In this document: positions 1 to 32,117 of the stretch, in pieces
Layout: each line of letters starts with the position of its first letter
Position numbering within the stretch: position 1 is the stretch's first letter
IMG/VR virus record: IMGVR_UViG_3300025898_000027
Location: 1-32,117 of that record
Reading direction: 5' to 3' (one strand)
Length of the DNA: 32,117 nt
Source: a virus
The notes under the pieces: generated by a model
The model's database searches: none
Told to the model about the DNA's origin: nothing
What the model saw: only the letters and a program-made list of their open reading frames with translations
Made by a program: the position numbers and the translations under genes

Positions 1-240
1 GTCGGGAGCTCTCAAATTATGCAATAAATCCGGCTAAGAGTTCGAAGTACGTCATTTCAAGCTTGAACCTACGTTTCCTCTAAAGTTATACGCCCAGTAA
101 CCACCGAGACTACCGAGGGTATCCATTCTCTGTGATCTATCTAACAGTTTAGCACTTTCGGGCTAGTGGATCAAGTGTCGGTTTAAGTGGTATAGGTAGA
201 GGGATATAGTCCTTCCGGCTGACCACGAGCCAAACGGTGG
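1..240 (+). ncRNA. Group I self-splicing intron, 3' portion of the catalytic core (5' part outside window)
   Basis: The stretch carries the paired R and S elements of a group I intron. R lies at 105-112 (CGAGACTA) and S at 203-212 (GATATAGTCC). They form P7: 106-212, then 108-112 with 207-211, with A107 bulged as in the Tetrahymena intron. G108-C211 would be the guanosine-binding pair. P3 can form from 9-13 with 115-119, followed by the typical J3/4-like AAATT at 14-18. P8 forms from 136-143 with 193-200 and holds an inner hairpin 150-153/162-165. A P9-like hairpin is 217-220/228-231. P1, P2 and the 5' exon are missing because the window starts inside the intron. P4-P6 should lie at 14-100 but I could not pair them convincingly. 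The 3' splice site is not determined; 240 is nominal. No homing endonuclease ORF is visible in this half. Confidence 0.75.
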
Positions 241-252
241 GACTGACAACTT

Positions 253-315
253 ATGGCCGGGGTAATGAGCTTGGAGCGCTACGCCGTTCGATTCGGCGAC
301 GACAACCCCCGGTAG
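253..315 (+). CDS. Possible 3' exon: C-terminal end of an intron-split gene
   Basis: Directly after the intron core one frame reads through about 20 codons, starting near ATG253 and ending at TAG 313-315, with residues SLERYAVRFGDDNPR at its end. Third codon positions are mostly G or C, as in neighbouring genes, which supports real coding. If the intron interrupts a protein gene, this would be its last exon. The upstream exon is outside the window, so the protein cannot be named. The same bases form a hairpin resembling a tRNA T-arm (282-298), so a split tRNA gene is the competing reading. The exact splice junction is unknown and the start given is nominal. Confidence 0.3.
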   Translation: MAGVMSLERYAVRFGDDNPR

Positions 316-320
316 CCCAT

Positions 321-369
321 CCATGAGAGCCGTGATGGCTCTCAGGGCCTGATACGGGAACTCTCATGG
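321..369 (+). other. RNA segment with two mutually exclusive helices
   Basis: Bases 324-331 (TGAGAGCC) pair perfectly with 337-344 (GGCTCTCA) around a 5-base loop. The overlapping bases 321-329 (CCATGAGAG) also pair perfectly with 361-369 (CTCTCATGG). The two helices exclude one another, as in attenuators and riboswitches. A third hairpin follows at 378-383/393-398 and a weaker one at 444-448/460-464. A nine-codon peptide (ATG323 to TGA) lies across the first helix. Whether this is a leader regulator or a peripheral intron domain (P9.1/P9.2) cannot be told from sequence alone. Confidence 0.35.
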
Positions 370-458
370 AAGTCGTTGGTGGGATACGGAAACCCACCCA
401 TCCAAAGAGCAAACGGACCGCAAAGAAGCAGGACATAGAGGAGCCCTTGATCTTTTGA
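366..458 (+). CDS. Possible 30-residue basic peptide
   Basis: ATG366 opens a 30-codon frame ending in TGA at 456-458. The peptide is Lys/Arg-rich in the middle (RKPTHPKSKRTAKK) and ends with an acidic/hydrophobic tail (DIEEPLIF). A weak GGGA lies about seven bases upstream. The start codon lies in the distal strand of the alternative helix 321-329/361-369, so RNA folding could control its translation. I recognise no family. It may be a chance frame in a structured RNA. Confidence 0.22.
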   Translation: MEVVGGIRKPTHPKSKRTAKKQDIEEPLIF

Positions 459-511
459 GAAGGGGGTCCCGATTCCTTAGCCTCTAGGTGCGCTATGCGA
501 AAAGGACCGCT

Positions 512-727
512 TTGAAGCGAGTATGGACCTGGGGAGACGTCCGCCCAGAGTGGCGGGACGCCCAACACATTAACTGTGAAGCCTGCGGAGCCAGGATCGG
601 CGACCTCTGCTTCAAGAACAACATGTCTCGTCGTAGGACGCCGCACGGCATCCGTCGGGGCAAGGATCTTGACTGGCCCGGTGAGAAGCACTCCCGGATC
701 AGCCACCCATTTTCGAGAGGTTGGTAA
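512..727 (+). CDS. Small zinc-finger protein
   Basis: This 71-residue protein has a Cys/His pattern, CEACGARIGDLC, then TPHGIRRGKD, of a type common in actinobacteriophage zinc-finger proteins. Two CxxC-like Cys pairs and a His about 15 residues on could bind one zinc ion, and the basic RRR/RR stretches would suit nucleic-acid contact. I chose TTG512 because AAAAGGA lies five bases before it. A GTG at 488 would add eight residues but has no visible ribosome binding site. The gene ends just before the lysin start, so the two are probably co-translated. The cellular role is unknown. Confidence 0.65.
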   Translation: MKRVWTWGDVRPEWRDAQHINCEACGARIGDLCFKNNMSRRRTPHGIRRGKDLDWPGEKHSRISHPFSRGW

Positions 728-729
728 AA

Positions 730-1581
730 GTGTACGGTCTAGATTACTCATTCGCCCGCCCCAACCTCGCCGTAGCTAAGTCTCAGGGTTATGGGTTCGT
801 TTGTCGGTACCTCAGTTGGCTACCCAACAGTAAGGTTATCAGTCCGGGTGAGCGAGACTACATACTCGGACAAGGACTCAACCTAGCTCTTAACTGGGAA
901 CAAGACGCACGCGATGGCTTGGGTGGTAGTTCGGCGGGTGACGCTCACGGCAAGGAAGCGGTCCGTCAAGCAATCAACCTAGGTTATCCCCGTGGATCAA
1001 CGATCTACTTCTCGTACGACTGGGATGTGACCGAGGGTCAGCAGAACATCGTTAACGCTCACGCTAGAGCGGCGGGTCAGCACGTTCTGGCAGCCGGGTA
1101 CCGGATGGCAGCCTACGGCGGCTACTGGGTAATCAAACGGTTGTTTGACGCAGGACTCATCGATGACGGGTGGCAGGCGTTCGCCTGGTCCGGTGGGTTA
1201 TGGGACAGCAGAGCTGCCCTCCGACAGATCCGCAATGGGGTAACTGTTGGTGGTGGAGATTGCGACATCGATCAGGCAGTCGGCCCACTGTATCTATGGA
1301 ACCACGATAACCCTACTACAGTCGCTCTCATTAAGCCATCCATTTCGGTACAGGAGGAAGATATGCTTTCCGCGTTCAAGTCAATTGACAACGCTGCGGT
1401 CTACGTGACCGACGGGTGGAAGTACCGGCTAGTCCCCGATGAGCCCGCCTACAAGAACTTGATTGACTCCGGTCTTCTCAAGAAGCCGACTGCGCAGTTC
1501 AGCCAACTCGACGGGTACGGCTGGGCGGTCGTGCTCGGTCATGGTGAATCTCTTTCCGGGTTCGGCGGTACTCCGGTCTAA
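730..1581 (+). CDS. Endolysin with DUF1906 (Rv2525c-like, GH25-like) domain
   Basis: The protein has 283 residues. Residues 3-190 match the DUF1906 glycoside-hydrolase-like fold: GLDYS at the N-terminus (Asp5), LALNWEQDARDG, the acidic SYDWDVTE near residue 100, a YGGYWV segment and DCDIDQA near 180. This domain is a frequent catalytic part of actinophage lysins and is expected to cut the glycan strand of the host wall. The last 90 residues form a separate region, probably wall binding, which I do not recognise. No signal peptide is visible, so release would need a holin. I chose GTG730 because GAGAGG lies nine bases before it. A TTG at 721 touches the same site and is too close. The stop overlaps the next start (TAATG). 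Confidence 0.82.
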   Translation: MYGLDYSFARPNLAVAKSQGYGFVCRYLSWLPNSKVISPGERDYILGQGLNLALNWEQDARDGLGGSSAGDAHGKEAVRQAINLGYPRGSTIYFSYDWDVTEGQQNIVNAHARAAGQHVLAAGYRMAAYGGYWVIKRLFDAGLIDDGWQAFAWSGGLWDSRAALRQIRNGVTVGGGDCDIDQAVGPLYLWNHDNPTTVALIKPSISVQEEDMLSAFKSIDNAAVYVTDGWKYRLVPDEPAYKNLIDSGLLKKPTAQFSQLDGYGWAVVLGHGESLSGFGGTPV

Positions 1582-2276
1582 TGGACCCGCTATCTGTGAT
1601 TCTAGGGTTCCCTTATAGGGCTACTCCACAGAGAGCCGCAATCTTCGACCAAGTAAGACCCTTAGTTGAGGGATTGTTCGACTTCAATGAAGTCGTAATC
1701 ATGGATAGTGGACATGACCGTTTTAACAGAGCGGCCTCTCGGAATATGATAGCCAAGTACGCTATCAATAAGATGGTCCATGTAGTCGTCATTTGCGATG
1801 CTGACAGCATCCCAGATAGGGAAGTCCTAAAAGAAGCCATTTTAGAGGCTCAGGGGGACTCCGATCTCCATGTACCCTTTGATACGGTCCGGGTGTTACC
1901 CTACGGTAGGTTCTTCAGAGAGCCCACTAAGTATGCCCGAATGAGACCCATATCTACTTACGGTCCGAGTTGCGGAGGATGTTACGTTCTCCGGCCCAAT
2001 TTGTGGCAGACGATCGGCGGTATGGACGAGCGGATCGAGGGTTGGGGCTTCGAAGATCAGATCTTCCTAGCGGCCGTGAACACTTTCGCTGGCGGTCCGG
2101 TCTACCACGTAGGCGACCTCACCACAATCGACCATGTTCGAGACGTTTCAGACGAACACATACTCCAAAATCGGGATCTAGTCGACCGATACCACTCCGT
2201 AGAGGGAAATCAGGATGAATTCAGGAAAGTATCGGCCGGATCTAACGGTTTTCGTCCCGACGCGCTCAAGAAGTAA
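1581..2276 (+). CDS. GT-A fold glycosyltransferase (GT2/GT7-like)
   Basis: This 231-residue protein has an ICDADS motif at about residues 71-76, the DxD metal and nucleotide-sugar site of GT-A enzymes. GGMDERIEGWGFEDQIF at about 147-160 is the acceptor and catalytic region typical of GT7C/galactosyltransferase-like proteins. It should transfer a sugar from a nucleotide donor to a protein or glycan in the cytoplasm. It starts on the lysin stop codon and overlaps the next gene by 62 bases. It is the first of three consecutive glycosyltransferases upstream of the tail-fibre genes, so virion proteins are likely targets. Sugar and acceptor cannot be predicted. Confidence 0.75.
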   Translation: MDPLSVILGFPYRATPQRAAIFDQVRPLVEGLFDFNEVVIMDSGHDRFNRAASRNMIAKYAINKMVHVVVICDADSIPDREVLKEAILEAQGDSDLHVPFDTVRVLPYGRFFREPTKYARMRPISTYGPSCGGCYVLRPNLWQTIGGMDERIEGWGFEDQIFLAAVNTFAGGPVYHVGDLTTIDHVRDVSDEHILQNRDLVDRYHSVEGNQDEFRKVSAGSNGFRPDALKK

Positions 2277-2940
2277 GAACGCGGTCGACTTTGGGAGCAA
2301 CTTTACGGGGTTATGCGACCTCAGTACCGAGCTAGTCTTCGTTTTGGACGAAGATGACCCGGAATTGGGCGACTACCTCAAGAGGATTGCCGGTAGATGG
2401 TCCGTCGAGGTGGTTAGCTCGACTCAGAGGGGCATGGTTGACGCCCTGAACGTCGCTTACCGCCGCCGTGAGTTCGCCGGAACCCTAGGTTTTGCTGTCG
2501 GATTCATGGGGGACGACCACCGTCCCCGGACTGAGGGCTGGGACGCAGCCTACGTCAACACCCTAGAGGATCTTGGAACCGGGTTCGTCTACGGTAACGA
2601 CCTCCTACAAGGTCAGTTGATGCCCACTCAGGTAGCGTTTACAGCGGATATAGCCAGAGAATTAGGCTGGATGGCGCCTCCTTGCCTACATCACCTATGT
2701 GTCGACCTCGTATGGCTGGAAATTGGTAGAGCTCTTGACAAAATCATCTATCTAGATGACGTAATCATTGAGCATATGCACCCTCTCGCCGGTAAGGCGA
2801 GGATGGACCGAGGATACCGGGTCGCCAACTCTACCGTGATGGCTCGCCACGACTCAGCGGCTTACGAACGCTACCTAGAGACCGACTTCCCCGGGGATGT
2901 CGCCAAGCTTAAGGATATGATCGATGAAGGGATTAGTTAG
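2215..2940 (+). CDS. GT-A-like glycosyltransferase, second of three
   Basis: The 241-residue protein opens with DLTVFVPTRSR, a usual first beta strand of GT2-like enzymes. It has FVLDEDDPEL near residue 45, MGDDHRP at about 98 as a DxD-like site, a YGND segment, and EHMHPL near 182 as a possible metal-binding His region. It has no membrane segment, so it acts in the cytoplasm. ATG2215 follows GAGGGA with normal spacing even though the start lies 62 bases inside the previous gene. A later start would remove the first strand of the fold. It overlaps the third transferase by 17 bases. Donor and acceptor are unknown. Confidence 0.68.
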   Translation: MNSGKYRPDLTVFVPTRSRSKNAVDFGSNFTGLCDLSTELVFVLDEDDPELGDYLKRIAGRWSVEVVSSTQRGMVDALNVAYRRREFAGTLGFAVGFMGDDHRPRTEGWDAAYVNTLEDLGTGFVYGNDLLQGQLMPTQVAFTADIARELGWMAPPCLHHLCVDLVWLEIGRALDKIIYLDDVIIEHMHPLAGKARMDRGYRVANSTVMARHDSAAYERYLETDFPGDVAKLKDMIDEGIS

Positions 2941-3676
2941 CTTTACCCTCTTCGGAGATCAAGAGATGTACCTCCACGGAGCCGTTCAGAACGCAAAACT
3001 GTGGAAACAGGGCCCGTTGGACGTAGATACCATCTTCTACGTCGGTAGCAGTGTCCCAGACCGGACTTTGACCGCATTGAAGTACTGGAATGCCGAAGTC
3101 GTCTTCTGGGACGGCCCAGAAGACCAGACAGCTACCTTTTGGCGCTACGAAGCGCTCTCAAGGGATTATGACTACCACCTCTTTAGAGATGTCGACTCAA
3201 GGCCCTATGAACGGGAGTACATCGCTCTAAACGAGTGGTTAGACGGGCACTACCAGTTTCACATCATTCGGGACCACCCATACCATGGTGTTCCGATTCT
3301 AGCCGGTCTATTCGGACTGAAGCGTGAAATCCGGGGAATGGTGGCCGATCGTCTCGGCCCGACCATTCCCGAGGACTATTACAAGAAGGTAGTTAAGTCC
3401 TGCAATCACGTGGTGGTCAATTACGAGTCGAACGACTTCTATCAGATTGATCAATGGTGGTTGCGGCTAGAGGTCTATCCGCTCCTCAGGAACAAGATCA
3501 TGGCTCACGACAGCTTCTTTGGTTTTGAGCGACCGAGGTACAAGGTCCAGGTTCCGCCCCGATCTGAACTCGGGGATTTCATCGGCGAAGGCTTCGATGA
3601 GGAAGATGAGCCCAGATACCCCCAACATCGTGAATGTTTCACTCACTGGCCCAGGCGATCGAGGGCTAGACCATAG
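2924..3676 (+). CDS. Putative GT-A-like glycosyltransferase, third of three
   Basis: This 250-residue protein has FRDVDSRPYERE at about residues 86-97, a DxD motif in the context seen in viral and capsular sugar transferases. HIIRDHPYHG and DQWWLR follow, conserved-looking segments of the acceptor side. The N-terminus (LVSFTLFGDQEMYLHGAVQNAKLW) resembles the start of nucleotide-diphospho-sugar transferases that scan for a substrate. Translation is coupled to the previous gene by a 17-base overlap. The acidic/basic C-terminal tail after residue 215 looks disordered. Function is inferred from the DVD motif and context and is less certain than for the first transferase. Confidence 0.6.
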   Translation: MKGLVSFTLFGDQEMYLHGAVQNAKLWKQGPLDVDTIFYVGSSVPDRTLTALKYWNAEVVFWDGPEDQTATFWRYEALSRDYDYHLFRDVDSRPYEREYIALNEWLDGHYQFHIIRDHPYHGVPILAGLFGLKREIRGMVADRLGPTIPEDYYKKVVKSCNHVVVNYESNDFYQIDQWWLRLEVYPLLRNKIMAHDSFFGFERPRYKVQVPPRSELGDFIGEGFDEEDEPRYPQHRECFTHWPRRSRARP

Positions 3677-3690
3677 AAAGGAGTCCATTG

Positions 3691-4035
3691 GTGGACGACG
3701 AACTGCCCGTGGACTACATTCTTAGCTTTCACTCAGGTGATGATCTCGGCAAAGAGGTCATCTATTACGAAGGTTATGCGGTAGTAGACCTCACCGGCTT
3801 CACTATCCAGTGGCGTATCACCATGGATAACGGCCACACCGCGACCCTCATCGACGGCGACGGCCTAGTGGTGGTTCCGACCGAAGGAAAGATAACCCTC
3901 CAGCTAGAGGGTCCGGACGACACAATCGATTTCGTCGGTCATGGTATCCACATCCTCCAGATTACAGCCCCCTACCGTAAGACGCTGATAGTTGGGGATG
4001 TATTCGCTCAGCGAGATGAGGTGAGTTGGCCATAG
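3691..4035 (+). CDS. BppU-N-like small virion protein, copy 1
   Basis: The 114-residue beta-rich protein resembles the N-terminal domain of baseplate upper proteins (BppU_N): a start near DYILSFHSGDD, then VVDLTGFTIQW, and HILQITAPYRKTL near the end. Such domains anchor receptor-binding parts to the tail or sit as small fibres. I chose GTG3691, which follows AAAGGAG by seven bases; TTG3688 is also possible. Its end overlaps the next gene, which encodes a clear paralogue with matching blocks, so the pair arose by tandem duplication. The role is inferred from fold pattern and from its place just before the tail fibre. Confidence 0.55.
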   Translation: MDDELPVDYILSFHSGDDLGKEVIYYEGYAVVDLTGFTIQWRITMDNGHTATLIDGDGLVVVPTEGKITLQLEGPDDTIDFVGHGIHILQITAPYRKTLIVGDVFAQRDEVSWP

Positions 4036-4352
4036 AAGCTCCATACGAGTACGAGTTCAACCTAGTCAAGGGTGACCGTACGACCCGAACCGTCGAGTAC
4101 CTGATCGACGGGGCACCGACCGACTTCACCGGGCTCACTGTTGAATGGTTCTTTACCTGTTTCGGTCACGAGGTTATCGCAGCGACCGGCAGTGAGCTGT
4201 CGGTTGACTCCGACGGGAACCTCAGCCTTGTTCTATCGGCGGCACACACGGCTCTACTCAGTGGCCGGGGTCGCCACGTCCTCAAAATCATTGCACCGTA
4301 CGTCCGCACCCTACTTGAGGGAGAGGTGATCGTTTATGTCCCGGCAGGATAA
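4026..4352 (+). CDS. BppU-N-like small virion protein, copy 2
   Basis: This 108-residue protein is a paralogue of its upstream neighbour. DFTGLTVEWFFTC corresponds to DLTGFTIQW, and HVLKIIAPYVRTLLEGE to HILQITAPYRKTLIVGD. FNLVKGDRTTRTVEYLIDG at the N-terminus is the usual opening of the BppU N-terminal fold. The start is TTG4026, preceded by GAGGTGAG and inside the end of copy 1. Its own end overlaps the tail-fibre start by 17 bases. Translational coupling of all three suggests assembly into one adsorption structure. Confidence 0.58.
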   Translation: MAIEAPYEYEFNLVKGDRTTRTVEYLIDGAPTDFTGLTVEWFFTCFGHEVIAATGSELSVDSDGNLSLVLSAAHTALLSGRGRHVLKIIAPYVRTLLEGEVIVYVPAG

Positions 4353-6486
4353 TCTAGTCGTCCACCGTGGTGGCGTAATCGTCATCTCTGACGTTGGAGC
4401 TAGGGGTGCTACCGGTCTCACTGGCGAGACCGGCCCGACGGGAGCTACCGGTAACCCCGGTGGTCCCGTTACGGTCCCTTACGTTTTCTCGACCACTACC
4501 ACCGACTCAGACCCCGGAAACGGGAACCTGCGATTCAACCAGGCTACCCAGGACTCAACTACCGTTCTGAGGCTCGATCTGATCGGCAGCGACGCCACTG
4601 ACTGGTCGGCGGCTATCGATACGTTCGCTGACAGCTCTAGCACGATCAAGGGCTACATTCGCGTATCTAAGACTCTGAACCCCGCTCTTTGGATACTGTT
4701 TAGTATCACCTCTATGGCTTCCCCTTCTGGTTACCGGAATGTTACGGTAGCAAAGGTCGCATCCTCTGGACCGAACCCGTTCAACAACGGGGACGCTGTC
4801 TCATTGATGTTCACTCGCAACGGGGACAAGGGCGACCAGGGTATCCAGGGCGACTTCGACATCACAACTAACCAGACGATCACTGGTATCAAGACGTTCA
4901 ATCAGGGCAAGCTTCGGGACAAGGGCACATACGTCTATGACGTCAAAGCCTACGGGGCTGTTGGCGACGGGGTAACTGACGACACCACGGCGGTTCAGTC
5001 CGTCATCACCGCCATCTCGTCTACCGGTGGAATTGTCTTCTTCCCGCCGGGGACGTACATCTTCGGAAGTGCGCTCGACCTAAAGGCGACTCACAACGTC
5101 ATCCTTCGTGGTCAGGGTGGAAGATCGGCGGGAGCCGGGGACGCATCCATTCTAAAGTGGACCGGTTCCACGGGCGCCACTAACTTTATCGATGCTCGCT
5201 CATCTCTCGGCCTGGAGATCGCGGACCTCCAGATTGTTACTGACTCTAGCGCATTCACCGGCCGGATGATCGATCTTCGCCTGAACACCACCGGCGGAGC
5301 TTACACCAAGCTAAAGAACCTCTATATCGGTGGCAACACCCATTATTCCGCTACTGGCCTCGACCTGAGCAACACAACGAGGGTTTTCGTAGAGAGCTGC
5401 GCCTTCTACCAGTTGGCCACGTGCATCACCGGTAAGGTCAATAACGCAGACAACTCGAATCAGGTCCGCATTCAGGACTGCGGATTCAACCAGAGCCCTG
5501 TCGCTATCCACAACCCCGGGCAAGCATGGATCATCTCAAGCTGTTGCTTTGAGGGCTCAGCGGGTGGAGTTGCTAACGCAGTAGACCATGGTGCGGGGAT
5601 TCTCGCTGAAGGCCTGATCATTGAGGGTAACTGGACCGGTGACACAACGAGTGGAACCCAGTTCACGGTTGCTGGAGAAGGCATTACCATCCAGGGTAAC
5701 TGGATTGGTGCTACGACCTCTACTGGTATCTCAGTGGATGAATCGACTCAGGGCCTCCACATCACCGGTAACAAGTTCATCGGGTGTACTACGGCCATCA
5801 ATATCGTAGTCAGCTCGACTCACGCGGGGATGCGTATTCACGGAAACTCTTACTCCTCCGTGACCACTAAGCTAGTGGGTATTCCGAACGGTACGAGCGT
5901 AATGGGCTTCCCGTTGGTGTACGAGCAAGCCGGCGAAGTGGAAACCAACCTAGCCACTAACCCGTCCTTCGACTCCAACACTACCGGATGGAACAACACG
6001 GGTGGTGTATTCACCAACAACGGGGCCACTCTCACCCGCATAACCACCGATCACGCTCCGCTAGATGATTCTAGTGGGGCTTGCTGCCAGGTTGACTACA
6101 CGAACGCTCTAAACCAGATGGGGCTTTGGCAGTCGGTAGCTTCGGTTCCTGCGCTAACAGCGGTCATCTTCACCGGGTGGATTCGGAACGTCTCTGGACG
6201 TCCGGTCAAGTTGCGACTTAGAGATACAACGAACTCGATTACCGGTACTGACTCCTCGACCGTTGCGGTCGGGGCCGGCTGGACCAGGGTTAGAGCCTCC
6301 CTCACCACCGGAGCCTCTACCGCATCCGTTGTTATCGCTATCTGCTCCGACACCGTAACCGCCAACGGTCAGTTCTTCGTGGATGAACTCCGCTTTGGCC
6401 AGCGCGGATCGGCCGAGACCCAGATCCAGGCTCAGCTACGGAGAGCTCTCGCGAACTCTGGAATCATAAACGACCTCACAGTCTAA
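4336..6486 (+). CDS. Tail fibre/spike with collagen-like repeats and pectate-lyase-type beta helix
   Basis: The 716-residue protein has distinct parts. Residues 1-20 are a short anchor. About 21-45 are collagen-like Gly-X-Y triplets (GARGATGLTGETGPTGATG). GDKGDQGIQGD follows near 165. From about residue 200, DVKAYGAVGDGVTDDTTAVQ opens a parallel beta helix of the pectate-lyase superfamily (Pectate_lyase_3) that runs to about 540. The C-terminus has NLATNPSFDSNTTGW, a common start of CBM-type carbohydrate-binding domains, and a final short helix. It is a likely receptor-binding or glycan-degrading spike acting on the host surface. ATG4336 follows GAGAGGTGAT. Thr/Ser-rich segments could be acceptors for the neighbouring glycosyltransferases, which is inference. 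Confidence 0.82.
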   Translation: MSRQDNLVVHRGGVIVISDVGARGATGLTGETGPTGATGNPGGPVTVPYVFSTTTTDSDPGNGNLRFNQATQDSTTVLRLDLIGSDATDWSAAIDTFADSSSTIKGYIRVSKTLNPALWILFSITSMASPSGYRNVTVAKVASSGPNPFNNGDAVSLMFTRNGDKGDQGIQGDFDITTNQTITGIKTFNQGKLRDKGTYVYDVKAYGAVGDGVTDDTTAVQSVITAISSTGGIVFFPPGTYIFGSALDLKATHNVILRGQGGRSAGAGDASILKWTGSTGATNFIDARSSLGLEIADLQIVTDSSAFTGRMIDLRLNTTGGAYTKLKNLYIGGNTHYSATGLDLSNTTRVFVESCAFYQLATCITGKVNNADNSNQVRIQDCGFNQSPVAIHNPGQAWIISSCCFEGSAGGVANAVDHGAGILAEGLIIEGNWTGDTTSGTQFTVAGEGITIQGNWIGATTSTGISVDESTQGLHITGNKFIGCTTAINIVVSSTHAGMRIHGNSYSSVTTKLVGIPNGTSVMGFPLVYEQAGEVETNLATNPSFDSNTTGWNNTGGVFTNNGATLTRITTDHAPLDDSSGACCQVDYTNALNQMGLWQSVASVPALTAVIFTGWIRNVSGRPVKLRLRDTTNSITGTDSSTVAVGAGWTRVRASLTTGASTASVVIAICSDTVTANGQFFVDELRFGQRGSAETQIQAQLRRALANSGIINDLTV

Positions 6487-6495
6487 AGGACAGCA

Positions 6496-7380
6496 ATGAA
6501 GGCATTAGTTACCGGTGACGCCGGGTTCGTTGGTCGTAATTTCATCCCGTTCCTTAAGGATAAGGGCTGGGATGTATGGGGCATGGATATCTCAAGAGAT
6601 CCACTTGAGGACGTCGTTCCGTACTTCCAGGATGAGAAGATCGACCAATACGATCTAATCGTCCATTGTGCTTACGAAGTCGGCGGTCGGTCTCATATCG
6701 ACGGCAAGAACATGGCTCTTGCGAACAACCTACTCCTGGACGCGACCATGTTCGACTTCGCGGTAAGGGGCGGCGCTACCTCCGTCCTTTACTTCTCGTC
6801 CTCAGCGGCTTACCCCGTCGAGTATCAGGGTCGGAATCACCCGACCATCCTCACGGAAGCGATGATTAACCAGTTCTATGACCTACGGACTCCAGACGCT
6901 AATTACGGATGGGCCAAACTAACGGGGGAACGCCTTGCTCAAGCGGCTTCTGATCAAGGGGTACGAACTCACGTGGTTAGACCTTTCAGTGGGTATGGTC
7001 CAGACCAGTCACTACAATACCCATTTTCAAGTATCGTCAAGCGTGCTAGCTCGGGAGACCTCAGTGTGTGGGGTCCTCCAGGTCAGACACGGGACTGGAT
7101 TCACATATCCGACGTTCTTGGAGCGGCTTGGGCAGTCTATGAGGCTGACGACCGACGACCGGTAAACCTATGTACCGGTGTCCCTACCGAGATGGGCGAG
7201 CTAGCTTGCCTCGTTGCTGGGTTCTCGGGGATTGAACTAGAGCCTAAGGTGACTTACCAGACCGACAAGCCGGCGGGGGTCTTCTATCGGGTGGGTGACC
7301 CTACCCGGATGAACGAACACTACACCGCTAAGGTTTCGATTGAAGAGGGGGTGCTAGAAGCTCTTGGGAAGACCCGGTAG
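6496..7380 (+). CDS. NAD-dependent epimerase/dehydratase (extended SDR, nucleotide-sugar type)
   Basis: This 294-residue Rossmann enzyme has the NAD(P) motif VTGDAGFVG at residues 5-13, DISRD near 32, YFSSSAAYP near 100 (catalytic Ser/Thr region) and YGWAKLTGE near 138 with the YxxxK catalytic pair. RPFSGYGPDQ near 162 is the substrate-binding stretch seen in UDP-sugar epimerases and GDP-fucose synthases. The likely role is to convert a nucleotide sugar in the cytoplasm to provide a donor for the phage glycosyltransferases. It follows the tail fibre after a short gap with AAAGGA, and its end overlaps the terminase small subunit gene by 17 bases. The exact sugar cannot be told. Confidence 0.82.
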   Translation: MKALVTGDAGFVGRNFIPFLKDKGWDVWGMDISRDPLEDVVPYFQDEKIDQYDLIVHCAYEVGGRSHIDGKNMALANNLLLDATMFDFAVRGGATSVLYFSSSAAYPVEYQGRNHPTILTEAMINQFYDLRTPDANYGWAKLTGERLAQAASDQGVRTHVVRPFSGYGPDQSLQYPFSSIVKRASSGDLSVWGPPGQTRDWIHISDVLGAAWAVYEADDRRPVNLCTGVPTEMGELACLVAGFSGIELEPKVTYQTDKPAGVFYRVGDPTRMNEHYTAKVSIEEGVLEALGKTR

Positions 7381-7879
7381 ACCACGCAAAGACCCCGACA
7401 ATCTGAGCCGGCGGAGCAAGCTAGCGGCCGACCTAGTACCTCACATCGATAACACCCCGATGAAGTTGCCACCATGGGACGGTGTTCGTCGTGGTCCTAG
7501 CCTCCTTGACAAGACTCCTGAGGGCCACGACTGGCACACCATGACTCGTGACTGGTGGATGTGCTGGAGAGAGTCACCTCAGGCTATGTTCATGGGTGAC
7601 ACGGACTGGCATTCCCTACTGGTGGCGGCAGTCATTCACAATCGTATTTGCTGGGGAACCTCTAACACCGCACTCGCTGCGCTCTCGGGGGAACTTCGAC
7701 AGAGAGAGTCTCGTATCGGAGCCTCAATCGAGGACAGACGGCGACTCGGATTAGGGGATGCCGGAGACGGTATTACCCCCGCTGCCCAGGAGGCAGCTAT
7801 TGAACGCGACGCAGAGGTAATCGTTGACTACTTTACACGGCTAACTGAGCGGGTCGCGGAGGACAACCCAGGAGGTTAG
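7364..7879 (+). CDS. Terminase small subunit
   Basis: The 171-residue protein begins MGRPGRPRKDP, the basic start common to actinophage small terminases. It continues with a helical body containing DWHSLLVAAVIHNRICWG and a central ELRQRESRIG helix that suits oligomerisation. It should recognise the packaging start on the phage DNA and hand it to the large subunit. The TTG start lies inside the end of the epimerase gene and fits the protein start seen in homologues. The large subunit follows three bases after the stop, with a GGAGG that lies at the end of this gene. Confidence 0.72.
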   Translation: MGRPGRPRKDPDNLSRRSKLAADLVPHIDNTPMKLPPWDGVRRGPSLLDKTPEGHDWHTMTRDWWMCWRESPQAMFMGDTDWHSLLVAAVIHNRICWGTSNTALAALSGELRQRESRIGASIEDRRRLGLGDAGDGITPAAQEAAIERDAEVIVDYFTRLTERVAEDNPGG

Positions 7880-7882
7880 TCG

Positions 7883-9472
7883 GTGTTACCCAAAGGATTG
7901 CCTGAACGTACCCTTGGATGGGATGTGCTGGAATGGGGAAGCTCCCTACTCGCCCAACCAGACGGAAAGTACCAGGGGGAAAAGTGGGTTTACTCGGATG
8001 AGCAAGCCCTGTTCCTATTGTGGTTCTACGCGCTAGATGAGCGCGGGAAGTTCATATACAGGAACGCGGTACTAGAACGGCCGAAAGGCTGGGGCAAGTC
8101 CCCTCTGTTGGCGGCTATCTGCTGCACAGAGTTCATGGGACCGGTGATGTTCGATGGATGGGACGCAAACGGTAGAGCAGTTGGTAGACCCACGCCTACG
8201 CCACTAGTTCAGATTGCGGCCATCTCTGACAGCCAGGCTGAGAACACGTATGCGCTCTGTAGAGAAATGATGCTACAGGGCGAGATTATGCAAGAGTACC
8301 CCGACCTAGACGTCATGCTGGCCAAGTCCACCTTTCCAGGTGGACGGAAGCTAGAGAAGGTTACCGCCTCCCCGAGAGGTCGTGAAGGCAACCGTGCGAC
8401 GTTCGCGGTAATGGACGAGACGCACCTCTGGATTCCCGCTGAGCAGGGTCCGCAACTCTATGAGGCTCTCGCTCGTAACCTCGCCAAGATGGATCAGCGA
8501 TTCATCGAGACGACGAATGCTCCTGAGCCTGGTCAGGGTTCCGTAGCTGAGTCCACCCACGAGGCGTACGAGAAGATGCAGTCCGGAGAGTCCGAGTCAT
8601 TCGGCCTCCTCTTCGATACCCGAGAAGTCATCATCGATGACATCTACGACAAAGAGAAGGCTTGGCCGGCCCTTAGGTATGTCTATGGGGATGCTGCCCA
8701 CCCGGAGACGGGATGGATCAACCTTGAGCGTATTTGGGCTGAGATTACCGACCCACGTACCAAGGAGTCTGTTGCTCGCCGATTCTACTTCAACCAGCGG
8801 GTTAGACCACCGTCAGCATGGCTCAACCACTCTGAGTGGACCGCCTGCTATAACCCCCACATCAAACTGCGACCCAACGATAAGATCGCGCTCGGTTTCA
8901 AGGGTGCCATCAACAAGGGTGCGGCCTCCCTTGTGGCCTACCGGCTTACAGATGGGGCTCTTTTCACCCTCGGTCTCTGGGAAGCCCCTTCGGGCTTCCG
9001 AGTTCAGACCAAGGACGAAAAGGGTAAGCGCGGCCAAGAGCTTTCCTGGAAAGCTCCGTGGGATGAGATCGACGCTCGTGTTCGCAACGTTCTAGACCAT
9101 CACGACTGTATCAAGCTGGTGGCCGACCCGACCTGCCGACGAGACGTTATCGCCGAGTGGTACGCGGACTATGAGGATGTCGTCGAGGAGTTCTGGTTCT
9201 CTAACAAAGGGAAGTTCGCTAGAGCTGTCGATCAGTTTGAGAATCAGGTTTCCGCTAAGCGGATTAGTTGGGAGTCGAAAGACATCTCCCGTCACGTATT
9301 GAACGCTCATGTCGAGGAAGTCCCAGGCGGACAGATTATCCGACAGGACACACCGTATTCAGAGCGGTTTATTGCCGCCGCTCTTGCTTCTATCCTCGCG
9401 GTCGAAGCTGCTGCCCTCGCTATCCAAGACGGAGCGCTACAAAGGCGCGACAAAACGATCTTCTCCTACTAA
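7883..9472 (+). CDS. Terminase large subunit with atypical nuclease motifs
   Basis: The 529-residue packaging motor has a Walker A-like ERPKGWGKSP at about residues 66-76 and a Walker B FAVMDETHLW near 173-182, so the ATPase half looks intact. The C-terminal RNase H-like nuclease differs from the usual pattern. Where actinophage terminases normally have FDGS with a catalytic Asp, this one has LGFKGAINKGAASLVAYRL near residue 334. Where they have KIDAAVA, this one has ERFIAAALA near the C-terminus. The middle motif LVADPTCRRD near 411 keeps its Asp. The GTG start is preceded by GGAGG at 7871. It would dock to the portal encoded next and fill the capsid with DNA; how DNA is cut is open. Confidence 0.88.
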   Translation: MLPKGLPERTLGWDVLEWGSSLLAQPDGKYQGEKWVYSDEQALFLLWFYALDERGKFIYRNAVLERPKGWGKSPLLAAICCTEFMGPVMFDGWDANGRAVGRPTPTPLVQIAAISDSQAENTYALCREMMLQGEIMQEYPDLDVMLAKSTFPGGRKLEKVTASPRGREGNRATFAVMDETHLWIPAEQGPQLYEALARNLAKMDQRFIETTNAPEPGQGSVAESTHEAYEKMQSGESESFGLLFDTREVIIDDIYDKEKAWPALRYVYGDAAHPETGWINLERIWAEITDPRTKESVARRFYFNQRVRPPSAWLNHSEWTACYNPHIKLRPNDKIALGFKGAINKGAASLVAYRLTDGALFTLGLWEAPSGFRVQTKDEKGKRGQELSWKAPWDEIDARVRNVLDHHDCIKLVADPTCRRDVIAEWYADYEDVVEEFWFSNKGKFARAVDQFENQVSAKRISWESKDISRHVLNAHVEEVPGGQIIRQDTPYSERFIAAALASILAVEAAALAIQDGALQRRDKTIFSY

Positions 9473-9484
9473 GGGGGTGAGAGA

Positions 9485-11026
9485 TTGACTCAGCCAGATA
9501 ATCCAACACAGCAAGGCGAAGCCCTAGTACAGCCGGGCTCCCCCCGTTGGTACCTTACGCGACTAACCCAGCGCCTCCTTATGAGGCAAAGTCGATATGA
9601 TCGACTCGAACGGTACGCTCTCGGTGACCATCCGCTCCCCGTTGGGGACCGTCGGTACGTCGCTGCGCTCGCTGATCTCCAGAAGAAGTGCCGCACAAAC
9701 TACTGTGAGCTAGTCATTCACGCTGTGACCCAGCGTATGAAGGTTACCGGCTTTCAGTTCGGTCCGGATCAGCAGAACGATACTGATGCTAAAGCCATCT
9801 GGAACTATAACGACATGGATTACCAGTCGCCAACGCTCCTGAAGATGGCAGCCACCCTAGGGGATGCGTACATCCTGGTGTCTCCCCCGATCGAGGATGG
9901 CGGGGAGCCCGTTCTGTCGGTCGAAGATCCTCGGATGTGCATAACCGAGGCTGATCCCCGACTACCGACTAAGACCCTAGCCGGCCTTAAGATGTGGCAG
10001 GACGACGTAGACCACGCTATCTATGGTGCTCTATATCTACCCGATGCGATCTACCTCTATAAGGGTCCGGCCATCATTGATGCTCTCACTACTGACGCAG
10101 CAACCCTGACTCACCTACTGGTGGGCCGGAGTGGTATCGCAGCCGGCGGGTTCGTCCTAGTCGACACTCAGCCTAATCCGGTGGGTGAGGTAACCCTAGT
10201 TCGTGGTAACTGGCAACCCGCATTCGGAACCATGGGTAGGGCCGAGCATGAGCCCATCATTCACATCCAGGACCGTATCAATCACACGGTTCTTGACCGG
10301 CTGATCATCGCAAAGAGCCAGGCTTATAATCAGCGATGGGTTACGGGCGCAACCAAGGGTGACAAGTTCAAGGGTGGCGCCGACCTCGTTTGGGCCACCG
10401 TAGAGAGTGACGCCAAGTTTGGCGAGTTCACAGCAGTCGACCTTACACAGATGCTCGCGGCGATCCGCGATGACGTGGGTGACCTTGCTGCGGTATCCCA
10501 GACTCCAGCTACATATCTAATGAACCGAATGGTTAACGTCTCGGGTGACACCCTGACTCAGGACCAGTCGGCTCTAGTCACTAAGACCCACCTCCGCGAA
10601 GAGGCTATGGGTTGGATGTATGAGCGAGCTATGAGACTCGCTTTCAAGATCAAGGGTGATACAGCTAAGTACAAAGAGACTGAAGTTGTCACTCTATGGA
10701 AAGACCCGGAGATTCGGAAGCTCGCGGACGTCGCGGACGCCTTCTCCAAGTTTGCTGCTGGCGGGCTACCGCTCGACATCAATATGCAGCAGACCCAGCT
10801 ATTCACGGACGACCAAATCGAGAGTGCCGTTCAACAGTTCCAAGAGCAACAGCAACAGGAACTAGATCAACAAGTACGGATGGCACAAACACAGACGGAG
10901 GGCCAAGTGGCTGTCGAGAAGACGAAGGCGGGTTTTCCGCCTAAGAAGACAACGAATGCTCCTGCTAAGCCGGGCGCCCCGGCCAAGCCTAAGCCTGGGA
11001 CTGCTAAGCCCAAGCCGACCAAGTAA
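9485..11026 (+). CDS. Portal protein (SPP1 gp6-like)
   Basis: This 513-residue protein matches the SPP1_Gp6-like portal family: an N-terminal region with RWYLTRLTQRLLMRQSRYDRLERYALGDHPLP, TNYCELVIHAVTQRMKVTGF near residue 75, and a central helix region with QTPATYLMNRMVNVSGDTL near 340. Portals form the dodecameric ring at one capsid vertex through which DNA passes. The C-terminus is Gln-rich (QQFQEQQQQELDQQ) and then turns into a Pro/Lys/Ala tail (PAKPKPGTAKPKPTK) that is probably disordered. The TTG start follows GGGGGTGAG. It lies between the terminase and the scaffold gene, as is usual. Confidence 0.87.
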   Translation: MTQPDNPTQQGEALVQPGSPRWYLTRLTQRLLMRQSRYDRLERYALGDHPLPVGDRRYVAALADLQKKCRTNYCELVIHAVTQRMKVTGFQFGPDQQNDTDAKAIWNYNDMDYQSPTLLKMAATLGDAYILVSPPIEDGGEPVLSVEDPRMCITEADPRLPTKTLAGLKMWQDDVDHAIYGALYLPDAIYLYKGPAIIDALTTDAATLTHLLVGRSGIAAGGFVLVDTQPNPVGEVTLVRGNWQPAFGTMGRAEHEPIIHIQDRINHTVLDRLIIAKSQAYNQRWVTGATKGDKFKGGADLVWATVESDAKFGEFTAVDLTQMLAAIRDDVGDLAAVSQTPATYLMNRMVNVSGDTLTQDQSALVTKTHLREEAMGWMYERAMRLAFKIKGDTAKYKETEVVTLWKDPEIRKLADVADAFSKFAAGGLPLDINMQQTQLFTDDQIESAVQQFQEQQQQELDQQVRMAQTQTEGQVAVEKTKAGFPPKKTTNAPAKPGAPAKPKPGTAKPKPTK

Positions 11027-11069
11027 GTTCCAATCTTTCTACCTTTCTGGAAAAGGGGATAAGTAAGAA

Positions 11070-11603
11070 ATGTCAGAAGATATCACCACCAACGAAGAGC
11101 AGAATCCAGAAGAGATTGAGTCCGAGGAGACAGACTCCAATCTATCGCTAGAGGATGCTCTTAAGGCTTTGAGCAAGACGCGTAAGGAAGCCGCTAAGCA
11201 CCGGGTGGAGAAGAACTCCCTCAAGGAAAAGGCGGATGCTTACGACGTCTACCTAGCCAGTCAGAAGACTGAGCTGGAACGGATCGCAGACGAGAAGGCC
11301 AAGCTCGCGGAGGAGAACGCAGAGCTGAAGGTCGACAAGCTACGAAACGAGGTTATCAAGGCCGCAAAGCTAGATCCTGAGTTGGCAGTGTTTATCACTG
11401 GCAAAACTGAAGCTGAGATGAAGGCCCAGGCCAAAGTCCTAGCCGACAAGTTCGGGGAATCCAAGCCGGCGGGTACCGACTTCTTTGCTGGCCAAAGAGG
11501 TAAGGCGATCGTACCGGCTCGGGAGAACGCGAGCGAAGGTCAACTATTCTTCGATCAGCTCTGGAAAGACTCAGAGTCGAAGGTTACGAAGACCGTTTTC
11601 TAA
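11070..11603 (+). CDS. Capsid scaffolding protein
   Basis: The 177-residue protein is strongly acidic at the N-terminus (NEEQNPEEIESEETD) and then forms a long charged coiled coil from about residue 30 to 130 (SKTRKEAAKHRVEKN; DEKAKLAEENAELK). This composition and its place directly before the major capsid gene are typical of siphophage scaffolds, which shape the procapsid and are later removed. No protease gene is seen beside it. The start follows AAAAGGGGATAAG. Identification rests on composition and order rather than on a motif. Confidence 0.75.
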   Translation: MSEDITTNEEQNPEEIESEETDSNLSLEDALKALSKTRKEAAKHRVEKNSLKEKADAYDVYLASQKTELERIADEKAKLAEENAELKVDKLRNEVIKAAKLDPELAVFITGKTEAEMKAQAKVLADKFGESKPAGTDFFAGQRGKAIVPARENASEGQLFFDQLWKDSESKVTKTVF

Positions 11604-11643
11604 ACTACACCAATTCCAATTTTCAGAAAGAAGGTGAAACAAC

Positions 11644-12687
11644 ATGGCAGAAGGCGATTACACCAAGAGGGTGGAACGCTTCGAGAGTGGCACTGACCCC
11701 CGGGTACTCCCCGAGAAGGTGGCCCGCTCAGTAATCCAGGACGTAGAACAGTCCTCGGTTGCTATGCAGCTTGCGAACGTCCACCGTATGACCACACGGC
11801 AGGAACGGCTAACCCTAGAAGACAGCTTCCCGGACGCTTACTGGCTAAACGGTACTACCGACTACCCGCGTCTTTCCAGCGGTGACGGCGTGAACAACGC
11901 TTCCGGTAGCGCGCGTGCTAAGGACTCGCAGCCCAAGAAGACCACTAAGGTCACCTGGGCGAGCAAGACCCTAGCGGCTGAGGAGCTAGCGGTTCAGGTT
12001 GCTATCCCGGACTCGTTCATCGACGACACTGGCGCACCGCTATTCGACGAGATCCGTCCGAAGCTAGCGACTGCGTTCGCCAAGAAGATCGACGCTGCGG
12101 TTCTCTTCGGAGAGGACAGCCCGTTCCTACAGGACGGTGTCCTACAGGGTGCTATTGCTAACGGTAACGTAGTTACCCTAGGCAGCGGTGCTTCAGTTCT
12201 CGGCCAGACCCACAACGACATTGCGATGGACGTTGCGGCTCTAGGTTTCGAGGCTGCGCAGGACGGTCTACTGGTCAACAAGTTCGTCACGGCTCCCGGT
12301 TTCGACTGGCGGCTCTACGGGCTGCGTGACTCGAACGGTACCCCCATCTACATCGCACCGACAGACGCTTCCCCGGGCCGGCTCTACGGCCGCCCGACCC
12401 AGGAAGTCACTAACGGTACGTGGGATGAGGACCTAGCCCTTCTAGCTGGCGGTGAGTGGGACAAGTGCATCATCGGTGTCCGTCAGGACATCACGTTCTC
12501 TCTCTCTGACAGTGCGGTTATCTACGACCCGGCTACCGGGCTCGTGAAGTACTCCGCATTCCAGCAAGACGGTAAGGTATTGCGTGCGGTTATGCGTCTC
12601 GCATTCACCGTGGTTCAGCCCCTACGGCACCTCACCAACACGAAGGTTTACCCATTTTGGGTATTGCAAGACAGAAGCTTGAGCTAA
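11644..12687 (+). CDS. Major capsid protein (HK97 fold)
   Basis: The 347-residue protein follows the HK97-type pattern: ARSVIQDVEQSSVAMQLAN near residue 28, a central ELAVQVAIPDSFIDD strand-helix region, ATAFAKKIDAAVLFGED, and a late YGRPTQEVTNGTWD. It builds the icosahedral shell. By hand count, 15 of 32 leucines use CTA and only two use CTG, unusual for a GC-rich actinobacterial host. The last dozen codons (from about 12651, encoding PFWVLQDRSLS) switch to AT-rich codons like those of the HNH gene that follows, so the C-terminus seems to have been replaced when that gene inserted. ATG11644 is preceded by AGAAGGTGA. Confidence 0.87.
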   Translation: MAEGDYTKRVERFESGTDPRVLPEKVARSVIQDVEQSSVAMQLANVHRMTTRQERLTLEDSFPDAYWLNGTTDYPRLSSGDGVNNASGSARAKDSQPKKTTKVTWASKTLAAEELAVQVAIPDSFIDDTGAPLFDEIRPKLATAFAKKIDAAVLFGEDSPFLQDGVLQGAIANGNVVTLGSGASVLGQTHNDIAMDVAALGFEAAQDGLLVNKFVTAPGFDWRLYGLRDSNGTPIYIAPTDASPGRLYGRPTQEVTNGTWDEDLALLAGGEWDKCIIGVRQDITFSLSDSAVIYDPATGLVKYSAFQQDGKVLRAVMRLAFTVVQPLRHLTNTKVYPFWVLQDRSLS

Positions 12688-12707
12688 TCCGAAGGGGTTA
12701 AGAGCTT

Positions 12708-13136
12708 TTGAAGACGTGCTCTAAGTGTGGTGTGACTCGTCCGAATACCGATTTCTCTAAACAGAGATCCATGTCGGACGGGTTGCACCCCGCATGTAAA
12801 CTTTGCAAGAACTCTAGCTGGAATAAATCTTACCGAGAGAATGGTACGGCTAGAGCCGCAACGCTTAGGCGATACGGCATAACTCAGGAGATTTTTGATC
12901 GGATGCTATCGGAGCAAGACGGCAAGTGTGCAATATGCAAGCTGCCCGAATCTCGGGCAGATCTAAAGAACTTGTCGATCGACCACGATCATAGCTGTTG
13001 TCCCGTAAAATCTCGTAGCTGCGGTAAATGTGTTCGAGCCCTAGTCTGTTCTAGTTGTAACAAGACGCTCGGCCTCACAAAAGATAACCCTGCTACGCTC
13101 CGGGCTATGGCCGACTATTTGGAGCGATACCATTAA
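12708..13136 (+). CDS. Free-standing HNH endonuclease (endonuclease VII-like)
   Basis: This 142-residue protein has an N-terminal zinc motif (CSKCGVTRPNTDFSK, then CKLCK) and a C-terminal endonuclease VII-type HNH domain: CAICKLPES, LSIDHDHSC, CVRALVCSSCNKTLGLTKDNP and a last helix RAMADYLERY. The DHDH pair is the catalytic centre. It probably cuts DNA at a homing site. The TTG start is preceded by GAAGGGG about ten bases away. The gene is visibly more AT-rich than its neighbours. It sits exactly between the capsid and a glycosyltransferase gene and ends inside that gene's first codons, with the marks of a recent mobile insertion. A role in resolving or cutting packaged DNA is the other option. 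Confidence 0.85.
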   Translation: MKTCSKCGVTRPNTDFSKQRSMSDGLHPACKLCKNSSWNKSYRENGTARAATLRRYGITQEIFDRMLSEQDGKCAICKLPESRADLKNLSIDHDHSCCPVKSRSCGKCVRALVCSSCNKTLGLTKDNPATLRAMADYLERYH

Positions 13137-14115
13137 CATTCTCAGCTATTCGCACGCATACGTATGTGGTGGCCACAACGGTGGAGCCGAGACCACATTA
13201 CACGATGTGATGAGGTTGTTACGAGAAGAGAAGCACAAGACAACCGCTCTCCTGAGCAAGCCTCACCCGGATGGCTCCGGCCCGTACATCCTCGATGGTG
13301 TTATGGTCCAGTCCTTCTCATCGAAGAGGGACCCTGAGCTTTACATCCCGGACAACGACATCACCCTAACTCAGCTTGAGTGTGCTGCTAGGGCGGGGAT
13401 GCTCGCCAAGAAGGCCGGCAAGAAGAGCGTCCAGTTGATCCACAACGATCAGTCCTACTGTATCAAGTCAGCCGAATACAACGACGCGCTCATCTTCAAC
13501 ACCGAGTGGGTTAAGCCGGCTTACGACCACCTCAACCTTCCGGGGGTTGTGTTCCACCCCCCGATTGAGCCCCCCCGGTACAAGACTGAGACGACCCGGG
13601 AGTTCATCACCATTGTCAATCTGACGGTGGGGACCGAGAACCGGATGTCATATAACAAGGGTGCTGAGACGTTCTACGATCTAGCCCGAGCTTTCCCCCG
13701 CGAGAAGTTCCTCGGGGTTAAGGGTGGCTACGGCGAGCAGTACGTCCCCGACGATCTGCCGTCGAACGTGACGATCATGGAACACACCAACAACCCCATT
13801 GACTACCTTTCACGGACAAAGATCCTTCTATGTCCGTCACGGTACGAATCCTACGGTCGCTCAGCCATCGAAGCTAGTGCGTCCGGTATCCCCTCCCTTA
13901 GTACCAGAACGCTTGGAACCCTGGAGGGTGTGGGGAGCTACCAAACCACGATTGAGAGCCTCCAGCTCTTTGAGTGGGAGCGGGAATTGGCCTTCCTGAT
14001 CGAACCCGACGTGTACCGATGGGCCTCAAAGGAGGCCGCCAAGGGCTGTGACACCCTCTGGAGCCGTAGTGGCTCCGAGTGGGCCGACGTACTTCAGTTA
14101 CTCGAATCTCTATAA
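13132..14115 (+). CDS. GT-B fold glycosyltransferase (GT4-like), apparent ATT start
   Basis: The C-terminal half has ILLCPSRYESYGRSAIEASASG, close to the GT4 donor-site pattern with the E-x7-E pair, so this is a retaining GT-B enzyme using a nucleotide sugar. Its N-terminal Rossmann start, NILSYSHAYVCGGHNGGAET, with the Gly-rich loop, lies upstream of the first ordinary start (GTG13207). From 13045 to 13207 the frame is open but holds no ATG, GTG or TTG. An ATT at 13132 (ATT AAC ATT) is preceded by GGAG with seven bases spacing and overlaps the HNH stop. I therefore place the start there (327 residues). Starting at GTG13207 would lose the Gly-rich loop and probably activity. Its place beside the capsid gene suggests capsid glycosylation. 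Confidence 0.72.
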   Translation: MNILSYSHAYVCGGHNGGAETTLHDVMRLLREEKHKTTALLSKPHPDGSGPYILDGVMVQSFSSKRDPELYIPDNDITLTQLECAARAGMLAKKAGKKSVQLIHNDQSYCIKSAEYNDALIFNTEWVKPAYDHLNLPGVVFHPPIEPPRYKTETTREFITIVNLTVGTENRMSYNKGAETFYDLARAFPREKFLGVKGGYGEQYVPDDLPSNVTIMEHTNNPIDYLSRTKILLCPSRYESYGRSAIEASASGIPSLSTRTLGTLEGVGSYQTTIESLQLFEWERELAFLIEPDVYRWASKEAAKGCDTLWSRSGSEWADVLQLLESL

Positions 14116-14127
14116 GGAGGTATCCCC

Positions 14128-14724
14128 GTGGCAGCCTTGATCGACGTATCCGACATTGAGACCGCTCTAGGCCGCCCGGCTGAAGACTCCGAGGAAGAGG
14201 CCAAGTGGCAGCGCTACATCAATAGCCTATCCGACTACATCAACGCGAGAGTCAGCGTGTCGTTCTTCCCGGTGGAGAATGGTACCTCTCGGCTCCAGGC
14301 CGACTATGACGGAGAGATCCAGCTGACCGGGCCGGTGACGGCCGTGACGTCGGTCAAGAACTTCCGGAGTCAGCAAGAGGATCAGTACGTCGACTGGGAC
14401 GGTCTACAGACCCTCTTCAATCTCCTACCCGATCAGGTTGTTGATGTGACGTGGAGCTATGGCTACACGGACGTCCCCGATGACGTAGTCAACATCATGA
14501 TCACTGGGGTGCTAGCAGCAGTCGACGAAGGTAGCCCGCTCGATATGCGAGCGTACAAGGTTGGCGACGTCGACGAACAGTATCGGCAGTCCACCATATC
14601 GAACTACTTCGGTGACGGTTTGAAGGCCGTCCTAGGTAAGTACGGTGATAACGGTTTCTCGATCGGCACCTCTGATGGTGGTCACTACCCCGACTACCAG
14701 AGTCGGGGGTTCGTGAATGGCTAA
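14128..14724 (+). CDS. Head-to-tail adaptor (connector)
   Basis: This 198-residue protein has the pattern of HK97 gp6/SPP1 gp15-like adaptors: an N-terminal helical DVSDIETALGRPAEDSEEEAKW, then YINSLSDYINARV, a beta part with GPVTAVTSVKNF, and WSYGYTDVPDDVVNIMITGVLAA, the usual signature of phage adaptors. It docks beneath the portal. The GTG start is preceded by a perfect AAGGAGGT, one of the strongest ribosome binding sites in the window. The Gly/Asp/Tyr-rich C-terminus may be flexible. Position between capsid and stopper agrees with the role. Confidence 0.75.
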   Translation: MAALIDVSDIETALGRPAEDSEEEAKWQRYINSLSDYINARVSVSFFPVENGTSRLQADYDGEIQLTGPVTAVTSVKNFRSQQEDQYVDWDGLQTLFNLLPDQVVDVTWSYGYTDVPDDVVNIMITGVLAAVDEGSPLDMRAYKVGDVDEQYRQSTISNYFGDGLKAVLGKYGDNGFSIGTSDGGHYPDYQSRGFVNG

Positions 14725-14756
14725 AGCGAAGCTCCAGCCGGGAACCGGAGGTTCCA

Positions 14757-15116
14757 ATGGCTAACAAGATCCTTGGCAAGAACATAGTGGTGATCAAGCG
14801 CGCTCCGCTGATTCGTGATCCTCGGGACAACTCCCTCTATCGTGACTGGAGCCGCGCGACCCTCACCGAGGTTACCGAGTGCATGATCGAGCCGTTCCCT
14901 ATGGCCGAGAAGCTCAACATCGAAGACAACCGGGATCGGGAGTACAGCAAGTCCGCTGAGCGTATTTATATGCCGGCGGGTACGGACGTAGTCTACACGG
15001 ACCACCTGATCTTTCAGGATCGAGAATGGTCGGTTCTAGGCTATCCGGGTCAGTGGTATGACCTCCAGGGGAACGTACGATACATCTCTGTTATCGCTGT
15101 AATTAGGCAGGGATAA
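14757..15116 (+). CDS. Head-tail stopper/connector protein
   Basis: The 119-residue beta-rich protein, beginning MANKILGKNIVVIKRAPLIRD and with PAGTDVVYTDHLIFQDREWSVLGYPGQW near the C-terminus, fits the small head-closure (stopper) proteins found second after the portal-proximal adaptor. The WSVxGxPxxW segment is common in this group. It would close the channel after packaging. ATG14757 is preceded by CGGAGG. Its stop overlaps the next start (TAATG). Assignment rests on gene order plus this segment. Confidence 0.62.
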   Translation: MANKILGKNIVVIKRAPLIRDPRDNSLYRDWSRATLTEVTECMIEPFPMAEKLNIEDNRDREYSKSAERIYMPAGTDVVYTDHLIFQDREWSVLGYPGQWYDLQGNVRYISVIAVIRQG

Positions 15117-15502
15117 TGACCTCTCCTATGTCTGTAACCACCACCTTTACGATTAACATCGATCCACCTAAGTTGATCGAAGCTCTCGATGAGAAGTACG
15201 AAGCTTACGCTATGCGACTCGGAGATCAGATCAGGGATGCTGCGCTCCAGGTCTATACCACCGAAGAGAAGAAGACTAACGAGGAGCGTACCTCTGAGTT
15301 CTCTCCGCCGAAGTACATCTCTGAGTTCCGGGTTAGCTACTACCGCGAAACCCGTCGACTTGAGGTAGCTAACGACGACCCGGGTTGGTGGATCGTTGAG
15401 TTCGGCGCTCACCCTGGTGGCAACCCGAGAGCCTATATCCGTCCGATGAAACCTCTACGGCGGGGATTGATGGCCGTAGTAGTGAGGAACTCGAATGGCT
15501 GA
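15116..15502 (+). CDS. Neck/tail-completion protein (HK97 gp10-like)
   Basis: This 128-residue protein has an early helix LIEALDEKYEAYAMRLGDQIRDAALQ and a late VEFGAHPGGNPRAYIRPMKPLRRGL segment. The latter resembles the VExGTxxxPAxPFLRPAL ending of HK97 gp10-like neck proteins. The start overlaps the previous stop and the end overlaps the next gene by eight bases, so connector proteins are made together. It likely sits at the head-tail junction. The central REERTSEFSPPKYISEF-type region is not recognised. Confidence 0.6.
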   Translation: MTSPMSVTTTFTINIDPPKLIEALDEKYEAYAMRLGDQIRDAALQVYTTEEKKTNEERTSEFSPPKYISEFRVSYYRETRRLEVANDDPGWWIVEFGAHPGGNPRAYIRPMKPLRRGLMAVVVRNSNG

Positions 15503-15935
15503 TACTTGGGAGTACATCGAGCAGGGCGACGCTGAGGCAGCGATCGTCGACATTCTTCGTCAGTCGGACCAACTGACGGATTTCGACCCACTAACCGTCT
15601 CCACGAACCTAGTCGGCTACGGCTTTGGTAAACGGTGGGTCTATGTGATTGCCGAGGGCGCCATCCAGAAATGGCCCCCGGTTGTCTACCGACCTCGAAT
15701 AGATGTCGAGGTTTTCGCAGAACGCAGATCGGTGGCTCATGACATCGCTCTTGTCTGTCTAGCGAGTGTGCAGAACAGAATGGGGAACTACTGGGGGAAT
15801 GGACTTTTCCTAAGTGATGCCTCAGTCGAACAGGGACTCATCAGGGTCCCGGATAAGTACGAGGAAGAGACAAGGTACACCTTCGCTCTCCGACTCACCA
15901 CTAGGCCCTTTGGGACCTTGTCTCCACCTAGCTAG
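15495..15935 (+). CDS. Tail terminator protein
   Basis: The 146-residue alpha/beta protein begins with a helix EQGDAEAAIVDILRQSDQL and has beta strands with RPRIDVEVFAERRSVAHDIALVCLASVQNRM. This fits the fold of tail terminators (lambda gpU/gp17-like), which cap the tail tube and join it to the head. RIDVEVFAE followed by a helix starting with Ala/His is the usual core. It ends just before the major tail protein, as expected. Function is from order and fold pattern. Confidence 0.6.
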   Translation: MADTWEYIEQGDAEAAIVDILRQSDQLTDFDPLTVSTNLVGYGFGKRWVYVIAEGAIQKWPPVVYRPRIDVEVFAERRSVAHDIALVCLASVQNRMGNYWGNGLFLSDASVEQGLIRVPDKYEEETRYTFALRLTTRPFGTLSPPS

Positions 15936-15964
15936 ATCAAACTTCAAAGAAAGGATGTGAAACT

Positions 15965-16525
15965 ATGACTATCGATTCCAGTCAGGTACGGCTTGCTCCG
16001 TTCGGCAACGTTTACGTTGCTGAGCTAGGTACTGCCCTACCGACCTCTGCGACCTCGACCCTGAACGCTGCGTTCACGGCTCTCGGATATATCGATGAGC
16101 AGGGTGTAACCATCACCCCGAAGGTTAACCTAACCGACATCACCATGTGGCAGTCGGCCGTTCCGGTAAAGACCACGCTCAACAACATTGAGCTACAGGT
16201 CAAGCTGAACATGGGCCAGGTTAACTTCACGAACTGGGACCTGTACTTCTTCAACGAGTCTTTCCAGAACGTGTTTGGCCAGGGCAAGCTAACCATTAGC
16301 TCGACCCCTCCGTCACAGGAAAAGGCGTTCATCGTTGAATGGCGTGACGACGAAGGTGACTACAGCCGTCTAGTCCTACCTCGTGTAGTTCTAGCCGACC
16401 GTGACGCTCTCAAGCTCATCCGTAAGGATGCTCAGATCGCGGGTCTAACCTTCCGTGCGCTCGATCACTCGGGCGACCTAGCATACGTCTACAGCGAGAA
16501 CCCGGACCTAGTTCCGAGTACGTAA
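15965..16525 (+). CDS. Major tail tube protein
   Basis: This 186-residue beta-rich protein (SSQVRLAPFGNVYVAELGTALP, then LGYIDEQGVTITPKVNLTDITMWQS) matches the tail-tube pattern in which an early glycine-rich segment leads into GYI(D/S)EDGV. Many copies stack into the tail tube. The gene has a good ribosome binding site (AAAGGATGTGA) and a strong hairpin directly after its stop, which fits a highly expressed product needing its own transcript end. CTA leucine codons are again frequent. Confidence 0.8.
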   Translation: MTIDSSQVRLAPFGNVYVAELGTALPTSATSTLNAAFTALGYIDEQGVTITPKVNLTDITMWQSAVPVKTTLNNIELQVKLNMGQVNFTNWDLYFFNESFQNVFGQGKLTISSTPPSQEKAFIVEWRDDEGDYSRLVLPRVVLADRDALKLIRKDAQIAGLTFRALDHSGDLAYVYSENPDLVPST

Positions 16526-16528
16526 GAA

Positions 16529-16552
16529 TAAGGGGGGCTTCGGCCCCCCTTA
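16529..16552 (+). terminator. Strong hairpin, terminator-like, after the major tail gene
   Basis: Bases 16529-16538 (TAAGGGGGGC) and 16543-16552 pair over ten base pairs around a TTCG tetraloop closed by C-G, an exceptionally stable loop. Only a weak T-run follows (CTTTCCCTCT), so termination is probably partial. It may instead stabilise the 3' end of the abundant tail-tube mRNA. It lies 40 bases before the tail chaperone start. Confidence 0.75.
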
Positions 16553-16592
16553 GCTTTCCCTCTATCACACAACCAAAGGAACTGGAAATATC

Positions 16593-16874
16593 ATGGCAAC
16601 CCCCAAGAAGGTCACAGCCCTAGAGGCTGAGGTTAAGAACCTAGACATCACCTTTGAGTTCGAAGGCGAAACCTACACCGTTCCGACTCCGCGTAGATGG
16701 CCGCTAAGCGTCCTCCGGGCTCAGGAGAACGGCAAGGCTCTAGGAGCCGTAGAGCGACTACTAGGCAAGGCCCAGTATGACAAGTTCGACCCGAAGGGTG
16801 ATCGGACCATGGAAGATCTCGACTTCCTCATGGAGGCCTTGATGGCCGCTGCGGAGCTAGACCCAAAAGAGTAA
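16593..16874 (+). CDS. Tail assembly chaperone, short form (G-like)
   Basis: The 93-residue protein (EFEGETYTVPTPRRWPLSVLRAQENG, then VERLLGKAQYDKF and LMEALMAAAELDPKE) has the familiar pattern of the first tail assembly chaperone of actinophages, related in role to lambda gpG. It should bind the tape measure during tail assembly and is not expected in virions. The last codons contain the slippery heptamer that yields the longer fused form. The gene lies directly upstream of the tape measure pair, as usual. Confidence 0.82.
   Translation: MATPKKVTALEAEVKNLDITFEFEGETYTVPTPRRWPLSVLRAQENGKALGAVERLLGKAQYDKFDPKGDRTMEDLDFLMEALMAAAELDPKE
16862..16868 (+). promoter_or_regulatory. -1 programmed ribosomal frameshift site
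   Basis: The heptamer CCCAAAA lies in frame as C CCA AAA, an X-XXY-YYZ site, two codons before the short chaperone's stop. Slipping back one base lets ribosomes read AGA GTA ATG and enter the next frame directly. This is the normal way to make the G-GT type chaperone in siphophages. No obvious stable pseudoknot was found by eye just downstream. Confidence 0.85.
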
Positions 16875-17401
16875 TGGCCCTAATCCTGGTACTCGACGAC
16901 ATCGAGTACCGGGATAGATTCGAGGCTGACCTCAGGTCGGAGTACAACTTCGACCTGGGGGACTTCTATAAAGAAGACTCCGAGGTAAGTGTCCGGTGGT
17001 TGGTTAACAAGCTGTCATACCTTCCGCAGACTAGCCGACTAGTCAGCTACATCTCTGAGGATGCATTCTCTCAGGAGGACCACCTCTTGACTAGCATCCT
17101 TGACGTCCTCGATCACATCCACTTCCAAACGGCTATCTCTGCCGCCGCCACCTTAGGCAGTGACCAGTGGAAGTCAATCCAGGAGGACGCGCCCACGGGC
17201 CGGCTCCGACCAGGAAAGAGAACGAAGATCGAAGACGAAGAGGTTGTCGAAGCGGCGCCGGTTAAGTTCTCCAGTGGTAAGGAGCTGTCAGCTCTCAACA
17301 TCGGGGCAACTAAGATCATAATTGCCCACACTCCAGAATGTGTTCTATCTGAGGTTAACAAAGCCGGTGAAGTTCCCCGTTGTGGGTGCCCACCAGAGTA
17401 A
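16868..17401 (+). CDS. Tail assembly chaperone, frameshift extension (GT-like)
   Basis: This frame continues the short chaperone after a -1 slip and adds 177 residues, giving a fused protein of about 269. Its first part (VLDDIEYRDRFEADLRSEYNFDLGDFY) and the segment SVRWLVNKLSYLPQTSRLVSYISED resemble the second tail chaperone frame. The C-terminus ends in a Cys-containing stretch (HTPECVLSEVNKAGEVPRCGCPPE) that may bind a metal. An ATG at 16874 could in principle start it alone but has no good ribosome binding site. The extension is expected to bind major tail subunits while the shared part binds the tape measure. Confidence 0.8.
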   Translation, partial: RVMALILVLDDIEYRDRFEADLRSEYNFDLGDFYKEDSEVSVRWLVNKLSYLPQTSRLVSYISEDAFSQEDHLLTSILDVLDHIHFQTAISAAATLGSDQWKSIQEDAPTGRLRPGKRTKIEDEEVVEAAPVKFSSGKELSALNIGATKIIIAHTPECVLSEVNKAGEVPRCGCPPE

Positions 17402-17417
17402 GAGAGGGGGTGCCTGA

Positions 17418-20400
17418 ATGAGTGAAGAAGTCGGTTCCGGTCATGTGTCTATCGAGCCTCAACTTGATGAGGCTGCGACCCAACGATTCAACGAGCGCTT
17501 TCAGGCCGCCCTCCGCAACCCTAACGTACGAGTTGACATTGATGAGTCGGGTTTAGACCGGTTCATCGCTAAGGTTCAGGGGCTTCGCCTGACCATCAAT
17601 GTTAAGTCCGACGTAGACGAAAGTAACCTCAACCGCTACATCTCTAAGATCGAGGGTCTTCGTCAGACGATCCACGTGAACACCGACGTAGATGATGCTC
17701 CAATCCGTCGGTTCGAAGAGCAGGTTATCAAGATCCCTCGGAAGATCCACATTAACTCTGAGGTTGACCGGGGTCCAGTCGAGCGGTTTATGGCTGAGGT
17801 TCGGGCTATGCGCCCAACCATCCGCGCGAACATGACAATCGACCGTGACCGGGTTATGCGGGCGATCGATGACATCGTAGGCAAAGCGGGCCAGGGCTTT
17901 GAGAACATGGCTAAGGACGCCGGAAACTCACTAAACAGCGCCCTGAGTAACGCCGCTCAGCAGTCCATCATGGGGATTCCTGCCCCCTTGATCGCGGCTC
18001 TCGTGGGAGCCGTAGCGCTAGCTCTCCCAGTAATGGGAGCGATGATCTCAGGTATGCTGTTCGCAGCAATCGGCGGCGGAGTTATCGCGGCCGGTATTAT
18101 GCTTGCGCTCAAGGACAAGAAGATCAAAAAGGCCTTCCAGGAAATGGGCCAGGACTTCATGGAGTCCATTAAGCCAGGCCTTGACAGCTTCAAAGAGAAG
18201 CTACTTCCTGCGATCGAGACTGTATCAGCGGCTATTAAGCGCTGGGGTCCCGACGTTTCTAGCATGCTCGCGTCCGCCGGCAACCTACTTAAGCCCTTAG
18301 CTGACGGTATCGTCGCCTTCGGTGACGGATTCATTAAGCCGCTAACTGCGCTAATGAAGTCCGACTTCATGGCTAAGATCATGGGTGCGGTGTCCGAAGG
18401 CTTCGGCAAGATCGGGCAAGCTCTCGGTGGCGTAATTATGGACTTCCTGAAGAACCCGGAAGCTCAGAAGGGCGCAGTCCAAGGATTGAAGGATGTCTTC
18501 AGTCTACTCTCTGGTGCTATCAAGATTACCGGTGAAGCACTCGCGGGCCTCTCTGCTACCTGGTTCAAATGGACCCAGGACCCCGACGGGCCTGGTCCGC
18601 AGAAGAGCAAGGTCGCCGAGTTCGGAGACGCACTCAAGTCTGTAAGTAAGTCTATCTCTGACCTGAATAACTCGCTCAAGCCTATCGGTGGGTTGATGGG
18701 CGTCCTTGGGTTCGCATTCACCAACGTCGGTATGATGATGAAGGGTGCGGCAGCGGCCCTCCAGTTGTTCGCGTGGGGAATCCGCAACATGTCCGCGATG
18801 GTCCTTGTCTTCGACGTGGACTGGCGGCGAGTATGGACCAACGTCAAAAACTGGTTCGACGACGCTATGCGGTGGATTAAGCACTTCTGGGACATGACTT
18901 GGGGATACATCAAGGAGCAGTTCCACGCATCAATCCAGAGGATTAAGCATGACTGGGATCAGTTCTGGGCTAGCCTTAAACAGGTTTTTAAGGCTCTGTG
19001 GGAAATGGGGATCGTTCAGCAGATCCTCCACCACTGGAATGAGATCCGGTCAGCTTTCAACACGGGCCTAAACTTCGTCAAACACCTATGGAATTCGGTG
19101 TGGGGTGGAATGAAGGCGATTGCGCTCGACCTCCTCAACACTGTGCACTCCCAGGTCGTTTCGAAGATTGCCCTCATCCGCGGTGTTGTCCAAGCAGGAC
19201 TGACGTTCATCCAGAACATCTGGCACGCGTCCTGGATGGCTATCTACCAACTGCTAGTAACCATCGGTGGACAGCTCATACAGTTCATCCAGAGTACGGT
19301 AAGAACTATGGGTGATGTCGTACAGAACGTCATGACTGACATCCAGAACATCTGGCATAACATCTGGCAGGACATCTCCGACTTCGGAACGAACATCTGG
19401 AATACGATCAAGTCATTCGTTCAGGACGGTATCAACACAGTTAAGAACGTCATCTCGGATGTTATGAATGCCATTCAGGCACTCTGGAATGGTGACTGGA
19501 CGGCTGTCGCGAACTTCCTCCTTGACGCTTGGAACAGTATGGTCCACCTTGTGGATGATGCAATCACAGCAGTCGATAACATCCTGGACGACGAACTTAA
19601 CCTCATCAAAAACCTGTGGTCCGATATCTGGAACGGCATCAAGGACATCCTTCATGATATTTGGGAGGCGATGAAAAACCTCACTACTGAGGCTCTCGAC
19701 TTCCTAAAGAACCTGGTTCATGATGCGATGAGCGAGATTCGCTCAGCGTGGGAAGAGTCATGGAATGGCATCGAAGGAATCCTCGGTGGTATCTGGGATA
19801 AGATCAAGGGTAAGGTCGCTGACGGACTTAACGCCGTAATCGACATCATCAATGGTGGTATCGATGCGATCAACGGGGTACTGAGTAAGATCGGTGTATC
19901 CGTACAGATCGATAAGATCGGCCACGTCGGTGGAGGTGGCGGGGGCGAAGGTCACGCGGAAGGCGGTTACATCACCGGTCCGGGTACCGGAACCTCAGAC
20001 TCTATCTCGGCTCGACTGTCCAACGGTGAGTACGTTATCAAGGCGGACTCGGTTGCAAAGATCGGTGTCGACAAGCTTAACCACATGAATGAGCAGGGGA
20101 GCATAGCTTTCGCTGGCCCTGGTGGTGACGCTGGAGGCGTACGAGTTAAGCCGGGTAACACCTCCGGTGGAAGTATGCCCAACCTTGGGTTCGCCGATGG
20201 CGGAGACGTCTCGGCGGTCATCGAGAAGACGAAGAACTGGCTCCATGAGCAGGCGGGTAAGCCCTACGTAATGGGGGCTGCTGGACCGGACTCATGGGAC
20301 TGTTCAGGCCTTGTCGGTGGTGCACTCAAGATGGTCAACGGTCAGAACCCGAACGGTCGTATCTTCTCGACTGTCGATGAGGGTAACTTCTTTGAACCGG

Positions 20401-21470
20401 GGTTCGGTGGCGAGAACGACCTCAACGTTGGTTTCGTCGGTGGAGGTGGTGGCGATGGCCACACCGTAGGTTCCATCGGTGGACTTAACTTCGAAGCTAC
20501 CCCTCCGCACGTCCTCATCGGCAACGTTCAGATGACCCCGGGTGACTCGTACTTTGCCCACAAGGGTCACGCGAAAGTCGGTGGCGGTGTTGCGTTCTCC
20601 GGTGGTGGCTCCGGCAGTGGTGGCGGAGGTGGAGGGCTAGGAGAGTTCCTGTCCCAAGGGACGGGTGCACTCATGAGTTCTCTGATCTCTCCGATCATCA
20701 GCTCCGTCAAGTCTCAGATGCCGAACACCGTTCAGGGTGGCCTAGGTATGGGGACAATGGATCTACTAGCTCAGGGTGTAAGTAAGCTCATCACCAAAGC
20801 GATCGCCGACAAGGGCGGTCCGGCTGACGGGTCAGCCTCCGGAGGCGGAGGGGGTGGCGGCGGAGGAGGGTCTAACTCGGGTTCCCCGGGTGACACCGAA
20901 GTCGAGAAGCAAGCCTACGAAGCTGCTAAATCAATGAATGCCTCAGCGAAGGTACTACTGGCTCTCTTCGAAGCCGGGTTCGTTGAGTCCGGGTTCCACA
21001 ACCTACAGACCGCAACCGACCACGACTCACTAGGGTTCTTGCAGCAACGGCCTTCGGCTGGTTGGCCCGACCCGCTCAACATCGGTACGGCTACCCATTC
21101 GTTCGTCAGTAGGGCTCAGGCTAAAGAGGGTGGCGGCGGTTCAGCCGGCCAGCTCGCTCAAGCCGTCCAGGTCTCTGCCTTCCCGGGTCGCTACGACCAG
21201 GAAGAGGGAAGAGCGAAAGCGGCGCTCAAGTCGCTGGGGGCTCCTGGCTTCTACCAGGGTGGCCTGATCGGTGGTCCTCCGGGGATTGACAACCTTCTCA
21301 TCCGGGCTTCGGCCGGGGAGCGGGTACTGACCCCCGAGCAGGACAAGAGATACCAGGGTGGGAACGTTACCCACGTCTATATCGACGGAGTTGCAGTCGC
21401 CCATCGGGCGGTCGTCGAAGAGAACAATCACAGCATAGCTCGTGATATCAGAAGAGGAGTTGGGGTGTAA
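17418..21470 (+). CDS. Tape measure protein with NlpC/P60-like and transglycosylase-like domains
   Basis: The 1350-residue protein sets tail length. Residues about 37-150 hold four to five repeats of roughly 27 residues (VxVDVDExxLxRFIxKVxGLR). Two hydrophobic segments lie near 188-232. From about 460 to 830 it is a long Trp-punctuated helical repeat (W[ND]xIWxDI). From about 935, YVMGAAGPDSWDCSGLVGG gives an NlpC/P60-like Cys (about residue 962), with HTVGSIGG as the His region. After Gly-rich linkers, residues 1160-1260 hold FVESGFHNLQTATDHDSLGF and LQQRPSAGW, a lysozyme/transglycosylase-type wall-cutting domain. Both would help open the cell wall at infection. It starts at ATG17418 and ends on the start of the next gene. 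Confidence 0.9.
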   Translation: MSEEVGSGHVSIEPQLDEAATQRFNERFQAALRNPNVRVDIDESGLDRFIAKVQGLRLTINVKSDVDESNLNRYISKIEGLRQTIHVNTDVDDAPIRRFEEQVIKIPRKIHINSEVDRGPVERFMAEVRAMRPTIRANMTIDRDRVMRAIDDIVGKAGQGFENMAKDAGNSLNSALSNAAQQSIMGIPAPLIAALVGAVALALPVMGAMISGMLFAAIGGGVIAAGIMLALKDKKIKKAFQEMGQDFMESIKPGLDSFKEKLLPAIETVSAAIKRWGPDVSSMLASAGNLLKPLADGIVAFGDGFIKPLTALMKSDFMAKIMGAVSEGFGKIGQALGGVIMDFLKNPEAQKGAVQGLKDVFSLLSGAIKITGEALAGLSATWFKWTQDPDGPGPQKSKVAEFGDALKSVSKSISDLNNSLKPIGGLMGVLGFAFTNVGMMMKGAAAALQLFAWGIRNMSAMVLVFDVDWRRVWTNVKNWFDDAMRWIKHFWDMTWGYIKEQFHASIQRIKHDWDQFWASLKQVFKALWEMGIVQQILHHWNEIRSAFNTGLNFVKHLWNSVWGGMKAIALDLLNTVHSQVVSKIALIRGVVQAGLTFIQNIWHASWMAIYQLLVTIGGQLIQFIQSTVRTMGDVVQNVMTDIQNIWHNIWQDISDFGTNIWNTIKSFVQDGINTVKNVISDVMNAIQALWNGDWTAVANFLLDAWNSMVHLVDDAITAVDNILDDELNLIKNLWSDIWNGIKDILHDIWEAMKNLTTEALDFLKNLVHDAMSEIRSAWEESWNGIEGILGGIWDKIKGKVADGLNAVIDIINGGIDAINGVLSKIGVSVQIDKIGHVGGGGGGEGHAEGGYITGPGTGTSDSISARLSNGEYVIKADSVAKIGVDKLNHMNEQGSIAFAGPGGDAGGVRVKPGNTSGGSMPNLGFADGGDVSAVIEKTKNWLHEQAGKPYVMGAAGPDSWDCSGLVGGALKMVNGQNPNGRIFSTVDEGNFFEPGFGGENDLNVGFVGGGGGDGHTVGSIGGLNFEATPPHVLIGNVQMTPGDSYFAHKGHAKVGGGVAFSGGGSGSGGGGGGLGEFLSQGTGALMSSLISPIISSVKSQMPNTVQGGLGMGTMDLLAQGVSKLITKAIADKGGPADGSASGGGGGGGGGGSNSGSPGDTEVEKQAYEAAKSMNASAKVLLALFEAGFVESGFHNLQTATDHDSLGFLQQRPSAGWPDPLNIGTATHSFVSRAQAKEGGGGSAGQLAQAVQVSAFPGRYDQEEGRAKAALKSLGAPGFYQGGLIGGPPGIDNLLIRASAGERVLTPEQDKRYQGGNVTHVYIDGVAVAHRAVVEENNHSIARDIRRGVGV

Positions 21471-23155
21471 TGTCGCTAAGCTACGGAGCGGCCGGGACTG
21501 TCAGTACCGGTACGGGTCTAGCGGTGTCGCTTACTCCGGGCACCCCGGCTTCCTCGGGTACTGGTTACCGTAACTTCTTGTGCGTCCTCTGGAAACCGTC
21601 ATCGACATCGGCTGAGCCGACGGTGACGGCAACCGGAGGCGTCTGGAAACATTCCGTTACTAAGGCGAACACAACGGGGGTAGTCAGTGGAGCTGATACA
21701 GGCAGCATGCGCCTATCTGTCTGGTACGTTGATGGAACTACGCCGACTGGGACCACCGTTGTCATTACGGGAACAGTTGGGGCAGCACAAGCTATCATCT
21801 TCAACGTCCTCAATAGTGACGCGGCCACTGTTACTGGTCATAATTTCGACACAGCAGAAGACAACGCCGTAGGAGCCAACTACTCTGCTACCACTACGGC
21901 GGAAGCTATAGCGGCCACCACTGCCGATCTGATTGTGGCTGTCACCGCGACCAACACTGACGCAGGAACGGTGTCAGCTAGAACCTTCACGAGCAGCGGG
22001 CTGACGTTTGCTTCCCTCACAAACCCGGTGGACAACGCATCAGCTACAGGCGACGACTCGTGGGTCGGGGTCAGCTACGCCGCTGTTACGGCGGGCTCCC
22101 AGGTTGCTACGTTGGCATACACCCACACGAACGCCTCCCCCTCCGAAGGTGTAACCATCTTCCTTGGTATCCGGGCTCTCCCGCTTCCGACCTTCACGGT
22201 GAGTCGTAAGAGTGACTTCTATCAGAACCCCGCCTATCAGCTAACGGTGACGGGCACCGATCACTACGCGTTCTTTGAGGTTAAGCGGGACGACCAGACC
22301 GGTCTCCCGGGTGACTCGGTTCGCTACCTCCAATACCAGGAGGGTATCCGAAGTAGCTATACAATCCCCGACTATGAGTTTAGGTTTGGGGCCACGGGCT
22401 GGTTGATGGCCAAGAACAACATTACCTATACCGCCAAGTTCTATTACGGTGGGGAGGTCGTTACCCAGGCGATCGCGGTAGCGGGTAACCCGCTGGAGGA
22501 TTATGCGGCAACCATTGACGCCACGTTCTCCGGAACCATTGCTGACGCGGTGTTCGCTAAGAGCTTCCTGAGCTGTCCGGATACAGCTAGCCTCAACATC
22601 CCTGTGGTGATCTCCGACTTCCAGGGGTACTCGACCAAGGGAAACGTCCTGACCTCTAGCCACGTTCTAGGCCGTCGCAACCCGGTGGTTGCCGTGGACG
22701 TAGCCGAAGGGTTCACCGGTAAGTTTACGCTGTTGGTGGCTAACCAGCTATTCAACTCTAGCTATGGTGCTCCCACTAACGTAGAACACTACACCTCTTT
22801 GCTATCCTTGGGCGAATCATTCCTAATGAGGAATGTCTCCCCGCTGATTGCGGGTATAGATGACTTCTACTTTATCGTAACAGATTTCCAGGTTAAGCGA
22901 GAGAACATCTTCGCTCCCCAGCAGACCATGGTGGATCTAGCTCGATCGAACCCGATCGGTCTACTAGATATCGCCTATCAGCCAGTCATCACAATCGAAG
23001 TCACGTTCCAACGAGTGGATGCTCCGCCATACATCTCTATCATCCCTGCCTTCACTTGGCAGACGTTGGCCGACCACTTCGACACTTGGCAGGAGGTCGC
23101 GGACCACTTCCCAGACTGGAACGCGGTCGCGAAGACGACAGACGGAATCTTCTAA
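21470..23155 (+). CDS. Distal tail/minor tail protein
   Basis: This 561-residue protein follows the tape measure with an overlapping start, the usual position of the distal tail protein. The N-terminal 240 residues are Thr/Ala/Gly-rich and beta-like (GTGLAVSLTPGTPASSGTGY), resembling virion Ig-like or lectin-like domains. The part from about residue 245 (FTVSRKSDFYQNPAYQLTVTG onwards) is more like a tail-hub component. The end carries three short repeats (TWQTLADHF, TWQEVADHF, DWNAVA), a Trp-rich ending also seen in other actinophage minor tail proteins. It has no clear enzymatic motif. Confidence 0.6.
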   Translation: MSLSYGAAGTVSTGTGLAVSLTPGTPASSGTGYRNFLCVLWKPSSTSAEPTVTATGGVWKHSVTKANTTGVVSGADTGSMRLSVWYVDGTTPTGTTVVITGTVGAAQAIIFNVLNSDAATVTGHNFDTAEDNAVGANYSATTTAEAIAATTADLIVAVTATNTDAGTVSARTFTSSGLTFASLTNPVDNASATGDDSWVGVSYAAVTAGSQVATLAYTHTNASPSEGVTIFLGIRALPLPTFTVSRKSDFYQNPAYQLTVTGTDHYAFFEVKRDDQTGLPGDSVRYLQYQEGIRSSYTIPDYEFRFGATGWLMAKNNITYTAKFYYGGEVVTQAIAVAGNPLEDYAATIDATFSGTIADAVFAKSFLSCPDTASLNIPVVISDFQGYSTKGNVLTSSHVLGRRNPVVAVDVAEGFTGKFTLLVANQLFNSSYGAPTNVEHYTSLLSLGESFLMRNVSPLIAGIDDFYFIVTDFQVKRENIFAPQQTMVDLARSNPIGLLDIAYQPVITIEVTFQRVDAPPYISIIPAFTWQTLADHFDTWQEVADHFPDWNAVAKTTDGIF

Positions 23156-23168
23156 GAGAGGGGGGTTT

Positions 23169-24317
23169 GTGTACGCCGTATCAGACAAGTTCCTCAACTA
23201 CATCGGAGCTTCAGGCCGTATCTATACGGTGGTTGATCTATACACAACCAGCTCAAGCACCCCTACTCACACCAACCTACCGGTGGTGAGCGGCTCAGTT
23301 CAGATTGATAGAACTAGCGACGTTAGAGGGAGCGGGTCCCTAGTGATAGCCGACCTGGCCGTAGAAATCGCTCCACTTCTACCAGTGGGGGCTGAAATAC
23401 GCATCCGTAGTGGCTTCCAATACCCCGACGGTACCCAAGAGTTGGTGCCGTTGGGGGTGTTCCCCATCGAGGATATCACCTTCAATGAGGGTAGTAATAA
23501 CACAATAACCATTGAGTTCTTTGACAGGGGTCAGGCTCTCGCTGACCTCAAGCCGATGGAAGGCCAGGACCTAGCCGGCATGACGTACGGGGCTGTGCTT
23601 CAGGCTGCCCTAGACGACACGTTCACCGGCCGGATCGGGGTTCCCAGCCTAGTCGTCGACCCGTCGTTTGACGTCACTCAGAAGATGCCCGGGGGGACTA
23701 AGCAATCGGGTAGCTGGCTGGACACCATTAAGAAGGTGTGCGACGCCCTGGGCGCTGAGCAGTATATGGACCGAGACGGGAATCTCCAGATTGTTCCAGT
23801 TCCCACCATTACCCCGACCACCCCGGAGAGCTCGGCCGTGTGGACTATCGCTGTCCGGACCAACATGGTTGAAGCTCAGCGAAAGATCCTACGAACGAAC
23901 TCCTTTAACGCTGTCGCTATCACGGGGGCTAAGCCACCCGAGGACGACCCAGCAACCCTGGGTGTCGACGAGAGCAAGGTGGATACCATCTTCAGTTTGC
24001 AGCAAGACACCGACCCGACCTCGATCACCTTCTACGGCGGTCCGTTCGGTAAGAAGATCCTGCACATGGAGAACGAACTGTTGCTCACTACGTTGCAGGC
24101 TGAGGCAGCCGCGCTCGCAAAGCTGAAGGCAGTCAGTGGTCTAGCGAAGACCATCCAGTTTAAGTCACTCGTTAACACCGCGTTGTACGCGTCAGACATC
24201 ATCCTCTTTAAGTACTTCGGTGGGGACACCGAGCTACACCTCATTGACCAGATCACCATTGACTTCGCCAGTGGTGAGATGCAAGGCAACACCCGTACAC
24301 AAGAGCTGGTGAGTTAA
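23169..24317 (+). CDS. Minor tail protein, tail-hub type (DUF5047-like)
   Basis: The 382-residue protein has DVRGSGSLVIADLAVEIAPLLPVGAEIRI and QELVPLGVFPIEDITFNE near residues 50-110, then DRGQALADLKPM, and WLDTIKKVCDALGAEQYMDRDGNLQIVPVP near 185. These segments are typical of DUF5047/gp37-like baseplate-hub proteins of actinophages. The GTG start at 23169 follows GAGAGGGGGG. The open frame extends back to 23019 but that stretch overlaps the previous gene and is Ser/Arg-rich, so I leave it out. It should close the tail tip and hold the fibres. Confidence 0.65.
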   Translation: MYAVSDKFLNYIGASGRIYTVVDLYTTSSSTPTHTNLPVVSGSVQIDRTSDVRGSGSLVIADLAVEIAPLLPVGAEIRIRSGFQYPDGTQELVPLGVFPIEDITFNEGSNNTITIEFFDRGQALADLKPMEGQDLAGMTYGAVLQAALDDTFTGRIGVPSLVVDPSFDVTQKMPGGTKQSGSWLDTIKKVCDALGAEQYMDRDGNLQIVPVPTITPTTPESSAVWTIAVRTNMVEAQRKILRTNSFNAVAITGAKPPEDDPATLGVDESKVDTIFSLQQDTDPTSITFYGGPFGKKILHMENELLLTTLQAEAAALAKLKAVSGLAKTIQFKSLVNTALYASDIILFKYFGGDTELHLIDQITIDFASGEMQGNTRTQELVS

Positions 24318-24319
24318 CC

Positions 24320-24598
24320 ATGAGTACTCGAAAGGTAGCGTCAGCTATCAATCAAGCTATCCAAGACGCTGTCGCCATCGGAGCTTCCCAACATCAGATA
24401 GGCATATGGAAGGCCGTCGAGGGGACTGACGCCAACCTCTCTCAGGTCGAGTCGAGGGGCAACCTCTATCGCTATGTCCCCAAAGCCGCTACCGCTACCG
24501 GGCTCACCCTTGGTGATCAGGTGGTCCTAGTCAGTGGACCGGGGATCCCCCTCCACATCGCGTACAAACTCGTTGGCGACATCGCCAACGTCCCGTAA
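24320..24598 (+). CDS. Small tail-associated protein, unknown
   Basis: This 92-residue protein lies two bases after the hub gene. An N-terminal helix (KVASAINQAIQDAVAIGA) leads into a beta part (NLYRYVPKAATATGLTLGDQVVLVSGPGIPLHIAYKLVGDI) that reads like a small OB-type barrel. Similar small proteins follow the hub gene in many actinophages, so it is probably a virion or baseplate part. I see no catalytic motif. Confidence 0.55.
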   Translation: MSTRKVASAINQAIQDAVAIGASQHQIGIWKAVEGTDANLSQVESRGNLYRYVPKAATATGLTLGDQVVLVSGPGIPLHIAYKLVGDIANVP

Positions 24599-24616
24599 CG
24601 TCCACAAGGAGTATAA

Positions 24617-25351
24617 GTGACCACTAATACAACAGTCAATGGATGGCCACTTCCCTCCATGACGGATCAGCCGGTTATCACGTCGGCTGTCAACAGTCCA
24701 TTGGTACTAGTCGACCGTCGGGTTAACCCCGTGTTCGCCACCACCACGGCGAGAGACGTAGCCATTACCGCCCCGGATGAGGGCATGGAGTGCTACGTTA
24801 CCGCCACCAAAGAGAAGTATATCTATAACGGTACCCGGTGGATTGGGGCCGCTTGGCGCACCCATAACATCGAGACTACCCAGGTAATCAACAACACCGT
24901 TACCCCCCAGAACATCACCGAGGGTGCCATCTCTCTGGAGGCTAACTCCGTCTATGAGATCCACTATGAGCTAGAGATCCAGTCCTATAACGGCGCCGGC
25001 TTTAGGTGGCAGTTCAACACTCCCGCTCTTACTACTGGGCATTACCGGATGCATATGTACCAGGAGCAGGTCCTAGAGGCTCAGAACTTCTACTCTGACT
25101 CGTGGGGAGCGGACGCTGTACCGGGTCCGGCCGGTGGGCTGGGCATCGAGCGCGGCTACCCTACGGGGGATGCTGTCGAAAGGTACGTCCTCTTTAAGGG
25201 GACCATTCAGACCGCCGCGAATGCGGGTACGTTGCAGCTCAAGATGGCTCAGCAAACGGCCATCGTTCAGAACCTGAAGATCTTCGGGTTCAGTGAGGGC
25301 TCCGGCAGTAACGCCGGATGCTCTATCTGGCGATCACTCAAGATTAGGTAG
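24617..25351 (+). CDS. Minor tail protein/possible receptor-binding protein
   Basis: The 244-residue protein has an N-terminal region ending in GMECYVTATKEKYIYNGTRWIGAAW near residue 75, the common linker of phage tail tip and fibre proteins. It is followed by a beta-rich C-terminal domain (SLEANSVYEIHYELEIQSYNGAG, WQFNTPALTTGHYRM) resembling a jelly-roll binding head. It is the last structural gene before the holin-like gene, a typical place for an accessory receptor-binding protein. The GTG start follows AAGGAG. Confidence 0.6.
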   Translation: MTTNTTVNGWPLPSMTDQPVITSAVNSPLVLVDRRVNPVFATTTARDVAITAPDEGMECYVTATKEKYIYNGTRWIGAAWRTHNIETTQVINNTVTPQNITEGAISLEANSVYEIHYELEIQSYNGAGFRWQFNTPALTTGHYRMHMYQEQVLEAQNFYSDSWGADAVPGPAGGLGIERGYPTGDAVERYVLFKGTIQTAANAGTLQLKMAQQTAIVQNLKIFGFSEGSGSNAGCSIWRSLKIR

Positions 25352-25361
25352 GTCGAGATGG

Positions 25362-25646
25362 GTGGAAAGCAAATGGATGAAGATAGCCAGAGACTTGGTG
25401 TCTTTGGCGGTCGGAACGTTCGGTCTAGTGTACTCGCAGGTAACCGGTCAGACTTCCGTGGAGTTGGTTGTGGTTTATGCGGCCCTTTTGGGTGTGCCGG
25501 GTGTCCTCAACCTTATGGAAATCAAGGGTCGGTCGGTCGAGTCGAAGGCTCTCGAATCTCAGCAGGAGTCAAAAGCTACCATCGATTCATTGAACGGGCA
25601 ATCATCGCCCTCTCAGCCTCCGGGGTCGCATCGGCGATCGGAGTAA
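25362..25646 (+). CDS. Two-TM membrane protein, holin candidate
   Basis: The 94-residue protein has two hydrophobic segments: about residues 9-26 (RDLVSLAVGTFGLVYSQV) and 33-50 (VELVVVYAALLGVPGVLNL). A charged, polar C-terminal tail (ESQQESKATIDSL) follows. This layout fits class II holins or related phage membrane proteins. GTG25362 or ATG25377 could start it; both keep the first segment. It is last in the late cassette, far from the lysin gene. The second two-TM gene on the other strand is an equal candidate. Confidence 0.6.
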   Translation: MESKWMKIARDLVSLAVGTFGLVYSQVTGQTSVELVVVYAALLGVPGVLNLMEIKGRSVESKALESQQESKATIDSLNGQSSPSQPPGSHRRSE

Positions 25647-25715
25647 TCATCACCAGTCGCCACTAGAGCGACCATTCCAGCACCTACCCTTAGTGATAGA
25701 GGGGTAAAAAGAGGA

Positions 25716-25747
25716 AAGGGGTACCCCAGTAGGGGTACCCCTTTTTT
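25716..25747. terminator. Perfect 12-bp terminator between convergent cassettes
   Basis: Bases 25716-25727 pair perfectly with 25732-25743 around the loop AGTA, and a run of six T follows on the plus strand (25742-25747). Each arm also contains the self-complementary GGGGTACCCC. Read on the minus strand, the hairpin is followed by TTTCCTCTTTTT, so it can end transcripts from both sides. It lies between the last plus gene and the last minus gene. Confidence 0.9.
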
Positions 25748-25752
25748 CGTGC

Positions 25753-26187
25753 TTACAGTTCTAGGACAGCAGCCTGGATGTCCAGGAAGTTGACGTCGAC
25801 CTGATCTCCCGGGCCGACCGCCGTGGAGGCTGCGTACAGTACGTGTTGGAAGGTCCACACCCCATCGAATGGAACGCTGAACTTCGCTAGCTGGATGTCG
25901 CAGTAGTACTTCCGGGTAGCCGGGGGAGCTACGTTCTCTCCCATCGGCCGAGAGATGGCCGGAAGAGCCTTCCCGTTCGGGTCGACAGCCTGAAGGTACC
26001 CCGCTACCATCACGAGATAAGGGGTATGGTTGGCAACCTCCACCTTCGAAGAGATGTCGACATAATCCCCGTGGAGAGCGGGGAGGAGAAGCTGAGCGAC
26101 CACGATCCGGATGGCGGTCGGGGTGTCACCAGCGATCGGAAGGGCGTTCCCGACAACGGTGGTGTTCCGGTACGTAGAGACGGTCAT
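25753..26187 (-). CDS. Unknown beta-rich phage protein
   Basis: This 144-residue protein is the last gene of the minus cassette. It is predicted beta-rich with many short hydrophobic strands (YVDISSKVEVANHTPYLVMV, FDGVWTFQHVLYAAST) and no membrane segment. The repeating pattern resembles a small beta-sandwich such as a decoration or fibre head, which is only a structural guess. The start abuts the previous stop (TAAATG) and the ribosome binding site GAGGGGGAG lies in the end of the upstream gene. Its place next to the terminator could allow higher expression than its neighbours. Confidence 0.6.
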   Translation of the reverse strand: MTVSTYRNTTVVGNALPIAGDTPTAIRIVVAQLLLPALHGDYVDISSKVEVANHTPYLVMVAGYLQAVDPNGKALPAISRPMGENVAPPATRKYYCDIQLAKFSVPFDGVWTFQHVLYAASTAVGPGDQVDVNFLDIQAAVLEL

Positions 26188-26460
26188 TTACTCCCCCTCA
26201 ACCTTGTAACTCGCGTAGCCGCCGCCGTCGCTAACGATCTTCGGGCTCTCCCCGAGACCTGAGTTCGCGAGGGCATAGTAGACCGCGCTAGCGGCCTTTC
26301 GGTAGGGCTTCTTCGTGTTCCCCACTAACTGACCGACGAGAGCTTTCACAAGCTCAGCCTCCGTCTTGTCGAGGGTGAGAGTGACCGTCGTGACCGGTTC
26401 AGTTACCGTAACCTCCTTGGTAACTTCGACGAGTTCGGTTTGGCGGGTCGCTTTAGCCAT
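26188..26460 (-). CDS. Small conserved-type phage protein, unknown
   Basis: The 90-residue protein has a Val/Thr-rich N-terminal part (VEVTKEVTVTEPVTTVTLTLD) and then a helical TEAELVKALVGQLVG followed by RKAASAVYYAL. A short acidic LTLDKTEAELVKAL helix followed by a basic helix resembles small unnamed proteins seen in many actinophages. The start has a good site (GGGAGGG six bases away). No catalytic residues can be named. Confidence 0.6.
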   Translation of the reverse strand: MAKATRQTELVEVTKEVTVTEPVTTVTLTLDKTEAELVKALVGQLVGNTKKPYRKAASAVYYALANSGLGESPKIVSDGGGYASYKVEGE

Positions 26461-26498
26461 TAGAACCCTCCCCGGAGGTTCCTCGGGCGAATCTCCGA

Positions 26499-26855
26499 TT
26501 AGCCATTGTTCCGAAGCTCCTTTGCTCTCTTGTCCAGTAGTTCGAGGGCGGTCGTTTTGTTGAGGGGCGGCTTACCGTTCCTGCCGTCGTTGAGTTGCCA
26601 CACGTCAGTGGATGTGTCAATCCCCAGAGCTTCCGCAGTGATCTTGTCTATGTCATCGATGGCTGACCAGTAGGTCATCCGTTCGTGCAGCGCGGCGTAG
26701 ACGTTCCGCGCGTGCGGCATCCCGAAAGCGATCCGCCCGGCTCCCAGTAGGCAGAACCCATCTTCCGGGCTCCCCGGGTCCTGGGTCTTGTGACCGCACT
26801 TCTCGATCAGGTCCGCCATCGCTTCGACATGCTCAGCGAGCAAGGTGTTATCCAC
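26499..26855 (-). CDS. DUF6197-like protein
   Basis: This 118-residue protein has an N-terminal helix with AEHVEAMADLIEKCG, then FCLLGAGRIAFG and a late VWQLNDGRNGKPPLNKTTALELLDK. The helix, central CLLGA and the WxxND before the last helix are the layout of DUF6197 proteins, which are common in actinobacteria and their phages; their role is unknown. I chose GTG26855, which overlaps the upstream stop as GTGGATAA and has AGGGGA upstream. A longer start 42 bases away would sit deep in the previous gene. Confidence 0.6.
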   Translation of the reverse strand: MDNTLLAEHVEAMADLIEKCGHKTQDPGSPEDGFCLLGAGRIAFGMPHARNVYAALHERMTYWSAIDDIDKITAEALGIDTSTDVWQLNDGRNGKPPLNKTTALELLDKRAKELRNNG

Positions 26856-27120
26856 TGATGGTGTTCCCCTCGGAATCCGTGTGTACCCCGTTGACACCCA
26901 GAGGAACTACCGGCGGAACCTCAGCGGACGAGTGGTAGAGGCCAAGAGCGGCCAACCCAGCCAGTAGGAAGGCGGAGAAGACTCCGGCGGCCTCAGCCAA
27001 GGAAATGTGGTTATCTCCCACGGCAACGGCCAGGACCGGTAGCGCAGCGCCAATCCCCGCGCCGATCCCCTTCGCCCAGTCCGAAGCGGTGTTGTTGAAA
27101 AAATCGAGCTTAACTGACAC
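26848..27120 (-). CDS. Two-TM membrane protein, second holin candidate
   Basis: The 90-residue protein has two hydrophobic segments, about residues 17-35 (KGIGAGIGAALPVLAVAVG) and 43-62 (AGVFSAFLLAGLAALGLY), joined by a short polar turn. The C-terminus is proline-rich and soluble (EVPPVVPLGVNG). This is the usual layout of small phage holins and other membrane proteins. The GTG start at 27120 follows GGAGAAG. Being in the minus cassette, it would be expressed with early genes unless another promoter exists. Confidence 0.6.
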   Translation of the reverse strand: MSVKLDFFNNTASDWAKGIGAGIGAALPVLAVAVGDNHISLAEAAGVFSAFLLAGLAALGLYHSSAEVPPVVPLGVNGVHTDSEGNTISG

Positions 27121-27271
27121 GGAACTTCTCCTTGATTTGTTCGAAGCGGAGCATAGCCCCTTCTACGGTTTCTTTCCCCCACAGTAGGTCATCCGCGAGG
27201 ACGTCCAGGAGTAGGGATAGTTCGTTCTCTCTTGCTGCCTCGAAAGCCTCGGTAGCTTCAGGGGGGGTCAC
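27110..27271 (-). CDS. Small helical protein, 53 residues
   Basis: A 53-codon gene fills the stretch between its neighbours. The start GTG overlaps the upstream stop as GTGA, and its end overlaps the start of the next gene by 11 bases. The sequence is almost entirely amphipathic helix (EAFEAARENELSLLLDVLAD, then TVEGAMLRFEQIKEKF) with many acidic residues. The ribosome binding site of the membrane protein gene lies in its last codons. The tight overlaps at both ends make it a credible gene. Function is unknown. Confidence 0.7.
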   Translation of the reverse strand: MTPPEATEAFEAARENELSLLLDVLADDLLWGKETVEGAMLRFEQIKEKFRVS

Positions 27272-27639
27272 TGCCCGACCACCGTGTAGTAGCCGCGCGG
27301 GATGGAGACGTTCTCCAGAACGGAGACGGCCAGGGTCCAGATCTTCGGACCATCGATGAAGTAGAGACAGTACGCGATGTTGTCACGAATCTTGACGACC
27401 TCTAGGTAGGACTCGCCGGCCGGACCGTAGCCACCCGACCCCCTGAGAACCATCCCGACCTCCACCTTGATGGGTTCGAGGATGGCATGCTTCGCGAACC
27501 ACTCCAAGGACACCACGGCGTATCCTTTGTACGTCCCGCTGTACTGGGATACCACTTGGTCTTCCACGAAACCTCGGATGACGTACGACGCGGCTCCGTC
27601 CTTAACGCCCCACTTCAGGCCGATCTTTGGTTCAGTCAC
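27268..27639 (-). CDS. Unknown phage protein
   Basis: This 123-residue protein is beta-rich (VIRGFVEDQVVSQYSGTYKG, VEVGMVLRGSGGYGPAGESYLEVV) with a short helix EWFAKHAILEP. The Gly-rich middle and alternating hydrophobic residues suggest a small barrel. The GTG start lies inside the end of the upstream zinc-finger gene (eight-base overlap), and the stop overlaps the next start as GTGA. I recognise no family. Confidence 0.55.
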   Translation of the reverse strand: MTEPKIGLKWGVKDGAASYVIRGFVEDQVVSQYSGTYKGYAVVSLEWFAKHAILEPIKVEVGMVLRGSGGYGPAGESYLEVVKIRDNIAYCLYFIDGPKIWTLAVSVLENVSIPRGYYTVVGQ

Positions 27640-27895
27640 GTCGACTCCCTTGGTCTACCTTGACGACTAGTTGATAGTCCGCACACCGATAGCACCAATG
27701 GGGCTCATCGATCTGTGGTGGAGGAAAGCTAAAGAGGTTCTGATGACCGCACACAAAGTGTGTCTTAAAAATCATCTTTGGGTACATCAGCCGATCCGGG
27801 ATATCGGCTACGTTAACCGGCTCAGTGTTGAGCAGTCCCGCTGCCCGCCTCGCCCGGTACCTCTGCATCTTCTGTGCTCCCGTGAGTGCTCCCAC
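27632..27895 (-). CDS. Zinc-binding phage protein
   Basis: The 87-residue protein starts with ALTGAQKMQRYRARRAAGL, a basic helix resembling the N-terminus of many small DNA-binding proteins, and ends with FVCGHQNLFSFPPPQ followed by HWCYRCADYQLV. The second part fits a zinc ribbon (CGH, then HWCxRC) of the kind that recurs in actinophages. The GTG start lies 74 bases inside the upstream gene, an unusually long overlap, but the starting motif and the zinc ligands speak for this frame. It may bind DNA; the target is unknown. Confidence 0.62.
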   Translation of the reverse strand: MGALTGAQKMQRYRARRAAGLLNTEPVNVADIPDRLMYPKMIFKTHFVCGHQNLFSFPPPQIDEPHWCYRCADYQLVVKVDQGSRRD

Positions 27896-28049
27896 GAATG
27901 AACTCCCCTAGTAGGTCGTACGCCGCTAAGAGCACCCTATCAGAGTCCGACCCGTAAGCCTCCCGCCGGGTGCGGAAGGACTCAGGGATGGGATGTGCGT
28001 CATACCAAGCCGCTACCTCTTCTTCCGAGGGCAATCGGGGTGACCCCAT
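27822..28049 (-). CDS. Small acidic phage protein, unknown
   Basis: This 75-residue protein contains LPSEEEVAAWYDAHPIPESFRTRREAYG and then SDRVLLAAYDLLGEFIRG, which read as two amphipathic helices. Its last 25 residues (polar, Gly/Ser/Thr-rich) come from the region shared with the next gene, and the overlap there is 74 bases. I chose ATG28049, preceded by GGGGGCGAAG. A GTG at 28106 would lie deep in the upstream zinc-finger gene. No known family. The C-terminal part could be disordered. Confidence 0.5.
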   Translation of the reverse strand: MGSPRLPSEEEVAAWYDAHPIPESFRTRREAYGSDSDRVLLAAYDLLGEFIRGSTHGSTEDAEVPGEAGSGTAQH

Positions 28050-28162
28050 CCTGTCTTCGCCCCCAAGTACTTGATCTGTTGCCCCGGACCGAAATGGTTG
28101 GTACACCGCTTACACCAACCGTTCGTCTTTGCTGTCACAAGGGTACCAATTGCTATCATCAT
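28013..28162 (-). CDS. Small zinc-finger protein, 49 residues
   Basis: A 49-codon gene begins with ATG overlapping the upstream stop as ATGA, with GGAGG nine bases before it. The residues TNGWCKRCTNHFGPGQQIKY and then GWGHPDCPRKKR give a CxxC and an HxxC pair around a Gly-rich middle, a compact zinc-binding unit. The C-terminus PRKKR is basic and could contact nucleic acid. Its end overlaps the next gene by 37 bases. The reading frame, coupling and Cys/His pattern together make it a real gene. Confidence 0.75.
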   Translation of the reverse strand: MMIAIGTLVTAKTNGWCKRCTNHFGPGQQIKYLGAKTGWGHPDCPRKKR

Positions 28163-28746
28163 TCGGAGTACCCTCCATGGATAGTTGAGTTCGCGTTAGC
28201 GTTACTGATAACCCTACGGGCCCCCGGACCCTGGTGATCTACCCGAGGACGGTACATATTGAGGAGGTCAGTCATCCTGACGATCGCCCGATACAGTCGG
28301 TCTTGCGCCCTCTCGTCTTCCGGAAAGACGCCTAGAGCGTATCTCTCATAGATGTGTCTCTTGAAGGCTGGACCTAGGTGGTCGTATGCATACTTCAGAT
28401 CAGAGTCACCCACCCAGTTATCGGTAAGCTTCGCTGGATCAGCCGGTGGTAGCTGATCCTCCTCGTGAGAGAAGATAAGATCAAGCTTCTTCATTACATC
28501 AGCCGTCCGATAGGCTGACTCCGGGGTCACATAGGTACCCGCCTTCTTGTACCCCCAAGCTAGCTTCTTAGCTTCCGCTCTCAGGTCCTTCTCTGCGTAC
28601 GGGTGGTTGACGTCAGCTCCACGTTCGTACGCAAACAGGAATAGATCCTGAGCGAGGTCTTCCTCCTCGACCTCCGGGAAGTCTCGGGCTACGTATTGAG
28701 CTACCCGCTCAACTAGGGGAGCCCACGTCTCATGGAAGGCGCTCAC
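28159..28746 (-). CDS. Sigma-factor-like phage protein
   Basis: The 195-residue protein begins with APLVERVAQYVARDFPEVEEEDLAQDLFLFAYERG, which resembles sigma-70 region 2 helices. Later parts are GTYVTPESAYRTADVMKKLDLIF and a C-terminal RAIVRMTDLLNMYRP followed by GARRVISNANANS. Related unnamed proteins sit in the early arm of many actinophages and are sometimes called sigma-like or DNA-binding. If it is a true sigma or helix-turn-helix regulator it could direct transcription of the late genes; this is inference. The start overlaps the upstream stop as GTGA. Confidence 0.6.
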   Translation of the reverse strand: MSAFHETWAPLVERVAQYVARDFPEVEEEDLAQDLFLFAYERGADVNHPYAEKDLRAEAKKLAWGYKKAGTYVTPESAYRTADVMKKLDLIFSHEEDQLPPADPAKLTDNWVGDSDLKYAYDHLGPAFKRHIYERYALGVFPEDERAQDRLYRAIVRMTDLLNMYRPRVDHQGPGARRVISNANANSTIHGGYSE

Positions 28747-28919
28747 TGTTCCACCACTCGGGTGGCCTCGATGTCCACCGTCCAGAGGACGCCATCTTCT
28801 AGGTAGAACTCCTCCGCCACGGCCGTTGCATCCTCTTCGTCGTAGGCGGTTACGAACACCTCGAACTCGCGGACCTCTAGGACCGTGACCAGGTACCCTT
28901 TCTCTTCCTGCTCATCCAC
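28743..28919 (-). CDS. Small acidic protein, unknown
   Basis: The 58-residue protein is mixed alpha/beta, with EEKGYLVTVLEVREFEVFVTAYDEEDATAVAEEFYLEDG reading strand-turn-strand-helix, and strongly acidic. The DEEDATAVAEEF helix after a strand resembles small domains that follow a YxxxAxxxAE pattern in phage early proteins. I chose GTG28919, which overlaps the upstream stop as GTGGATGA; TTG28937 is a longer alternative. Function cannot be inferred. Confidence 0.55.
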   Translation of the reverse strand: MDEQEEKGYLVTVLEVREFEVFVTAYDEEDATAVAEEFYLEDGVLWTVDIEATRVVEQ

Positions 28920-29202
28920 GGAGACGAACACCCACAATCATCGCTACTGCCATAGCGGCAGTCTGGATAAGTTCATCGACTAGGTTGTCGATATCACCCT
29001 CATCATGAGTAAGGGCTCTCGCCACCTCTCCGAACTCTTCCGCGAGGATGACGAACGAGTCATTGAGGGGTTTCACTGGGTTCATCGGAGTTTGTTCGAA
29101 GCCGTGCTTCTTGACCGCCGAGAACAACTCTTCACCCACCTCAGCTAGAGCGTCACTGATCTGGTCTAGGACGGGACCAGGGTTGTTAAATATTTCGGAC
29201 AC
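28912..29202 (-). CDS. MazG-like nucleotide pyrophosphohydrolase
   Basis: This 96-residue helical protein has the sequence AEEFGEVARALTH and, one turn later, IDNLVDELIQTAAMAVAMI. The EExxE and ExxD spacing matches the metal site of MazG-like pyrophosphohydrolases, which split nucleoside triphosphates or related signalling nucleotides. Phage MazG proteins have been linked to nucleotide pool control. I chose GTG29202 because GAGGGAG lies five bases before it. The longer open frame back to 29400 overlaps the exonuclease gene and lacks any related sequence. It overlaps the upstream stop by 17 bases. Confidence 0.72.
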   Translation of the reverse strand: MSEIFNNPGPVLDQISDALAEVGEELFSAVKKHGFEQTPMNPVKPLNDSFVILAEEFGEVARALTHDEGDIDNLVDELIQTAAMAVAMIVGVRLRG

Positions 29203-29911
29203 TGACTCCCTCGATTCTACGTGTGTCTTTGGACCAGCCTCCACAGGCTGAGCATCGATAGGTTTGAAACTTACCAACCGCCGTATAGGAGTGCCCCCGC
29301 TTTTGGAGTACTCCGTTACCACAACGAGTACATTCGGTTCCTGAGTAGAGGGTTCGGTTGGGGTAATCGGAGATCCAGGGGAGTACCTTGTCGTGAACAC
29401 CTTCCAAGATGGTGACGTCTCGTCGACAGTACTTCTCCATGTCCCGGCGGGCCTTAGAGTCTCCCGCGATAACCTTTACCCACAACTCGTGACCCTCGTG
29501 ACCGAGCTTCTCTCCTGCCCCCAAACGCTTAGCTACGTAAGCTAGCTTATTCGAGGGGAACCGAAACTTAGCTTTGACGGTTTTGTATATGTCGATGGAC
29601 TTATAGGGTGCTGGGGGCCCATACCCCTCTAGGAGAAAATCCTTGTTTAGGGTGGGTAGGTCAAACCGATCACCGTTGTAGGTGACTACGGCGTCGCTCT
29701 CATCCATGAGTTCATGAATGACTCCCAGGTAGGAGTCACGGTCGAGCCAATGGCTCCCAAAGAAACCCTTCTTGTCTCCGAGCCATTTAGCAGCCCAACA
29801 CAGGGTGTAGCTGGACTCCCGTAGCTGTGACAGCGAGACGTTCTGTTGCCACAACCCCCACACATCAGCGATATTCGGACTGGTTTCGATGTCCAGTAGA
29901 AGGATCTTCAC
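29186..29911 (-). CDS. DEDDy 3'-5' exonuclease (RNase H-like) with C-terminal zinc ribbon
   Basis: The 241-residue protein has the three exonuclease motifs: LLLDIETSPN at residues 4-13, VTYNGDRFDLPTL near 76-88, and YCRRDVTIL near 167, with Tyr four residues before the Asp (DEDDy type). From about residue 195, CTRCGNG and later YRCSACGGW make a zinc ribbon, which could bind DNA or a partner. It should trim DNA or RNA 3' ends in replication or repair. GTG29911 overlaps the upstream stop as GTGA. It lies in the replication arm near the primase. The zinc-ribbon ending resembles that of YprB/RNase_H_2-like exonucleases in actinophages. Confidence 0.8.
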   Translation of the reverse strand: MKILLLDIETSPNIADVWGLWQQNVSLSQLRESSYTLCWAAKWLGDKKGFFGSHWLDRDSYLGVIHELMDESDAVVTYNGDRFDLPTLNKDFLLEGYGPPAPYKSIDIYKTVKAKFRFPSNKLAYVAKRLGAGEKLGHEGHELWVKVIAGDSKARRDMEKYCRRDVTILEGVHDKVLPWISDYPNRTLYSGTECTRCGNGVLQKRGHSYTAVGKFQTYRCSACGGWSKDTRRIEGVSVRNI

Positions 29912-30105
29912 TCGACTACCTCAGCGTCGATGTCAATGAGGTTGACTAACGTCTCGGTGATGACTTCGTCAAGAGCCCTCCACTGGTCGGCCTCGGTCAG
30001 CTCGCCCCACTCTTTATCGGTGTAGCCAAGTTCCTCTAGATCGAACTCTTCCGATCCACAGAATGAGATGTTACTAGGGCTGGTCCACCTTAGTATTACC
30101 TTCAA
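29908..30105 (-). CDS. Small phage protein, unknown (DUF7167-like pattern)
   Basis: This 65-residue protein has KVILRWTSPSNISFCGSEEFDLEELGYTDKEWGELTEADQWRALDEVITETL: a strand, a polar loop with Cys, then an acidic helical part. The pattern strand-loop-acidic helix with a late (D/E)EVxxETL is seen in short unnamed actinophage proteins that may be DUF7167-like. I chose TTG30105 because AAGGTGAG lies five bases before it. Longer starts at 30120 and 30114 are less well placed. It is linked by overlap to both neighbours. Confidence 0.5.
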   Translation of the reverse strand: MKVILRWTSPSNISFCGSEEFDLEELGYTDKEWGELTEADQWRALDEVITETLVNLIDIDAEVVE

Positions 30106-30259
30106 CGATCTCACCTTCAATCATCTCTAGTGGCTCAACGAACCGTAGGGTTACTCCACCGTCGATGATGTTGGTAGAGGTACTGATCTCTGTGTCAGCA
30201 GCGACGGATACGATAGTGACTACCTGTCCGCCGATCTGCTCTGTGTGTAGGAGCTTCAC
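30074..30259 (-). CDS. Small protein, unknown
   Basis: The 61-residue protein is strand-rich, with KLLHTEQIGGQVVTIVSVAAD and GGVTLRFVEPLEMIEGEIVE. The GTG start at 30259 overlaps the upstream stop as GTGA, which decides it over a longer frame that would lie inside the previous gene. It overlaps the following gene by 32 bases. I see no motif and cannot name a function. Confidence 0.5.
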   Translation of the reverse strand: MKLLHTEQIGGQVVTIVSVAADTEISTSTNIIDGGVTLRFVEPLEMIEGEIVEGNTKVDQP

Positions 30260-30609
30260 TCTGACACGAACGCTTCGTAGCCACAAGCCGCATACCCAGC
30301 GATATCCAACCAGCTATCCCGGTTGTCAGGGCCCCATACCAGCCGGCTGAGCTTGAGTGCAATCATCATCATCGCTACGTGGTGAGCCCCAATGACTCCT
30401 ACTTCTTCGTCCTCATCGACTACCCGGAACCCCAGGTCATGGAGGAGGTTAGCGGTACGTTGGAAGTCCTGAGTCGGTGGACCGTACTGGTTGTTGCGCT
30501 CCTGAGTGACCGCCTTGGTGGCGTCCTCCAGCAGCATCTTACGCTGGGAATCCGCAACGGGGGCTAGCTTGGCACCCTCTCCGAAGGTGGAGTAGTCAAT
30601 CTTACTCAT
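30256..30609 (-). CDS. DUF6378-like phage protein
   Basis: This 117-residue protein has RNNQYGPPTQDFQRTANLLHDLGF, then HHVAMMMIALKLSRLVWGP and DSWLDIAGYAACGYEAF. The YGxPxxDF motif, the central helix AxMMIALKLSRL and the final DxWxDxAGYAA are the signature of DUF6378, a group common in phage early regions. It is helical and possibly related in fold to nucleotide pyrophosphohydrolases, which is inference. The ATG at 30609 overlaps the upstream stop by eight bases. Confidence 0.68.
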   Translation of the reverse strand: MSKIDYSTFGEGAKLAPVADSQRKMLLEDATKAVTQERNNQYGPPTQDFQRTANLLHDLGFRVVDEDEEVGVIGAHHVAMMMIALKLSRLVWGPDNRDSWLDIAGYAACGYEAFVSE

Positions 30610-30874
30610 CCTCGGTCTCCTCTTCCGCGTCAACGAAACTAACCCCAAACTCAGCAGCTAGTAGGTCTCCGGTATTCTCGGCTGCTAACACAGCCATCTC
30701 TACGTTGAGAGCAGCGAGCGCATACGCCCTCGACATCTGCTCGCTGTAGAACGCTCCGATGGACTCATAGGCTTTTGCCTGGTCCCGTAAGACGGTACCG
30801 ATACGCTGATTGAACTCGAAAAGCTCCGCCGAACGTCTGTTGATCTCGTCCCGTAGCGGGCTAGGATCTTCCAC
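30602..30874 (-). CDS. Helical coiled-coil phage protein, unknown
   Basis: The 90-residue protein is nearly all helix (SPLRDEINRRSAELFEFNQR, KAYESIGAFYSEQMSRAYAL) and ends in an acidic tail (DAEEETEDE). It may form a coiled coil. The GTG start at 30874 is preceded by GGAG six bases away and lies 14 bases inside the primase TOPRIM gene. A longer frame back to 30916 is possible but lies within the primase. No catalytic residues are visible. Confidence 0.55.
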   Translation of the reverse strand: MEDPSPLRDEINRRSAELFEFNQRIGTVLRDQAKAYESIGAFYSEQMSRAYALAALNVEMAVLAAENTGDLLAAEFGVSFVDAEEETEDE

Positions 30875-31529
30875 TCTCACTCCAACCGATATATTCGAGA
30901 AGCTTCTCAGCCCCATGAGTATTGAAATATTCGTTCACGTCGGTGCCTTCCATGACGATCATACCCGCGTCATCGACGGCCGTCAAAATCTGATCGGCGA
31001 GCTTACGTCCCGCTTGCGCACCCTTACCTGGCTTACCGTCCCCATCGGCCAGTACCACAACTCTACGATTACGTAGGGCTCTAGCAGCCACCGGGTTCCA
31101 GTTTTCGGCTCCAGGGATGGCGATAGCAGGAACTCCAAGCTGGGCGAGAGTGATAGCATCTATCTCCCCCTCGCATACATAGATCTTTGTATGGAGCTTC
31201 CTCAATATGTTGGGGTTAAAAATACGACGGGCTGCGAAACCCGTCGATGAGATGTACTTGAACCCGTCGGGTTCACCCTCTAAGGTTCGGTATTTAATAC
31301 CCACAACAGAGCTACCAACAATGTAAGGGATAGAAAGACGACCACGGTACATCCTCTCTTCTGGTCGAGGGTTAGCCACAAAACCAAGATGGAAATAGCT
31401 CTGAGCCTCTTTCGTAATCCCTCTTTCGAGTAGGTACTTCTCTCCCGGGGAATAGGGAAGGCTCGCTTCGTACTCCCTCGTAAGTTCGCCCAGTAATTTT
31501 TTCGTATCGTTCGAGGGCACAATCGTCAT
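30861..31529 (-). CDS. DNA primase, TOPRIM part (split primase)
   Basis: This 222-residue frame carries the catalytic half of a DnaG-type primase. GEKYLLERGITKEAQSYFHLGFV near residues 29-51 is the usual linker. KIYVCEGEIDAITLAQLGVPAIAIPG near 116 is TOPRIM motif I with the catalytic Glu. RRVVVLADGDGKPGKGAQAG near 153 contains the DxD. The CHC2 zinc finger lies in the overlapping upstream frame, so the primase is split. The frame can start at ATG31529, and AAGGAGGT lies about 12 bases upstream of it. The other option is a +1 or -2 slip between the frames. It would make RNA primers for replication. Confidence 0.82.
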   Translation of the reverse strand: MTIVPSNDTKKLLGELTREYEASLPYSPGEKYLLERGITKEAQSYFHLGFVANPRPEERMYRGRLSIPYIVGSSVVGIKYRTLEGEPDGFKYISSTGFAARRIFNPNILRKLHTKIYVCEGEIDAITLAQLGVPAIAIPGAENWNPVAARALRNRRVVVLADGDGKPGKGAQAGRKLADQILTAVDDAGMIVMEGTDVNEYFNTHGAEKLLEYIGWSESGRS

Positions 31530-31668
31530 CTAGGTTTAGAACCTCCTTGAGTAGTCGTAGGAGCTGTCCCCGCTGGCCGCAAGCGAAGCATACAAATCCC
31601 CCATCCTCTGAGAACACGGAGGACGGCACGCTCTCGGCGTGGAAGGGACACAGTATCTTGGTCCACAC
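31372..31668 (-). CDS. DNA primase, CHC2 zinc-finger part (split primase)
   Basis: The 98-residue frame has the CHC2 pattern CPFHAESVPSSVF followed by GGFVCFACGQRGQLLRLLKEVL: CxxH, then CxxC, which binds DNA in DnaG primases. From about residue 55 on, the sequence resembles nothing in primases and ends after 43 residues, while the other frame takes up the primase sequence. The GTG start follows the upstream stop directly. It may act as a separate DNA-binding partner of the TOPRIM protein or be the front end of a frameshifted fusion. The overlap with the TOPRIM frame is 158 bases. Confidence 0.75.
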   Translation of the reverse strand: MWTKILCPFHAESVPSSVFSEDGGFVCFACGQRGQLLRLLKEVLNLDDDCALERYEKITGRTYEGVRSEPSLFPGREVPTRKRDYERGSELFPSWFCG

Positions 31669-31866
31669 TCAAACGAACACTCCCCTACTGTTGATATCTA
31701 GATGACACTTACACCCACAAATAGATGGATGTCTGAACGAAGGAACTCCCGCTTGACACCAACAGCTACGGTCTTCGTCGGGGGTCTCTTCATCGAAGAG
31801 ATCACACTTCCACCAACCCCACTCACTTAGCGGGTTGTCTCTCGGCCTCACTCTGCGGTGTGCCAT
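31669..31866 (-). CDS. Small Cys/His-rich protein
   Basis: The 65-residue protein has EWGWWKCDLFDEETPDEDRSCWCQAG and ICGCKCHLDIN: a CxC, then CGCKCH, so six Cys and several His suited to binding one or two metal ions. It is acidic in the middle. The ATG at 31866 follows AAGGGTAGAG but lies 44 bases inside the upstream gene. It abuts the primase zinc-finger gene (TGA then GTG), so it might work with replication. No family is recognised. Confidence 0.55.
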   Translation of the reverse strand: MAHRRVRPRDNPLSEWGWWKCDLFDEETPDEDRSCWCQAGVPSFRHPSICGCKCHLDINSRGVFV

Positions 31867-31951
31867 TCTCTACCCTTCGGTGCTGGCAGGGACACGTAGT
31901 AGGGTGCTCGCACACACCGTGCGGCCGCAATCTACAGGGAAGACAGATCAT
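31823..31951 (-). CDS. Small Cys/His-rich protein, 42 residues
   Basis: This 42-codon gene starts with ATG overlapping the upstream stop as ATGA. It begins ICLPCRLRPHGVCEHPTTCP and continues CQHRRVENG: five Cys and three His in 23 residues, a zinc-binding pattern seen in tiny actinophage proteins. The rest is polar and charged. Tight coupling at its start supports the call. It would bind zinc; any wider role is unknown. Confidence 0.68.
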   Translation of the reverse strand: MICLPCRLRPHGVCEHPTTCPCQHRRVENGTPQSEAERQPAK

Positions 31952-32117
31952 GCTTTCCTCTTCCTTCTCTTCTTCTTGGGTCTTCCGGGAGCGATTACTC
32001 TCTCTCCAAGAACGGCCTCAGCCGGTGGATTCCGAAGGTAGTCAGCGAGTCGTTGAGCGAGATCGTGATTTTTGAGCCTTCCCACGAGGCGTGTATTGCA
32101 ATATCCACATAGGAGCC
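31948..32117 (-). CDS. Endonuclease VII (HNH), C-terminal part; 5' end outside window
   Basis: The frame enters from the right edge and ends at TGA 31948-31950 after 55 visible codons. LLCGYCNTRLVGRLKNHDLAQRLADYLRNPPAEAV is the C-terminal signature of actinophage endonuclease VII: a CxxC near the HNH centre and the YLRNPP end. The last 15 residues are extremely basic (RPKKKRRKRKA). The catalytic DHDH part lies beyond the window. The enzyme would resolve branched DNA before or during packaging. It is distinct from the HNH gene near the capsid, which lacks the basic tail. Confidence 0.75.
   Translation of the reverse strand, partial: LLCGYCNTRLVGRLKNHDLAQRLADYLRNPPAEAVLGERVIAPGRPKKKRRKRKA

Follow-up and report, generated by a model that had tools for sequence, protein, structure and literature searches.

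Loss of catalytic nuclease aspartates in a clade of phage terminase large subunits: a probable case of a nuclease-dead packaging motor

Introduction

The catalytic centre of the HK97 terminase large subunit (TerL) is formed by D302, D388 and D471 (PMC9410871). In the G20c enzyme, activity was lowest for the variants D294N, D347N and D429N, and the three residues concerned were termed indispensable; a further aspartate, D300, is not essential (PMC5389553). Beyond cutting, the nuclease domains of HK97 TerL lie beneath the portal and make contacts with DNA (PMC10359639). A TerL nuclease that is dead has one known precedent, the C-terminal domain of phi29 gp16, a vestigial domain that binds DNA (PMC7672431), found in systems that lack a small subunit, TerS (PMC9410871). 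According to Mahler et al., the domain is fully functional in all phages other than those of the phi29 type. Here we describe a TerL from a viral contig of 32,117 nucleotides (IMG/VR record IMGVR_UViG_3300025898_000027), the whole of which is referred to as the window, together with a group of relatives that share its altered nuclease site.

Results and Discussion

Gene neighbourhood and sequence motifs

The window TerL is split into an ATPase half (residues 1-310) and a degenerate RNase H-like nuclease (residues 311-529), and its gene lies in the order terS-terL-portal-scaffold-capsid, as is usual for a phage TerL. The protein gave no match in Pfam or NCBIfam, and was assigned via PHROG_9. 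The features of this region are as follows.

7364..7879, + strand: terS, terminase small subunit, 171 aa (Terminase_7 PF25673, E 5.3e-19)
7883..9472, + strand: terL, terminase large subunit, 529 aa (PHROG_9, E 6.5e-56)
8084..8101, + strand: Walker A, PKGWGKS at residues 67-73 (KGWGKS 68-73), normal by alignment
8402..8425, + strand: Walker B, FAVMDETH at residues 174-181, normal by alignment
8813..9469, + strand: nuclease domain (RNase H-like), residues 311-529, predicted fold kept
8900..8902, + strand: Lys340 (AAG) at the catalytic Asp1 site (HK97 D302), by family alignment and HK97 profile match
8918..8920, + strand: Gly346 at the auxiliary Asp site (+6; G20c D300), by family alignment
9125..9127, + strand: Asp415, equivalent to Asp2 and the sole catalytic Asp left, at the end of strand 408-414
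9374..9376, + strand: Ala498 (GCC) at the catalytic Asp3 site (HK97 D471), by family alignment and HK97 profile match
9485..11026, + strand: portal protein, 513 aa (PHROG_104, E 4.2e-99)
11644..12687: major capsid protein

An initial annotation, made from the letters of the window, had described normal Walker A and B motifs, loss of the first and the late catalytic Asp, and retention of an Asp in the middle ADP motif only; it had also named as checks an alignment with actinophage TerLs, a structure prediction and a survey of HNH genes in relatives, all of which were run. Alignment with 88 homologues bore out most of this reading. Both Walker motifs are conserved, the GFDG motif has become GFKG (K340, where intact homologues have Asp), and the VADP motif still holds its Asp (D415). 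The KIDAAVA motif reads RFIAAALA, with the Asp column falling on A498 and not on I497. The count of two lost residues in three was correct as far as it went, and incomplete in that the auxiliary Asp, a fourth residue, has been lost as well (G346). The same losses were seen in L009 (75 % identity) and L017 (about 50 %), and all others of the 80 IMG/VR homologues aligned carried D/D/D. The TerLs of Streptomyces, Thermobifida, Microbacterium, Curtobacterium and Arthrobacter phages were likewise all DDD, compared with K/D/A and no auxiliary Asp in the window. One of the Streptomyces phages, Ponzi (L004:5971-7592), has its TerL annotated as two genes, for ATPase and nuclease, with the nuclease Asps intact; the two frames overlap and look like a frameshift, be it programmed, a true split or a sequencing error.

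Mapping onto terminases of known structure

The family profile matched HK97 TerL (6z6d) with an E value of 7.6e-14, and placed Asp1 on HK97 D302 and Asp3 on D471 once a 10-residue offset of the deposited chain was allowed for. For Asp2 we relied on the family alignment and on the end of the predicted strand 408-414, as the 6z6d HMM alignment is probably shifted at this point (HK97 D388 is nine residues downstream). The auxiliary position, six residues after Asp1, corresponds by spacing to G20c D300.

An AlphaFold2 model of the window TerL (pLDDT 87) matched HK97 TerL 6z6d with Z 26.0. Its residues 310-511 superposed on the G20c nuclease 5m1f with Z 17.6 (rmsd 3.0 over 173 residues), and its ATPase half matched P74-26 TerL 4znj with Z 19.9. 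The TerL of a relative that has none of the three Asps, L103, gave much the same picture (pLDDT 89.7; HK97 TerL, Z 27.6; G20c nuclease domain, Z 17.6, rmsd 3.3). The structure prediction thus shows an RNase H-like fold that matches those of HK97 TerL and the G20c nuclease, and the models predict that this fold has been kept while the catalytic chemistry is gone.

A clade of TerLs without Asp1 and Asp3

In total, 19 IMG/VR contigs, the window included, were found to encode a TerL in which Asp1 and Asp3 are both non-acidic (19/19). As the loss is common to so many separate contigs, K340 as a product of chance or sequencing error was excluded. A search was seeded with the ATPase half, such that membership was independent of the GFKG motif pattern; among 75 loci that included the C-terminus, it returned 60 with D/D/D and 15 in which Asp1 and Asp3 were both missing, with no intermediates. 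Further members came by other routes: L100 by motif pattern, L124 by a looser motif pattern, and L103, L125, L127 and L128 by nuclease-domain alignments. The contigs are of metagenomic or isolate origin and include some near-duplicates (L167/L169 and L128/L195).

The states found at Asp1/Asp2/Asp3 include KDA, KDS, KDG, KDF, KDT, KDI, VDA, RDA, RDV, RAS and SNA. When 17 clade members were compared with 35 intact TerLs, in which every one of these columns is Asp (35/35), the Asp1 column held ten Lys, five Arg, one Val and one Ser, the auxiliary column no Asp at all (0/17), and the Asp3 column five Ala, five Ser, two Phe, two Val and one each of Gly, Thr and Ile. The Asp2 column is the best kept, with 14 Asp, two Ala and one Asn; among the contigs, Asp2 has also gone from L103, L167 and L169 (each Ala) and from L162 (Asn). 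Among the conserved residues that the clade domain has acquired is an arginine, R460, present in 17/17 clade members and in 0/35 intact TerLs. In a maximum-likelihood tree the 17 members formed one clade (support 100/100), surrounded on every side by intact TerLs, of which the L170-L180 group was the nearest. A single loss in the ancestor of the clade accounts for this pattern, the members being monophyletic and nested among Asp-Asp-Asp TerLs.

A single-protein search of viral contigs and genome contigs with the window TerL gave no match, and rescanning the genome contigs with a three-member alignment yielded no clade member. There was likewise none among INPHARED phages, where the best matches share 35-40 % identity, with DDD in those that were aligned. 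Searching plasmid and phage DNA with one clade genome, G007, gave no match either. This genome (L127/G007; 58,139 b) is a near-complete temperate relative with a serine integrase, four endonuclease VII genes and HNH genes. Several clade members also keep a glycosyltransferase/epimerase cluster upstream of terS (721-7380 in the window) and a glycosyltransferase gene directly after the capsid gene (13207-14115); these sugar genes suggest glycosylation of capsid, tail or DNA.

Constraint on the nuclease half

An alternative is a terL that is decaying or artefactual, be it a pseudogene or an assembly error, with another TerL responsible for packaging. In one member (L125:7034-8592) the frame is indeed broken near Walker A, giving two overlapping frames, and the nuclease half shows lower conservation than its intact counterparts. 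For pairs matched in ATPase identity, nuclease identity was 47 % for clade pairs and 57 % for intact pairs in the 60-70 % bin, and 65 % versus 78 % in the 70-90 % bin. In the 40-60 % bins the clade nuclease was not less constrained, although the intact pairs there span two domain types. By these comparisons, the clade domain is less constrained among closer pairs, yet far from decayed. Between the window and L009, amino-acid identity is 79 % in the ATPase half and 69 % in the nuclease half, and the values for the nuclease halves (pN 0.22, pS 0.77) indicate purifying selection on the domain. Furthermore, the TerL of L017 (L017:1659-4223) carries a 316-aa intein-like insert (LAGLIDADG_3 PF14528, with a Hint-like start and a VVTHN/T end) directly after the Walker B residues MDE; an insert at exactly this site fits a gene that must stay functional. 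The same states recur in 19 contigs with open frames and strong purifying selection, the clade is long-standing, and G000, G001, G006 and G007 each have a single TerL, with no second TerL-like nuclease found in these four. Decay or artefact is thus a most improbable account of the locus.

Does the nuclease still cut?

With Asp1 and Asp3 both lost, two-metal cleavage would be expected, from established chemistry, to be abolished, given that the equivalent G20c residues are indispensable. As two of the three Asps (three of four with the auxiliary residue) are gone clade-wide, the window TerL very probably does not cut DNA by the two-metal route, which is what the initial annotation had proposed and which agrees with the G20c data (PMC5389553). 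That cutting has been lost from the clade TerL altogether is, judging by the aligned sequences, highly probable.

It might be argued that the nuclease is alive but rebuilt, with D415 binding metal at a shifted site together with E435/E436 or E453. D415 is kept in 14/17 members, E436 is acidic in 17/17, and E435 and E453 are acidic in about 88 %, the latter being rare in intact TerLs. Set against this, 15/17 members have Lys or Arg at Asp1, the residue common to both metals, and the Asp3 position drifts freely. D415 too is missing from L103 and L167, and E435 is replaced in L128/L195. VEEFW is no compensation for the loss, as this motif is also present in intact TerLs (the L106 group). Shifted catalytic residues had been raised as a possibility at the outset; nothing points that way, and L103, L167 and L169 do without all three Asps. 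We therefore consider a rebuilt site quite unlikely, and take the domain as one that has very probably ceased to cut.

Is a cut needed at all?

A motor that does not cut would suffice if preformed unit-length genomes were packaged as in phi29, with the nuclease vestigial as in gp16, the precedent introduced above. Against this, TerS is kept in the window and its relatives, with G007, G009 and G010 carrying both TerS and TerL. Clade genomes encode DnaE, a DnaB-like helicase and primase, are near 58 kb in size and carry long-tailed phage genes, and no packaging RNA was matched by Rfam in the 32-kb window fragment. The ends of the 57.5-kb G010 contig are identical over 127 bases, which closes it into a circle, and the G007 contig is opened inside a tail-chaperone gene, the halves of which appear at the two contig ends (the match for the C-terminal half being weak, E 0.011). 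As G010 closes circularly and G007 opens within a tail gene, no fixed protein-capped ends are seen. The 127-base overlap is itself probably an assembler k-mer closing the circle and not a biological terminal repeat; an overlap of the same length as in L164/G010 was observed in the intact relative G023. Taking together the retained TerS, the DnaE/DnaB replication genes and the G010 circle, packaging without a cut in the phi29 manner is very unlikely, and a cut made by a nuclease other than TerL has to be considered.

Candidate cutting nucleases

The initial annotation had nominated either HNH/endonuclease VII protein of the window as a partner. The window in fact holds one complete endonuclease VII-like gene and the edge of a second, and no PF01844 HNH gene, since it ends before the region concerned. 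These genes and two others are listed below.

12708..13136, + strand: endonuclease VII-like protein (His-Me finger), CAIC..DHDH..CSSCN intact (PF02945, E 2.8e-21)
28162..28746, - strand: sigma-K-like factor, phage-encoded (PHROG_354)
29186..29911, - strand: DnaQ-like DEDDh exonuclease with a zinc-finger-like C-terminal tail (PHROG_403, E 1.5e-82)
31978..32115, - strand: second endonuclease VII gene, edge only, belonging to the replication module; 67 % identity with the G007 copy

Complete packaging in T4 requires endonuclease VII, and the late-operon endonuclease VII-like proteins of this group might likewise be the cutting partners. Their motifs are intact, and late-operon copies occur in the window, G006, G007 and G010; such genes flank terL in G010 and adjoin it in L165. 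Their place is not conserved, however: in the window the gene sits between those for the major capsid protein and a glycosyltransferase, in G006 after the major tail gene, and in G007 and G010 before it. The late operon has no such gene in L009/G001, L100 and G009. They are also equally common in DDD relatives, one of which (G022) has six, and their pattern looks like that of mobile homing genes. A fixed, conserved partner of this kind was rejected on account of the scattered positions, and the proposal as a whole appears improbable.

By comparison, 3/3 complete or near-complete clade genomes (G007, G009 and G010) encode an HNH protein of PF01844 whose motif is intact, and because of this the idea of an HNH partner survives. 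In G010, read with terL forward, the gene lies at 34592-34909. Its orthologues in the phages Success and Ponzi (gp39 in both) lie just upstream of terS. As intact-TerL relatives (G022 and G023) equally carry the gene, its presence is no proof of function; the survey of relatives is thus positive for the clade without being specific to it. The initial annotation had also cited HK97 as a case of HNH help to a terminase, which is correct in that gp74 stimulates cos cleavage (PMC9410871), and by analogy with gp74 the HNH protein is the best candidate for a partner. The DnaQ-like exonuclease was found in 5/5 clade contigs reaching its region versus 0/4 intact near-complete relatives, and, though noted as a lead, more probably belongs to the replication module.

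Proposed mechanism

The reading that we favour, and hold to be probable, is that of a nuclease-dead motor, in which the active site was lost once, the domain was kept for other work and the cuts are made in trans. The TerL ATPase would translocate DNA with a catalytically dead RNase H-like domain, the loss having arisen in the ancestor of this uncultured clade of tailed phages. Retention of the nuclease domain would be explained by other, non-catalytic work, a role of some such kind being very likely; its most likely tasks would be to grip DNA and to dock to the portal, as proposed by comparison with the HK97 nuclease ring and the phi29 vestigial domain. The Lys or Arg at the former metal site probably neutralizes the remaining acidic pocket or contacts phosphate. 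TerS would still mark the packaging site, and the initiating and terminating cuts would both be made in trans by another nuclease, for which the conserved HNH protein is the foremost candidate and the endonuclease VII-like proteins are alternatives. Cutting in trans by some nuclease is likely; that the HNH protein is the one responsible is a tentative assignment, drawn from the HK97 analogy, that may well prove wrong.

Significance

We lean slightly towards the view that, in a TerS-containing, HK97-type long-tailed clade, the motor has been split from the scissors, with both cuts left to a distinct nuclease, be it a His-Me finger (HNH) enzyme or one of another kind. If true, this would be a third arrangement beside the cutting TerL and the non-cutting motors of the phi29 type. 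The openly accessible literature searched yielded no description of a dead TerL nuclease in any HK97-type lineage that has TerS, and the clade stands as a sequence-level counter-example among phages with TerS and the usual head gene order. Should cutting occur in trans, the long-standing question of cooperation between HNH protein and terminase would become directly testable in a natural system free of background TerL cleavage. On a practical level, annotation pipelines will call the clade proteins ordinary terminases.

Comparison with known systems

The closest described systems are HK97 and the PHROG_9 actinophages, of which Streptomyces phages Success, Ibantik and Ponzi and Thermobifida phage P318 were compared; identity between the window TerL and those of the Streptomyces phages is about 35-38 %. 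The two-domain build, the Walker motifs and the RNase H-like fold of these TerLs are as in the window, and the gene order terS-terL-portal-scaffold-capsid is common to all. The difference lies in the nuclease site, where D302/D388/D471 of HK97 TerL stand against K/D/A, without the auxiliary Asp, in the window. HK97 encodes the HNH protein gp74, and G007, G009 and G010 encode a PF01844 HNH protein. In HK97, however, the HNH protein stimulates a TerL with an intact triad, whereas the clade TerL would, by analogy, depend on its HNH protein completely.

With phi29 gp16 the window TerL appears, from its sequence, to share an RNase H-like domain that lacks catalytic residues and is nevertheless kept in the motor (PMC7672431), with Asp1 replaced by Tyr in gp16 and by Lys in the window. 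The phi29 system differs in having no TerS, protein-capped unit-length DNA, a pRNA and a cut-down domain, whilst the window encodes a full-length domain and a TerS, and its relatives are of the DnaE type and close circularly.
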